Shown: positions 1 through 58,332 of the stretch, piece by piece
Numbering within the stretch: position 1 is the first letter of the stretch
How the letters are laid out: every line of letters starts with the position of its first letter
Origin: Helicobacteraceae bacterium
GTDB lineage: Bacteria; Campylobacterota; Campylobacteria; Campylobacterales; SZUA-545
Length of the DNA: 58,332 nt
Reading direction: 5' to 3'
Assembly: GCA_031275395.1 (NCBI GenBank)
Contig: JAISOU010000013.1
Span: 1-58,332, forward strand
Position numbers and translations under genes: made by a program
The notes under the pieces: generated by a model
Database searches by the model: none
What the model saw: the letters and a program-made list of their open reading frames with translations, nothing else
Told to the model about the DNA's origin: nothing

Positions 1-77
1 CCCCCCCCCCCCGTTAGTCCAAGCATATAGTCAAAGAGTCTATAACCCTCTTTCTTTGACTGCGGTAAGGCGGTCAA
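1..77. other. C-homopolymer and hairpin upstream of terC
   Basis: The window opens with twelve C in a row (1-12). A perfect 8-bp inverted repeat follows, GTCAAAGA (30-37) and TCTTTGAC (53-60), separated by 15 bases. A weak ribosome binding site (AAGGCGG, about 65-71) precedes the ATG at 78. The C run could be a contig-edge artefact or a slippage-prone tract of the kind that drives phase variation in Campylobacterota. The hairpin could be the terminator of a gene outside the window or part of the leader of the Ter operon. Confidence 0.4.
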
Positions 78-1121
78 ATGAAAGATTTTAGGCTTTCTAT
101 TATCGTAACCGTTGTATGCCTTGCGATTGCCGCTTATTGGGGAACGCAAAACGCAATGGGATGGTGGTACGCAGTTTTAATCGCGCTAACTCTTGGCGTT
201 ATGGAAGTTAGTCTTTCGTTTGACAATGCGGTCGTCAATGCGTCGGTTTTGAAAGAGATGGACGCTAAATGGCAAAAGATATTTCTAACTATCGGTATTT
301 TAATTGCGGTTTTTGGAATGCGGCTTATCTTTCCTATCGTAATTGTTGCCGTCGCTACAGGTCTTGGCTTTGGCGAAGTAACCGCTATGGCGTTAGAAAA
401 CCCAGACGAATACTCGCGTCATCTATCGGAAAGCCACGCTGGAATAGCCGCCTTTGGCGGAACGTTTCTGCTACTTGTCTTTTATTCGTTTATCTTTGAC
501 GAAGGCAAAGATATCCATTGGCTAGGCAAAATCGAGGAGAAAATATCAAAGCTCGGCAAAGTCGATTCAATCGGCGTTCTTGCGGCGCTTCTTGTTATTT
601 TGGGACTTTATCTGTGGCTACCCGTTAGCGCCGATGAAAAGCTAACAATTCTTAGCGCGGGAATAGGCGGCGTAATCTTGTTTATAGCGGTAAGCAGCAT
701 AGATAGCCTATTTGAAAGCGATAGCAAAGAGGAGCATTCCTCTAAAGTCGCGACAAGAAACGGCGTGGCAGGCTTTTTATATCTTGAAGTATTGGACGCC
801 TCTTTTTCTTTCGACGGCGTAATCGGAGCGTTCGCGGTTACTCGCGACGTCGTGATCATTATGCTTGGGCTTGGGATAGGCGCGATGTTTGTCCGCTCGC
901 TAACGGTATTTTTGGTCAAAAAAGGGACGCTAGACGAATATATTTATCTTGAACACGGCGCGCATTACGCTATCGGCGCGCTTGCCGTGATCATGCTTGC
1001 GGGAATCGTAATTCATATACCGGAAATTATCACGGGTTTGATCGGCGTTACGTTTATCGCTTTGGCGCTGATCTCGTCAATTCGTCTTAAACGACGCGAA
1101 TTACAACAACAGGGAGAATAA
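78..1121 (+). CDS. TerC-family (DUF475) integral membrane protein
   Basis: A 347-residue polytopic membrane protein with about eight hydrophobic segments. Two internally similar motifs carry acidic residues inside membrane segments: [12 protein letters not shown] (about 43-54) and [13 protein letters not shown] (about 236-248). This pairing and length are typical of the DUF475 branch of the TerC superfamily, which accompanies TerD and vWA proteins in tellurite/stress cassettes. TerC proteins are thought to be metal-ion exporters or membrane anchors for cytoplasmic Ter complexes; that role is inferred here. It is the first gene of a tightly packed run: the next ATG (1123) lies one base after its stop, preceded by GGGAG inside this gene. 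It is more likely DUF475 than the shorter stand-alone TerC/Alx type. Confidence 0.88.
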
Positions 1122-1122
1122 A

Positions 1123-1698
1123 ATGGCTGTTTCACTGGTTAAAGGCGGCAACGTTTCCATATCAAGGGACGGCTCGCTTAAACAAATACTGGTAGGTCTT
1201 GGGTGGGAAGCCAGATCGACTGACGGCGAAGATTTCGATCTCGACGCTTCGGCTTTTTTGATTGCCATAAACGGCAAAGTAAGAAACGATAGCGACTTCG
1301 TTTTTTATGGTCAACTAATATCGCCGTGCGGATCGGTCGAGCATACGGGCGATAACCGAACGGGCGCGGGCGAAGGCGACGACGAGGCGATCAAAATCAA
1401 TCTTGACCAAATCCCTTCCGCTATCGAAAAAATCGCGATCACGGTAACGATCCACGAGGCGGATAAAAGAAAACAAAACTTTGGTCAGGTAAGCGACGCT
1501 TTTATGCGTATCGTTAATCTCGATAACAACGCGGAGATTGCCCGCTTCGATCTAACGGAGGATTACGGTACGGAAACGGCGATGATCTTCGGCGAAATCT
1601 ACAAAAAAGAGGGCGAATGGAAGTTCAAAGCGGTTGGACAAGGCTATAGCGGCGGTCTTGAAGCCTTATGCAAACGCTTCGGCGTTGCAATTAACTAA
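1123..1698 (+). CDS. TerD-family calcium-binding stress protein
   Basis: A 191-residue TerD/TerE-type protein starting [10 protein letters not shown]. The family hallmarks are visible: GLGWEA near 25-30, FDLDASAF (38-45) and the acidic loop [13 protein letters not shown] (76-88), which in TerD structures coordinates calcium. It has no signal peptide, so it is cytoplasmic. TerD proteins are proposed to form Ca-dependent assemblies with vWA partners under the membrane protein TerC; here it sits directly between the TerC-family gene and the first vWA gene. A second TerD gene (2371) carries an insertion this one lacks. The exact subfamily (TerD, TerE or TerX) cannot be settled by eye. Confidence 0.92.
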
Positions 1699-1709
1699 AG
1701 GAGCTAAAA

Positions 1710-2351
1710 ATGGCTAGAAGATTGCCAGTTTATTTATTGTTAGACACTTCGGGATCAATGAGCGGCGAGCCAATCGAAGCGGTTAAAAACGGTATGCAAA
1801 TACTTGTTTCAACCCTGCGGCAGGATCCGTATGCGCTTGAAACGGCGCATTTATCGGTGATCACTTTTGATAGCGACGCAAAACAACTTGTCGCGCTAAC
1901 GGAGCTTAGCTCGTTTCAAATACCGAACATTAGAGCAAGCGGTACGACCTCGCTAGGCGAGGCGCTTTGCCTGCTTGCGTCGAAGATCGATAGCGAAGTG
2001 GCAAAGACGACTCCGGAACAAAAAGGAGATTGGAAACCGCTCGTTTTTTTAATGACGGACGGATCGCCGACAGACGATATCAGAAAAGGTATCGACGCGA
2101 TCAAAAAGGTCAAAACGGGAATTATCGTCGCTTGCGCGGCGGGATCGGGCGCGGATACGAACGTTTTGAAGCAAATCACCGAAGTTGTTGTTTCGCTTGA
2201 CACGACAGATGCGGACGCGATTAAAGCGTTTTTCAAATGGGTCAGCTCTTCCGTAACAACGGGTAGCCAAAAAACCGAGGAGGGGCAAAAAGAGATTGGC
2301 GGACTAGACGATCTGCCGCCTCCGCCGCCCGAAATCAATATCGTGCTCTAA
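1710..2351 (+). CDS. TerY-like von Willebrand A domain protein (copy 1)
   Basis: A 213-residue single vWA domain with a complete MIDAS metal site: DTSGS (12-16), Thr 80 in the SGTTSLG loop and Asp 117 in LMTDGSP. It matches the TerY branch of vWA proteins found with TerD, PP2C and a kinase. It ends in the tail LPPPPPEINIVL (202-213), a proline run shared with copies 2 and 3 and absent from copy 4. A strong ribosome site (AAAGGAG) lies 11 bases after the terD stop. vWA/TerY proteins are thought to act as metal-dependent protein-interaction modules in the Ter complex. It has no zinc ribbon, unlike copy 4. Confidence 0.88.
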   Translation: MARRLPVYLLLDTSGSMSGEPIEAVKNGMQILVSTLRQDPYALETAHLSVITFDSDAKQLVALTELSSFQIPNIRASGTTSLGEALCLLASKIDSEVAKTTPEQKGDWKPLVFLMTDGSPTDDIRKGIDAIKKVKTGIIVACAAGSGADTNVLKQITEVVVSLDTTDADAIKAFFKWVSSSVTTGSQKTEEGQKEIGGLDDLPPPPPEINIVL

Positions 2352-2370
2352 ACTAAAAAAGGAGAAAAAA

Positions 2371-3000
2371 ATGGCTGTTTCGTTAAAAAAAGGGCAAGGC
2401 GTAAGTCTTAAAAAGAGCGAAAACGATCTTTCGATGGTAACAATCGGGCTTGGTTGGGACGTCAAGGAAGAAAAAAAGGGGCTTATCGCAAGCTTATTGG
2501 GCGGCGGCAAAGACGACGACTACGATCTGGACGTCGTAGCGTTTTTATGTCATAGCGACGGCAAGATACATAATGTCGGCAATAATATGTTAGTAGGCGG
2601 CGATATTGTATTTTTCAACAATTTGCGTCATTCGAGCGGCTCTATTTGGCTTACGGGCGATAACCGAACGGGCGCGGGCGAAGGCGACGACGAGCAGATT
2701 ATCGTAAAACTAAACGATCTGCCCGCGCAGTTTGCGAAAATTGTCTTTATCGTTCAAATTTATCAAGGCATTCAGAAACATCAGAGCTTCGGCAACGTCC
2801 AAAACGCCTTTATTCGCGCCGTCGACGGCAAAAATAAGGAGATGGTTCGCTTTGATCTAAGCGGCGGCGAAAGCTTTACGCGATATCGATCGCTTTTGTT
2901 TGCGGAGTTGGTTCGAGAAGAGGGCGGCTGGAAATTTAACGCTATCGGCTCTCCCGATGCAAGCGATTCTTTTGTCGATTGGGTTAAGCGGTATATCTAA
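2371..3000 (+). CDS. TerD-family protein with short insertion
   Basis: The second TerD-type protein of the cassette, 209 residues, opening MAVSLKKGQG. YDLDVVAF (about 51-58) and [13 protein letters not shown] (about 96-108) mark the calcium-binding loops. Compared with the first TerD protein it carries extra residues after GLGWD, a Gly/Lys/Asp-rich stretch (about 35-50, including SLLGGGKDDD). This resembles TerD-like members that have a flexible loop before the first acidic motif. The start is set by AAAGGAG at 2359-2365. Its stop codon is immediately followed by the ATG of vWA copy 2 (3001), so the two are probably translationally coupled. Confidence 0.9.
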   Translation: MAVSLKKGQGVSLKKSENDLSMVTIGLGWDVKEEKKGLIASLLGGGKDDDYDLDVVAFLCHSDGKIHNVGNNMLVGGDIVFFNNLRHSSGSIWLTGDNRTGAGEGDDEQIIVKLNDLPAQFAKIVFIVQIYQGIQKHQSFGNVQNAFIRAVDGKNKEMVRFDLSGGESFTRYRSLLFAELVREEGGWKFNAIGSPDASDSFVDWVKRYI

Positions 3001-3654
3001 ATGGCTAACAGACGTTTGCCCGTTTATATTCTGTTGGACGTTTCGGGTTCTATGAGGGGCGAGCCGATCCGTTTAGTCAACGTCGGATTGCAGGCGGCTC
3101 TTAGCGCCATGCGGCAAGATCCGTATGCGATTGAAATCGTTTATCTTTCCATTATTTCGTTTGACGTGGAAGCGCGAGAGATAATACCGCTGACCGCGTT
3201 AGGCGAAATACGGTTAAAAGAAATTACGGCGGCGCGATCGGGCGCGTTTTGTCTTGGCGCGGCTTTAGAGCTTTTGGTTGAACGCGTCGATCGCGACGTA
3301 AAGAAAACTGCGGCAGAAGCAAAAGGCGATTGGCATCCGTTATTGTTTGTGATGACGGACGGCAATCCAAGCGATTTGCAGGCGTATCGCAAGGCGATCG
3401 GCGAAATCAGAAAGCGCAAGTTCCGCTCTATTTTAGCGTGCGTCGCAAGTCCAAAAGCAAAGCAAGAGACGCTTTTGGAGCTTACGGATCGCGTTGTGGC
3501 GTTAGATATTATGGATACGGACGCTTGGCGGAATGTTTTTTGGGACGCTTTTGATTTCATTGAAAGCTCCGTTAAGGGCTCTATGCGCACATTTGACGGG
3601 CTCTATGATTTGCCGCCGCCTCCGCCCGAAATTAGCATAACTGTGAAACGATAA
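3001..3654 (+). CDS. TerY-like vWA protein (copy 2) with altered MIDAS
   Basis: A 217-residue vWA protein and a close paralogue of copy 3; several stretches of more than 40 bases around 3080-3130 are identical between the two genes, indicating recent tandem duplication. DVSGS (13-17) and the MTDGNPSD loop are kept. The MIDAS threonine found in copies 1 and 3 (SGTTSLG, SGATFLG) is replaced by Phe 83 (SGAFCLG), so metal binding may be weakened or lost. It ends with a PPPPPEI tail. The ATG follows the TerD stop directly. The C-terminal helix (WRNVFWDAFDFIESS) differs from the other copies, so this paralogue may have a different partner. Confidence 0.87.
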   Translation: MANRRLPVYILLDVSGSMRGEPIRLVNVGLQAALSAMRQDPYAIEIVYLSIISFDVEAREIIPLTALGEIRLKEITAARSGAFCLGAALELLVERVDRDVKKTAAEAKGDWHPLLFVMTDGNPSDLQAYRKAIGEIRKRKFRSILACVASPKAKQETLLELTDRVVALDIMDTDAWRNVFWDAFDFIESSVKGSMRTFDGLYDLPPPPPEISITVKR

Positions 3655-3666
3655 GGACGGAGCATA

Positions 3667-4305
3667 ATGAGTAGAAGGCTACCTGTTTATATTCTACTAG
3701 ACACTTCGGGGTCTATGAGGGGCGAGCCGATTCATTCGGTCAACGTCGGATTGCAGGCGGCTCTTAGCGCCATGCGGCAAGATCCGTATGCGTTAGACAG
3801 CGTCTATCTTTCGGTCGTTACGTTCGACATAGAAGCTAGAGAGCTTATACCGCTTACGCCGCTAAGCGACGTGCAACTAAGCGAAATAACCGCGCCGCAA
3901 TCCGGCGCGACTTTTTTGGGAGCTGCGTTGAGGCTTTTAATTGAGCGCGTCGATCGCGACGTGAAGAAAAATAGCAAAGACGTAAAAGGCGATTGGCGTC
4001 CATTATTGTTTGTGATGACGGATGGCAGCCCTAGCGATCTGCAAGCCTATCGCGACGCGATCGTAGAGATCAAAAAGCGCAATTTTGGTTCTATCTTGGC
4101 GTGCGCGGCGGGTCCGAAAGCGAAAAAAGAGGCGCTTTTGGAGCTTACGGATCGCGTTGTGGCGTTAGATACTATGGATAGCGCCGCGTTTAACGGATTT
4201 TTCAAATGGGTTTCAGATTCAGTGTCGATTGGTTCGAGTAGCAACGGGTTAACGGAGCAGGTAACTTTGCCTCCTCCGCCCCCCGAAATTAACGTCGTAA
4301 TGTAA
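3667..4305 (+). CDS. TerY-like vWA protein (copy 3)
   Basis: A 212-residue vWA protein with an intact MIDAS set: DTSGS (12-16), Thr 82 in SGATFLG, and Asp in VMTDGSPSD. It is very similar to copy 2 across residues 1-150 and similar to copy 1 in the C-terminal helix (FFKWVSDSV). The protein closes with LPPPPPEINVVM, the same proline tail as copies 1 and 2. It is preceded by AAGGACGGAG and followed after 10 bases by the ATG of copy 4, so it is in the same operon. It is presumed to be part of the cytoplasmic Ter complex; no enzymatic motif is present. Confidence 0.88.
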   Translation: MSRRLPVYILLDTSGSMRGEPIHSVNVGLQAALSAMRQDPYALDSVYLSVVTFDIEARELIPLTPLSDVQLSEITAPQSGATFLGAALRLLIERVDRDVKKNSKDVKGDWRPLLFVMTDGSPSDLQAYRDAIVEIKKRNFGSILACAAGPKAKKEALLELTDRVVALDTMDSAAFNGFFKWVSDSVSIGSSSNGLTEQVTLPPPPPEINVVM

Positions 4306-4315
4306 AGGAGTGTCA

Positions 4316-5350
4316 ATGAGAAGGCTTCCCGTTTTTTTTCTGTTGGATTGTTCGGAATCTATGGTCGGCGATAAGTTAGACAAGATGCAAGAAACGATGA
4401 ACGCGATCGCAACGGCGCTTCGCTCTAATCCTTACGCGCTCGAGACGGTTTATATGTCCGTGATCGCCTTTGCGGGGACGGCTAAGACGATCGCGCCGCT
4501 TACGGAGCTTTATTCGTTTTACCCTCCGAAACTACCGCTTGGGGGCGGCACTAGTTTGGGGTTAGCGTTAGATACGCTTATGAACGAAATGGATAAGGCG
4601 GTCGTCAAAACGACTGCGGAGCAAAAAGGCGATTGGAAACCTTTTGTCTTTTTGATCACAGACGGGCGATCGACGGATAAAACAGACGTCGCCGCTTCTC
4701 GTTGGCAGGCGAAATACGCTAAAAGAGCGACCCTGATCGCTATTAGTCTTGGCAAAAGCGCGGACTTTACGTTGCTAAAAAAGCTAACGGAACATGTGAT
4801 TATCTACGAGGAAGCGGACAAAAACGAATATACCGCGCTAATCAAATGGATTTCGGATTCGACGATCGCGCAGAGTAAAAGCGTAGGCGAAGGCGTCGAG
4901 AATAACGCGCTCCCAAGTCTTGACGAGCTTGCGCTTACGTTAGTTAAAGATCCGCCCGCAAGCGTCGACGAAGCGTGCGTTGTGCTGACGGGGCGATGCC
5001 AAAAAAACAAGAAGCCGTATCTGATCAAATATGAACGATCGCAAATCGAATTAGGCGGCGGAAAACACAAAGAGAACGTTGTGGATTACGATTCGGTAGG
5101 CGCGTTTATGATCGACGAAGAGTATTTTAAGTGGTCGCAGGCGCAACCTTCCGCGATTAAAGTTAATACCTCGCTTCTAAACGGAGCGCCCGGTTGCCCA
5201 TATTGCGGTAATCACACGGCTTTTGCGGTTTGCAGTTGTGGCAAATTAACCTGCACAAGCGGCGGCGCGGCAGTTTGCCCTTGGTGCGGAGAGGAACTGT
5301 TTTTTAGCGCTGGAGGCGGCGATTTCGACGTTGGTAGATCGCTAGGATAG
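4316..5350 (+). CDS. TerY-type vWA protein with C-terminal zinc ribbon
   Basis: A 344-residue protein with an N-terminal vWA domain (MIDAS: DCSES near residue 10-14, GGGTSLG, LITDGRS) and a C-terminal cysteine cluster, CPYCG...CSCG...C...CPWCG (about 290-325), matching the zinc-binding TerY-C module. It is the canonical TerY of the TerY-P triad, directly upstream of the PP2C and kinase genes. The start at 4316 is preferred because AAGGAG lies 5 bases upstream; an in-frame GTG at 4310 overlaps that site. Unlike the three other vWA genes it lacks the PPPPPEI tail. The middle region (about 200-290) has no recognised fold. Confidence 0.9.
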   Translation: MRRLPVFFLLDCSESMVGDKLDKMQETMNAIATALRSNPYALETVYMSVIAFAGTAKTIAPLTELYSFYPPKLPLGGGTSLGLALDTLMNEMDKAVVKTTAEQKGDWKPFVFLITDGRSTDKTDVAASRWQAKYAKRATLIAISLGKSADFTLLKKLTEHVIIYEEADKNEYTALIKWISDSTIAQSKSVGEGVENNALPSLDELALTLVKDPPASVDEACVVLTGRCQKNKKPYLIKYERSQIELGGGKHKENVVDYDSVGAFMIDEEYFKWSQAQPSAIKVNTSLLNGAPGCPYCGNHTAFAVCSCGKLTCTSGGAAVCPWCGEELFFSAGGGDFDVGRSLG

Positions 5351-5358
5351 GTTTTTCA

Positions 5359-6819
5359 ATGGGGGATACGCTTTTTAGTATATTGAGGCTGACGGAAAAT
5401 CAAATATCACTGTTGGCCAACGACAAAGTTAGCGACAACGAACTATACGAATTTGTTAAACGACCAGAGGCGATCAACGCGGCAACCGCGTTTAAAGGAT
5501 CGATAGCGTCTGAGTGGAAACAATACAAGGAGGAGGCAAATATGAACAACACGAAAGCCGACGCGATAAGGCAATACGCGGAGAATCAAGGAAGTTCCGA
5601 AACGGCTAATGATACGCTTAAAAAAATTGACGCGGCAAATACGACAAAAGAGCCGTATAAGCGCGTGCAATTTAAATTGCCGAATGCAAAAAAAGGCGAG
5701 AAATACGAAGGAAAGATTACAGCCGTCGAAACGCCAAACGTTACGGTTACAGACGTTACAATCAAAGACGATAATCTTGGATTAAAGTTTGATCCGCAAA
5801 CGCAAACGATTAGCGGCATAGCGCAAAAAAGCGGCGAATTTACATTTGATCTACGGTATAAAATATCGCTAAATGAAACGCGCACCGAAAAAGTCTTTTT
5901 ACTTATCAATAAAGATTCATGGGAGATGTGGCAAGAGATAGAACCAGACAAAAATCTACCGCACCCTAAGGCTCATTCGGATCGCAAAAAGATAACGCAA
6001 AACGAGAGCGGCGTTTATATCGCGGCGGCAAGCAAAAGAGGGCGATCGCACGCGCATGTGGGCAGTTTTCGCGACGACGATTTTTTTATCGATTGTTGCG
6101 ACGATTGGAGCGTTCTGGTCGTTGCGGACGGCGCGGGAAGCGCCAAATTATCTCGAGTCGGCTCAAAAGAGGCAAGTAACGCGGCAGGAAAAACGCTATC
6201 TAAAAAATTAAAAGAAGATGGCGACAAGCTGACCGAACTAATAAAACCTTGGGACGGAACAACAAAGCAAGACAAGATCAACTCTATTGTAAGCGCCGCG
6301 TTTTGGGAGGCGGTAACGCGCGCGATAAATAGCGTAGAGAGCGAATCGAAATCCAATAACGCCCAGCCTAGAGATTTGGCGACGACTCTGCTTGCGGCGA
6401 TCGCTAAAAGAATTAACGGCAGGGTTTTTATCGCCGCGTTTTGGGTGGGCGACGGCGTAATCGCGGCGTATAGCGGAAACGACAAAGAGAAGATCAGGAT
6501 TTTAGGCAAGCCCGACGAAGGCGAATACGCGGGGCAGACGCGCTTTCTTGATCGCGCTATAGTAAACGATTTTGCAAGCCGAATGAAGGTAGGTTTTTTC
6601 GCAGACATAAAAGCGATCGTTTTAACGACTGACGGCGTTAGCGATCCTATGTTTGAAAACGGATTAAAGGATTCTGCAAAATGGGACGAATTATGGAGCG
6701 CTATCACCCCCGCCTTACAAAACGAAAATCCGGATGAAAAATTGCTTGAATGGCTTGATTTCAAAGCGCGAGGTTATCACGACGATCGCACAATAGTCGT
6801 TCAATGGTTTGAAGCGTAA
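5359..6819 (+). CDS. PP2C-type Ser/Thr phosphatase with N-terminal Ig-like domain
   Basis: A 486-residue protein in three parts. Residues 1-100 are polar and helical. Residues about 105-190 look like an Ig/cadherin-like module of the putative-Ig type (GLKFDPQTQTISGIAQKSG, then alternating hydrophobic strands). Residues about 220-486 are a PP2C phosphatase with metal-binding aspartates in VVADGAGSAK (about 255), FWVGDGVIAA (about 363), LTTDGVSD (about 424) and HDDRTIVV (near the C-terminus). It is the phosphatase of the TerY-P triad and would reverse phosphorylation by the kinase encoded 2 bases downstream. No signal peptide is seen, so the Ig-like module is presumably cytoplasmic, which is unusual. 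Confidence 0.87.
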   Translation: MGDTLFSILRLTENQISLLANDKVSDNELYEFVKRPEAINAATAFKGSIASEWKQYKEEANMNNTKADAIRQYAENQGSSETANDTLKKIDAANTTKEPYKRVQFKLPNAKKGEKYEGKITAVETPNVTVTDVTIKDDNLGLKFDPQTQTISGIAQKSGEFTFDLRYKISLNETRTEKVFLLINKDSWEMWQEIEPDKNLPHPKAHSDRKKITQNESGVYIAAASKRGRSHAHVGSFRDDDFFIDCCDDWSVLVVADGAGSAKLSRVGSKEASNAAGKTLSKKLKEDGDKLTELIKPWDGTTKQDKINSIVSAAFWEAVTRAINSVESESKSNNAQPRDLATTLLAAIAKRINGRVFIAAFWVGDGVIAAYSGNDKEKIRILGKPDEGEYAGQTRFLDRAIVNDFASRMKVGFFADIKAIVLTTDGVSDPMFENGLKDSAKWDELWSAITPALQNENPDEKLLEWLDFKARGYHDDRTIVVQWFEA

Positions 6820-6821
6820 CG

Positions 6822-8324
6822 ATGGCGGTTATTAAAGGTAGAACGTTTGACGGAAAAAACGTCGAATGGGAAGATAAGATTATCGGTTCGGGGGCTATGA
6901 AGGACGTTTATTTTTCGCCCGATCGATCTTACGTGGTGTGTTTTTATAAAAATGCGCAAGACTTTCAGGCAAAAGAACGTTTGCAGATGATCATGGGCAA
7001 ATACAAGGAGAGTATTTTTAATCAAGACGGCGGCAAATATTGGCAGGATCTTTTTTGTTGGCCGTCGTCCATGATTGAACATAACGGTAAACTTGGGATT
7101 GTCGCGCCAACTTATTCTAAGCGTTTCTTTTTTGAATACGGCTCGATCAATAACGATGCGTTGGGTATTAAAGGCAAAGAAAAAGAGGGCAAATGGTTTG
7201 CCGCGCCAAAACTGCGAAATCGACACGTCGATCCTAAAGAGCTTGGCGATTGGTTAAATCACATAAAAATATGCCTTCTTATAGCGCGGGCGGCTCGTAG
7301 AATGCACGCGGCTGGACTTGCGCATTCCGATCTAAGTTATAAAAACGTTTTGGTCGATCCTTCCGGCGGTTTTGCGTGCGTGATCGATGTCGACGGACTT
7401 GTCGTGCCGGGCAAATATCCGCCCGACGTTGTGGGAACGCCTGATTTTATCGCGCCCGAAGTGGTTAAAACAAGCCATCTAAAAAAAGACGACCCCGCGC
7501 GTTGTCTTCCTCGACGAGAAACGGATCTGCACGCTCTAGCGGTTTTGATATATATGTATCTTTTATATCGGCATCCGCTTCGCGGCGGCAAGGTATATGA
7601 TATTAACGACGAACAACGCGACGAACTTCTAAGCATGGGTGAAAAAGCGCTTTTTGTAGAACACCCGGCCGACAAATCCAACCATATAAGACTGAAAAAT
7701 GCGGAAAAATGGGAACTGCCTTGGGCGGATACCGCCAAATTGCCCTATTCGCTAACCGGCCCGTATCTTAAAAAGCTTTTTGAACGCGCGTTTATCGACG
7801 GATTACACAATCCATCCGCGCGTCCAAGCGCGAATGATTGGGAGATAGCATTGGTCAAAACCGTCGATCTGATCCAACCGTGCCAAAATCCAAAATGCGC
7901 TCAAAAGTGGTTTGTTTTTGACAACTCAACTAGTCCGAAATGCCCTTTTTGCGGGACTCCTTATAAGAGAAAATTGCCTGTTTTAAATCTCTATTCGTCG
8001 CGCTCAAAAGGCGCTTTTAGACCAGACGATCATCGTATTATGGTTTGGTCGGGACAATCGCTTTTTTGGTGGCAAGCAAATCGTTTAATCGCGCCAAATG
8101 AAAAACTTTCCGACGCGCACAAAAAGCGCGTGGGATATTTCGTTTTACATAAGCAATCATGGTGGTTAGTTAATGAAGCGTTGCCCGATCTTACCGACAA
8201 AACGGGCGGGGAAACCAAGCCGATCGCTATAGGCGACAAAATCGAACTAACCGACGGCAAACAGATATTGTTAGATCGCAACGAAGGCGGACGACTTGTC
8301 GTCGTGCAAATGGTGGAAGGATAA
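6822..8324 (+). CDS. TerY-P triad protein kinase with zinc ribbon and FHA-like C-terminal domain
   Basis: A 500-residue protein kinase-like protein. Kinase features are a glycine loop GSGAMKDVY (22-30), candidate ATP lysine in FYKN (43), catalytic loop HSDLSYKNVL (about 168), DVDG in place of DFG (about 189) and GTPDFIAPE (about 205-213). A cysteine cluster CQNPKC...CPFCG (about 354-380) follows. Residues 385-500 form a separate domain rich in aromatic strands, ending WWLVNE...PIAIGDKIELTDG, whose pattern resembles an FHA phosphopeptide-binding fold (my inference). The same domain occurs in the membrane protein at 9582-10178. The gene starts 2 bases after the phosphatase stop and forms the third member of the TerY-P triad. 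Confidence 0.88.
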   Translation: MAVIKGRTFDGKNVEWEDKIIGSGAMKDVYFSPDRSYVVCFYKNAQDFQAKERLQMIMGKYKESIFNQDGGKYWQDLFCWPSSMIEHNGKLGIVAPTYSKRFFFEYGSINNDALGIKGKEKEGKWFAAPKLRNRHVDPKELGDWLNHIKICLLIARAARRMHAAGLAHSDLSYKNVLVDPSGGFACVIDVDGLVVPGKYPPDVVGTPDFIAPEVVKTSHLKKDDPARCLPRRETDLHALAVLIYMYLLYRHPLRGGKVYDINDEQRDELLSMGEKALFVEHPADKSNHIRLKNAEKWELPWADTAKLPYSLTGPYLKKLFERAFIDGLHNPSARPSANDWEIALVKTVDLIQPCQNPKCAQKWFVFDNSTSPKCPFCGTPYKRKLPVLNLYSSRSKGAFRPDDHRIMVWSGQSLFWWQANRLIAPNEKLSDAHKKRVGYFVLHKQSWWLVNEALPDLTDKTGGETKPIAIGDKIELTDGKQILLDRNEGGRLVVVQMVEG

Positions 8325-8335
8325 AGGAATAAATA

Positions 8336-8416
8336 ATGAAAATATTTTCGGGGAAAAGTTTGAAAACGTTAATTGTTTTTTCGCGCGTCCAAACCATGAA
8401 AAAGGATAAAAGATGA
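8336..8416 (+). CDS. Possible 26-residue leader peptide gene
   Basis: A 26-codon reading frame (begins MKIFSGKSLK, ends KKDKR) has AAAGGAAT upstream and its TGA overlaps the ATG of the TPR gene at 8413. The overlap would allow translational coupling. The peptide is basic and has no recognisable similarity. It may simply be a chance frame in the 88-base gap between the kinase and TPR genes. Confidence 0.18.
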   Translation: MKIFSGKSLKTLIVFSRVQTMKKDKR

Positions 8417-9180
8417 GCAAAAAAACCAATTGGGCGGCTATTTTCGCAATAATAGTTGGGTTGGTTCTGGTTGTTGTGAAAGATTATAAATCCGATTTGC
8501 GATCAGCGGACAAAGAAAGAACAAAAACCGTCAATCAAATATTTGTTCGCGGCAAAAATGCGTATGACAGGAACGACTATAACGTCGCAATCGAACAATT
8601 TTCATTGGCGCTTGAGCTTGAACCTAACAACGCATTTGCTTATGCAAGACGCGGCGTCGCTTATGCTAGACAAGAGGATTACGACAAAGCGATTATAGAT
8701 TTGGATAAGGCTATCAAGCTCGAACCCAATAACGCTTTTAGTTATGTAATGCGTGGAACTATTTATGCCGAATTGGGCGATCACAAAGAAGCGATCGTCG
8801 ATTGCGGTCAAGCGCTTAAGCTTGACCCGAATGGCAAATTGGCGTTTTTTGCATATAATTGCCGCGGTTACGCTTATGTTAAATTGGGCGATTACAGCCA
8901 AGCGGTTATCGATTTCGATCGCTCGCTCAAACTTGATCCCAATTTTGCCCACTCATACCATAGTCGCGGCGAGGCTTACGCGGGGTTAAGCAAGCATAAC
9001 CAAGCTATAGCTGATTTTGATAAAGCTATTGATATATTTAACTCGGCTACGTCAATTGATCGAGAAGCACTCGCGTTAGCCTATTGCGATCGCGGCAAAG
9101 TTTATGAAAGTTTGGGCGATCTAAAGAGATCGAACGCCGATATTAAAAAGGCGCAAGAGATCGGCAAATGCGAATTGTAA
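8413..9180 (+). CDS. Membrane-anchored TPR-repeat protein
   Basis: A 255-residue protein with an N-terminal membrane segment (about 8-25, WAAIFAIIVGLVLVVV) followed by about six tetratricopeptide repeats from residue 42 on (for example AYARRGVAYARQEDYDKAI and SYHSRGEAYAGLSKHNQAI, with the LEPNNAF/LDPN linkers typical of TPRs). TPR arrays are protein-docking scaffolds; the single anchor puts it on the membrane, probably facing the periplasm or cytoplasm according to the lysines around the segment. It lies 88 bases after the kinase gene on the same strand and may be a partner of the Ter complex, but that link is positional only. AAGGA precedes the ATG. Confidence 0.82.
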   Translation: MSKKTNWAAIFAIIVGLVLVVVKDYKSDLRSADKERTKTVNQIFVRGKNAYDRNDYNVAIEQFSLALELEPNNAFAYARRGVAYARQEDYDKAIIDLDKAIKLEPNNAFSYVMRGTIYAELGDHKEAIVDCGQALKLDPNGKLAFFAYNCRGYAYVKLGDYSQAVIDFDRSLKLDPNFAHSYHSRGEAYAGLSKHNQAIADFDKAIDIFNSATSIDREALALAYCDRGKVYESLGDLKRSNADIKKAQEIGKCEL

Positions 9181-9229
9181 AAGCGACGAACTTTTATACA
9201 ATTAAAGTCAATCAAAAAAAGGAGCGAAA

Positions 9230-9567
9230 ATGAAAAAAATAATGTTGGCGTTAGCGCTATCGGCAAGCGCGTTTGCTTGCTCAATCAATTACACGGTAAG
9301 TCTTTTGGCTTTTAAGGACGACGAGATAGTCGAATTGCGATCGGGTTTGCCTGGATCATCGTCGATTGTGAGCAGAAAACGCGCGATTAACGGCAATGTC
9401 GGTTTTATAATTTGTGCGTGGGTTATTACTTTTTGGCGATTGGCGAAGGGGAAAGCGTCAGCGTAACAAACGCAAGCTATTTTCAAGATAATAGCGATTA
9501 CTCTAGCAAAATCGTTCGCCAACGCGGAAGCGGCAACGTTTCTACGCGATCCAGAACAAGTTTGTAA
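9230..9567 (+). pseudogene. Small secreted protein, frameshifted
   Basis: The frame opening at 9230 (AAAAGGAGCG site upstream) encodes a clear signal peptide, MKKIMLALALSASAFAC, and about 45 further residues before drifting into an unlikely Trp/Lys-rich end that stops at 9466. A shift of one base near 9400 gives a protein-like continuation (CVGYYFLAIGEGESVSV...) that runs to a stop at 9567, for a total of about 112 residues. I read this as one gene broken by a single-base indel, either real or a sequencing error. The product would be exported, possibly a lipoprotein since the signal ends in SAFAC. No family is recognised. Confidence 0.55.
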
Positions 9568-9581
9568 TATATGATTACAAA

Positions 9582-10178
9582 ATGAAACAGAATATAATAC
9601 ATTCTATTATATATTTTCATTTTTGGACTATTTTAATTATATGCTTATTGATATGTCTTTTATTGTCTCCTTTTCTTTTCGCGTTATATAAATTAGAGCC
9701 TCATATTATTCAAGAGGCTTTCAAATCTCTTTTTGCAAAAAAATATATAAACGCTTTTAATTTATTTCTAGAAGCAGGCAAAAAATCGATCGATAAAATA
9801 CGAATCGAGCATGCAAAAATACGCGCAAAAAAGAAAAAACGGATACCTATGTTATACTTATATTCGCAGATACATAGCGGCGAGTATAAATACGATAATA
9901 TAAAAATCATCGGCGGATCGGCACAAATTTTATATTTATCGCATATAGACCCGCGTATTATCAAGAAAAGCGATCGAGGTATTTGCGTGGCACATTTTGA
10001 AAACAATTCTAACTCATGGTATCTCGTGAACGACAAAATTGACTATTTGGCTTTATTGTCAAAAAATATTGAAACAAAGATTGCGATAGGAAACAAAATA
10101 AAACTAATCGACGACCAGCAATTAATTCTTTTCAAACGAGACAATAATAATAAAATAGCGATCGTCAAATTCATTTAG
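9582..10178 (+). CDS. Membrane protein carrying the kinase-type FHA-like domain
   Basis: A 198-residue AT-rich gene. Residues 8-38 are strongly hydrophobic (one long or two short membrane segments, ending LLLSPFLFALYKL). Residues 40-87 are a basic helical linker ending RAKKKKR. Residues 88-198 align along their length with the last 116 residues of the Ter kinase: IPMLYLYS matches LPVLNLYS, NSWYLVND matches SWWLVNE, and KIAIGNKIKLIDDQQLILF matches PIAIGDKIELTDGKQILL. The domain would lie in the cytoplasm. Its presence 1.3 kb downstream of the kinase suggests that it competes with or recruits the kinase's ligand at the membrane (inference). The start is at 9582; no strong ribosome site is visible. 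Confidence 0.78.
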   Translation: MKQNIIHSIIYFHFWTILIICLLICLLLSPFLFALYKLEPHIIQEAFKSLFAKKYINAFNLFLEAGKKSIDKIRIEHAKIRAKKKKRIPMLYLYSQIHSGEYKYDNIKIIGGSAQILYLSHIDPRIIKKSDRGICVAHFENNSNSWYLVNDKIDYLALLSKNIETKIAIGNKIKLIDDQQLILFKRDNNNKIAIVKFI

Positions 10179-10274
10179 TTTATGAAATCGCCAACGATCG
10201 AGTTTCTCAAAGCGATAAGCTATATAAGCAAAGCAAGAGGAAGGGCTATTGTTAATTTAATAATGCTCCCCACG

Positions 10275-10823
10275 CTACAAAGCGAGCATGCGATCTAGCG
10301 CGACTTTAGCCCATTTGCACTCCTCTTCTTCGACCTCGATTTCGTTCATAAAAGTTTTGTTTTCCACGCTTTGCATAACGCATAACAGATCGCGCAAAGT
10401 CGTTTCATTCATCGTGGGACACTCGGGTTTTGTAGCGCTAAGAACAAACGTATTTTTTTCGCGTAGGCGATGAACGAGATTAAACTCCGTACCTACGGCG
10501 ACTAACTGTTCAAGCGGTTTCGATTTTACCCATTTGATTATTTGGCTGGTAGAGCCGACAAAATTGGCGAGATCGACCACGCTTGGATCGCATTTGGGAT
10601 GAACGGCGATCAGAATATTCAGGTATTTGGCGCGGTAAAACTTGATATCCGATGGCGCAAAAAGCTGATGCACCGAACAAAAGCCGTCGTATTCGATTAG
10701 CGTTTTGGAGGCAAAAAATCCGCGTCTTTACCCAACACAGCCGCGCTAATGCCGATTTGCTTTGCTAGATTTAGCCCCAAACAGCGATCTGGCGTAAAAA
10801 AAATCTTTTTGCCGCTTTTTAGC
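10275..10823 (-). pseudogene. nadA: Quinolinate synthase NadA, C-terminal remnant
   Basis: The minus strand encodes the C-terminal 60 percent of NadA, the iron-sulfur enzyme that makes quinolinate for NAD. Recognisable blocks are [61 protein letters not shown] and TKPECPTMNETTL, the last two cysteine blocks being cluster ligands. The first 125 or so residues, including the first ligand cysteine, are missing. A one-base frameshift near 10697-10705 puts a TAA after FLPPKR; the frame resumes with TLIEYDG. The truncated end abuts the stop codon of the next gene upstream. A functional NadA would have to be encoded elsewhere. Confidence 0.88.
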
Positions 10824-10825
10824 GC

Positions 10826-11482
10826 TTACGCGGATTTGGCATTGAACTTTTTATAAATATCGCTTTCAAAACTATATGTGTTGTCGGCGGATATTTTAAT
10901 GCCCTTAACTATAATATCTTTGCCGAATTTAATATCGTCGTCCGTTATATTTTTTACTATTCTTAAAATGCGATTTTTTATTAGGTATGATATACTATAT
11001 GGAGCGTCTTTTCTCATAATGCCGTATATTTCAATCGCTTTATCTTCCGCTTTGGTTATAATTGCGTTATCGACAAAATCAATATCTGCGATTATGTCGT
11101 CCCAATAAATCCCGCAGTGTTCGCTTTTTTGCATATAATATTTATCGGAAGATTTAGAAAAGATAAAAGGCATATATCTCAATTCTAAAAAATTAGCTAA
11201 TACTTCATATATAGAATCCATAATTGTAACCGTTCCGTAATATAGATCGCCTGAAACTATCGGATGAGGTCTAAAGCGTTCGTATATGTCTGCGTATTTT
11301 ACCATAGCGCATAATATTTTACTTTTTGAATAATTCTCATCCTCTTTTAATTGTTTTATCGCCTTTCCAAATTCGTATATATCGTTCAAAAAATAAAAGT
11401 TACCGACAAATGCCAAAAGCGGGTTTTGTAATAATTCCAACACCGTTTTCGTACTATACGCGCTCATTTTATTGTCTCGCAT
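10826..11482 (-). CDS. Hypothetical AT-rich protein
   Basis: A 218-residue protein of unknown family, clearly more AT-rich than its neighbours, rich in Ile, Tyr, Lys and Asp (for example YMQKSEHCGIYWDDIIADIDF). No signal peptide, membrane segment or catalytic motif is evident. Starts are possible at 11482 (MRDNK) or at an internal Met, 11467. Its TAA at 10826-10828 is in frame with the nadA remnant downstream, as though the N-terminal part of nadA had been replaced by this gene. It lies between that remnant and the 3' end of the tRNA cluster, a common site for imported DNA. The function is unknown. Confidence 0.6.
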   Translation of the reverse strand: MRDNKMSAYSTKTVLELLQNPLLAFVGNFYFLNDIYEFGKAIKQLKEDENYSKSKILCAMVKYADIYERFRPHPIVSGDLYYGTVTIMDSIYEVLANFLELRYMPFIFSKSSDKYYMQKSEHCGIYWDDIIADIDFVDNAIITKAEDKAIEIYGIMRKDAPYSISYLIKNRILRIVKNITDDDIKFGKDIIVKGIKISADNTYSFESDIYKKFNAKSA

Positions 11483-11563
11483 TAAGGATTTTATGCTTTG
11501 GATAGCATTCTAACGCCAAAAAACTTAAATCTACCGTATTTGCAACAAGCGCGGACGAAAATA

Positions 11564-11648
<85 letters not shown>

Positions 11649-11681
11649 AACGTAAAACGACATCATAACGCAAAAACTTTA

Positions 11682-11757
11682 TGGCGACCCCGGCAGGATT
11701 CGAACCTGCGGCCAACGGCTTAGAAGGCCGTTGCTCTATCCTCTGAGCTACGGAGTC
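11682..11757 (-). tRNA. tRNA-Arg (anticodon TCT)
   Basis: Minus-strand cloverleaf with acceptor GACTCCG paired to CGGGGTC, discriminator G and encoded CCA. The anticodon stem ACGGC/GCCGT encloses loop CTTCTAA, giving anticodon TCT for AGA/AGG codons. The TPsiC arm GGTTCGAATCC is present. Confidence 0.95.
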
Positions 11758-11798
11758 TTATAAAACGTCCAAAGCCGATCGCCAAACGCGAACGTTCT

Positions 11799-11875
11799 TG
11801 GCGCGCTTGAAGGGACTCGAACCCCTAACCGTTAGATCCGAAGTCTAATGCTCTATCCAATTGAGCTACAAGCGC
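11799..11875 (-). tRNA. tRNA-Arg (anticodon TCG)
   Basis: Minus-strand cloverleaf: acceptor GCGCTTG pairs with CAAGCGC, discriminator G and encoded CCA. Anticodon stem TTAGA/TCTAA encloses loop CTTCGGA, giving TCG, an arginine tRNA for CGN codons. It is the second arginine tRNA of the cluster. Confidence 0.94.
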
Positions 11876-11886
11876 CCTGAATGCGA

Positions 11887-11964
11887 TGGGGTGGACGACC
11901 GGGATCGAACCGGCTACCTTCAGAGCCACAATCTGACGCTCTAACCAAATGAGCTACGCCCACC
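11887..11964 (-). tRNA. tRNA-His (anticodon GTG)
   Basis: Minus-strand cloverleaf with loop TTGTGGC between TCAGA and TCTGA, giving anticodon GTG. The encoded extra G at position -1 opposite the discriminator C is the hallmark of histidine tRNA. CCA is encoded. Confidence 0.95.
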
Positions 11965-11969
11965 GACAA

Positions 11970-12046
<77 letters not shown>

Positions 12047-12068
12047 CTATCCCAAAACAAAGGGCGCG

Positions 12069-12074
12069 ATTGTA
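12069..12074 (-). promoter_or_regulatory. -10 box for the tRNA cluster
   Basis: On the minus strand TACAAT lies about 23 bases before the first base of tRNA-Pro, in an AT-rich leader containing long A/T runs. The spacing suits a stable-RNA promoter. No clear -35 box is seen, as is usual in Campylobacterota. Confidence 0.5.
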
Positions 12075-12109
12075 CCCTTTTTTTTCTTACTTTCATATTA
12101 AAAAAAGCG

Positions 12110-12115
12110 TAAAAT
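12110..12115 (+). promoter_or_regulatory. -10 box for the SET-domain gene
   Basis: TAAAAT is followed 33 bases later by the ATG at 12148, with GGAG in between. It is divergent from the tRNA promoter, and both sit in the same AT-rich 100-base spacer. Confidence 0.4.
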
Positions 12116-12147
12116 CGCGCTTTTGATTTTTTGCGGAGCGTAAATAG

Positions 12148-12888
12148 ATGCCTTTTGTAATCGATAGCTGCCCTATTCGCGGCGCTCGCGTGATCGCCGA
12201 AAGATTTATCCCAAAAGGCGAGCTACGCATAAGAATGGACGTTGGCGAGCTGATCCCTATTGACGAAATGCAGGATCACTACTACGCCTTACAGATAAGC
12301 CAAACGCACTTTATAGGCGCTAAAGAGCCTGATTTTAACGACGCGACCTGTTTTCTAAATCACTCCTGTTCGCCCAATCTTGCTTTTGAAAACGGCGATA
12401 TTGAGCTAGTCAATATCCGCGACATTAACGAGGGCGAAGAGCTAACGTGGGATTACAGCGCCTCGATCGACGACAACAATTTTGCGATGACGTGCAACTG
12501 CCAAAGCCCAGAGTGCCGCGGCGTTATTCGATCCTTTGGCGAACTCGATCGCGCGACGCAGATAAAGCTGTTGCCATATTCGTTAAAGTTTTTACGGGAG
12601 CGCTACGCGCATATCGTCGATCGCGGCGAGGACGAAGCCTCTAGCCAAGCGCCGCTAAACCCTCGCTTGGCGAAGAAGCGCCGGCGTAAAGTCTTTTGGC
12701 GATCCGTCCCGCAAGAAAGCTCTGCCGCCCCGCGATCACCGCGTTTTTCATCGCCTGCGCCATTAAAATCGGATTTTGCGCCCGCGCGATCGCCGTGTTT
12801 GTCAGAACGCCGTCCGCGCCTAGCTCCATCGCAATCGTCGCGTCCGAAGCGCACCCAACGCCCGCATCGACGATCACGGGGATTTTAA
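12148..12888 (+). CDS. SET-domain protein lysine methyltransferase
   Basis: Residues 1-165 form a SET methyltransferase domain: [14 protein letters not shown] near the start, the pseudoknot motif [10 protein letters not shown] (about 73-82), GEELTWDYS (about 100-108) and a post-SET cysteine trio, [10 protein letters not shown] (about 120-129). SET proteins use S-adenosylmethionine to methylate lysine side chains of proteins; the target here is unknown. Residues about 165-246 are a Pro/Ser/Arg-rich tail with no domain, produced where the frame reads antisense into the 3' end of thiG for 248 bases. The original stop has probably been lost by mutation or a small indel, since both other frames stop within 20 bases of the overlap start. 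Confidence 0.85.
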
Positions 12889-13420
12889 CCGCCTCTTTGA
12901 CAAAAATAACGTTAAAGCGGTTTTGTATCCCCTGTCCGCTTCCGATCGCGCTCGCAAGGGGCATTGCCGCCGCCGCGCCCGCGCTTTCTAGCCGCTTTGC
13001 CATAATCGGATCGTCGGTCGTATAGACCATCACCGTAAAGCCCTCTTTTGCCAGCGTTTCGCACGCTTTTAGCGTTTCGATCGTATCGGGATAGAGCGTT
13101 TTTGCGCTATCGCCGATCACCTCTAGTTTGATCAGATCGATACCCGTCGCCTCCCGCGTCAGACGAAACGTGGCGATCGCCTCCTGCGCGGTTACGCAAC
13201 CCGCGCTGTTGGGTAGCAAGCGAATGGAGGTATCTTTGAAATAATCTAGCAGATTTTCCTCGTTGGGATTGGATATGTTCACGCGCCGAACCGCGACCGT
13301 TATCAGATTCGCGCCGCTTGCGATCGCGGCTGCTCGCGTCGTTTTGAAATCCTTATATTTGCCGCTGCCTACGATCAGTCGGCTATCGAAGCGATATTTT
13401 CCAATAGTAAGCGAATGCAT
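12641..13420 (-). CDS. thiG: Thiazole synthase ThiG
   Basis: A 259-residue ThiG, the TIM-barrel enzyme that forms the thiazole phosphate of thiamine from deoxyxylulose phosphate, dehydroglycine and ThiS thiocarboxylate. Characteristic blocks are [74 protein letters not shown] and [11 protein letters not shown]. The Schiff-base lysine is in IKLEV. Length is normal. A GGAGG site lies just before the ATG. No thiH, thiF or thiE lies nearby; a ThiS-like gene occurs 30 kb away. The 3' end overlaps the SET gene by 248 bases in the opposite direction. No THI-box riboswitch was found in the leader. Confidence 0.95.
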
Positions 13421-13483
13421 AAAAACCTCCGTCGTTAATAGTTGGATTTTAGCAAAGGCTTAATTGGCTTGGCGCTTGCGCGG

Positions 13484-13489
13484 TATAAT
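13484..13489 (+). promoter_or_regulatory. -10 box TATAAT
   Basis: A consensus TATAAT lies 24 bases before the ATG at 13514, with an AAGGCGGG ribosome site between them. This complete set of expression signals leads into a reading frame of only 24 codons, followed by the PseH-like gene. Confidence 0.55.
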
Positions 13490-13513
13490 GGCGTAAAATT
13501 AAAAAGGCGGGAT

Positions 13514-13588
13514 ATGGCTTACCTGACTTACAGGGACGCGAAAGAAATAGGAGCGTTTTTGATAAATGCGCGGCGTTACCCGATATGA
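13514..13588 (+). CDS. Truncated 24-codon reading frame
   Basis: Begins MAYLTYRDAKEIGAF and stops at TGA after 24 residues. It has a consensus promoter and a good ribosome site (AAGGCGGGAT), so it is probably the start of a once longer gene whose remainder has been deleted. The peptide is not recognised. It could alternatively be a small expressed peptide leading into the PseH-like gene 37 bases downstream. Confidence 0.25.
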   Translation: MAYLTYRDAKEIGAFLINARRYPI

Positions 13589-13625
13589 TACGACGTTGTA
13601 TTAACAGATGAAAAAAACGGCAAAT

Positions 13626-13997
13626 ATGGAAATAGAGATTACGAACTTTATCAATTTACCGTCGGATCGCCTGCTGGAGGTTTTGGGGTGGAGAAACTCC
13701 GCTTACCGAGTTTTGCTAAAAACAAAAGAAGCCTTTGGAAACGGCGTTATTCATTTTAACAGTCTAACCGCCGCAAGCGCGGATATAGGACTTTATAAAG
13801 ACGAACAATCGACGCTTCCAAAAACGGGAACTTTTCTTATGCGGCTCTTATTGATTGAAGCGGAGCAAAAAGGGCTAAAGACGCTGAAATTAAAAACCTT
13901 AAAAGAAAACGAGCGGGCGTTGGGGCTATACAAAAAATTTTCTTTTGAAAGCGTCTTTGAAGACGAAAAGATCCTCTATATGCAAAAAGAGATATAA
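13626..13997 (+). CDS. PseH-like GNAT acetyltransferase, internally shortened
   Basis: A 123-residue protein whose two ends match the GNAT acetyltransferase PseH, which N-acetylates the UDP-linked amino sugar in pseudaminic acid synthesis. The start resembles the PseH N-terminus (NFINLPSDRLLEVLGWRNS) and the end matches its acetyl-CoA and C-terminal blocks (GVIHFNSL, ADIGLYKD, KENERALGLYKKFSFE). PseH is usually about 160-180 residues; about 30 residues after WRNS, which in PseH contribute to the substrate pocket, appear to be missing in frame. It is likely inactive or degenerating. An upstream in-frame ATG at 13608 is possible. The related gene pseC is at 41488. Confidence 0.6.
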   Translation: MEIEITNFINLPSDRLLEVLGWRNSAYRVLLKTKEAFGNGVIHFNSLTAASADIGLYKDEQSTLPKTGTFLMRLLLIEAEQKGLKTLKLKTLKENERALGLYKKFSFESVFEDEKILYMQKEI

Positions 13998-14004
13998 TAA
14001 AACT

Positions 14005-15276
14005 ATGAATATACAAATCGAATATCTGATCGCGGCGATCGCTTTGCTTTCGGCGTTTAATTTAATAGCCGCCGCCGTTCTGATCTTTCGTAAAAATATA
14101 GCGGTCGATCCTACGATCTTGGCGCAGCTAATACGCTTGGAGGCGATGTTTAGAGAAGAGTTTCGCGTTAATCGCGCGGAGCAAAACGAAAGTTTTGAAC
14201 GTTTAGCCGATAGGATCGCAAAGACGATAGAAACGCTTGCCGCGTTTCAAAAAGAGCGTTTTGAAACCTTTTCAAACGCGCAAGAAAATCTACGCAAAAT
14301 CAGCGAAGAGAACCTTAAAGACATTCGCGCCGGCGTAGAAAAGCAACTTAATCATATCCGCGAAGAAAACGGCAAAAAACTTGACGAAATGCGAAAAATC
14401 GTCGATGAAAAACTACAGGAATCGATCGGCAAGCGTTTTAGCGAATCGTTTAATATGATCGGAGAGCGGCTGGAAAAAGTCCATTTAGGGCTTGGCGAAA
14501 TGCAAAAACTCGCGCAAGAGGTAGGCGGGTTAAAAAACGCGCTGACAAACGTTAAAACTCGCGGAACTTTCGGCGAAGCGCAGCTGGGCGCTATCTTGGA
14601 GCAGATTTTCTCGCGGGAACAATATAGCGAACAGTGCGTTATAAAAAACGGCGAGCGGGTAGATTACGCGGTGAAAATGCCCGGAAAAGGCGAAGAGGAC
14701 TCTTTTGTTTTGCTGCCGATCGATTCAAAGTTTCCGATCGAAGATTATCAAAGACTGATCGACGCTTTTGATCAAAACGCCGATAAAGAAACGATCGATC
14801 TAATAAGAAAATCGTTTGAAATTACCGTTAAAGAGGTGGCAAAATCGATCGCGAATAAATATATCAGCCCGCCGCTAACCACGGATTTTGCGATTATGTT
14901 TGTACCTACCGAAGGGCTTTACGCGGAGATTTTGCGTATAGCGGGCTTGCAGGAAACGCTTCAACAAAAATATAAAATTACCGTCGTCGGGCCTACCAAT
15001 CTTTTCGCGTTTTTGAGCAGTTTGCAAATGGGCTTTAAGACGTTGGCGATCGAAAAAAGATCGAGCGAAGTTTGGGCTTTATTGGGCGCGGTGAAAAATG
15101 AGTTTAGCAAGTTTGGCGACGTTTTGGATAAAGCGAAACGCCAACTGCAAAGCGTCGCAAACACAATGGACGAAACGGGAACGAGGGCGAAGGCGATCGA
15201 ACGTAAATTGCGCGGCGTAGAGGTTATGCCGACGCTTTTTAACGAACCAAGCGCGCTTTTAACCGACGAAGTTTAA
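14005..15276 (+). CDS. rmuC: RmuC-family DNA recombination protein
   Basis: A 423-residue RmuC-type protein. It has an N-terminal membrane anchor (about 6-28, YLIAAIALLSAFNLIAAAVLIF), a long coiled coil (about 50-170) and the conserved nuclease-like core: GTFGEAQLGAILEQI, YAVKMPG, LLPIDSKFPIEDYQRL and MFVPTEGLYAEI. The core is related to restriction endonuclease folds; the family is reported to limit inversions at short repeats and to affect DNA rearrangement. The ATG at 14005 is chosen because the protein begins exactly at the anchor; the frame is open further upstream but overlaps the preceding gene. tRNA-Thr follows on the opposite strand. Confidence 0.9.
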   Translation: MNIQIEYLIAAIALLSAFNLIAAAVLIFRKNIAVDPTILAQLIRLEAMFREEFRVNRAEQNESFERLADRIAKTIETLAAFQKERFETFSNAQENLRKISEENLKDIRAGVEKQLNHIREENGKKLDEMRKIVDEKLQESIGKRFSESFNMIGERLEKVHLGLGEMQKLAQEVGGLKNALTNVKTRGTFGEAQLGAILEQIFSREQYSEQCVIKNGERVDYAVKMPGKGEEDSFVLLPIDSKFPIEDYQRLIDAFDQNADKETIDLIRKSFEITVKEVAKSIANKYISPPLTTDFAIMFVPTEGLYAEILRIAGLQETLQQKYKITVVGPTNLFAFLSSLQMGFKTLAIEKRSSEVWALLGAVKNEFSKFGDVLDKAKRQLQSVANTMDETGTRAKAIERKLRGVEVMPTLFNEPSALLTDEV

Positions 15277-15286
15277 CGCAACGAGC

Positions 15287-15361
15287 TGGAGCCAATGGGG
15301 GGAATCGAACCCCCGACCGCGCGCTTACGAAGCGCGTGCTCTACCGCTGAGCTACATTGGC
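15287..15361 (-). tRNA. tRNA-Thr (anticodon CGT)
   Basis: Minus-strand cloverleaf with acceptor GCCAATG paired to CATTGGC, discriminator T and encoded CCA. The anticodon stem CGCGC/GCGCG encloses loop TTCGTAA, giving CGT, which reads ACG threonine codons. It stands alone between rmuC and the BioC-like gene. Confidence 0.94.
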
Positions 15362-15482
15362 GGCGGAAAACGAAAGCGCAAGTCTAGCCAAAAAAGACTG
15401 AAATAAATGCGGTTACAAAGCCGGGCGATTGGTAAGGTTTGCCCGCGTTGAAGCGCGGCGGCGGATATAAATTGAAAGCTTC

Positions 15483-16178
15483 TTAAAAATCGCCGATCGC
15501 GTAGAGCGTTTCATAATCTAAATAGGCGTTTGGGTAATTAACGATCAGCCGTCTTGCTTCTCCCGCGCTTAAACGCGCCGATCCGCCGCCAATCGCGCTC
15601 TTTTGAATATACGAAAACATTTCGCGTTTTGAGGCAAACTCTAAGCGGTAATTTTTGCTCCAAAACCGCGCTTTGAAATAGCGCGATATGATCTCTTGCG
15701 CCTTATCTATTGGTAGTAGCGGCGTTTTCGATCCGGAAAGATCGCGTAACAGGTTAAGAGAGCCGTCGGTAAAAAGCGCGAACGCGACGCGCGATCCAAA
15801 CGGCGCGATAGCTTTAAGCGTCGCGTCCAAATCGAGCGCCCATTGAAGCGCGCAAGACGAGGCGATCAGATCAAACGGCGCGATCGGCGCGAGGGCGCTT
15901 AGCGCAAAAGGATCGTTAAAGTCGATCAAAGCATTATAAATCCGAGCGTTTGACGGGTGCAGAGAGAGCATAGAAGGCGCCGCATCGAGCGCCACGAACC
16001 GATCGAACCCCCACGATATTTGCCGGTAAATCGCCCCGTCGCCCGCGCCGACGTCTATGATGCGCTTGGGGTTAGTTTTTACCGCGCTTATCAACTCTTG
16101 GGCGATCGCTCTTTGCAAATGGTTTCGCGCCGCGTAGTGTTTAGAAAATCTATCAAAGCGCCGCGCCGCCGCTTCCAC
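15483..16178 (-). CDS. bioC: BioC-like malonyl-ACP O-methyltransferase
   Basis: A 231-residue class I SAM methyltransferase. The start RRFDRFSKHYAARNHLQRAIAQELI is characteristic of BioC, which methylates malonyl-ACP to disguise it for biotin precursor synthesis. The SAM site is IIDVGAGDGAIYR; the LDAAPSML and ALQWALDL blocks also fit BioC. The protein is slightly short (E. coli BioC is about 250). No other bio gene is adjacent, so the biotin role rests on the N-terminal signature; a different small-molecule methyltransferase is possible. It is divergent from secG, with which it shares a 72-base spacer. Confidence 0.75.
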   Translation of the reverse strand: MEAAARRFDRFSKHYAARNHLQRAIAQELISAVKTNPKRIIDVGAGDGAIYRQISWGFDRFVALDAAPSMLSLHPSNARIYNALIDFNDPFALSALAPIAPFDLIASSCALQWALDLDATLKAIAPFGSRVAFALFTDGSLNLLRDLSGSKTPLLPIDKAQEIISRYFKARFWSKNYRLEFASKREMFSYIQKSAIGGGSARLSAGEARRLIVNYPNAYLDYETLYAIGDF

Positions 16179-16203
16179 TTTACTCCCTCAAGTCAATTTA
16201 GGC

Positions 16204-16209
16204 TATAAT
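16204..16209 (+). promoter_or_regulatory. -10 box for secG-frr-pyrE
   Basis: TATAAT lies 41 bases before the secG ATG (16251), within GGCTATAATCGC. The downstream genes secG, frr and pyrE are separated by only 2 and 4 bases, so this is the likely promoter of all three. Confidence 0.55.
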
Positions 16210-16250
16210 CGCGCCGCAATTTTAGCCTACAAAATCTCTTGGGAGTTTTA

Positions 16251-16601
16251 ATGACGACAATTTTACTAATCGCGCAATTTGCGCTAGCGGCGATCATCGT
16301 TTTGGTCGTTTTGCTACAAAAAAGCTCTAGCATAGGTCTTGGCGCGTATAGCGGTAGCAACGAATCGCTATTTGGATCGCGGGGACCAAACGCTTTTTTA
16401 GCCAAAACTACGGCGCTTTTTGGCGTTTTGCTTGTGGCAAACTCGATCACGCTAACCTATCTTTACTATGCCGATCGCGATTCGTCTGTAACCGACAGGG
16501 TAACGATTCCCGTTAATCTCGAAGCGAACGTAAGCGAGCCGATCGTTCCCGATCTGCCCGAATCAAACGCGCCGGTTATTCCGCTCGCGCCGAAGGAATA
16601 G
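16251..16601 (+). CDS. secG: Preprotein translocase subunit SecG
   Basis: A 116-residue SecG, the small two-helix subunit of the SecYEG channel. The first membrane helix (about 3-22, [20 protein letters not shown]) leads into the family motif [30 protein letters not shown], and the second helix ([20 protein letters not shown]) follows. The C-terminal extension (about 75-116) is acidic and Pro-rich, ending PVIPLAPKE, as in Campylobacterota SecG. The ATG at 16251 fits the GGGAG site 5 bases upstream; an in-frame TTG at 16239 overlaps that site. It is followed after 2 bases by frr, the usual order in this phylum. Confidence 0.93.
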
Positions 16602-16603
16602 CT

Positions 16604-17161
16604 ATGATACAGGAGATCTACGACGACGCAAAAGCGCGTATGCAAAAGTGTATCGAAGCGTTAAACCACGATTTTACCACGATCCGCACTGGCAAAGTTT
16701 CGTCAAAGATCGTTGAAAACGTCAAGATCGACTACTTCGGTTCGCCCACCCCTCTAAGCGGCGCGGGGTCAATCTCTACGCCCGACGCGAATACGATTAT
16801 GATCAAGCCTTGGGATAAAAGTTTGCTCAAAGAGATCGAAAAGGCGATTCAGATCGCAAATCTCGGCGTTAATCCCTCGAACAACGGCGAAGGCGTGATT
16901 TTAGCCTTTCCTCCGATGACGCAAGAGCAGCGAGAAGAGGCGGTCAAACACGCCAAAGCTATGGCGGAAAAGGCGAAAGTCGCCGCTAGAAACGTTCGCC
17001 AAGACGCCAACAACAAAATCAAAAAGATCGAAAAAGATAAGCAAATCACGGAAGACGAAAGCAAAAAGGCGCACGATCGCGTTCAAAAGATCACCGACGA
17101 AACGATCGCCGCGATCGACGAGCGTCTGACCGAAAAAGAGAAGAACATATTAAAGATTTAG
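16604..17161 (+). CDS. frr: Ribosome recycling factor
   Basis: A 185-residue ribosome recycling factor, full length for the family. It splits post-termination ribosomes together with EF-G. Signature blocks are the N-terminal helix ([20 protein letters not shown]), [59 protein letters not shown] and [17 protein letters not shown]. It lies 2 bases after secG and 4 bases before pyrE, so it is cotranscribed with both. Confidence 0.98.
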
Positions 17162-17165
17162 GCAA

Positions 17166-17780
17166 ATGGATATAGAGGCGATCTATAAAAAAGCGGACGC
17201 CATTTTAAGCGGTCATTTTCTGCTTAGTAGCGGCAATCACAGCGGCTACTATCTGCAATCGGCAAAGGCGCTAGAAGATCCGAAAACCGCCGAAACTTTA
17301 GCCGTCGCGCTCGCCAAGCTGATACGCGAAGCAAATATCGCCGCTTCCGTCGTATGCGCTCCCGCTTTGGGCGGTATTTTGGCGGGCTACGAATTAGCGC
17401 GGGCGTTGGGCGTTCGATCGATCTTTACCGAGCGCGTCGAGGGCAAAATGACGCTTCGGCGCGGCTTCGCGGTATCAAAAGGCGAAAAGGTTATCGTCTG
17501 CGAGGATATTATCACCACAGGCGGATCGGCTACGGAGTGCGCAAAGGCGATCGGGGCGCTTGGCGGCGAGATCGTCGCGTTTGCGGCTTTGGCAAATCGC
17601 GGTTTTTGCCGCCGCGTCGGAGGGGTCGCGGGCGATAGCTCCTGCAAACTTCCAAGCGATACGCCGTTTTTTGCGCTGGCGGACTTTTCCTTTCCGATCT
17701 ACCCGCCCGATCGCTGTCCTCTCTGCGCGACGTATGGCAAACCCGTTAAACCGGGCAGCCGAACTACCGCTGATCGCTAA
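17166..17780 (+). CDS. pyrE: Orotate phosphoribosyltransferase
   Basis: A 204-residue PyrE that joins orotate and PRPP to give OMP in pyrimidine synthesis. Visible features are [19 protein letters not shown] near the N-terminus, the flexible catalytic loop [14 protein letters not shown], and the PRPP-binding motif [17 protein letters not shown] cysteine-containing C-terminus ([21 protein letters not shown]) is typical of the Campylobacterota and thermophile form. It is the last gene of the secG-frr-pyrE run; a 329-base spacer follows. Confidence 0.96.
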
Positions 17781-18109
17781 TAACGCCGTTAAACATTCTA
17801 ATCGAAAAAAATACGGCAAAACGAAAGATTTAACGACCGACCGATAAACGCCAGCGTAGCCAATCGCAAGCGCGTTCTAGGCGTTGAAATACTAGCCGGC
17901 GAGTGTTTTGCTTGATTGTCAAGCGTCGCGCCGCCAGATCGCAAACTTTGTATTTTGCGAACAAATATCTCAACCGCTCCGCGCAGGTCGTCGCTTAAAT
18001 ACGGCGCTTAAATAGTAAGCGCCATAGTTTAGGTAAGTATCGTTATATTAACGCCGATATAACGCCCGCGAGTAGGCGGCGTTATAAACCAAAAACAAGG
18101 AGAGTCTTT
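17781..18109. other. 329-base spacer between pyrE and the uptake operon
   Basis: No credible gene or RNA was found. The first 220 bases show no ordered structure beyond short GC-rich inverted repeats. The last 70 bases hold the palindromes described separately, followed by an AAGGAG ribosome site for 18110. I looked for a cobalamin or other known riboswitch and did not find one. Confidence 0.5.
18041..18086 (+). promoter_or_regulatory. Palindromic operator candidate upstream of the binding-protein operon
   Basis: A perfect 8-bp inverted repeat, CGTTATAT (18041-18048) and ATATAACG (18057-18064), with an 8-base spacer. Its right arm is also the left arm of a second perfect repeat, TATAACGCC (18058-18066) and GGCGTTATA (18078-18086). 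The two pairings exclude each other. A near copy of the first palindrome precedes the DUF3450/TonB operon at 24051. I read it as a repressor site for a metal-responsive regulator or an RNA switch in the leader. Confidence 0.5.
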
Positions 18110-19135
18110 ATGAGAATGGCGTTTTGCGCTTTTTTACTCGCCGCATTCGCTTTTGCGGCGGAGTTTACCGATATGGCGGGCAATAAGGTTTCTTTGCCAA
18201 AACCGCCTTCTAAGGTCTATGCGCCCGCGCCTTACGGATCGTATATTCTATACGCGATAGCGCCCGAATTGATGGCGGGGCTTGTCTTTGCGCCAAAGGA
18301 GAGCGACAGGGCGTTCTTGAAGCCGATTATGTTTGAATTGCCGGTTGTAGGATCGATTAGCGGCGAGGGACCCAACACAAACTTGGAGGCTTTAATCGCT
18401 CAAAAACCCGATCTGATCTTGATGTGGTCTATGTCGATCAAACTTGGCGCGTATGCGATCGACGATCGTATTCTAAAGATGAAAATCCCGATCGCATACG
18501 CGGTTGCAAACGGCTTCGAGGATTATCCAAAAGTCTTTCGCTTTCTGGGAACTTTGCTCGACCGCGCGGAACGCGGCGAAAGGTTTGCGACGCATTTTGA
18601 AAATACGATTAAAAACGTCAAAGCCGCCGTCGCCAAAGCGCCGAAAAAGCCGAAGGTTTATTACGCCGAAGGCTTTGACGGACTTTCTACCGAATGCGAC
18701 GATTCGATTCACGTCGAGATACTTAAGATTCTCGGCGACGTCAATGTACATCGCTGTTCTACGACAAGCCATAGAGGTTTTGAGAAAGTAACGATGGAGC
18801 AGATACTTATCTACAATCCCGAAACGATTATCGCGCAGGAAAAGGAGTTTGTCGATAAGGTCTTTGACGATCCGAAGTGGAAGACGATCGCCGCCGTTAA
18901 AAACAAGCAGGTTTATCTGATTCCGCGCGTTCCGTTTAACTGGTTCGATCGCCCGCCTTCTTTTATGAGGCTTTTGGGGCTTCAATGGCTTGCCAATATT
19001 CTCTACCCCAAAGAGTATCCGATAGATCTTGCCGCCACGACAAAGGCGTTTTATTCGGACTATTTGGGCGTAGAACTTAACGACGCGCTTTTAAGCGAAG
19101 TCTTAACAAAACAATCGCTAAGGAGAACAAAATGA
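18110..19135 (+). CDS. Periplasmic metal-chelate ABC substrate-binding protein
   Basis: A 341-residue type III binding protein of the FecB/BtuF family. A signal peptide (1-17, ending FAFAA) is followed by EFTDMAGNKVSLPKPPSKVY, then the domain-linking helix and two lobes (LIAQKPDLILMWS; EQILIYNPETIIAQEKEF). The block VPFNWFDRPPSFMRLLGLQWL near residue 275-295 is typical of a Campylobacterota/Wolinella-type set often annotated as iron, nickel or cobalamin binding. It shares a 4-base ATGA overlap with the TonB receptor gene. The ligand is not determined by sequence: iron-siderophore, nickel-chelate or another metallophore are all possible. Confidence 0.85.
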   Translation: MRMAFCAFLLAAFAFAAEFTDMAGNKVSLPKPPSKVYAPAPYGSYILYAIAPELMAGLVFAPKESDRAFLKPIMFELPVVGSISGEGPNTNLEALIAQKPDLILMWSMSIKLGAYAIDDRILKMKIPIAYAVANGFEDYPKVFRFLGTLLDRAERGERFATHFENTIKNVKAAVAKAPKKPKVYYAEGFDGLSTECDDSIHVEILKILGDVNVHRCSTTSHRGFEKVTMEQILIYNPETIIAQEKEFVDKVFDDPKWKTIAAVKNKQVYLIPRVPFNWFDRPPSFMRLLGLQWLANILYPKEYPIDLAATTKAFYSDYLGVELNDALLSEVLTKQSLRRTK

Positions 19136-21180
19136 AAAAAATCTGTATTGCGGCTTTACTTTCGATCGCGGCTTTTGCCGAAGAAGCGGAGGATTTAGGC
19201 TCGATCGACGTTGTCGATCAGCGCCGCGAGGACTTGCGACTGGAGAGCTTGAGCAATCCTTATAAATTAAACCCAAGCCAGATCGCCGGCGCGGAAATTT
19301 TTACCGCCGAAGATATTAAGAATCTCGCGCCAAAAGATCTTTTTGATCTGCTGGAAAAGGCGGCGGGCGTGGACGTAACCTATCAAGGGCGGCGAAATCC
19401 GTTTTTTGTGAACGTTCGCGGCGGGGGCAGTCTGGTTTATATTTTGGACGGCGCGATTTTGCCGCCCTATTTCAACAAGATTTTGCAGAAAATACCGGTA
19501 TCTTTTATCGAGGAGGTGCAGGTCGTTCGCGGCGCAAGCGCAATCAATCTAGCGCCGCTAATCAGCGCAAGCTCTATGAGCGGCGGCGCGTCGGGACAGC
19601 CGCAGGTAGGATCGATAGGGGGCGTCGCCGTCGGCTACGTCATTATTCGCACCAAGCGCCCCGACAAAACGCAAACGGTCGTTAGAGCGGCGGGCGAATC
19701 GTATAAACGCGGCGGCGATCTGGCGCATAACGAAAGCCTCTATACGGGAACGCCGTTCGAGATCGCGGAGGGCGTTAGCGGCTATGCGGCGGCGGCGATT
19801 AGCGGCTATAACCGCCCAAGCAAAGAGAGCTGGTTTGACGGACAAAGCGGTTGGTCTGAAATGGCGACGATCGGCGTTTCGGGCGATAAGTTTGAGGCGC
19901 ATCTGCTTGCCTACAACGACGAAGGTTACTTTGAAATGCAGCGCGGCAAGGAGCTAAACGGAAGTCTAGTCGCGGCAAAATGGTATATCGATCCGTTAAA
20001 GTTGCAACTATTTAATTTGGATTCTAAAATCAAGTGGAACGCCGATCAGATTACGCTGATCGACATATTTACTACGCGATACAATCAAACCGAGTGGGTA
20101 GGAGGACGCACCTTTACCAACCCGTATCCCGCCGGAGCGCCGCAACATTCGCTGATCGTTCAAAACGGGTATAGCTTAAGACATAACGCGCGTTTTAGTA
20201 GCGACACGAGCTTAAACGCCGGCTATCAAGAAACGAGAGCGAATGGCAACGACTATGAAAACTATCGCTCGAAAGTGGCGGGCTGGTCGATTAGCGTAGA
20301 GCAAAAACTCTTTGACGACGCGCTATCGCTCGATCTGGGCTACCGAGAGGATACAAAAACCGTCATATACGACAAAAACGCGACCGATACGCGAATGGAA
20401 AATAAGAAATTGCCTTCGGCTAAGATTTTTGCGTTTGGGGTCGATTACCATATCAATACGGCTGTCGAAATTGGCGGCAGATATTTTCACTCTGATCAGG
20501 GGTTAAACGGCGATCTTGATATTAAATCAAAACCAAGCGCTCCGGAATTAAGCGGGGAAAAACAGACGCGCTATGAAACTAGCGTATCGATTACGCCGCT
20601 TAAAGAGTTTAACGCGCATATTACCTACTACGCGATCGACGCAAAAAATGAAAAAAGCGTCGCGAGCGGCGCGGGCGCAACCTATGCGTGCGGCGGCGAT
20701 ATCTGCTACTATTTTACGGAAAGCGACTCCAAGCGAAACGGAATCGAAACGATCTTAAACGGCGCGGCTCTGTTGGGCGAAGGATCGCTGGATTACAAGT
20801 TTAGCTGGACGCATACCCTTCAAGACAAAGACAATGCGGGTAATAGCAAGCTTGGCGTTAGCCGTCCGCGCAATCTTTTTACGGCAATGATCGGCTACGG
20901 CATAGGCGATTGGAAGCTCAACGCCTCGTTAAAACGTCAAAGCGGCTGGAAAGAATCGACCTCTAGTCCGGGGACGGCGTACGATCTTGAACTAGGCGAA
21001 TTTACAAGAATGGACGCAAACGTTCGGCGATCGTTCAAGTTTGGAGAAAACGAAGGGGACGTTACCCTGTTTGGACGCAATATAGGCGATAAAATGTATG
21101 CCACAAGAGCCGTCGTGGGACAAGGCTACTACTTCGATCGCGGGCGCGTCGTGGGCGTTGAAGTCGCGTTGAAATACTAG
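19132..21180 (+). CDS. TonB-dependent outer-membrane receptor
   Basis: A 682-residue TonB-dependent receptor. Signal peptide 1-16 (IAALLSIAAFAEE), a likely TonB box region (LGSIDVVDQ), plug domain about 40-175 (IFTAEDIKNLAPKDLFDLLEKAAGVDV, VNVRGGGSLVYILDGA, EEVQVVRGASA) and a 22-strand barrel to the C-terminus ending VEVALKY with a terminal aromatic. The plug is interrupted by a Gly/Ser stretch (SASSMSGGASGQPQ). It carries the chelate across the outer membrane using energy from the TonB-ExbBD system encoded at 24936-27550. It overlaps the binding-protein gene by 4 bases. Confidence 0.93.
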   Translation: MKKICIAALLSIAAFAEEAEDLGSIDVVDQRREDLRLESLSNPYKLNPSQIAGAEIFTAEDIKNLAPKDLFDLLEKAAGVDVTYQGRRNPFFVNVRGGGSLVYILDGAILPPYFNKILQKIPVSFIEEVQVVRGASAINLAPLISASSMSGGASGQPQVGSIGGVAVGYVIIRTKRPDKTQTVVRAAGESYKRGGDLAHNESLYTGTPFEIAEGVSGYAAAAISGYNRPSKESWFDGQSGWSEMATIGVSGDKFEAHLLAYNDEGYFEMQRGKELNGSLVAAKWYIDPLKLQLFNLDSKIKWNADQITLIDIFTTRYNQTEWVGGRTFTNPYPAGAPQHSLIVQNGYSLRHNARFSSDTSLNAGYQETRANGNDYENYRSKVAGWSISVEQKLFDDALSLDLGYREDTKTVIYDKNATDTRMENKKLPSAKIFAFGVDYHINTAVEIGGRYFHSDQGLNGDLDIKSKPSAPELSGEKQTRYETSVSITPLKEFNAHITYYAIDAKNEKSVASGAGATYACGGDICYYFTESDSKRNGIETILNGAALLGEGSLDYKFSWTHTLQDKDNAGNSKLGVSRPRNLFTAMIGYGIGDWKLNASLKRQSGWKESTSSPGTAYDLELGEFTRMDANVRRSFKFGENEGDVTLFGRNIGDKMYATRAVVGQGYYFDRGRVVGVEVALKY

Positions 21181-21188
21181 GAACGGCG

Positions 21189-22211
21189 ATGAGCGGCTTA
21201 AAGTGGGGAATATTTTGTTTTTTTGAGCGCGATAAAATATCGACGAGCGACGCTTACGCGCGGCAGATGAACGTCGTCAAACTTGCCGATCGTCTGGAGT
21301 TTGATTGCGCGTGGTTTGCCGAACACCACTTTAACGACTTTAGCGTTTGTCCTAGCCCGTCGCTTTTGCTCTCGTACGCGATCGCGATCGCCAAGCGTAT
21401 CAGGTTAGGCTGCGCGGGCTTTCTCGCGCCGTTTTACGATCCGATCCGCCTCGCCGAAGAGATCGCCACGCTGGATAATCTAAGCGGCGGCAGGATCGAG
21501 ATAGGTTTTGCCAAAGGCGCGTTCGCGCCCGATTCAAAGGCGTTCAAAGTGGCTCACGAGCGATTGCGATCGAGAATGTTCGAGGTCGTCCCCGCAGTGG
21601 AGCTTCTACTGCGGGGCAATCAGCCCGTTAGTTACAAAAGCGAAAATATAGCCTTTGACGAGGTAGATATAGAGCCGAAGCCGCTTCAAAAAGAGCCGCC
21701 GATCTCCATTGCGACGTTTGCAAGCGACGAAACGATCCGTTTTGCCGCAGAACGCGGCTACGGCTTACTGTTGCATATTAGCTTCGATTTTGCGCAGATA
21801 GACAGAGTGATCGATCTCTACAAAAGCGTTGGGGGAACAAAGCCGAGAATCGCCGTAACAAGAGCGTTATATATCGGCGATAATCAGGCGGAGTGCGAAG
21901 AAAGGGCAAGAGAGTCGGCGAAGCGAACGATGCAGATGATGATGAAACGACAGGCGTATAACAAAAAACCCGAATCGCTAAACGATCCTAGATTTAGCGA
22001 GCTAAGAAACGAGCGGCAGAGGTTTTTTAGCGGCGAAACTCTCCTGCCAAACAGTATCGTCGGAACGCCTGAACGTTGCCTAGCCAAAGCGCGAGAGCTT
22101 AAAGAAACGCTTGGCGAAGCGTCGATTTTATTAAAGCCGCTCGCCGAAAATTACGACGAAGCCGAAACGATGATTAACAGATTTCATAAAGAGGTCATAG
22201 CAAAACTATGA
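21189..22211 (+). CDS. Luciferase-like (LLM) flavin-dependent oxidoreductase
   Basis: A 340-residue bacterial luciferase-family TIM barrel. Marks are WFAEHHFNDFSVCPSPSLLLSYAIAIAKRIRLG, LAEEIATLDNLSGGRIEIGFAKG, and the nitrogen/phosphate-loop region GYGLLLHISFDF. Family members use reduced FMN and oxygen to oxidise organic substrates. It is embedded in the uptake operon: 8 bases after the receptor gene and overlapping the permease gene by 4 bases, so it is almost certainly co-expressed. This suggests it oxidises or cleaves the imported chelate or a derived ligand in the cytoplasm (inference). It has no signal peptide. A flavin reductase partner is not in the window. Confidence 0.85.
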   Translation: MSGLKWGIFCFFERDKISTSDAYARQMNVVKLADRLEFDCAWFAEHHFNDFSVCPSPSLLLSYAIAIAKRIRLGCAGFLAPFYDPIRLAEEIATLDNLSGGRIEIGFAKGAFAPDSKAFKVAHERLRSRMFEVVPAVELLLRGNQPVSYKSENIAFDEVDIEPKPLQKEPPISIATFASDETIRFAAERGYGLLLHISFDFAQIDRVIDLYKSVGGTKPRIAVTRALYIGDNQAECEERARESAKRTMQMMMKRQAYNKKPESLNDPRFSELRNERQRFFSGETLLPNSIVGTPERCLAKARELKETLGEASILLKPLAENYDEAETMINRFHKEVIAKL

Positions 22212-23218
22212 GCGCGAAAAACGCGCTCTTTCTTATTACGGCGGCAGTCGTTTTAGCCGTTTCGATCGTAGTCGCATTGACGATCGGACAATACGAAATA
22301 ACCTTAGGCGATCTATACGATCTAATCGGGGGCGAAGCCAAAGACTCCGAACGCGCGCACGCGGTTAAAATCGTGCTGGAGGAAATACGCCTGCCGCGCG
22401 TATTGTGCGCGGCGGCGATTGGCGCGGCGCTGGCGGTCGGCGGGGCGCTGTTTCAGGGGATATTCGTCAATCCGCTTGTTTCGCCCGGCATATTGGGATC
22501 GTTAAACGGCGCGGGTTTTGGCGCGGCGTTAGCTATGGTTTTGGGCTTTTCGATATTTGGCGTTCAGCTATTCGCCTTCGCGTTTAGCCTTGCGGCCGTT
22601 ATATTTGCCATATTGATCGCCAAAATATACGGAAGCGGCGAAAAGGTCTTAACGTTAATACTAGGCGGCGTGATTAGCTCCGCGCTTTTTGCGGCGCTTC
22701 TTTCGCTGATGAAATATGTCGCCGATCCTTACGACGCGCTTCCTTCGATCGTATATTGGCTAATGGGATCGATGAGTTTTGCGACGAGCGATCACCTTAT
22801 TTTCGTAACGCCGATTATGGCGATCGCGATTGTTATCTCGCTTCTTTTTAGCAAGCGTCTTGATCTGATGACGCTAGGCGAAGAGGACGCAAAAACGCTG
22901 GGCTTAAACGTCCCCGTAACGCGCCTTACGATCATTGCGCTTGCGGCGGCGCTTGCGGCGTTAAGCGTGATGATCTGCGGCGTAATCGGTTGGGTTGGGC
23001 TTGTCGCGCCGCATATAGCGCGTTTTATTTGCGGGGCAAATCACTTCGCGCTGATTTTGGCTTCCGCTCTGATCGGGGCGCTCTTTTTGCTCTATACGGA
23101 TACGCTCTCTAGATCGCTTTTTACGGCGGAAGTTCCTCTTGGAATACTGATCTCTTTCGTCGGGATACCCGTCTTTATTTTCGCGCTCTCGCACGCTAAA
23201 AGACGCGCCAATGCTTAA
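22208..23218 (+). CDS. FecCD-type ABC transporter permease
   Basis: A 336-residue permease with about ten membrane segments. Signature blocks are LPRVLCAAAIGAALAVGGALFQGIFVNPLVSPGILGSLNGAGFGA, the ATPase-coupling stretch GEEDAKTLGLNV, and GVIGWVGLVAPHIARFI. It moves the iron- or metal-chelate from the periplasm to the cytoplasm as a homodimer with the ATPase encoded next. It overlaps the LLM gene by 4 bases and the ATPase gene by 8 bases, which supports translational coupling. Confidence 0.95.
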   Translation: MSAKNALFLITAAVVLAVSIVVALTIGQYEITLGDLYDLIGGEAKDSERAHAVKIVLEEIRLPRVLCAAAIGAALAVGGALFQGIFVNPLVSPGILGSLNGAGFGAALAMVLGFSIFGVQLFAFAFSLAAVIFAILIAKIYGSGEKVLTLILGGVISSALFAALLSLMKYVADPYDALPSIVYWLMGSMSFATSDHLIFVTPIMAIAIVISLLFSKRLDLMTLGEEDAKTLGLNVPVTRLTIIALAAALAALSVMICGVIGWVGLVAPHIARFICGANHFALILASALIGALFLLYTDTLSRSLFTAEVPLGILISFVGIPVFIFALSHAKRRANA

Positions 23219-23978
23219 AACGGAAAAACTCCGCGCCTCTTACGGCTCCAAGACAATTTTGCGCGATATATCGTTTTTAGTAGAACGCGAAGAGATCGTT
23301 TCTATTTTGGGCGCAAACGGTAGCGGCAAAAGCACGCTCTTAAAGACGCTATGCGGGATTTTGCCATATCGCGGAGAGGCGCAAGTCGATTCGCTGGATA
23401 TTAAAAAGCTGAACGCCAAACAAAGGGCGAGCGCTTTTTCTTACGTCGCGCAAAGCGTCTTTATGCCGTTTTCGTTTTCGGTATTCGACGTCGCGTTAAT
23501 GGGCAGGTTTAGCCAATCTCCGTTTGGTTTCGACTACTCCAAAGCCGATAAGCAAGCGGCGCTAAACGCGCTGGAAATCGTCGGCGCGATCGGATTGAAA
23601 GATCGAATGTTCAACGCGATAAGCGGCGGCGAACGCCAGCTTACGATCATAGCGCGCGCGTTGGCGCAAGAATCGAAAATTATCCTTTTAGACGAACCCG
23701 TAACGGGGCTTGATCTCGGCGCGACATTGCGGCTTTTGACGCTATTGCAGGAGTTGCGATCGCAGGGCAAAACGATCCTTCAAACGACCCACCACCCAGA
23801 TCACGCCTTGCGAATTAGCGATCGCGTTTTGTGGATCGACAAGGGAAGCGCGATCGCCTTTGGAAAAAGCGCCGACATAATAACGGCCGATCGGATCAAG
23901 ACGATATACGGCGTTAAAAGCGAAATCTTTGCTCATAAAAGCGGGCATAGCTTTGTCGTCCCTATCGCCTTTGCCTAA
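23211..23978 (+). CDS. ABC transporter ATP-binding protein (FecE/BtuD type)
   Basis: A 255-residue ATPase with Walker A GANGSGKST (about 34-42), Q-loop YVAQSVFMPF, signature ISGGERQL, Walker B IILLDEP and the switch histidine in TTHHPDHAL. It powers the permease encoded immediately upstream (8-base overlap). It is the last gene of the first uptake transcription unit; a 223-base spacer with a promoter and palindrome follows. Confidence 0.95.
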   Translation: MLKTEKLRASYGSKTILRDISFLVEREEIVSILGANGSGKSTLLKTLCGILPYRGEAQVDSLDIKKLNAKQRASAFSYVAQSVFMPFSFSVFDVALMGRFSQSPFGFDYSKADKQAALNALEIVGAIGLKDRMFNAISGGERQLTIIARALAQESKIILLDEPVTGLDLGATLRLLTLLQELRSQGKTILQTTHHPDHALRISDRVLWIDKGSAIAFGKSADIITADRIKTIYGVKSEIFAHKSGHSFVVPIAFA

Positions 23979-24041
23979 CCTCGCCGCGCAACGCTATCGA
24001 CGAAGTTAAAAGCGCGGCGATTAAAAAATAATCGGTTACTT

Positions 24042-24073
24042 TATAATAGCCGTTATATCATTACGCGATAACG
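24042..24073 (+). promoter_or_regulatory. Promoter and palindrome upstream of the DUF3450/TonB operon
   Basis: TATAAT (24042-24047) is followed by CGTTAT (24051-24056) and ATAACG (24068-24073), separated by 11 bases. The left arm continues as CGTTATAT, identical to the left arm of the palindrome at 18041. A repressor bound here would cover the start of transcription. It lies about 130-160 bases before the ATG at 24202. Confidence 0.5.
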
Positions 24074-24201
24074 ATCGCGTTTGCGGCGCGGCGGGAGAAG
24101 CGGACGGATTAGAGAAGCGACGCGTCGAGATTTACTGAAACTCAAAATCGTTATTTAAGGATAATTTTCCTATTATTGCGGAATAACTTTGTGGAGCGAG
24201 A

Positions 24202-24939
24202 ATGAAAATTGTTTTTCTAGTATGCGTGATCGCCGTTTTTGGTTTTGGCGGCGATTTGGACGCGGTTCTAAACGAGGCAAACGCAAACGTTGCGAACGAA
24301 GCGGCGATCCAAAGCAGGATCGACGCGCTCGACGACGAAAGCAAGGCGTTTTTCAACGAATACCGTCTGCTTGCGCGTCAGATAGAGATGCAGGAGCGTT
24401 ATAACGCGGAGCTAGAGAGGCTTGTCGCGGCGCAAAACGCCGAAACCGAAAGCCTAAAAAAGCAGATAGCGACGGTGGAAGAAACGATGCGAAGCATACT
24501 GCCGCTGATAACCAAAATGATCGACGGCTTTGAAAACTTTGTTTCTTACGATCTGCCCTTTTTACCGACCGAACGAGCCGATCGCGTCGCAAGGCTGAAA
24601 AATATGGCGAACCGCGCCGATACGTCGGTCGCCGAGAAATACCGCGTCGTTTTGGAAGCCTACGCGATCGAAAGCGAATACGCGAGGACGATCGAAACCT
24701 ACGCGGGCGAATTGGAGGACGGCAGATCGGCGGATTTCTTACGGCTTGGGCGAATCGGACTTTACTATCTAACCCGCGATCATAACGAAGCGGGGCGGTA
24801 CGATATGGATAAAAAAGCCTATCTGCCGCTGGATTCAGGCGATAAAGAGGCTCTGATCGACGCGATTAAGATCGCCAAAAAAGAGAAGGTGGCGGATCTG
24901 ATCGCCCTGCCTCTTAGCGCGCCAAGGGCTAAACAATGA
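24202..24939 (+). CDS. DUF3450 periplasmic coiled-coil protein
   Basis: A 245-residue DUF3450 protein. A short signal peptide (1-16) precedes a coiled coil (about 20-105, rich in Glu, Ala and Gln) and the family's distinctive block FVSYDLPFLPTERADRVARL, followed by VAEKYRVVLEAYAIESEYART and RIGLYYLTRD. DUF3450 proteins head operons encoding a second type of TonB energising complex, as in the Vibrio TonB2/TtpC arrangement. It is translationally coupled to the next gene by an ATGA overlap. It is probably periplasmic, helping couple the motor to the receptor. Confidence 0.87.
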   Translation: MKIVFLVCVIAVFGFGGDLDAVLNEANANVANEAAIQSRIDALDDESKAFFNEYRLLARQIEMQERYNAELERLVAAQNAETESLKKQIATVEETMRSILPLITKMIDGFENFVSYDLPFLPTERADRVARLKNMANRADTSVAEKYRVVLEAYAIESEYARTIETYAGELEDGRSADFLRLGRIGLYYLTRDHNEAGRYDMDKKAYLPLDSGDKEALIDAIKIAKKEKVADLIALPLSAPRAKQ

Positions 24940-26183
24940 AGCGGGTTATTTTTGCGCTACTTTTTGGCGCGAGCGTAGCGCTAGGCGATAATATGGACGA
25001 TCTGCTCGACAAAATAAAAAACGGCGGGCAACAGGAAAAAGCCGCCGAGCTTGCGCGGGCTAACAAGTTTTTAAGCGAGCGCAACAACGCCGCCGCGCTT
25101 CTTAAAAGCGCCAAAACGCAATACGAAAAATCGCAGGCGCGAGGACGCGAGTTGGCTAGTAAGATCGACGCTAACGAAAAACTAAACGACAATCTTAAAG
25201 ACGAGCTAAAAAATAGAAGCGGCAATCTTAACGAGCTTTTTGGCGTTTTTAAGCAGAACGCGGGCGAGTTCAAAGCGGAAACGGACGACTCTATCGCGTC
25301 GGCGCAAAAGCCCGAACGTCAAAACGAGATCGCCGCGCTTGCCGATATGCGCGAGCTACCTAGCGCGGACGATCTGGAGCGGTTTTGGGCTTTGCGTTTA
25401 GAGGAAACGATCTTAAGCGGCAGAATCGAACGCTTCGATACGACGGTGATCGGTCTAAACGGCGAAAAGGAAAACCGAACGATCGTCAGGCTAGGCGCGT
25501 TTGGCGCGATCGCTAACGGAGAGTATCTCGTCTGGAAAAACGGCTCGGTTTTGGCAAGCAAAGGTCAGCCAAGCTCTAGCGTCCAAAGGCAAGCGCGATC
25601 GTTTGAAACCGCTGTTAGCGCTCAGAGCGTCGCTATCGATCCCACTCGCGGATCGCTACTTGATCTATTCGCGTTGCAACCCGGTTTTTGGGAGCGAATG
25701 ACGCAGGGCGGCGCGATCGGCTATCTGATTTTGACGCTAGGCGCGTTTGGCTTGTGTCTTGGCGCGTGGCGTATAGCGAAACTCCAGCTGATCGACGGAT
25801 CGCTAAAACGACAGATCGTCAATATAAAAACGCCGCGAAAGGACAATCCGCTAGGGCGTATTCTGCTCGAATCCAAAAACGCCGAAACCGCGCTGGATAC
25901 GGAGCTTAACGCGCTTGAAAAGGGGCAGGCGGCGATCAAACTGCTCGCCGCCGCCGCGCCGCTTTTGGGACTGCTTGGCACCGTAGTCGGTATGATCGGC
26001 GCGTTTCAGACGATCACGCTATTTGGCGCGGGCGATCCGAAACTGATGGCGAGCAGTATATCGCTTGCGCTCGTTACCACTATGCAAGGGCTGATCGTCG
26101 CCGTGCCGCTTTTGTTTTTACACGGCTTTTTACGCTACAGAAGTCAAACGATCGGCGATCGGCTGGAAAGCGCCTGCGTATGA
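24936..26183 (+). CDS. TtpC-like ExbB/TolQ proton-channel protein with periplasmic extension
   Basis: A 415-residue member of the MotA/TolQ/ExbB family. Signal peptide 1-17, a periplasmic coiled-coil domain (about 20-120), a soluble domain to about residue 240, then three membrane helices (GGAIGYLILTLGAFGLCLGAW near 255; LLAAAAPLLGLLGTVVGMIGAFQTI; LALVTTMQGLIVAVPLLFLHGFL). The LLGLLGTVxGM and LVTTMxGLIVAVP motifs define the proton channel. The large N-terminal extension is the feature of TtpC. It overlaps the preceding and following genes by ATGA. Confidence 0.9.
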   Translation: MKRVIFALLFGASVALGDNMDDLLDKIKNGGQQEKAAELARANKFLSERNNAAALLKSAKTQYEKSQARGRELASKIDANEKLNDNLKDELKNRSGNLNELFGVFKQNAGEFKAETDDSIASAQKPERQNEIAALADMRELPSADDLERFWALRLEETILSGRIERFDTTVIGLNGEKENRTIVRLGAFGAIANGEYLVWKNGSVLASKGQPSSSVQRQARSFETAVSAQSVAIDPTRGSLLDLFALQPGFWERMTQGGAIGYLILTLGAFGLCLGAWRIAKLQLIDGSLKRQIVNIKTPRKDNPLGRILLESKNAETALDTELNALEKGQAAIKLLAAAAPLLGLLGTVVGMIGAFQTITLFGAGDPKLMASSISLALVTTMQGLIVAVPLLFLHGFLRYRSQTIGDRLESACV

Positions 26184-26551
26184 ACGCGATTATCCGTTTT
26201 CTCGAGCAGGGCGGATTAGCGATGTGGTTGCTCGCCGTTCTCTGTTTAACGCTCTGGGCGCTCGTCTTTTGGCGCATATTTTTCAAGGCGAAAATTATGC
26301 CGCTTTTGAAAACGGTCGTGGTCGTCGCGCCGCTTTTAGGGCTTTTTGGGACGGTGATGGGAATGATCGAGGTATTTGAGGCGATCGCGCATTACGGCTC
26401 TAGCGAACCTAGGATCTTTGCCTCCGGAATCGCGCGCGCCACCTTTCCGACGATGGCGGGGCTTACGATCGGACTCATTGGGCTGTTTCTCTCCACAAAG
26501 TTTATCTATTCGCTTGGCGGCGCAACCCCCGTAACAAGGAGAAAACGATGA
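26180..26551 (+). CDS. Short ExbB-like proton-channel protein
   Basis: A 123-residue ExbB protein. The first helix (about 12-32, LAMWLLAVLCLTLWALVFWRI) is followed after only about 10 residues (FFKAKIMPLLK) by the second helix with VVVVAPLLGLFGTVMGMIEVFEAIA, then FPTMAGLTIGLIGLFLSTKFI. The proton-channel motifs are intact. The second ExbB of these operons is usually about 170 residues, with a cytoplasmic loop of some 50 residues between helices 1 and 2; here that loop is nearly absent, apparently by an in-frame deletion. It is coupled to both neighbours by ATGA overlaps. Confidence 0.87.
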   Translation: MNAIIRFLEQGGLAMWLLAVLCLTLWALVFWRIFFKAKIMPLLKTVVVVAPLLGLFGTVMGMIEVFEAIAHYGSSEPRIFASGIARATFPTMAGLTIGLIGLFLSTKFIYSLGGATPVTRRKR

Positions 26552-26943
26552 GAAAACGCAGAAACGAAGAGGACGCAAGCGTAGATATGACGCCGATGCT
26601 CGACATTGTTTTTATTATGCTGATCTTTTTTATCGTTACCGCTTCTTTCGTCAAAGAATCGGGCATTAGCGTTAATAGCCCTTCCGCCGCCACCGCGCAG
26701 GCGCAGGATAAGGCGAGCATTATGATCGCTATTAACGAAGCGGGCGAAATATGGATCGACGGGCGAATGACGGATATTCGGGCTTTAAGAGCCAACGTTA
26801 CCCGTTTGAAGGCGTTAAATCCCGAAGGCGCGGTGATCATTCAAGCGGACGCGAACGCAAAAACCTACTTGCTTGTAGAGGCTATGGATCAGGCGCGTCA
26901 AGCCGGAGTTGAAAATGTATCGATTGCGGCTCGTCGTAAATAA
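26548..26943 (+). CDS. exbD: ExbD biopolymer transport protein
   Basis: A 131-residue ExbD. A short cytoplasmic start with DMTPMLDIVFIMLIFFIVTASFV (about 13-35) contains the essential membrane Asp (in MLDIVFI) that carries protons. A periplasmic domain follows, with SIMIAINEAGEIWIDG and AVIIQADANAKTYLLVEAMDQARQAGV. It works with the two ExbB-like proteins to energise TonB. The TonB gene starts inside its last 29 bases. Confidence 0.95.
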   Translation: MRKRRNEEDASVDMTPMLDIVFIMLIFFIVTASFVKESGISVNSPSAATAQAQDKASIMIAINEAGEIWIDGRMTDIRALRANVTRLKALNPEGAVIIQADANAKTYLLVEAMDQARQAGVENVSIAARRK

Positions 26944-27550
26944 TCCGTTTCTAAAAGGCGCGATCGCCATCGCGCTTGGAACGGCGGTTTCTATTGTCGT
27001 TTTTTGGTTTATGGCTTTGGCGACGCAGTTTGCGCCGCGCGAGCGAAATAAGGACGGCTTCGACAAAATAATCGAGTTTGTCCGAGTCCGCGAAGAGCGC
27101 GAGATCGTCCCGCAAACCCGTCCGATCGTCCCGCCAAAACCAACCCCACCGCCTCCTGAAATCCCGATCGAAACCGATATAGGAGCGATCGACAATCAGG
27201 ACGTACGAACGTTTACAATCGATACTTCCGCTCTGTCTATGAGCGGCGCGCCCGTCGCGGCGGGACGCGGAGTAGCCGAACGGGGATTGATTCCGATCTC
27301 GGGGTTAGCGCCAAACTACCCGCGAGCGGCGTTTATGAGAGGAATCGAAGGAAACGTCGAACTGGAGTTTGTGATCAACGAAAAGGGCGAGGTTACGGAT
27401 ATTGTCGTCGTCGCGTCGGCTAACGGCGATTACTTTGTCGAAACGGCGATCAGGGCGCTCTCTCGCTGGCGTTTCTCGCCAAAGATCGTAAATGGCAAAC
27501 CCGCCCGACAGCTGGCTAGGCAAAGTTTTAATTTTAAGTTGGACCAATGA
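26915..27550 (+). CDS. tonB: TonB energy transducer
   Basis: A 211-residue TonB. One membrane anchor (about 11-31), a proline-rich rod (RPIVPPKPTPPPPEIPIE near 70-88) and a TonB C-terminal domain (YPRAAFMRGIEGNVELEFVINEKGEVTDIVVV...AIRALSRWRFSPKIVNGKPA). The proline rod is short, so its reach across the periplasm must depend on the neighbouring DUF3450 and TtpC-like proteins. The ATG at 26915 lies inside exbD; an in-frame TTG at 26909 is also possible. It ends with an ATGA overlap into the TPR gene. Confidence 0.92.
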   Translation: MYRLRLVVNNPFLKGAIAIALGTAVSIVVFWFMALATQFAPRERNKDGFDKIIEFVRVREEREIVPQTRPIVPPKPTPPPPEIPIETDIGAIDNQDVRTFTIDTSALSMSGAPVAAGRGVAERGLIPISGLAPNYPRAAFMRGIEGNVELEFVINEKGEVTDIVVVASANGDYFVETAIRALSRWRFSPKIVNGKPARQLARQSFNFKLDQ

Positions 27551-28371
27551 GAATAATCTGCTTTTTAACGTTTTTTACGATCTGCCTGAACGCCGCTTTT
27601 CCGCTCGAAGAGGCAAAAGAGCTACTCGACGCGGGACGCTACAAAGAGGCGTACGAACCGCTTAAACAGGCTATCGCGATGACCGAAAACCCGCCGATCG
27701 GCTGGAAGCGTATCTTGGCTTCGCTTTGCTTGGAGCTTAACAACACAAAAGAGGCGATCGAGGTCTATAGAGGCGTCGTGATCGACAAAGAGGCGAACGA
27801 GGGGGATTTTTTGGGGTTGTTTTACGCCTATTCGCTTTCGGGCGACGATAAAAAAGCGCTTGCGGTTTTGGTCGCGGCGCAGGAGGCGGGCAAACTGCAT
27901 AAGGAGTCGAGCCTAACGCTTTTTTCGGGCGTATTGGCGCAGCGCGGCGGCGCGATGAGGGCGGCAAAAATTATGCGCCGCGCAATCGAAAGGGATAGGA
28001 TCGCCAAAACCGCGCAAAATTACGAAAGGCTTTTTTATTTTTATCGTCAGGCGCGCGAATACAAGGAGGCTTTGCGCGCTATCGATCTGGCGGTCGGCGG
28101 CGAACCCAACGAACGCCTATACGCGCGATACGCCTATACCGCGTTTGAAGCGGGCGAGTTTGAAAAAGCGATCGAGGCGGCAAATAAAGCGATAGAACTC
28201 AACGCTCAAAACGCCTATGGTCTGCGTATTATAATCGGCGCGTCGGCGATCGAAATAAAGGATTACAAAATGGCGCGATCGGCGTTTGCCGAAGTCCTTA
28301 AATCGCCCAAGCACGCCAAGCAAGCGCGAAACTGGCTAAACTACCTTGACGAGCTAACAAAGACCTTTTAG
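27547..28371 (+). CDS. TPR protein of the TonB2-type operon
   Basis: A 274-residue periplasmic TPR protein with an N-terminal signal peptide (about 1-18, ICFLTFFTICLNAAF) and six or so TPR-like repeats (AGRYKEAYEPLKQAI, TKEAIEVYRGVV, AREYKEALRAIDLAV, AGEFEKAIEAANKAIEL, DYKMARSAFAEVL). A TPR protein closes the DUF3450-ExbB-ExbB-ExbD-TonB operon in many gamma- and epsilonproteobacteria. It is thought to be a periplasmic accessory of the energising complex, but its exact job is not known. It is coupled to tonB by an ATGA overlap. Confidence 0.85.
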   Translation: MRIICFLTFFTICLNAAFPLEEAKELLDAGRYKEAYEPLKQAIAMTENPPIGWKRILASLCLELNNTKEAIEVYRGVVIDKEANEGDFLGLFYAYSLSGDDKKALAVLVAAQEAGKLHKESSLTLFSGVLAQRGGAMRAAKIMRRAIERDRIAKTAQNYERLFYFYRQAREYKEALRAIDLAVGGEPNERLYARYAYTAFEAGEFEKAIEAANKAIELNAQNAYGLRIIIGASAIEIKDYKMARSAFAEVLKSPKHAKQARNWLNYLDELTKTF

Positions 28372-28455
28372 GTAAGCCGCGCTTTGTATCCGCGCTGTTT
28401 TTGCGGCGCGCTTGCCGTCTTATCGCGTCTATAAACGCTCCAAATAGGGCGCGGG

Positions 28456-29919
28456 TTATACATAGCTTGGCGCGTCGTTTGCAAAAAGGATCAGATCGCC
28501 CGAGCGGGTTTCGTTTTGCAATATAGCCTCTAAACCGCGCTTGTCAAAAACCCGTTTGCGCTTGTCGCGATCGATACGCGAACATAGCAGATCGGCGTTT
28601 AACGCTCCCGTAATCAGCGCGAGATCAAAAACGTCGTTAATCTTTTCGGCAAGCGCGATATTGCTCTCTTCGTCGCTTTCCACAATACCCGGCGTTACTA
28701 TAACCTTGCGTCCTTTCCATGAAGCGCACAGATCAATCGCGCCTAGCATACCCTCTAAATTGCCGTTGTAGCTGTCGTCTAAAATAAACTTATACGCGGT
28801 TTTGATCGGTTGCAAACGATGTTCAAAATTGGCTAATTTGCCTATCTCTTTAACGATCGCCTCTTCGCTAACTCCCAGCTCTTTTGCCGCCAAAAAAGCC
28901 AGCGATATATTCAGAGAGTTAAAACCTCCTAAAACGGGCGTTTGCAAATGAACTTTTCGATCGCCCAAAATCAAATCCCATCGCGTTCCTTCAAGATCGC
29001 TTTTAAGATTTTCTATTTGGGAATCTTTGAAAATTACGATCTTTTCGTTAGGCGCGGCGTTTGCGCTTTGATGAACTAAAGCCCGTATCATTCTGGGCGA
29101 AAATAACGCCTCTTTTTTAGCCTTTTGTATATTCTCTTCGCTCTTAAAATATTCGATATGCTGTTTGCCTACTTTGCCTATAATAGAATAGCGCGGCTCG
29201 ATCATTTTCATAATCGTTAAAATATCGCCCGTTTCGCGCGCGCCCGCCTCGACGATATATATTTGCGCGTCGTCGGGCAGATTTTCATTGATATCTTTGG
29301 CGATTCCAAGATCGGTATTTACGTTGCCCGGGGTGGCATAGACCTTGTAACGCGATTTTAACAGGTTATAAAGAAAATGTTTTAGGCTAGTTTTACCATA
29401 GCTTGCCGTTAGCGCGATCACGATTAGATCTTTGCGCGAAAGCAGTTTGCGCGAAGCGAGTTTCTTAAAGCGCGATCGCAAGAAGTTTTCCAAGAGTTGC
29501 GAACAGAAAAGCGTTAAAACCAGAGCAGTTAAAATCCCGCCGCTAAAACTTTCGCCCCGCATAAAAAGCGTCGCTTCAAAAAGCGAAGCCGCAAAGATCA
29601 AAAGCGCGAAATATCGCTTTACCCGCGCCGTAACGACAAGTTTTTTATCCAGCTTGCGATACCACAAAAAAAGCGCGGGCAGATACGCAAAGTAGAAAAA
29701 AATCCAAAAATATACGCCCGTTTCATACGCGTTTAAGCCGTAAAAAAGCGCGATCGGCAAGACGAGATAGACGACGTTCCAGATCGGTTTCGTGTGGCGC
29801 AGAATCAGCCGATCAAAGCGATAGGAAAACCACTGAAGGTTGATAATCAGATACCAACCGAGCGCCAAAGCGAATAAAATTCGCGAGATCGGTTCAAAAA
29901 TAGACGCGAAGGTTTGCAA
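28456..29919 (-). CDS. murF: Membrane-anchored MurF, UDP-MurNAc-pentapeptide synthetase
   Basis: A 487-residue Mur ligase. Residues 1-145 hold about four membrane helices, an extension seen in Campylobacterota MurF. The ligase part has the P-loop TASYGKTSLK (about 171-180), ATPGNVNTDLGIA, IVEAGARETGDI and the MurF-type NVGxxH equivalent KVGKQHIEYF, then FEHRLQP and ILDDSYNGNLEGMLGAI. It adds D-Ala-D-Ala to the cell-wall precursor at the membrane. It starts with TTG; no ATG is available upstream of the first membrane helix. It is divergent from clpS. Confidence 0.85.
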   Translation of the reverse strand: MQTFASIFEPISRILFALALGWYLIINLQWFSYRFDRLILRHTKPIWNVVYLVLPIALFYGLNAYETGVYFWIFFYFAYLPALFLWYRKLDKKLVVTARVKRYFALLIFAASLFEATLFMRGESFSGGILTALVLTLFCSQLLENFLRSRFKKLASRKLLSRKDLIVIALTASYGKTSLKHFLYNLLKSRYKVYATPGNVNTDLGIAKDINENLPDDAQIYIVEAGARETGDILTIMKMIEPRYSIIGKVGKQHIEYFKSEENIQKAKKEALFSPRMIRALVHQSANAAPNEKIVIFKDSQIENLKSDLEGTRWDLILGDRKVHLQTPVLGGFNSLNISLAFLAAKELGVSEEAIVKEIGKLANFEHRLQPIKTAYKFILDDSYNGNLEGMLGAIDLCASWKGRKVIVTPGIVESDEESNIALAEKINDVFDLALITGALNADLLCSRIDRDKRKRVFDKRGLEAILQNETRSGDLILFANDAPSYV

Positions 29920-29936
29920 AATTATTAGCCTTTTAG

Positions 29937-29942
29937 TAAAAT
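29937..29942 (+). promoter_or_regulatory. -10 box for the clpS-clpA-aat operon
   Basis: TAAAAT lies 32 bases before the clpS TTG start in the 54-base spacer between the divergent murF and clpS genes. TATATC at about 29951 is an alternative. A GGAGG ribosome site follows at 29962-29966. Confidence 0.35.
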
Positions 29943-29973
29943 CGTTGTTTTATATCAAAGCGGAGGTTAAGCG

Positions 29974-30285
29974 TTGGCGGCAACTACAAAAACTAAGCGC
30001 GAAATAGCGCCCGAACGCGAACGAGAAGTGCAACCCCCAAGAAAGTATCAAGTCTTGCTTCACAACGATCACTATACCACTTGGGAGTTTGTAATCGAGA
30101 TTTTAGAGCGAATTTTTCACAAAAGCCAAGAAGAAGCGGAGAAGATCACCTACTTTGTCCATCATCGCGGCGTGGGCATTTGCGGCGAATACAGCCTTGA
30201 AGTCGCGCAGATGAAGGTTTTGCAGGTTCATTCTACGGCGAAGGCAAACGGCTATCCGCTAAAATGCTCTTTTAAAGAGGTTTGA
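29974..30285 (+). CDS. clpS: ATP-dependent Clp protease adaptor ClpS
   Basis: A 103-residue ClpS. It binds N-terminal destabilising residues of N-degron substrates and delivers them to ClpA. The family core is visible: PPRKYQVLLHNDHYTTWEFVIEIL, then EAEKITYFVHHRGVGICGEYSLEVAQMKV. The HND of the binding pocket and the TTWEFV that follows are conserved. It starts with TTG, supported by AGCGGAGG 8 bases upstream. Its TGA overlaps the ATG of clpA by one base. Confidence 0.96.
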   Translation: MAATTKTKREIAPEREREVQPPRKYQVLLHNDHYTTWEFVIEILERIFHKSQEEAEKITYFVHHRGVGICGEYSLEVAQMKVLQVHSTAKANGYPLKCSFKEV

Positions 30286-32519
30286 TGATAAGTAAATCGC
30301 TAAATAAGGTTATTATCGCCGCCGTGCGCGAGGCAAAACGCCGTCGCCACGAGTTTATCACCGTCGATCATCTCGCCTACGCGGCGCTGTTTGATTCCGC
30401 CGCGCAGAGGATTTTGGAGCGGTGCGGGGCAGATCTAAGCGCGTTAAAGGTCAATATCGACGCTTATCTCACTCGCGAGCTTGAAAGAGCGTCGGAAGGG
30501 GTAGAGCCTACGCAGACGATCGCCGTGCAAAAGGTTATGCAGACGATGTTAATGCATATCGAGGGCGCGGGCAGAGATGAAGCTGATCAGGGCGATCTGC
30601 TCGCCAGCATTTTTGAAGAGGGCAACAGCTACAGCGTCTATTTAATGCGTTTGCAGGGGATCGAGAGGATCAATATCCTAGACGAAATCAGCCAGATCGA
30701 GATAACCGTAGAGAACAAAACGCAGCCGCAGAACGATCCGAATAAACCGAAAACCTATTTGGAGCAATTCTGCTTGGAGCTTGTCGCGCTTGCCAAAAAC
30801 GGCGCGATCGATCCGATCGTAGGGCGAAGCGACGAGATGACGCGATCGCTTCAAACGCTCTGCCGCCGCAAGAAAAACAATCCGATCTTAGTCGGCGATC
30901 CGGGCGTGGGCAAAACCGCGATCGCCGAAGGACTAGCGCGTCTTATCGCGGAAAAGAAAACGCCAAAAATGTTAGAAGGAGCGCGGATTTACGCCCTTGA
31001 TATGGGCGCTTTGGTCGCGGGGACGAAGTATCGCGGCGACTTTGAAAAACGGCTAAAAGGGGTGATCGACGAGCTATCGACAAGCGACAAGGCGATCTTG
31101 TTTATCGACGAGATACATACGCTTATCGGCGCGGGTTCGGCCGGAGGCGGCGCGTTGGACGCGAGCAATATCCTAAAGCCCGCGCTGGCAAACGGAAATC
31201 TTCGCTGCATTGGCGCGACGACGCATAACGAGTTTCGGCAGTTTTTTGAAAAAGATCGCGCTTTGAGCCGTCGTTTTCAGAAGATTATCGTTAGCGAGCC
31301 TACCATAGAGGAGAGCGTGCAAATCCTGCGCGGGCTGAAAGCCAAATACGAGGAGCACCACAAGGCGCGTTATCCCGACGCGACGCTAAAAGCGGCGGTC
31401 GAGCTATCGGCAAAATACGTTAGCGATCGCTTCCTGCCCGATAAAGCCATCGACGCGATCGACGAAGCGGGCGCGGCGTTTCACCTTTTGAGCGATTCCA
31501 AAAAGCGATCGCTGGTAAGCGTCGCGGATATAGAGCGCGTCGTTTCCAAGATGATCGGCGCGCCGATCAAATCGAGCGCGGAGAACGAGAAGGATCGTCT
31601 GCGATCGCTAGAACTCGATCTGAAACATCAGGTTTTTGGGCAAGACAAGGCGATCGAAGCGCTTGTAAAAGCTATCAAGCGGTCGTTTGCGGGGCTTGGC
31701 TCGCCTAAACGCCCGATTGGGGTTTTTCTATTCGCGGGCCCTACGGGCGTAGGCAAAACGGAGGCGGCGCGTTGCCTCGCCTCCTCTTTGGACGTTCATT
31801 TTGCGCGTTTCGATATGAGCGAATATATGGAAAAACATAGCGTCAGCCGTCTGATCGGCGCCCCCCCGGGCTATGTGGGATTTGAACAGGCGGGTTTGCT
31901 AACCGAATGCGTCCGCAAAAATCCGCGATCAGTGATATTGTTGGACGAGATTGAAAAGGCGCACCCCGATCTGCTCAATATCCTTTTGCAGGTTATGGAC
32001 GCGGCGAAACTAACCGACAACAACGGCGCGGAGGCGGACTTTCGCCATACGATCTTAATTATGACGAGCAATTTAGGCGCAAGCGAGTCGGGAGTGGCGG
32101 GATTTGGTTCTAGCGCGTCTGGACGGACGGAAGAGGCGATCAAGGCCTTTTTTGCGCCGGAGTTTAGAAACCGCCTCGATACGATCGCCTATTTCGCGCC
32201 GCTAAGCCAAGAAACGATGGAGTTTGTCGTCGATAAGTTTATCGGCGAGCTTATCGCGCAGTTAGCCGAGCGCAAGGTAACGATCGAGCTGACGAACGCG
32301 GCAAAACGTTACCTTGCCCAAAAGGGTTACGATAAGAGTATGGGCGCAAGACCGCTTGGCATTGTGATCCAAAGCGAGATCAAAGACAAAATCGCCGACG
32401 AGCTTCTATTCGGCGCTTTGGCAAAAGGCGGCAAGGTAGCGATCGATTACGCGAAAAACGAGCTTGCCTTCTCTTACAAAGCGAGGGATAACGAGCGAAA
32501 AGACGCGCTAACCGATTGA
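30285..32519 (+). CDS. clpA: ATP-dependent Clp protease ATP-binding subunit ClpA
   Basis: A 744-residue ClpA unfoldase. It has an N-domain (1-140) that binds ClpS, AAA+ module 1 (Walker [15 protein letters not shown] about 204-217; Walker [12 protein letters not shown]) and AAA+ module 2 (Walker [13 protein letters not shown]; Walker [15 protein letters not shown]; arginine finger region [10 protein letters not shown]). VAGFGSS (about 600-606) matches the ClpP-binding loop. It works with ClpP, not encoded here. The ATG at 30285 overlaps the clpS stop; a TTG codon lies immediately before it. Its own stop overlaps the start of aat. Confidence 0.97.
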
Positions 32520-33190
32520 AGCTGATTCATATCCGTCCAAAAATCTATCTTTTGGACGAAAGCGGCGATTTTCCCGACCCAAACGAACAGGATTTTGGCG
32601 ATCTAGTCGCCGTAGGAGGCGAACTTTCGCCCGATCGAATCTTAAAGGCTTTTCGATTGGGCGCGTTCGCTTGGTATATCGAACGCGGAGCGCCGCATTG
32701 GTATTCGCCGCGTATTCGTATGATTTTGGAGCCGTCGCGGTTTCATATATCTAAGAGTTTGGCGCGGACGATTAAAAGCGGGCGCTACGAAATTAGACGC
32801 GACTACGCTTTTAAGAACGTTATGCTTTCCTGCGCGAAAATAGAGCGAAAACGCGAAATGGGAACTTGGATCAAACAGGCTTTTATAGACGCCTATTGCG
32901 AACTGCATAAATTGGGTTTCGCGCGCTCCGTCGAAAGCTATAAAGACGGAGAACTTGTCGGCGGGCTTTACGGCATACAGATCGGGCGCGTTTTCAGCGG
33001 AGAATCTATGTTTGCTTTCGCGCCGGATTCTTCCAAAACGGCGCTTGCGCATTTATGCTCCGTTCAGCCCTTCGGCGCGGTAGATATGATCGACTGCCAA
33101 ACGCCGAGCGATCATTTAGCCTCGCTTGGCGGCGTAAATATTTCTCGCAAAGAGTATTTAGCGCGGCTAAAAGAGGCTTTATTATGTTAG
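32516..33190 (+). CDS. aat: Leucyl/phenylalanyl-tRNA-protein transferase
   Basis: A 224-residue Aat, which adds Leu or Phe to proteins starting with Lys or Arg and so makes N-degrons for ClpS/ClpA. Blocks: LVAVGGELSPDRILKAFRLGAFAWY, PHWYSPRIRMILEP, GTWIKQAFIDAYCELHKLGFARSVESY, LVGGLYGIQIGRVFSGESMF and MIDCQTPSDHLASLGG. It starts with TTG, overlapping the clpA stop by four bases, so the three N-degron genes form one coupled operon. Confidence 0.96.
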   Translation: MKLIHIRPKIYLLDESGDFPDPNEQDFGDLVAVGGELSPDRILKAFRLGAFAWYIERGAPHWYSPRIRMILEPSRFHISKSLARTIKSGRYEIRRDYAFKNVMLSCAKIERKREMGTWIKQAFIDAYCELHKLGFARSVESYKDGELVGGLYGIQIGRVFSGESMFAFAPDSSKTALAHLCSVQPFGAVDMIDCQTPSDHLASLGGVNISRKEYLARLKEALLC

Positions 33191-33348
33191 ATAAGGTTTA
33201 TCGCGCGGGATTGTCGAAGGCGTAGCGGATATAGGGGCGAAAAATACTAAATTCAAGGCGGCTTTCCAAAAAAACGCGAAATTAGCTTCGATCGAGAGAA
33301 CAAAAGCGCGAGGTTTCGCGGTTTGCGAGCGGCAAAGCCTCGTTAGCG

Positions 33349-33380
33349 TAAAATCTCAATCCTATTCAAAAAACAGGATT
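33349..33380 (+). promoter_or_regulatory. -10 box and inverted repeat upstream of nrdA
   Basis: TAAAAT (33349-33354) is followed by a 6-bp inverted repeat, AATCCT (33358-33363) and AGGATT (33375-33380), ending 9 bases before the nrdA ATG. It may be an operator or a small leader hairpin that covers the ribosome site. No NrdR box of the usual form is recognised. Confidence 0.35.
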
Positions 33381-33389
33381 TTACAAAAG

Positions 33390-35783
33390 ATGATCACCGT
33401 AATCAAACGCGACGGGCGGCGCGAAGCCCTTGAAATCGCAAAAATCCAAAAATTCACCGCCGATAGCGTGGCGGAGCTAAACAACGTCGATCAATCCGAG
33501 TTAGAGTTGGACGCGAAGCTACAGTTTAGAGACGGGATCAGCACGGCGGATATTCAACAGACGCTTATCCACACGGCGGCGGACAAGATCGACGTGGATC
33601 GCCCCGATTGGACGTTCGTCGCGGCTAGGCTCTTTATTTACGACCTCTATCATAGAGTGGGCAAGGCGACGCTCGGAATCAAGGGCAAGGCGTATCAACC
33701 GCTTAGACGATACTTCGAGGTGGGCGAACGCGAGGGGCGTATTCTAAAAGGGTTGGGCGCGAAATACGACCTAGACGACCTTGATCGCTATATTAAACCC
33801 GAACGCGACTATCAATTTACGTATCTTGGGATCAAAACTCTTTACGATCGCTACCTGATCAAAAACCGCGACAACGAACCGATCGAGCTACCGCAACAGA
33901 TGTTTATGGCGGTGTCGATGTTTTTGGCGCAAAACGAGAGCGATCGGCAGAGTTGGGCAAAGAAGTTTTACGACGTTTTGTCTAAGTTTGAGGTAATGAC
34001 CGCCACGCCGACTCTTAGCAACGCCCGCACGCCGCGCCATCAGTTATCCTCGTGCTTTGTGGGCAGTACGCCTGATAATATCGAGGGCATTTTTGATAGT
34101 TTCAAAGAGATGGCGCTACTATCAAAATACGGCGGCGGCGTTGGCTGGGACTGGTCTAAGGTGCGATCGGGCGGCAGTTTTATCGACGGACACAAAAACG
34201 CGGCGGGCGGCGTGGTGCCGTTCTTGAAAATCACAAACGATCTTGCCGTCGCGGTCGATCAGCTTGGCACGCGAAAAGGCGCGATCGCCGTTTATATCGA
34301 ACCTTGGCATAAGGATATTTTAGACTTTTTAGATTTGCGTAAAAATAGCGGCGAGGAGCGGCGCAGAACGCACGATATTTTCCCCGCTTTATGGATATGC
34401 GATCTGTTTATGAAACGGATCGAAAACGACGGAGATTGGGCGTTATTCGACCCTTTCAACGCGCCGGATCTGACCGATCTGCACGGCGAAGAGTTTGAGC
34501 GCGCATACGAATCATACGAAGCCGATCAGGATATTCCGCGCATTTACATAAAAGCGAAAGATCTGTGGAAAAAGATTCTGCTTAGTTATTTTGAAACGGG
34601 AATGCCGTTTTTATGCTTCAAAGATACGGCGAATGCAAGCAACCCAAACGGACATATAGGAATGATCCGAAGCTCCAATCTATGCACGGAGATTTTTCAA
34701 AATACCGCGCCGAACGGATACGTCGCAAGAATTATCTTCGACGACGGCGGATACGACGAGCATTTAGAAGAGGATACGATCATAACCGACGCCGGAATAA
34801 AAAAGCCGGCTAACAAAATTAGCTCGTTAGATTCTTTGCAAGGGCGCAGAGTTTACGCGGTTGAAAAATTTGCTAGAAACGGGCTAACGGCGGTATGCAA
34901 TTTGGCTAGTATCAACCTTTCTCGGATCAACTCCAAAGAGGATATAGAGCGAGTAACGCCGATCGCCGTTCGTATGTTAGACAACGTGATCGATCTGAAC
35001 TTTTATCCGTTATCTAAAGTTAAAGCGACAAATCTTAAAACGAGAGCGATCGGACTTGGCGTAATGGGCGAAACGGAGTTTTTGGCTACGCGCCAGATCG
35101 AATGGGGAAGCGACGAGCATCTGAGAAAAATCGACGAAATTATGGAAACGATCAGCTTTAACGCTATTAGCGCGTCAAGCGATCTCGCCGTAGAAAAAGG
35201 CGCGTATGAAAACTATGAAGGCAGCAAGTGGTCGCAGGGCGTTATGCCAATCGACCTCGCCAATAAAGAGGCGATAAAACTTGTCGATCGCGGCGGGCTT
35301 TTCGGGCTTATATATAATTGGGACGAACTGCGCGCAAAAGTAAAAAAACAAAAGATAAGAAACGGACATCTTTTAGCGATCGCGCCTACAAGCTCTATCT
35401 CGATTTTGATCGGCACTACGCAGGCGATCGAACCTATCTATAAACGTAAATGGTTTGAAGAGAATCTTAGCGGTATGATCGCCGCCGTCGCTCCAAAACT
35501 TTCGCCTGAAAATTGGCGTTATTATATTCCTGCTTACGAGTTGGATCAAACGCTTTTAATCAAAGCCGCCGCGATCCGCCAGAAATGGATCGATCAAGGG
35601 CAGAGCCTCAACCTCTTTTTCAAGATCGGCGAAACGACGGGAAAGAGCCTAAGCGAGGTTTATCATTTGGCGTGGAAATTGGGGCTTAAATCGACATATT
35701 ATTTGCGAAGCGAAAGCCCGCAAATGAAAGAAGAAACGCCTAAACCCGTCGATCGCAGTATTGAATGCGACGGCTGCCAATAA
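33390..35783 (+). CDS. nrdA: Class I ribonucleotide reductase, alpha subunit
   Basis: A 797-residue NrdA, which reduces ribonucleoside diphosphates to deoxy forms. An ATP-cone begins the protein (ITVIKRDGRREALEIAKIQKF). Catalytic features are TPTLSNARTPRHQLSSCFVG (first redox Cys), SSNLCTEI (thiyl-radical Cys), AVCNLASINL (second redox Cys), the tyrosine pair in STYYLRSE and the C-terminal shuttle ECDGCQ. The GGVGWDWSKVRSGGS substrate loop is intact. The beta subunit gene nrdB is not in the window. About 200 bases of spacer precede it. Confidence 0.96.
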   Translation: MITVIKRDGRREALEIAKIQKFTADSVAELNNVDQSELELDAKLQFRDGISTADIQQTLIHTAADKIDVDRPDWTFVAARLFIYDLYHRVGKATLGIKGKAYQPLRRYFEVGEREGRILKGLGAKYDLDDLDRYIKPERDYQFTYLGIKTLYDRYLIKNRDNEPIELPQQMFMAVSMFLAQNESDRQSWAKKFYDVLSKFEVMTATPTLSNARTPRHQLSSCFVGSTPDNIEGIFDSFKEMALLSKYGGGVGWDWSKVRSGGSFIDGHKNAAGGVVPFLKITNDLAVAVDQLGTRKGAIAVYIEPWHKDILDFLDLRKNSGEERRRTHDIFPALWICDLFMKRIENDGDWALFDPFNAPDLTDLHGEEFERAYESYEADQDIPRIYIKAKDLWKKILLSYFETGMPFLCFKDTANASNPNGHIGMIRSSNLCTEIFQNTAPNGYVARIIFDDGGYDEHLEEDTIITDAGIKKPANKISSLDSLQGRRVYAVEKFARNGLTAVCNLASINLSRINSKEDIERVTPIAVRMLDNVIDLNFYPLSKVKATNLKTRAIGLGVMGETEFLATRQIEWGSDEHLRKIDEIMETISFNAISASSDLAVEKGAYENYEGSKWSQGVMPIDLANKEAIKLVDRGGLFGLIYNWDELRAKVKKQKIRNGHLLAIAPTSSISILIGTTQAIEPIYKRKWFEENLSGMIAAVAPKLSPENWRYYIPAYELDQTLLIKAAAIRQKWIDQGQSLNLFFKIGETTGKSLSEVYHLAWKLGLKSTYYLRSESPQMKEETPKPVDRSIECDGCQ

Positions 35784-35838
35784 TCAATGTTTATCCCTAT
35801 GCGAAACATAAACCTTCAAAATGGCATAGCGCGTTAAA

Positions 35839-38679
35839 ATGTTTTATGAACTTATAGCCGCAAAACGCGATCAATGGTTTGAGCAAAGCGACTGCCCCGT
35901 CAAGGATATGATCGCCTATATCGAAAAAAAAGGATATATGCGAGACGCGCAAATCGGCGCGATCAAAACATACTTATTTCTAAAGATCGCCCACGAAAAT
36001 AAACCGTTATGGCAATTATTCGTCGAAGGCAGATTTAATTCTTTAAATATCGACGATTTGGAATTGAACGTAACCGCAAGAGCGTTCATGGGCGTAAATC
36101 CAGCGGCTGCGGCGTTAATGGAATACGCGCGTTTGCGCGACAAAAACGGCAAACAGCTGTCGCCAGAACTAGAAAGTTTTATAAAAACTAACGCGAACAA
36201 AATCGATTACGAAAGCGCCTTTAGCGCCATTTTTTATAACGCGCGCTACTCCGATTATATATACAGCTTGCCAATGGGCGCGGGCAAAACCTATTTGATG
36301 GCGGCGTTTATTTACTTAGATCTTCACTTCGCGCAAAACGAGCCGAACAATAAAGCCTTCGCGCATAATTTTATTATTTTCGCTCCGTCAGGACTTAAAT
36401 CTTCGATCGTTCCCAGCCTTAAAACGATCGAGCGCTTCGACCCCTCTTGGATCATAGCCGAGCCAGCGGCAAGCGAGCTAAAAAAATTGATTAAATTTGA
36501 AATACTCGACGAGCCGCGATCGCAAAATAAAAACAATCGCGCAAAAAATCCAAACGCGCAAAAAATCAATTCATATCAGCCTCTAAACGATTTAATTGGT
36601 TTAATCGCGATCGTAAATGCCGAAAAGGTAATTTTGGATCGAATCGATGCGCTAGGCGTTCATAACGACAGCCCTGAAGACGAACGAGACAAACAAGCAA
36701 ACGAGTTAAGAAATATCATAGGCAAAATTCCAAATTTGGCGATCTATATCGACGAGGTTCATCACGCGGCGGACGACGATATTAAACTTCGCAAGGTCGT
36801 TACGCAATGGACAAAAAAAAGCGGCTTTAATTCCGTTATAGGTTTTTCTGGAACGCCGTATCTCGAAAAAGCCGAAAGCGCGACGATCGCGGAACGATTT
36901 GTTATTAAGAATACTGAATTAACAAACGTCGCGTATTATTATCCGCTGATCGACGGAATAAACAATTTTCTAAAAACCCCGCGAGTAAAAAGATCGTCAA
37001 ACGAAGATAGTTTATCGATCGTAGAAAACGGCATACGAGATTTTTTAGATCAATACAAAGAGACGATATACGGCAATCAAACTACGGCAAAATTAGCTAT
37101 TTATTGCGGAACAATAGAAAACCTAGAAGAGACGATCTATCCAAAAGCGGCGCAAATTGTCGAGGAGTACGGGTTAAATCCTGCGGAGGTTATACTTAAA
37201 TATCACAGAGGCAACAAAAACTATAACGTTACAAAAGAGGCGCAAACCGAGTTTGCCTCTCTCGATCTGCCAATATCTAAAAAGCGAATAATACTGCTAG
37301 TACAAATCGGCAAAGAAGGTTGGGATTGCAGAAGTTTAAGCGGCGTTATCCTTTCGCAAAAAGGAGATTGCCCGACCAATATGGTTTTGCAAACAGCCTG
37401 CCGTTGTTTGCGTCAGGTCGATAAAAACAAAACGGAAACAGCGCTAATCTGGTTAAATAAATTCAATGAGGAAACGCTTAACAAACAGCTAAAAAGTCAA
37501 CAAAACACCGATCTTAACGCCTTTGAAACCGCCGCAAATAAAAAATATATAAAGATAATTAACCGTTATTCAAGAATCGATCATTTGAGACTTCCGCCGA
37601 TTGATTTTTACCAACTGCGCGTCAAATACGATACGATCGTCATAGAAAAAGCGGAAAATCCAAAAGAGGCGATCGCGAAATCCGTCAAAGGAGAAAGACG
37701 CGAGTCCATTATAGAAACAAAAATACTTGGCGACGATCGCGCTATCGACATAGCAATAGATAAAGAATTTGGCGACGAGTTCGCGGATTTTAATAGGTGG
37801 CTATATCTGATTGCAAAAGAGAGTTTTGGTTTTATAACAATGAACGCGCTTAATCCATATTTGGATACGCTTCGCGCCGTTTATAACGAGATTGTTTATA
37901 CTAAAGACGGACGCGCTTTATATAGCGCCAAATACGATCAGGGGCTTATACGGTCGAATATCAGAAAAGCCTTTTACGATAAACGCGACGTAACCACGAA
38001 AGACGAGATCGTACCGCAAGAGGCGCGATTGTTAAAAATTGAAAAACTATTTTCGCCTATCGAGACGACGGACGTTTCAAAATATCGCCCCGATCAATCG
38101 ATCGCCGAAAAAATACGCAAATTAGACGACAACGAAATTGATCCGCTAAATAAAAAAGTGTTGAAAATGATCGAAGATTTGGAGGCTATGGGTCAAAAGG
38201 TCGCCGCAAACGCCCTACGCGAAACAAACAAAGATATAGACGAGCGCCATTATACTTATCACTATCTTTCTTATTTTTTTGCGAGCGCGTTAGAGAGCGA
38301 TTTTTTTGACAAAGCGCTTACTATTGTTCGCAATCGCGGTCTTGAAATTTATTATAACGGCGATCGCGAGCTGACAGAGTTTAAGATCGCCTGCCATAAA
38401 CAAACAAAAAAAGGCTGGCAATATATTGGAGAATATACGCCCGATTTTCTGATTATCAAACGCAAAGACGATAAAATTTACAAGGTTATTATCGTAGAAA
38501 CCAAAGGCGCTATATACGCCGATAAATTCAAAGATAAACTCGATTTTATGCGTACGGCTTTCAAACGCAAAAACAATGAAAAATTCAAATACGATCGTTT
38601 CGATTTTCTCTATCTGGAAGATAGCGAACCGATTGATCAAAGAATAATCAAAACTATCAATGCGATAGAAAACTTTTAA
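35839..38679 (+). CDS. Type III restriction enzyme, Res subunit
   Basis: A 946-residue Res protein. It is a superfamily 2 helicase: Walker A LPMGAGKTYLMA (about 144-155), Walker B IYIDEVHHA (about 303-311), SGTPY (about 337), and motif VI AC​RCLRQVDK region (about 520). A C-terminal PD-(D/E)xK nuclease domain is seen in TPDFLII...VIIVETKGAIYADK (about 866-895). It translocates along DNA after recognition by Mod and cleaves when two unmethylated sites meet. It comes before mod rather than after it, the reverse of the usual order. It is AT-richer than its flanks, suggesting import. Confidence 0.92.
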   Translation: MFYELIAAKRDQWFEQSDCPVKDMIAYIEKKGYMRDAQIGAIKTYLFLKIAHENKPLWQLFVEGRFNSLNIDDLELNVTARAFMGVNPAAAALMEYARLRDKNGKQLSPELESFIKTNANKIDYESAFSAIFYNARYSDYIYSLPMGAGKTYLMAAFIYLDLHFAQNEPNNKAFAHNFIIFAPSGLKSSIVPSLKTIERFDPSWIIAEPAASELKKLIKFEILDEPRSQNKNNRAKNPNAQKINSYQPLNDLIGLIAIVNAEKVILDRIDALGVHNDSPEDERDKQANELRNIIGKIPNLAIYIDEVHHAADDDIKLRKVVTQWTKKSGFNSVIGFSGTPYLEKAESATIAERFVIKNTELTNVAYYYPLIDGINNFLKTPRVKRSSNEDSLSIVENGIRDFLDQYKETIYGNQTTAKLAIYCGTIENLEETIYPKAAQIVEEYGLNPAEVILKYHRGNKNYNVTKEAQTEFASLDLPISKKRIILLVQIGKEGWDCRSLSGVILSQKGDCPTNMVLQTACRCLRQVDKNKTETALIWLNKFNEETLNKQLKSQQNTDLNAFETAANKKYIKIINRYSRIDHLRLPPIDFYQLRVKYDTIVIEKAENPKEAIAKSVKGERRESIIETKILGDDRAIDIAIDKEFGDEFADFNRWLYLIAKESFGFITMNALNPYLDTLRAVYNEIVYTKDGRALYSAKYDQGLIRSNIRKAFYDKRDVTTKDEIVPQEARLLKIEKLFSPIETTDVSKYRPDQSIAEKIRKLDDNEIDPLNKKVLKMIEDLEAMGQKVAANALRETNKDIDERHYTYHYLSYFFASALESDFFDKALTIVRNRGLEIYYNGDRELTEFKIACHKQTKKGWQYIGEYTPDFLIIKRKDDKIYKVIIVETKGAIYADKFKDKLDFMRTAFKRKNNEKFKYDRFDFLYLEDSEPIDQRIIKTINAIENF

Positions 38680-38689
38680 GGATTAGCAA

Positions 38690-40546
38690 ATGGCGATCAG
38701 ATATATTCCGTACTATCCCGATACGATCGAAGGGCAAGCGATCTTAGATAATTTCGCGCGGACGCGCAGGACGTTAAAATACCGCGATAACGATAAAGTT
38801 ATCGAGCGCGTTAAACGCGGAGCGCCGCTTTACGAAATGGAGAAAATCGAAACCGTAGGCGACAACAAAGACGGAAATATGGTTATTCGCGGCGAATGTC
38901 TATCCGCCTGCGCTTACTTAAAAGATCGCGGAATTAAAGTTGATCTGGTATATATTGATCCGCCTTTTGCCAGCGGAGCGGACTACGCAAAAAAAATTTA
39001 TGTCCGTCGAAACCCGCAATTAGCCGAAGCGATCGCAAAAGCGGAAGAGGAGTTGCCAAACGACGAATTGCAAAACTTTGAAGAAAAAATGTACGGCGAT
39101 ATATGGGATAAAGAGCGATACTTAAACTGGATGTATGAAAATCTGTTTGCCATCAAAAGCGTAATGAGCGAAACGGCTTCAATATACGTTCATCTTGACT
39201 GGCATATCGGACACTATGTAAAAATTCTAATGGACGAAATTTTTGGCGAGGATAATTTTAGAAATGAAATAATATGGCATTACTCAACGCTAGGAAGACC
39301 TGACGATAGATTTGCGTTAAAGCATGATACGATATTTCTTTACGGAAAAACAGATGAAACCTTTTTTAATAAAGAAGGCGCCACTATGCAGTATTCAGAA
39401 GAATATATTAAATCACATTTTAGGGACGTTGATAAAAATGGAAACGTATGCAGAAAGCGATTTGATGCAGGGAAATGGAGAATTTATTATCCTGACGACG
39501 GAATGATACCAAATGATGTTTGGAATATACCTTACGAAAACTCTATGTCAAAAGAAAGAGTTGATTATGCGACGCAAAAACCAGAGGCGCTATTAGAACG
39601 TATAATCAAAGCAAGCTCTAATGAAAATATGATTGTGGCGGACTTTTTTGGCGGTAGCGGCGTTACGGCGGCGGTCGCCGCAAAGTTAGGACGCAAATTT
39701 ATCCATTGCGATATTGGCATAAACAGCGTTCAAACAGCGCGCGATCGCCTTATCGCCAATAACGCCGCGTTTGATATGTTGGAGATAAAAGACGGCGTTA
39801 GTTTTTACCGTAATCCAGTTCAAACAATGGAGAAATTAAAAACGCTTATAACGGGGCTTAGAAACGAAGATTCGCTCGATAAGTTTTGGGAGGGCGCGAT
39901 AGACGGCAGCAAAGAAGGAACAATCCCCGTTTATATCCCCAATCTGCTTGATAGCGGCGCTAAACTTTTAGACCTCGCGCTAATGAACAGAATTATAAGA
40001 GAGGCAATGCCCGATCTGCCAGACGATACAAAAAAAGTCGTCGTCTATTATATCGACGCGATCGATCTGAAAGAGATCAACGATTTTATAAAAGAGTATA
40101 ACGATACGCTGATCGAAATTGAATTGCGCGATCTTAAAGAGCTATTGGACGAAGTAGTCGCCGAAGATTACGCCGAATATACGATCGGCGAAATAAAAAA
40201 CGACTTATTCAGCGGCTGGCGCGTAAAAATAAATAAGTTTATAAGCGATCGCGTTAATCGTAAAATAGACGAATATAATGAAAAACTATTCAACTCGCCT
40301 AACCGTATCCTCATTGGCGAAAGCGGTTTAGAAACAATCGAGTTTCTTTCGCTTGATTGCTCGTCGGATAGCGGCGTTTGGCATAGCGACGAGGAAATAA
40401 AAATAGACAAGTTTGGATACGCGATTAAAAACGGCGTAAAAACAAAAGATTTCTGGGACGGCGCGATATGTAGCGAAAAAAAACCGCTACGCTTAAAAAT
40501 TCGCAACATTTGCGGCGACGAAAACGTTTATAAATTGTGCGACTAA
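38690..40546 (+). CDS. Type III DNA methyltransferase, Mod subunit
   Basis: A 618-residue beta-class N6-adenine methyltransferase. Motif IV is YIDPPFASG (about 88-96) and motif I FFGGSGVTAAVAA (about 319-331), in the beta-class order. The target-recognition region between them (about nt 39260-39620) is clearly AT-richer and uses different codons from the rest. The C-terminal part (about 400-618) is helical and charged. It lies 10 bases after res. Mod confers sequence specificity; the recognised sequence cannot be deduced. No simple-repeat tract suggesting phase variation was seen. Confidence 0.92.
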   Translation: MAIRYIPYYPDTIEGQAILDNFARTRRTLKYRDNDKVIERVKRGAPLYEMEKIETVGDNKDGNMVIRGECLSACAYLKDRGIKVDLVYIDPPFASGADYAKKIYVRRNPQLAEAIAKAEEELPNDELQNFEEKMYGDIWDKERYLNWMYENLFAIKSVMSETASIYVHLDWHIGHYVKILMDEIFGEDNFRNEIIWHYSTLGRPDDRFALKHDTIFLYGKTDETFFNKEGATMQYSEEYIKSHFRDVDKNGNVCRKRFDAGKWRIYYPDDGMIPNDVWNIPYENSMSKERVDYATQKPEALLERIIKASSNENMIVADFFGGSGVTAAVAAKLGRKFIHCDIGINSVQTARDRLIANNAAFDMLEIKDGVSFYRNPVQTMEKLKTLITGLRNEDSLDKFWEGAIDGSKEGTIPVYIPNLLDSGAKLLDLALMNRIIREAMPDLPDDTKKVVVYYIDAIDLKEINDFIKEYNDTLIEIELRDLKELLDEVVAEDYAEYTIGEIKNDLFSGWRVKINKFISDRVNRKIDEYNEKLFNSPNRILIGESGLETIEFLSLDCSSDSGVWHSDEEIKIDKFGYAIKNGVKTKDFWDGAICSEKKPLRLKIRNICGDENVYKLCD

Positions 40547-40564
40547 AACGGCTTTTGACCGCAA

Positions 40565-41491
40565 ATGGGATATAGAGTTTGCGAAATAGCGTTAGAGCGT
40601 CCAAAAAAAGCGGCGCGGGCGTTAATGGACGCGCTTAAAATCGATCGCGCCAAAGCGCAACGGCTAATCGACAAAGGCAGAGTCAAACTAAACGGCGAAA
40701 AACTATCGATCAAAACGGAGGTCGAAGGCATTTTGAGCGCGTTGGTTTTTGAAGCGAACGCGAGCGGCTTAAAGCCCTTTTTCGTTACGCCCGATTTCGC
40801 CGTTTTTGAAAAGCCGTCGGGCGTTTTGTCGCACCCAAACGGGTTTGATTGCAAATCGACTTTGCTCGACGACGCGAGATCGATCTTTGGCGAAGAAGCG
40901 CAACTATGCCACCGTCTGGATCGAGAAACAAGCGGGCTTGTCGTCGTTTCGCGCAAGAAAAAAGCCGAAGCCGCGATCAAAGATCTTTTCGCTTCGCGTT
41001 TAGCGAAAAAAACCTATCTGGCTTTCGTCAAAGGCGCGATCGACAAAGAACGGCTAATCGACGCGCCGATCGTCGCGGGAAGTAGCGAGCGCAACGGCAA
41101 ATTAGGTCTGCCGAAGGTGATCGGCGCGGTTAGTTTTTCGCGGGGCAAAGAGGCGAGAACGGCGATCGAGGCGTTAGAATACTTTGCCGATCTTGACGCG
41201 ACGCTAATCAAAGCGCTTCCGATCGGCGGTAGAACTCACCAAATCCGTATTCATCTAGCGTATATCGATCGCCCGATTTTGGGCGATCCTCTTTACGGCG
41301 GCGGCGTTGAAACGGCGCGCTCTTGGCTCGATCGAACGCTTAAGCGCGAGGAACGCATAGCCAAAGTCGGCGCCGATCGTCTGATGTTACACGCCGATTC
41401 AATTGATTTTTTCTATCAGTCGCGCTTTTTTATTAAAAGTCGCGCCGATTTTGGCAAAACCGAGTTATTAGCCGCAACCTCGCTATCTTAA
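40565..41491 (+). CDS. RluA-family RNA pseudouridine synthase
   Basis: A 308-residue pseudouridine synthase. An S4-like RNA-binding start (KIDRAKAQRLIDKGRVKLNGEKL) precedes the catalytic domain with FAVFEKPSGVLSHPN, the catalytic Asp in CHRLDRETSGLVVVSR, and LPIGGRTHQIRIHLAYIDRPILGDPLYGG. It converts specific uridines of rRNA or tRNA to pseudouridine; the subfamily (RluD, RluC or TruC type) is not clear. It ends with a 4-base convergent overlap with pseC. Confidence 0.9.
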   Translation: MGYRVCEIALERPKKAARALMDALKIDRAKAQRLIDKGRVKLNGEKLSIKTEVEGILSALVFEANASGLKPFFVTPDFAVFEKPSGVLSHPNGFDCKSTLLDDARSIFGEEAQLCHRLDRETSGLVVVSRKKKAEAAIKDLFASRLAKKTYLAFVKGAIDKERLIDAPIVAGSSERNGKLGLPKVIGAVSFSRGKEARTAIEALEYFADLDATLIKALPIGGRTHQIRIHLAYIDRPILGDPLYGGGVETARSWLDRTLKREERIAKVGADRLMLHADSIDFFYQSRFFIKSRADFGKTELLAATSLS

Positions 41492-42597
41492 TCGCTTAAA
41501 ATTGTTTCTATAACGAACGCGATTTCGTCGTCGCTTAACGCGCTGTGGCAGGGCAGGGAGAGTTCGGAGCGGTAAAACGCTTCGCTTTGCGGCAGAAAGC
41601 GTTCGCCAAAGCGTTTAATATAGTACGAGTGGCTATAAACGGGTTTATAATGAACCTGAACGCCGATATTTTTTTCGCGCATTTTATTAAAGAGTTTTGT
41701 CTTGTCGATCGCGCTATCTAATAAAATCGGATATAGATGACGGCTATGCGTTTTCTGTCGCGTCTTTGTCGGGGTTTTCAGCGGCGTAATACGATCGCTA
41801 TTCGCAAACGCCCGATCGTAAAGCGTAGCGATCTCTTCGCGCCGTTTTATCGTTTTGTCTATTCGCTTTAACTGCGAAACGCCAAGCGCGCAGTTTAGAT
41901 CGCTAACGCGGTAATTAAAACCAAGCGCGATCATATCCTGTTCCCACAGATCGCCCCGCGCAATTCCGTGCGATCGTAAAAGCCGCGCTTTTTTCGCAAG
42001 TTCCGCGTCGCTCGTTACGATCGCCCCGCCTTCGCCCGTCGTGATCGGCTTGACGGGGTGAAAGCTAAAAACGCCCATAGCGCCAAACGTCCCCGCGCTC
42101 TTATTCGCCGCGTCAAAACTGCCCAGAGCGTGCGCCGCGTCCTCGATAACGATCAGATTGCGCCGCGCCGCGACCGCGCCGATCGCCTCCATATCGCAAA
42201 GGCTTCCCGCGTAATGCACGGGCGCGATCGCTTTGGTTTTAGGCGTAATCAGCGCTTCGATCGCGTTTATATCGATTAGCCCGCTTGCAAAATCGACGTC
42301 GGCGAAAACGCTCGCGCCGCCGCAATAGATCGCGGCGTTTGCCGTAGCCGCAAAGGTGATCGCGGGAACGATAACCTCGTCGTTCGCGCCCAAACCAGCC
42401 GCCAAATAGGAGATATGCAAAGCGGCGGTGGCGCTATTAACCGCGATCGCGTATTTCGCGCCCGTATATTCGCAAAGGGCGTTTTCAAAAGCCTCTACCG
42501 CCGCGCCTTGCGTCAAAACGCCGCTTTTTAGCGCCCTGACAACCGCCTCTATATCGCCTTCGTCTATTATCTGCGAGCTATAACGATCCAAACGCAA
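41488..42597 (-). CDS. pseC: PseC-type UDP-amino-sugar aminotransferase
   Basis: A 369-residue DegT/DnrJ/EryC1 aminotransferase. It most resembles PseC, which makes UDP-4-amino-4,6-dideoxy-N-acetyl-altrosamine in pseudaminic acid synthesis. The start (YSSQIIDEGDIEAVVRALKSGVLTQG), SATAALHISYLAAGLG, VIVPAITFAATANAAIYCGG, VIEDAAHALGS and the PLP lysine block FSFHPVKPITTGEGGAI are visible. Pseudaminic acid decorates flagellins in this phylum. No pseB or pseI is adjacent; a shortened PseH-like gene is at 13626. Related DegT enzymes of other sugar pathways are possible. Confidence 0.82.
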   Translation of the reverse strand: MRLDRYSSQIIDEGDIEAVVRALKSGVLTQGAAVEAFENALCEYTGAKYAIAVNSATAALHISYLAAGLGANDEVIVPAITFAATANAAIYCGGASVFADVDFASGLIDINAIEALITPKTKAIAPVHYAGSLCDMEAIGAVAARRNLIVIEDAAHALGSFDAANKSAGTFGAMGVFSFHPVKPITTGEGGAIVTSDAELAKKARLLRSHGIARGDLWEQDMIALGFNYRVSDLNCALGVSQLKRIDKTIKRREEIATLYDRAFANSDRITPLKTPTKTRQKTHSRHLYPILLDSAIDKTKLFNKMREKNIGVQVHYKPVYSHSYYIKRFGERFLPQSEAFYRSELSLPCHSALSDDEIAFVIETILSD

Positions 42598-42621
42598 CGA
42601 GCGCCGCCGATCAAACTATCG

Positions 42622-43344
42622 CTAAAAACCGATTACGCGATGCTCTACGGGAACGCCGTTTTTGCGCTCCTCGTCTATAAGCGCTAGAGCGTCGTCGTCG
42701 ATCGTTCCTTGCAAAACGTAGATATATCTTATGTCGTCCTGCCAGTAGTCGCCGCGTTTGAAAAACTCTTGGCAGTCCGCGATAAAAAGCCTAATTTCGA
42801 CTACGGAAACCTCGCCTATATTTTTGGAGCAGTGGATTAAGCAGAGTTCGTTTGCGCGGGTAGCGATCAGATGCACCGCGTCGCTATCGCGCATATGAAC
42901 GTCGCGGTAGGCTATATCGTAGTTAAGCCGTTCAAACGCCCCCGCTACGATTTTGGCGTATTCCGCGCCCTTTATCTCGCTCGATAAAGGCGTTTTGCCG
43001 GAAGGTTTTTCTTTATCGGATTTATCTTTTTGTTTTAATTCGTCAAGAAGGCGCAAATCGCGCTCCCGCATGCGCTCCTCGTAAAGCCGCCTCTGTTCTT
43101 CGGCTTTTTTGGCGTCGTCTTCCAAGCGTTTTTTTTCGATCTTGGCTTTGATCTTCATATAGAAAAAATAGACGAGATATAGCGCGATCGCAATAAACGC
43201 GCCCGTTACGCCCTCTTCAAAAATACCCGTCGCTTCGGCGCCAAAACCGATGGCAAGAATAGCGGCGATCACTCCCCAAACAGAAACTTTCCCGCCTTTT
43301 TCTTGTCTGTTTTTCGCGTATTTCTCGCGCGTTTTGTCGCCCAT
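42622..43344 (-). CDS. Membrane protein with possible restriction-endonuclease-like domain
   Basis: A 240-residue protein. Two adjacent membrane helices (about 23-70, VWGVIAAILAIGFGA and GAFIAIALYLVYFFYMKI) lead to a highly charged coiled coil (about 70-130, KKRLEDDAKKAEEQRRLYEERMRERD) and a C-terminal domain (about 140-240). There, YAKIVAGAFERLNYDI followed by DSDAVHLIATRANELCLIHCSKN resembles the Mrr-type nuclease fold with a D...xCxK pattern, but residues are degenerate. The start at 43344 is fixed by AAGGAG 7 bases upstream. It follows the ThiS-like gene by 37 bases in the same direction. Function unknown. Confidence 0.6.
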   Translation of the reverse strand: MGDKTREKYAKNRQEKGGKVSVWGVIAAILAIGFGAEATGIFEEGVTGAFIAIALYLVYFFYMKIKAKIEKKRLEDDAKKAEEQRRLYEERMRERDLRLLDELKQKDKSDKEKPSGKTPLSSEIKGAEYAKIVAGAFERLNYDIAYRDVHMRDSDAVHLIATRANELCLIHCSKNIGEVSVVEIRLFIADCQEFFKRGDYWQDDIRYIYVLQGTIDDDALALIDEERKNGVPVEHRVIGF

Positions 43345-43381
43345 ATCGCTCCTTATTGCGTTAATTATATCGCAAACTCGA

Positions 43382-43588
43382 TCAGAAAGCTCCGCCTCCC
43401 ACAAACGTAAGAAATTCAAGGCGATCGCCCTCTTTAAGCGCGGTCTTCGCCCACTCCTCCCGTTTGAGTATCGCCGCGTTTAGAGCGCACGCGGCGATAT
43501 GCTTATCGATATTAAGGCGATCGACGACGTTTTTGACGCTTTCGCCCTCTTTAATCTCGCTTTTTTGCCCGTTAATATCGATTGTCAT
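43382..43588 (-). CDS. ThiS-like sulfur carrier with masked C-terminus
   Basis: A 68-residue beta-grasp sulfur carrier similar to ThiS (MTIDINGQKSEIKEGESVKNVVDRL, AACALNAAILKREEWAKTALKEGDRLEFLTFVGGG). ThiS normally ends in Gly-Gly, the site of thiocarboxylation; here the sequence ends GGGAF, two residues further. Extended carriers are known: QbsE of Pseudomonas ends GG-Cys-Phe and Wolinella HcyS carries an extra Ala, each removed by a metalloprotease before activation. So this may be a thiosulfur carrier needing a peptidase or a variant ThiS. Its ATG overlaps the stop of the barrel gene by four bases. Confidence 0.72.
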   Translation of the reverse strand: MTIDINGQKSEIKEGESVKNVVDRLNIDKHIAACALNAAILKREEWAKTALKEGDRLEFLTFVGGGAF

Positions 43589-44319
43589 CTGTTAAAAGCG
43601 TAGCGAACGCCTACGCTAGCCCCCGTTTCGCCGTCGCGCCAGTATTCGTCGCCGTAGCGCTTTTCTAGCCGCTGCCAAAAGCGATGGCGGTAAAAGACGC
43701 AAAGACTAACGCTTAAACTTTCGCCAATCAACGTTCGTTCAACCCCCGCGCCGATCGACAAAGAGAGATTATCGGGCGCGATTCCGTCTTTGAAATCTTC
43801 GTAGCCCGCGCCCGCCGCCGCCTGCAAGTAGGGCGTGAAAGAGGCGATCGAAGCGTTTTGAAAACGAACGCCCGCAAAGGCTGAAAGCTCCGCGAAATCG
43901 TCAATCATACCCAGCCTGCCGCCGTAGTAAATATCGCCGCCGCCGAGCAAGCCAATCTCGATATTGGGCGCGGTTTCGTCGCTTTTTTCGCTAAAAGAGT
44001 GCGAGTCGCCGTTCGCCGTTTCGTAGCGCGAACCGACCTTGATCAAATCGCCGTTGTTTTTGGTTTTGATCTCTATCTTGCGATCACGTCGAAAAACGTC
44101 GAAACTCGCGCCCGCAAAGAGGTTAAAGCTCTTTTCGCCGTCGATCGCGTTTTGATCGATTCTACGATAGACGCGCCTAATGACCAGCGCGTTTGGATCG
44201 CTTGGCTTTTGGCTTGCCGAAGGCGGCGTCGCGCTCTGATACTCGCGCCGAATAATCCGCCCTTCGTTTGCGACAAGCGCTTCAAATAGAAGCGAAACAA
44301 GCAAAACCGCCCTGATCAT
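43585..44319 (-). CDS. Small outer-membrane beta-barrel protein
   Basis: A 244-residue exported protein with signal peptide 1-20 (MIRAVLLVSLLFEALVANE). The C-terminal two thirds alternate polar and hydrophobic residues with frequent aromatic ends (GASFDVF, YYGGRLGMI, FYRHRFWQRLEKRYGDEYW, ASVGVRYAFNR) and finish in a Phe near the C-terminus, as in OmpA-like or OMP_b-brl barrels of eight strands. It is not further identified. The ATG at 44319 is preferred; an upstream TTG in frame (44346) has no ribosome site. It is the first gene of a run that continues with the ThiS-like gene. Confidence 0.65.
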   Translation of the reverse strand: MIRAVLLVSLLFEALVANEGRIIRREYQSATPPSASQKPSDPNALVIRRVYRRIDQNAIDGEKSFNLFAGASFDVFRRDRKIEIKTKNNGDLIKVGSRYETANGDSHSFSEKSDETAPNIEIGLLGGGDIYYGGRLGMIDDFAELSAFAGVRFQNASIASFTPYLQAAAGAGYEDFKDGIAPDNLSLSIGAGVERTLIGESLSVSLCVFYRHRFWQRLEKRYGDEYWRDGETGASVGVRYAFNR

Positions 44320-44345
44320 CGCTCTCGCTTTTTGTTTTACTGGCA

Positions 44346-44351
44346 ATTATA
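44346..44351 (-). promoter_or_regulatory. -10 box for the barrel/ThiS-like operon
   Basis: On the minus strand TATAAT lies 26 bases before the ATG at 44319, within TTTATAATTGCC. It is the likely promoter of the leftward run of three genes. Confidence 0.4.
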
Positions 44352-44467
44352 AAGCAAAATAGGTTCCATATCTCTTGCGCCGCCTCGTTCCGGTCGTTTC
44401 CGCTTAGCTTTTCGCAAAGCGGCGGCGGGTTTTAACTTTTTGGATCGGCATTTTGCGTTAACGGCGC

Positions 44468-44473
44468 TATAAT
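44468..44473 (+). promoter_or_regulatory. -10 box for the surface-protein operon
   Basis: TATAAT in GGCGCTATAATT lies 74 bases before the TTG start at 44548. It is the best promoter candidate for the rightward lipoprotein genes. Confidence 0.4.
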
Positions 44474-44547
44474 TAAAAAATCGCGGGATTCGGCTTAAAT
44501 GGAACGATTTTTGTTTGCGGTTCAAAATTCTAAACGAAAGGCGAGCC

Positions 44548-46506
44548 TTGAAACGACTGTTAGCGCCGATACTAACTCTTATTTTATGCGGCTGCCAAGT
44601 CGAGAAGGACGCTATTGAAGCTCAAAGCCAGATTTTCGCCCCTCAGACGACAAGCGGCGCGATACTAATAGCGTCGATCTTTCCGCGAACGCCTATGATC
44701 GCCGAGGGCGGCTCGATCGTCCTGACGGCGGTCGTAACCGACGGCGCGGGAACGGTTTTAGAATCGACGCAAACCGATCCCGTTTCCGTCAAATGGGTTA
44801 GCTCCAATCCGTCGATCGTCTCCGTCGATGAAAAGGGCGCGCTTTTTGGCAAAAAATTAGGAAGCGCGATCGTTACGGCTACCGCGTTCAAAAGCGGCGA
44901 AACTAGCGCCCAATATAACGTGATCGTTAATGTCGTCAAACGAAACTCGATCGACGTATCCGAGTTATTCTTTAACCCTATGCAGGCTTACGTCGATATG
45001 AACGTAGAGCGCGTTTTTAGGCTTAGCGCGGTCGATCACGCGGGAACGGCTACATCTCTTTCCGAAGGCGCTATCGAGCTTGTTTCCAGCAATGAAAACG
45101 TTTTAATTACGCCGACCGAGATCAACCTAACGGCTACGGGCGCCGCGGTCGAGGTCAAAGTCAAAGGTCTGCAAAAGGGCTTTAGCTTTATCACGCCTTA
45201 CTATACGTTGCGCAGTAAAGACGAAAGTCAAACGGTGAGAATCACGGGAACGCCGCTTGTCGTTCAGGTCAAAGATTCCGTAGAAACGAGTTTGCCGCTT
45301 TGGAATAACTTTGACGGCGGCGGCTACCTGTCGATCGCGGTCGGCGAGATCGGCGGCTACAAAAATATCTACGCTACGCATTACGACAAGACGACAAAAG
45401 GATTTTTATTTAGCAATTTCTATAGCTCGTGGGATCATTCGACGATTGCTGGCGGCGAAAATACGACCGTCGATGCGGGTCGATCGGGCGGGATCGTCCT
45501 TTCGCCCTTTGATAGTAATCTAAACCTGCCGATCGCGATCGCGCTTAAAGATAAACGCCCCGTCCTTTACTATCGGCAAACGATAAACGGCGGTTGGCGC
45601 GAAACGCCTATACGCGAAAGCTCCGAAGCCGATCTGATCGACTCCAATATAACTTACGGCGACGGCGCGCGCCTTATGAGCCTAACCGCTTTTAGAGCGC
45701 CCGAAGGAAGTTCCGCCGAAAACCGATTGCATATCGCCTATTACGATCCGCTTGATTCAAAAGTTTGTCTAGCCTCTTACTCCTCGCCGTCAACGCAGGT
45801 TGCGAATAGTTACAAATGCTTAAACGTCGAGGGAAACGCTTCCGTGCATAGCGTCTCGATAGCGCATAACCGCGTTACGGGCGAACCCCGAATGGTTTAT
45901 GGCAATTCCAGACATAGCTATATCGCCGCCGACGGCAACGAAACCAACGTAAGCGAAGCGCTCTACTACGTTTCGCGCCAAAACGGCGATCTATACCGCG
46001 AAGAGTTGCCGATCGACGGCAACGCGGGCTTCGCTTCGATCGCGCTTGATCGCAACAACAAGCCCTTTATCGCGCTCAAAGAGGGAAAATACGTTCGCGT
46101 TTATAGCCGCGAAGCCGACGAGTCTACTTTCAAATGGGAGCGCGATCCCGTTAGCGGGGTCGATCCAATTCAGGGCGAGATCGCAAGCGTTAGTTTCGCC
46201 TTAGACGGCTACAACGAACCGCGGGCGGGCTTCGCGGCGATCGCGGGCAACGGGCTAAAGATTCGCTACGCCAGAAAACCGCCGTTTAGAAATCTCGGTT
46301 CGCGTTGGGTAGTAGAAGATCCCGGGCAAAACGTCGCGGGAGATCAGGGATCGTATAGCGCGATCGCCGTCGATAGCGCAAACCGCGCCCATTTGGTTTA
46401 TAGCGTCGAAGATAAAAAGTGGTTTAACTATTGGGCGGAGCCAAACTTTTTCGACTACCGCAACTTTCCGAGCGCCGCCTATTCGGGCGCGGATTTAATC
46501 AAATGA
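44548..46506 (+). CDS. Surface lipoprotein with Big_2 immunoglobulin-like domain
   Basis: A 652-residue lipoprotein. The signal peptide (MKRLLAPILTLILCGC) ends in a lipobox with the acylated Cys at residue 16. A bacterial Ig-like Big_2 domain (about 35-120) follows: PMIAEGGSIVLTAVV, VKWVSSNPSIVSVDEKGALFGKKLGSAIVTATA. Residues about 120-260 look like a second Ig-like region. The rest (about 260-650) is rich in short repeats of the form F.AYYDP, ALDRNNKPFIAL, FALDGYNEPRAGF and AVDSANRAHLVYS, suggesting a beta-propeller. The TTG start fits the AAAGGCGAG site. It is probably outer-membrane anchored. Confidence 0.7.
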   Translation: MKRLLAPILTLILCGCQVEKDAIEAQSQIFAPQTTSGAILIASIFPRTPMIAEGGSIVLTAVVTDGAGTVLESTQTDPVSVKWVSSNPSIVSVDEKGALFGKKLGSAIVTATAFKSGETSAQYNVIVNVVKRNSIDVSELFFNPMQAYVDMNVERVFRLSAVDHAGTATSLSEGAIELVSSNENVLITPTEINLTATGAAVEVKVKGLQKGFSFITPYYTLRSKDESQTVRITGTPLVVQVKDSVETSLPLWNNFDGGGYLSIAVGEIGGYKNIYATHYDKTTKGFLFSNFYSSWDHSTIAGGENTTVDAGRSGGIVLSPFDSNLNLPIAIALKDKRPVLYYRQTINGGWRETPIRESSEADLIDSNITYGDGARLMSLTAFRAPEGSSAENRLHIAYYDPLDSKVCLASYSSPSTQVANSYKCLNVEGNASVHSVSIAHNRVTGEPRMVYGNSRHSYIAADGNETNVSEALYYVSRQNGDLYREELPIDGNAGFASIALDRNNKPFIALKEGKYVRVYSREADESTFKWERDPVSGVDPIQGEIASVSFALDGYNEPRAGFAAIAGNGLKIRYARKPPFRNLGSRWVVEDPGQNVAGDQGSYSAIAVDSANRAHLVYSVEDKKWFNYWAEPNFFDYRNFPSAAYSGADLIK

Positions 46507-46516
46507 GGAAATTAGA

Positions 46517-47419
46517 ATGAAAACGACCTTTTTAGCGTTATCGTTTCTTTTTGCCGCGATTATGCTTTCGTGCGACGCGCAGAGCTTAACGCAATCCGGC
46601 GAAGTTCGCCAAAGCGCTTCCGACGCGGTAGAAAAGCAGGTAACGCTTGCGGTGGGCGAGCATAAAGATATAGAGCTTCCCGTCGCGGCGGATCCTACCT
46701 ACGCGATTAGCTCCGCTACGGAGTCGCGGATAGGCGACGAGGTTAATTTGACAAACTCCAAAAACGTCAATTATCAAATCGCCAATATCGGAGGCGCCGC
46801 CCGCCCCGTTTTGCGGCTAGTCGGCGCGTATCCGGGCAAAGAAGCCGTCGTCGCGCAGGCGGTCGATCGCGCGGTTGGGCGCGTTTCAACCCTGCGCGCG
46901 ATCGTTACGGTAACGCCCGGAAGCGGCAACAACGACGAGATCGGCGGCTCTCCGTGCGTTCCGCCGGATTGCGGCGGGGGAGGCGTGAATCCGCCGAATC
47001 CGCCGGGCGGCGGCGGCGATATAGGAGACGGACCGATACAAGATCCCGACGCGTGCATAACGGGAGGGCGTTTTTACTACGTCGACGATAACTATCAGGA
47101 CGTAGAGGGCAAATTCGGCGGCGATTTCGCGGCGTATATTCGATCGTTGATGTCGGGCAACGTTGATTCTAATATTCGCTTATATTATCCGATCGTCGCG
47201 CGTAGCGGGACGATCGCGTACGCCAATTTGGGCAGGTATTACGCGAATCTACCCGATCCGCCTATTACGGTCGAGTTCGATCTGCAACTAGGGCAACATC
47301 TTTTCGGATTGACGCAGAGATATTTTTACGTCGAATCCAACGGCTACTGCCTGCGCGGCGCGATCCCCGGTTCGTTTATGACGCCGCCCGAGAAAAGCTT
47401 GACGTGGGTAGCGCAGTAG
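46517..47419 (+). CDS. Lipoprotein with Gly/Pro-rich hinge
   Basis: A 300-residue lipoprotein. The signal peptide (MKTTFLALSFLFAAIMLSC) ends at Cys 19. Residues 20-135 look like an Ig-like domain (VTLAVGEHKDIELPVAADPTYAIS and VVAQAVDRAVGRVSTLRAIVTVTP). A flexible hinge rich in Gly, Pro and Cys (about 140-170, GGSPCVPPDCGGGG, PPGGGGDIG) connects to a C-terminal domain (about 178-300) with paired cysteines and many aromatics. It follows the previous lipoprotein gene by 10 bases. It is probably displayed on the outer membrane. Function unknown. Confidence 0.65.
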   Translation: MKTTFLALSFLFAAIMLSCDAQSLTQSGEVRQSASDAVEKQVTLAVGEHKDIELPVAADPTYAISSATESRIGDEVNLTNSKNVNYQIANIGGAARPVLRLVGAYPGKEAVVAQAVDRAVGRVSTLRAIVTVTPGSGNNDEIGGSPCVPPDCGGGGVNPPNPPGGGGDIGDGPIQDPDACITGGRFYYVDDNYQDVEGKFGGDFAAYIRSLMSGNVDSNIRLYYPIVARSGTIAYANLGRYYANLPDPPITVEFDLQLGQHLFGLTQRYFYVESNGYCLRGAIPGSFMTPPEKSLTWVAQ

Positions 47420-47583
47420 GAAGGCAAATCAAACCTAAAAAAAGGAGGTAAGATAAAAAGTTTTGTTTTATTCGGCAAAAACGTTTCAGAAAAATTAAAA
47501 ATCGTCGATCTTAACAGATCGCTATGCAAACCGAATTCTATTAAAAGCGTTCGGCGCGCAAAGAAATTAAGGAGGACACAACA
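47420..47583. other. Leader region of the large secreted-protein gene
   Basis: A 164-base spacer. It has one perfect ribosome-binding consensus, AAAGGAGGT (about 47441-47449), with no start codon at the right distance, and a second one (AAGGAGG) placed properly before the ATG at 47584. Between them is a short hairpin, CGATC-TTAACA-GATCG. The first may be a decoy site or the remains of a removed gene. Confidence 0.35.
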
Positions 47584-50500
47584 ATGAGTATACGTTCAAA
47601 GTTTATTGCGATCGCAATAGCTTTAGCGCTACCGCTTGGTTTGTGGGCTAACCATGTAATTAAGGTTAATCCAGACCAATGGCAACTTATCGGCATTACG
47701 GGCTATTACGCCGTCTCCGGCGAAGGAACGGCGGGAGAGAGCGCCGACTTAAAAAATCAACAGGTCATTATCGATCTGGCGGACGCTAATGATAATATCT
47801 CGTGGGACGCGAACACGTCCGCGCGCGATCTTAACAGCGAGAGCGCGACCGCGATCGCGGGGACCGCTTGGAACGATCATTTCGTCAAGGAACAAGACGT
47901 TAGCGGCGTTACTTACTACAACAGGCCGTCACCGACGGGGAATGGTAACGAGTTTCTTGGCTTGCCCTATCACTCGATTGTGGGCTTGCGGACGCTTGAC
48001 GTCAGAACGTTGCAAAAAGCGGCGATCAGCTTTAACCGCCCAACCGCTCCCGCCGCAACCAACGGCAAAGATTACGGCGCTTCGATGATCGCTATGTATG
48101 TCGTTTCGCCTCTTTCAAGCGGCGAACCGGATACGATGATCGTCTTTGCGGGAAACCTGATCAACAGGACTTTTAAGATCACGTTTAAGGCGGGCAAGGG
48201 CGATAAATGGACGTTTAGCGGGGACGATCGCGACAAAGTCTATCAAGGCAAGTTTAGCTACAGCGCGACCTACGACAATCCGCTAAAACTTGGCGCGGGG
48301 CTAACGGAGATACTCCCGGGTTCGGATACGGCGGGATCGCAAAGCGGCTATAAGAGCTTTGCCAACACGATCAACTTGGAAGCAAACACTACTATCGCCG
48401 AAAAATATAGCGCGATTACCAACAACAACTTTCACGCGCTAGAGGGTAACTTCACCGCTTACCAATACGACGCGGCGGAGAGCCTTTGGAAAATCGCCAC
48501 GATTAAAGACGCGAAAGGCGGAAGGGGCGCGCAAGCGTTGTTGGATCGGACGCGCGATATTAACGAATCGGGTTCCAAAGATTCTGACAACAAGGTGCAA
48601 AACAGCGTAACGGGCGACTTTAAACGCTGGACAAAAGGCTACGGCTATTGGGTGAGAATCTGGGACGACGGAAACGCGGGCAACACGCATTCGAAGGCTC
48701 CGGACGGTCAGGTCGGTATTTTGGCAAACGACCAGATCGACGGTTCGGGCGACTACAACGGGCTTGTTAGAGCCGGTTGGAACCTGTTAGCTTTCCCCGA
48801 CGGCGTTTTACGCTATACGGCAAGCGGGTTTGAGATTCCTAGCGGCACCAGTGTAAACGTCTTTAGTCCTTTTGGCGATCAAAACGTTACTTTCTCCGGC
48901 GGTTGCACGCAATTTAATCTTGCCGTCGCCACTAATAACAGATCGGTAGGCAAAGCAAACGCGCTTGAGGTTACGTGCTTAAATAACACTGCCAATACGT
49001 CGCACTACCTGATCTCCTCCAAGCCGTTCTATATAGCGGGCGTATCAAATCCTACTGGTAGTAATATTAAAAGTCTTGCGGGATACGAGTATGCTCACGC
49101 TGATTTAATCAGCGTGGGGGGGACTATTGATGCTCTACGCACAAGACTTGGCGAATACGCGCTACTTGTCGAGCATAACGGAGACTATAACGCGACGTCG
49201 GCCACATACGGAGCGCCTGACGCTAGAGGGCTTGGTATAGGCGCGGCTTCGTGGTTTGGCGTAGATCCGGCCGAGGCGAACGCGTCTGATATTAGCAATG
49301 TGGACTCGAAGTTTACAGGATTGTTGAAAGACAATTCCGCGATACCAGTTCCCTCTTACGACGCCGCTAAGCGCGCGCGCGCCGTATTATTAGATTCCAA
49401 CGGAACAAATACGAAGCAATCGAACAGCGACAGTCCAAATCCGCTAATTCTGCTTGCGGCAAACAATCGCTTCTATGTGCGCGATAATATCGCCGTTCGC
49501 CTATTTAACGCGGAAGATGTTAACGGATCGACGCTTTCGATTGATTATGACGGCGGTAGCTATACGACAGGCGACATAGATTGGATAGCGTTAGACAACA
49601 CAAAGGATTGCGTACTTCTTAGAAATCGCGTTGCCGCCGCTCAAACTGATGTACGCGCATTCTGCAGTAATGACGCCAATAAGACGGTCGTATTTGTATC
49701 CGATAGCCAACGTAACTTCGACGTTAAAGAGATCAACGTTTCGTCGCAACTTCTCGTCGATCGCTATATTACAAGCGCCGAGGAAAACGCAAGCGCTTAC
49801 GGCGCGATAAAGCGGGTGATTCAGCCTAGTCAGCTTTACGGCGCTTTTAGCGTGGCGGACGACGGTTTTAATTACGGCGGCTTGGCGAACCTTACCTATA
49901 CCAGCGTTTGGGCGGAAGATTTCCCCAACAACGGGGCGCTTTACTATCTGGCGGACAACGGCTTTAAGCCCGAGATGATCCTAACGGGCGTAACTAGCGA
50001 CGGAAACAACTCCTCAAATGCTGCGGGGACGATTAGCTGGAAAGCGCTTGACCTTACTCGCGATCCCAAAGCGTGGTTTGACAGCGCGAACGACTTCGAG
50101 CTATTCTGGACGGAAAAAGAGCGCGGCTATTGGGTCTATACCGAAAGCGGCTATACCAATCCGGTTAGCGTTAGCGGCGTTAATCTAAACGATACTTCCG
50201 TCGTTACCAAGCACTTCAATAACAAAGATTCTAAGCCGAGCAACGAGATTGGCGTCTTTAACTGGTTAGACGGTTATATCAGCGCAAGCGTTGGCGGGCT
50301 ATCTCGACCGGTTTATACCAGCGGCGAAAGCTATACCGTTAGAGCTAGGCTGGATAGCGAATATATCCCGCTTGCCACGACGGGCGCGGTTAGCGGTTCG
50401 GCGGCGGACTTCACCGCTTATCTAAACGATTTCGAGGTGCAAAGTTTGCGTCCGAACGGGTTAAAAGATCTTAACGTTACGGCGACCGACGGGCTTGGCG

Positions 50501-51300
50501 GCAGAGCGCAAAGCGGCGTTCAACTCCGATACGTTCAACCGGCTACCCCCGTTGTAAGCATTAGCGGTTTTGATCTTAACGTAAGTAGCAACGAATACGC
50601 TACAAACGTTCTGCTTTTCCAAGGCGACGTTAGCGACGAAAACAATGGCGCGGATCAAAGAATCTATGACGGAACATTGACTGCGGGAGTCGGCGTCGTC
50701 AATCTTAGCTCGGTTACGATCGAGTATCCCGACGCCGGCGATATAAACAGCACTAGGCACGTAATACCGAGTTACAGCTTGAATAACAACGACTCGATGG
50801 TTGTCGATCTGCGCGTAGTCGCGGCGACCGCGCCGGCTACAAATTCGCTCAGCGTTTATTCCAATATGCGCAAAGTTCTCTACGTGCCGGCTTATAGCGA
50901 CACCTTCCACCTTTACGCGGCAGGCGAAGCAAACGTAACGACGCATACGGCGGCGTATGGAAACGCGTTAGCCGGCTACGAAACAAACACGAGCGAGGAC
51001 GTAGCCTTTAGAGGCGCGAACGGCAAAAACCTGACGTTGATCTATCGACCGATCAATCCCAATCAGGGGCTGGCGGCTAACTCGCCAACGCATGTTGACG
51101 TTCAACTCGGAATCGGCGGACCGATCGCGCAAATCCAATACCTTAAGAAGTATGAAGGTCAGTATTTCTATGTATACGACCATTCAAACAACTCTTGGTA
51201 TTACGGTATCTTCCCGGGCGACGATAACGACGGTCTTTGGGGCGCAAGTCTTTACGATTTGCGGCTTGGAACCATACCGAACGGGCAAACGCTCCAATAA
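47584..51300 (+). CDS. Large secreted protein, 1238 residues
   Basis: A signal peptide (about 1-22, FIAIAIALALPLGLWA) starts a 1238-residue exported protein of unknown family. It is rich in Asn, Asp, Gly, Ser and Tyr and has a modular feel: similar short blocks recur, such as WQLIGITGYY, GYGYWVRIWDDG, GWNLLAFPDG, RGYWVYTESG and NWLDGYISASVGG. No metal site, protease triad or autotransporter barrel is visible, and there is no lipobox or C-terminal anchor. A strong AAGGAGG site lies 8 bases before the ATG. It follows two lipoprotein genes in the same direction. It is most likely a surface or extracellular adhesin-like protein; this is inferred. Confidence 0.7.
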   Translation: MSIRSKFIAIAIALALPLGLWANHVIKVNPDQWQLIGITGYYAVSGEGTAGESADLKNQQVIIDLADANDNISWDANTSARDLNSESATAIAGTAWNDHFVKEQDVSGVTYYNRPSPTGNGNEFLGLPYHSIVGLRTLDVRTLQKAAISFNRPTAPAATNGKDYGASMIAMYVVSPLSSGEPDTMIVFAGNLINRTFKITFKAGKGDKWTFSGDDRDKVYQGKFSYSATYDNPLKLGAGLTEILPGSDTAGSQSGYKSFANTINLEANTTIAEKYSAITNNNFHALEGNFTAYQYDAAESLWKIATIKDAKGGRGAQALLDRTRDINESGSKDSDNKVQNSVTGDFKRWTKGYGYWVRIWDDGNAGNTHSKAPDGQVGILANDQIDGSGDYNGLVRAGWNLLAFPDGVLRYTASGFEIPSGTSVNVFSPFGDQNVTFSGGCTQFNLAVATNNRSVGKANALEVTCLNNTANTSHYLISSKPFYIAGVSNPTGSNIKSLAGYEYAHADLISVGGTIDALRTRLGEYALLVEHNGDYNATSATYGAPDARGLGIGAASWFGVDPAEANASDISNVDSKFTGLLKDNSAIPVPSYDAAKRARAVLLDSNGTNTKQSNSDSPNPLILLAANNRFYVRDNIAVRLFNAEDVNGSTLSIDYDGGSYTTGDIDWIALDNTKDCVLLRNRVAAAQTDVRAFCSNDANKTVVFVSDSQRNFDVKEINVSSQLLVDRYITSAEENASAYGAIKRVIQPSQLYGAFSVADDGFNYGGLANLTYTSVWAEDFPNNGALYYLADNGFKPEMILTGVTSDGNNSSNAAGTISWKALDLTRDPKAWFDSANDFELFWTEKERGYWVYTESGYTNPVSVSGVNLNDTSVVTKHFNNKDSKPSNEIGVFNWLDGYISASVGGLSRPVYTSGESYTVRARLDSEYIPLATTGAVSGSAADFTAYLNDFEVQSLRPNGLKDLNVTATDGLGGRAQSGVQLRYVQPATPVVSISGFDLNVSSNEYATNVLLFQGDVSDENNGADQRIYDGTLTAGVGVVNLSSVTIEYPDAGDINSTRHVIPSYSLNNNDSMVVDLRVVAATAPATNSLSVYSNMRKVLYVPAYSDTFHLYAAGEANVTTHTAAYGNALAGYETNTSEDVAFRGANGKNLTLIYRPINPNQGLAANSPTHVDVQLGIGGPIAQIQYLKKYEGQYFYVYDHSNNSWYYGIFPGDDNDGLWGASLYDLRLGTIPNGQTLQ

Positions 51301-51309
51301 GGTAGCCTG

Positions 51310-51705
51310 ATGAAGCGGTTGGTTTGGTTTGCGCTAACGGCTCTTATCGCGGGCGCGGCGGGTTTTCGCCCGCCCGTTCCAGATGTAGGCGTCGCGGAAG
51401 AGAAGCGTCAGATTTTGCAGTCGTGCAAAGTCCCCGCTCAAGTGGTAGCCCTTCCGCCGATGGTGGAGGCGGACTACCGCCCTTGCGCCAACGCCTATTT
51501 CAAGCCCGACGCGCCCACAGCCGCTTATCGTCTTTCGACGATGTTCGGTAAAGAGGTGAAAGTCGCGAGCGTGGAGATCGCCGAAGGCTTTGTGCGAGCC
51601 TACGAGATCAACGCCACGCTTAGCGATAAAAAGTTGCGTTTGTTATGCGACGAGAAGATAAACGCTTGCTATGAAATCGGCAAGCCTTATCTTCAACAAA
51701 AATGA
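51310..51705 (+). CDS. Small secreted protein with four cysteines
   Basis: A 131-residue exported protein. Signal peptide about 1-18 (VWFALTALIAGAAG). The mature part contains four cysteines (in QSCKVPA, YRPCANAY, LLCDEK, NACYEIG), which could form two disulfides. No family is recognised. It begins 10 bases after the large secreted-protein gene and is followed by the small lipoprotein 9 bases later, so the three appear cotranscribed. It could be an accessory or chaperone of the large protein. Confidence 0.65.
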   Translation: MKRLVWFALTALIAGAAGFRPPVPDVGVAEEKRQILQSCKVPAQVVALPPMVEADYRPCANAYFKPDAPTAAYRLSTMFGKEVKVASVEIAEGFVRAYEINATLSDKKLRLLCDEKINACYEIGKPYLQQK

Positions 51706-51713
51706 AAGGATAA

Positions 51714-52028
51714 ATGATGAAAAAGCTAACCGTTTTAGCGTTTTTAGCGGCTTTAGGGCTATTTGCGTTAGGTTGCGGCGAGTCGACGGCGTCAGGTAGC
51801 GTCGTAGTCGGCGGTAGCAGATCCGCAGTCGGCAATAGCGGCGCTTCTATGGAGGCGCCGAATGTCGATCCCAATACGGGCTATACGACTTCGACGACCT
51901 ATCAGGATCCCGCCACGGGCGAAACGACTAATAGAATCAGCGACATTAAGAGCGACGGCACGGGCGCTACCCCGCCTGCCGCGCCGACTTTCGCCGGCGC
52001 CGCAGTCCCAGCCCCCGCTTTCAAGTAA
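51714..52028 (+). CDS. Small lipoprotein
   Basis: A 104-residue lipoprotein. The signal peptide (MMKKLTVLAFLAALGLFALGC) ends in the lipobox ALGC at Cys 21. The mature 83 residues are of low complexity, rich in Gly, Ser, Thr, Ala and Pro (SASGSVVVGGS; PNTGYTTSTTYQDPATGE; TPPAAPTFAGAAVPAPAF) with no fold predicted by eye. Two ATG codons in tandem (51714, 51717) follow AAAGGA. It is the last gene of the surface locus. Confidence 0.65.
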   Translation: MMKKLTVLAFLAALGLFALGCGESTASGSVVVGGSRSAVGNSGASMEAPNVDPNTGYTTSTTYQDPATGETTNRISDIKSDGTGATPPAAPTFAGAAVPAPAFK

Positions 52029-52130
52029 GCGCCATTTACGGGGGCTAGGAAGCGCTATTTATTACGAGGGTTCGCCAACCCTCGTTTCTAGTAAGCCATA
52101 TACGAAGGCTAGTAAGCGATATTACGAGCG
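52022..52130 (+). repeat. Degenerate short direct repeats
   Basis: Four similar stretches occur in about 110 bases: AAGTAAGCGCCATTTACG (from 52023), CTAGGAAGCGCTATTTATTA (from 52045), CTAGTAAGCCATATACGAAG (from 52088) and CTAGTAAGCGATATTACGAG (from 52109). A hairpin ACGAGGGTT/AACCCTCGT (52064-52085) is nested within. They look like a decayed tandem array. The function is unknown. Confidence 0.45.
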
Positions 52131-52163
52131 ACGACGGGAAATCTCCCGTTCGCCGCTCCTTTT
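52126..52163 (+). terminator. Rho-independent terminator candidate
   Basis: A GC-rich hairpin with stem GAGCG..CG.CGGGA and partner TCCCG..CG.CGCTC, loop AATC, spans 52126-52158 and is followed by CTTTTC. It closes the surface-protein operon. The T tract is short, so strength is uncertain. Confidence 0.5.
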
Positions 52164-52166
52164 CAC

Positions 52167-52302
52167 GTCATTTCTATACAAGTCAATCCCTTATTTTTAG
52201 ATTAACGCTTTTATCTTGCGATACTAACGTATCGCTTTGAATACGATCAACGTTCGCATTGATAAAAGCCTCAACGAAATGATTGACTTGTACAGGAATG
52301 AC
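52167..52302. repeat. Inverted-repeat element with 22-bp arms
   Basis: Near-perfect terminal inverted repeats, 52167-52188 (starts GTCATTTCTATACAAG) and 52281-52302 (starts GATTGACTTGTACAGG), match over 22 bp with 2 mismatches and enclose 92 bases of noncoding DNA. The total of 136 bp is the size of a small MITE or a palindromic intergenic repeat family. No flanking duplication is obvious. Confidence 0.5.
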
Positions 52303-52410
52303 GGAATGTCGCATTGTCCTTGTCGCAGGACGGCGAAAAACGAGAGGTTTGCAAAAATGCCAAGTTTGCGGTAAAAAGCGGCGTTTTGCGCGGCGTAATG
52401 GGTTTTATTG

Positions 52411-52420
52411 TATTATATTT
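52411..52420 (+). promoter_or_regulatory. -10 region for gltB
   Basis: TATTATATTT lies about 34-43 bases before the gltB ATG in an AT-rich stretch that begins TTTTATTG. AGAAGG follows as ribosome site. No -35 consensus is clear. Confidence 0.4.
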
Positions 52421-52453
52421 GCCCCTTATTGAACAATCGTAAGAAGGTTTTGA

Positions 52454-56884
<4,431 letters not shown>

Positions 56885-56886
56885 AA

Positions 56887-58110
56887 TTGCTTAATTTTTT
56901 TAACGGATTTTTGCAAAAAAAATATAGCGCCAAAAGGGTCGTTCTTTTGGCGTTTATCGCTATGTTTTTCTTTGCGGGTTGCGTCGGTAAGCCGATCGAG
57001 ATCGAAGCGCCCAAAGCCTCGCCAAAGGTTTTGCCGCCGCCTATTTCGATCGCCGATACTTCCAGAAAAACGCCGCGCGAGATCAAAGAGCAAAATATAA
57101 CTCTGATCGCCGTCGGCGACAATCTAATACATAAACAGATAATCCGCGAGGCGAAGACAAAAAATAGTTACGATTTTACGCCGATCTACGAAAAGATAAA
57201 ACCGATTGTTCAATCCGCCGATCTCGCCTTTATCAACCAAGAAACGCCAATCGCTGGAGAGGCGTTTGGATATACGGGTTATCCGTCGTTTAACGCGCCC
57301 ACGACGCTTGGCGACGCTATCTACGCGGCGGGCTTCAGAGCGATCAACCACGCTTCAAACCACTCTATGGACAAAGGTAAAAAAGCGATTTTAACGATGA
57401 TCGACTTTTGGAAAAAATATCCTAAAGCGATCCCGCTTGGCATTCACGCTTCGCAAGAGGATCGCGACAGTCCGAAGATCGTTTCGATCAAAGGCGTTAA
57501 AATCGGATTTCTTGCATATACCTACGGATTGAACGGCATAAAATTACCCAAAGATTCCCCGTATTTAGTTTCGTTAATCAATCGCGAAATAATGGCTAAG
57601 GAGATCGACGCGCTTCGCCCCCTATGCGACTTTTTAATCGTCTCCGCGCATTGGGGAAACGAATACGAGCATACGCCCAGCAAACAGCAGGAAAAGCTAG
57701 CTAATTTTTTAGCCGATCATAAGGTCGATCTGGTCATAGGACACCACCCGCACGTTTTGCAACCAGCCAAATGGATAGAGGGCAAGGACGGCGCGAAAAC
57801 GCTTGTTTATTATTCGCTAGGCAATTTTGTTTCCGCGCAAAATAAAAACCCGCGAATGTTAGGGGGAATGGCGCGTATAGTTTTAACCAAGCGCGACAAA
57901 AAAGTATCGTTAGAAAACGCCGAACTTCTGGGCGTGGTTACGCATTTTGAAAAAGGATATACGGGCTTTAAGGTTTATCCGCTAAGCGACTATACGGGCG
58001 ATTTAGCAAAACGCCACGCTTTATCAAAAGAAAAATTGGATATAAACTATCTGCAAAAGCTCTATCGATCGGTCGTTTCCAAAGAGTTTAGAGCCGATAG
58101 CGCGCCTTGA
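56887..58110 (+). CDS. CapA/PgsA-type metallophosphatase-fold lipoprotein
   Basis: A 407-residue CapA-family protein. A signal sequence with lipobox (VVLLAFIAMFFFAGC, Cys about 32) anchors it to a membrane. The CapA fold follows: LIAVGDNLIH, ADLAFINQETPI, FRAINHASNHSMDKG, VKIGFLAYTY, LIVSAHWGNEY, VDLVIGHHPHVLQP and VYYSLGNFV. The acidic and histidine residues of these motifs bind metal in calcineurin-like relatives. CapA is best known from poly-gamma-glutamate synthesis, but many homologues have no such pathway and the role here is open. It begins with TTG 2 bases after gltB, so it is probably cotranscribed. Confidence 0.85.
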   Translation: MLNFFNGFLQKKYSAKRVVLLAFIAMFFFAGCVGKPIEIEAPKASPKVLPPPISIADTSRKTPREIKEQNITLIAVGDNLIHKQIIREAKTKNSYDFTPIYEKIKPIVQSADLAFINQETPIAGEAFGYTGYPSFNAPTTLGDAIYAAGFRAINHASNHSMDKGKKAILTMIDFWKKYPKAIPLGIHASQEDRDSPKIVSIKGVKIGFLAYTYGLNGIKLPKDSPYLVSLINREIMAKEIDALRPLCDFLIVSAHWGNEYEHTPSKQQEKLANFLADHKVDLVIGHHPHVLQPAKWIEGKDGAKTLVYYSLGNFVSAQNKNPRMLGGMARIVLTKRDKKVSLENAELLGVVTHFEKGYTGFKVYPLSDYTGDLAKRHALSKEKLDINYLQKLYRSVVSKEFRADSAP

Positions 58111-58332
58111 AGCGATCTGCGGCATAAAAGGGTTTTAACCGAACATTAAAAGCTACGCAAACGCGTTAGAGCATTTGTAAAAGAATGGAATAAATGAAAC
58201 TTGGGGGGAAAATGAGAAAGCAAGGCGGGGAGCGGGTTTGTTGGGGTGAGAGTCCCATTTATCGCGTTCAACAAAAAGTGAAAAAACGATAATCGATGAT
58301 ATTTTGACGCAAAAGAGGGGCGATCTAAGCGT
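58111..58332. other. Spacer at the right edge of the window
   Basis: 222 bases without a convincing gene. A 26-codon frame at 58212-58292 (MRKQGGERVCWGESPIYR...) has a GGGGGGAAA ribosome-like site and might be a small protein or the start of a gene truncated by mutation. No terminator for the CapA-type gene is obvious. Confidence 0.3.

Follow-up and report, generated by a model that had tools for sequence, protein, structure and literature searches.

A genus-restricted, membrane-anchored paralogue of the FHA-like C-terminal domain of the ter-locus kinase

The open reading frame at 9582..10178 (+ strand, ATG start, 198 amino acids) of a 58,332-nucleotide stretch of DNA from a Helicobacteraceae bacterium, hereafter the window, encodes a membrane-anchored protein with a paralogue of the FHA-like domain that ends the ter-locus kinase, and this paralogue is restricted to a single genus. 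Both the extent of the reading frame and its position within a ter island had been proposed in an earlier sequence-only reading of the window and were borne out here. As for its role, we tentatively propose as most likely, with a probability of roughly 45%, that the protein either tethers a partner of the Ter phosphorylation complex to the membrane or competes for it, and that its binding surface has changed with respect to that of the kinase.

The anchored protein and the ter island

The protein begins with a single hydrophobic helix (residues 2-38; 9582..9695, +) that, according to the AF2 model and the hydropathy profile, reaches membrane-spanning length (peak 19-mer hydropathy 3.07, at residue 17). 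It is followed by a basic helical linker (residues 40-84; 9699..9833, +; AF2 helices 40-51 and 55-83) and by the FHA-like domain (residues 85-198; 9834..10175, +), the latter identified by BLASTP, AF2, Foldseek and profile-profile comparison. This order of anchor, basic linker and domain had been noticed previously, and the hydropathy and the excess of basic residues (15 K/R versus 5 D/E in residues 36-90) agree with it. Given this charge bias, the positive-inside rule predicts an N-out/C-in topology in which the FHA-like domain would lie on the cytoplasmic face of the membrane. No significant Pfam match was found for the linker, and none of the families in Pfam, NCBIfam and PADLOC matches the anchored paralogue.

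The genes of a TerY-P triad are adjacent to each other in the same window (4310-8324), i.e. a TerY-type vWA protein with a TerY_C metal-binding domain (4310..5350, +; PF15616, E 8e-44; PF00092, E 3e-13), a PP2C phosphatase (5359..6819, +; PF13672, E 2e-44) and the Ter kinase of 500 amino acids (6822..8324, +; Pfam Pkinase, E 3e-8). As the sequence-only reading had it, the kinase's copy of the domain follows a zinc ribbon, with the invariant cysteines C354, C359, C374 and C377; this FHA-like tail comprises residues 382-500 (7965..8321, +) and was identified by BLASTP, alignment, AF2 and Foldseek. None of the PADLOC TerY models matched the window triad, and the kinase gave weak general kinase matches only. 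The vWA genes of the island are duplicated: three of them (at 1710, 3001 and 3667) lie, together with two TerD genes, ahead of the TerY-C gene (window 1710-4305).

The FHA-like tail belongs to the regular make-up of the common ter-locus kinase, also on IncHI2 plasmids. It is present, C-terminal to the zinc ribbon, in all kinases of the 80 related-kinase loci collected, which come from Pseudomonadota, Bacteroidota and Campylobacterota plus one record labelled Actinomycetota, and 2245 plasmid records match it. The kinase is the same as that of IncHI2 plasmids, where it is annotated as 'lipopolysaccharide kinase InaA family'. The tail (window kinase at 6822-8324, homologues L012-L091) is thus a more general result than the anchored copy itself. 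Among these loci we also noted two separate ter-type kinase loci (L014 and L016) on two contigs of one Zoogloeaceae metagenome-assembled genome, Im510_bin20.

Homology and predicted fold

Residues 85-198 of the anchored protein align with residues 382-498 of the kinase in BLASTP (29% identity, 55% positives, 54.7 bits, E 2e-13), and when the whole genome was searched with the anchored protein the kinase tail was the sole other significant match (E 6.8e-9). Profiles built from the anchored copies and from the kinase tails match each other with a probability of 99.3% (E 1.9e-20, 109 columns), so the relationship is significant at the profile level as well, where a lack of similarity would have spoken against homology. 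The alignment offered in the sequence-only reading thus holds as far as homology is concerned, while its details need correction: the shared region starts at about residue 85 rather than 88, and gaps are present, one of them a deletion of 4 residues from the anchored copy. One could argue that the similarity is due to chance or that the gene is an assembly artefact, given that the assembly is fragmented (96 contigs) and that the neighbouring gene is frame-broken. The E-value and the profile-profile probability speak against this explanation, and an independent full-length homologue, 63% identical, in another genome (G006) refutes it, so that we consider it practically negligible.

Structure prediction and an FHA fold search had been suggested as a check, and both lend support to an FHA-like fold. 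Mean pLDDT was 92.6 in the AF2 model of the anchored protein and 87.8 in that of the kinase tail, and the strands of the two models are collinear; the two predictions have alignment rows in common and hence are not fully independent. In Foldseek searches against the PDB, FHA domains occupied almost all high ranks for both proteins with probabilities near 1, the best E-values of the two domains being moderate (3e-3 to 1e-2); the best structural matches include the FHA domains of APLF, ArnA, DgcB, Rv1747, Mek1 and KAPP. In view of these ranks, an FHA beta-sandwich holds as a fold prediction for the anchored domain and the kinase tail. Foldseek found nothing significant among viral structures.

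At the sequence level the picture is different from that of a Pfam FHA domain. Neither the anchored domain nor the kinase tail matches the Pfam FHA model (PF00498), no Pfam family spans the kinase tail, a sequence search of the PDB gave nothing significant, and hhalign against 33 Pfam-FHA domains reached a probability of 6% at best, i.e. no sequence-profile similarity. The canonical GR...SxxH phosphothreonine motif is found in 27 of the 33 Pfam-FHA controls, as opposed to none of the 67 kinase tails and none of the three anchored copies. Since both the motif and sequence-level support for FHA are absent, phosphothreonine recognition of the canonical type is not expected for either domain.

Residues kept and lost in the anchored copy

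Taking columns that are at least 90% conserved among the 67 kinase tails (37 columns), the window's anchored copy has kept 16 (about 43%) and lost 21. The residues kept are P386, L388, L390, Y391, S392, G397, D402, Q412, H418, F440, W447, L449, N451, L457, L476 and V495, in kinase numbering, where some letters stand for the family consensus from which the window's own kinase differs (e.g. Q at 418). Between predicted strands 2 and 6, a stretch equated with the FHA ligand loops by strand order, W417, N420, P425, N426, E427, G438, Y439 and H443 are replaced or deleted. The three anchored copies have a pattern of their own in common, S417, H418, D420, C436, F440, W447 and N451 (kinase numbering), with altered residues at sites that are near-invariant in kinase tails. 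Judged from these sequences, the anchored domain has retained core residues and altered its likely binding surface.

This bears on the idea, put forward in the sequence-only reading, that anchored protein and kinase have one and the same module for binding a ligand or phosphopeptide, by which the complex, or its phosphorylated target, would be brought to the membrane. The homology and the shared FHA-like fold are in its favour, as is the retention of W447, N451, Q412 and H418. Against it, W417, N420, E427, R491 and Q496, positions at which the 67 kinase tails vary little or not at all, have without exception been substituted or deleted; the intact copy of the window also differs at R405, P425, N426, Y439 and H443, and the GR/SxxH motif is in neither domain. 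The "same" module, and with it recognition of one phosphopeptide by both domains, is not supported: 21 of 37 conserved positions are lost, many of them in the segment assigned to the FHA ligand loops. We therefore rejected duplication with an unchanged ligand as the leading explanation, the conserved surface of the kinase tails not being kept in the anchored copy, and we regard it as improbable.

Distribution and gene neighbourhood

Stand-alone copies of the domain were found in three genomes of one genus, i.e. the window genome, G006 with its full-length homologue, and G001, in which the copy is an N-terminally truncated remnant. The isolate names of the named relatives belong to a metagenome-bin series that we take to be, probably, from termite guts. 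Among 399 genomes of the order the domain occurs in six, and only the same three have a second copy. In every genome carrying one, the anchored copy lies just downstream of the ter kinase, and no anchored copy was found in genomes without a ter kinase. If the ter islands of the genus and of its nearest relative are taken together, three of the four have the anchored copy just after the kinase. The fourth, L012, is the closest ter island: its kinase is 93% identical to that of the window and the island can be aligned up to the kinase stop codon, where the similarity ends, and no second domain copy was found at this locus. Past the stop codon, L012 (11500-17398) has genes for an AraC-like regulator and hydrolase-like proteins instead.

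Farther away, 24 kinase-bearing whole genomes of other groups have one domain copy per kinase and no stand-alone copy, none was found in 295 genomes of the order of Dysgonomonas, and the 86 loci searched (about 1.55 Mb; 80 of them contig kinase matches) contain none outside the genus. A search for the pair across genomes with TerY-P triads had been proposed, and these loci and genomes show that the pair is not general. With three genomes of one genus, a remnant in one of them and absence from L012, it is too strong to call the anchored protein a Ter component in the general sense, as had been implied earlier. A phage, viral or plasmid origin of the anchored protein was considered and rejected. 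No relative turned up in viral contigs or phages, and no plasmid match covered 80% of the query; among the plasmid matches listed, query residues 89-198 were matched, under kinase annotations where there were any.

The gene directly upstream of the anchored gene (9231..9569, +) encodes a small secreted protein, and its frame is broken in the window. Its homologue in G006 is intact (112 amino acids, with a signal-peptide-like start) and matches the window in two pieces that lie in different frames (E 1e-21 and 2e-17); the split frame may reflect either genuine decay or a fault of the assembly. The small gene ends 12 nt ahead of the ATG at 9582, and the spacing of the pair is 12-15 nt in the window and G006. 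In G001 the start of the small gene is joined directly to what is left of the anchored domain, an arrangement that one would expect a deletion to produce. The cassette is thus decaying in two of the three genomes, with the partner gene broken in the window and the anchored gene truncated in G001. No convincing ribosome-binding site was seen before the anchored gene in the window or in G006, which makes translational coupling to the upstream gene possible. On the other side of the anchored gene, beside the ter island, lies a truncated second nadA (window 10275-10709, -) with its C-terminal part only (profile 155-295); an intact nadA is found on another contig of the genome.

These arrangements raise the main rival to the tether proposal, namely that the secreted and the anchored protein form an accessory cassette that merely adjoins the ter island and has an envelope- or conflict-related role independent of Ter. 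The pair stays together in the window and G006 while the genes between it and the kinase differ, a TPR protein with an N-terminal hydrophobic segment in the window (8413..9180, +; at that place not conserved in G006 or G001) and a 160-amino-acid hydrophobic protein in G006. The decay or absence of the pair in sister islands fits this explanation too, as does the low GC content of the anchored gene (30%; kinase 46%, window 49%). On the other hand, the FHA-like domain was otherwise found only in ter kinases, and all anchored copies are situated just downstream of one. On balance we think of an independent cassette as conceivable though unlikely.

Evolution of the anchored gene

Between the window and G006 the anchored gene shows a dN of 0.25 and a dS of 1.15 (dN/dS about 0.22), the changes being mostly at third codon positions, while the corresponding values for the kinase are a dN of 0.11 and a saturated dS of 2.6. 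The anchored gene is constrained between the two species, less so than the kinase. In the free tree the three anchored copies group together (100/100) outside all 67 kinase tails, on a stem so long (about 4-6 changes per column) that the placement is unreliable; a constrained topology that unites them with the kinase tails of their own genus was not rejected (p-AU 0.25). Low GC and the very long branch leave room for a foreign origin and an unrelated role.

The constrained topology would also suit a local duplication of the kinase 3' end that diverged quickly and is now mostly non-functional, the gene being on its way out, as would the remnant in G001. A dN/dS of about 0.22 and a frame that is intact in two species do not agree with this, nor do the long stem and the position outside all kinase tails in the free tree, and we find this course of events quite improbable.

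Proposed role

In the tether or competitor proposal, the anchored protein would act at the inner membrane, holding there some partner of the TerY/PP2C/kinase complex through a protein-binding surface divergent from the one on the kinase tail. The proposal draws its support from the homology, the fold, the anchor with its charge bias, the constraint, the linkage to the ter island and the conserved pattern peculiar to the anchored copies; it is weakened by the decay of the cassette in two of three genomes, the absence from L012, the low GC and the long branch. A role at the membrane shared by the anchored copy and the kinase tail is only a hypothesis. More specifically, we speculate that the kinase tail, as a degenerate FHA fold, may recognise a Ter partner without phosphothreonine, and that the anchored paralogue might dock by the same principle through an altered surface, so placing the complex at the inner membrane or competing for it there; this extended version is doubtful.

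Comparison with known systems

It is useful to compare the anchored protein with the FHA-containing and Ter systems described so far. With respect to the Pfam FHA domain (PF00498) the predicted fold is alike, while the Pfam match, the profile similarity and the GR/SxxH residues are lacking. Type VI secretion systems contain an Fha/PpkA/PppA module in which an FHA adaptor is paired with a Ser/Thr kinase and a PP2C phosphatase, and the FHA adaptors of such kinase/PP2C modules (e.g. the type VI secretion Fha) have canonical phosphothreonine-binding residues. The window resembles this module in that an FHA-type protein stands apart from the kinase and the phosphatase, yet the anchored copy is without those canonical residues. 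An FHA-like tail that is not seen by Pfam provides a concrete docking domain to test for the ter-locus kinase, and the anchored copy, being a natural variant, is of help in separating residues of the fold from those of the probable binding surface.

Clinical isolates commonly carry the ter operon, whose physiological function has yet to be clarified (PMC12054061). The TerY-P triad and its kinase are already known (PMC11090510, PMC7699616, PMC10889362); the papers covered depict the C-terminus of the kinase as a zinc ribbon or, for antiphage relatives, as an OB-fold, and in them we found no FHA-like kinase tail mentioned. In gene order, the window triad with its vWA and TerD neighbours resembles an IncHI2A plasmid: the one examined in detail has vWA, TerD, vWA, TerY-C, PP2C and kinase genes, and the window has one more vWA gene in a closely similar order. 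Relative to the kinase of such triads, the anchored domain is homologous to the C-terminal domain behind the zinc ribbon, but the anchored protein has neither kinase domain nor zinc ribbon and carries a membrane helix instead. Stand-alone antiphage TerY-P systems have the triad of vWA, PP2C and kinase in common with the window (PMC7699616, PMC10889362). Their kinase reportedly carries a fused OB-fold, and the CoCoNuT-associated one a zinc ribbon (PMC11090510), whereas the kinase of the window combines a zinc ribbon with an FHA-like fold.
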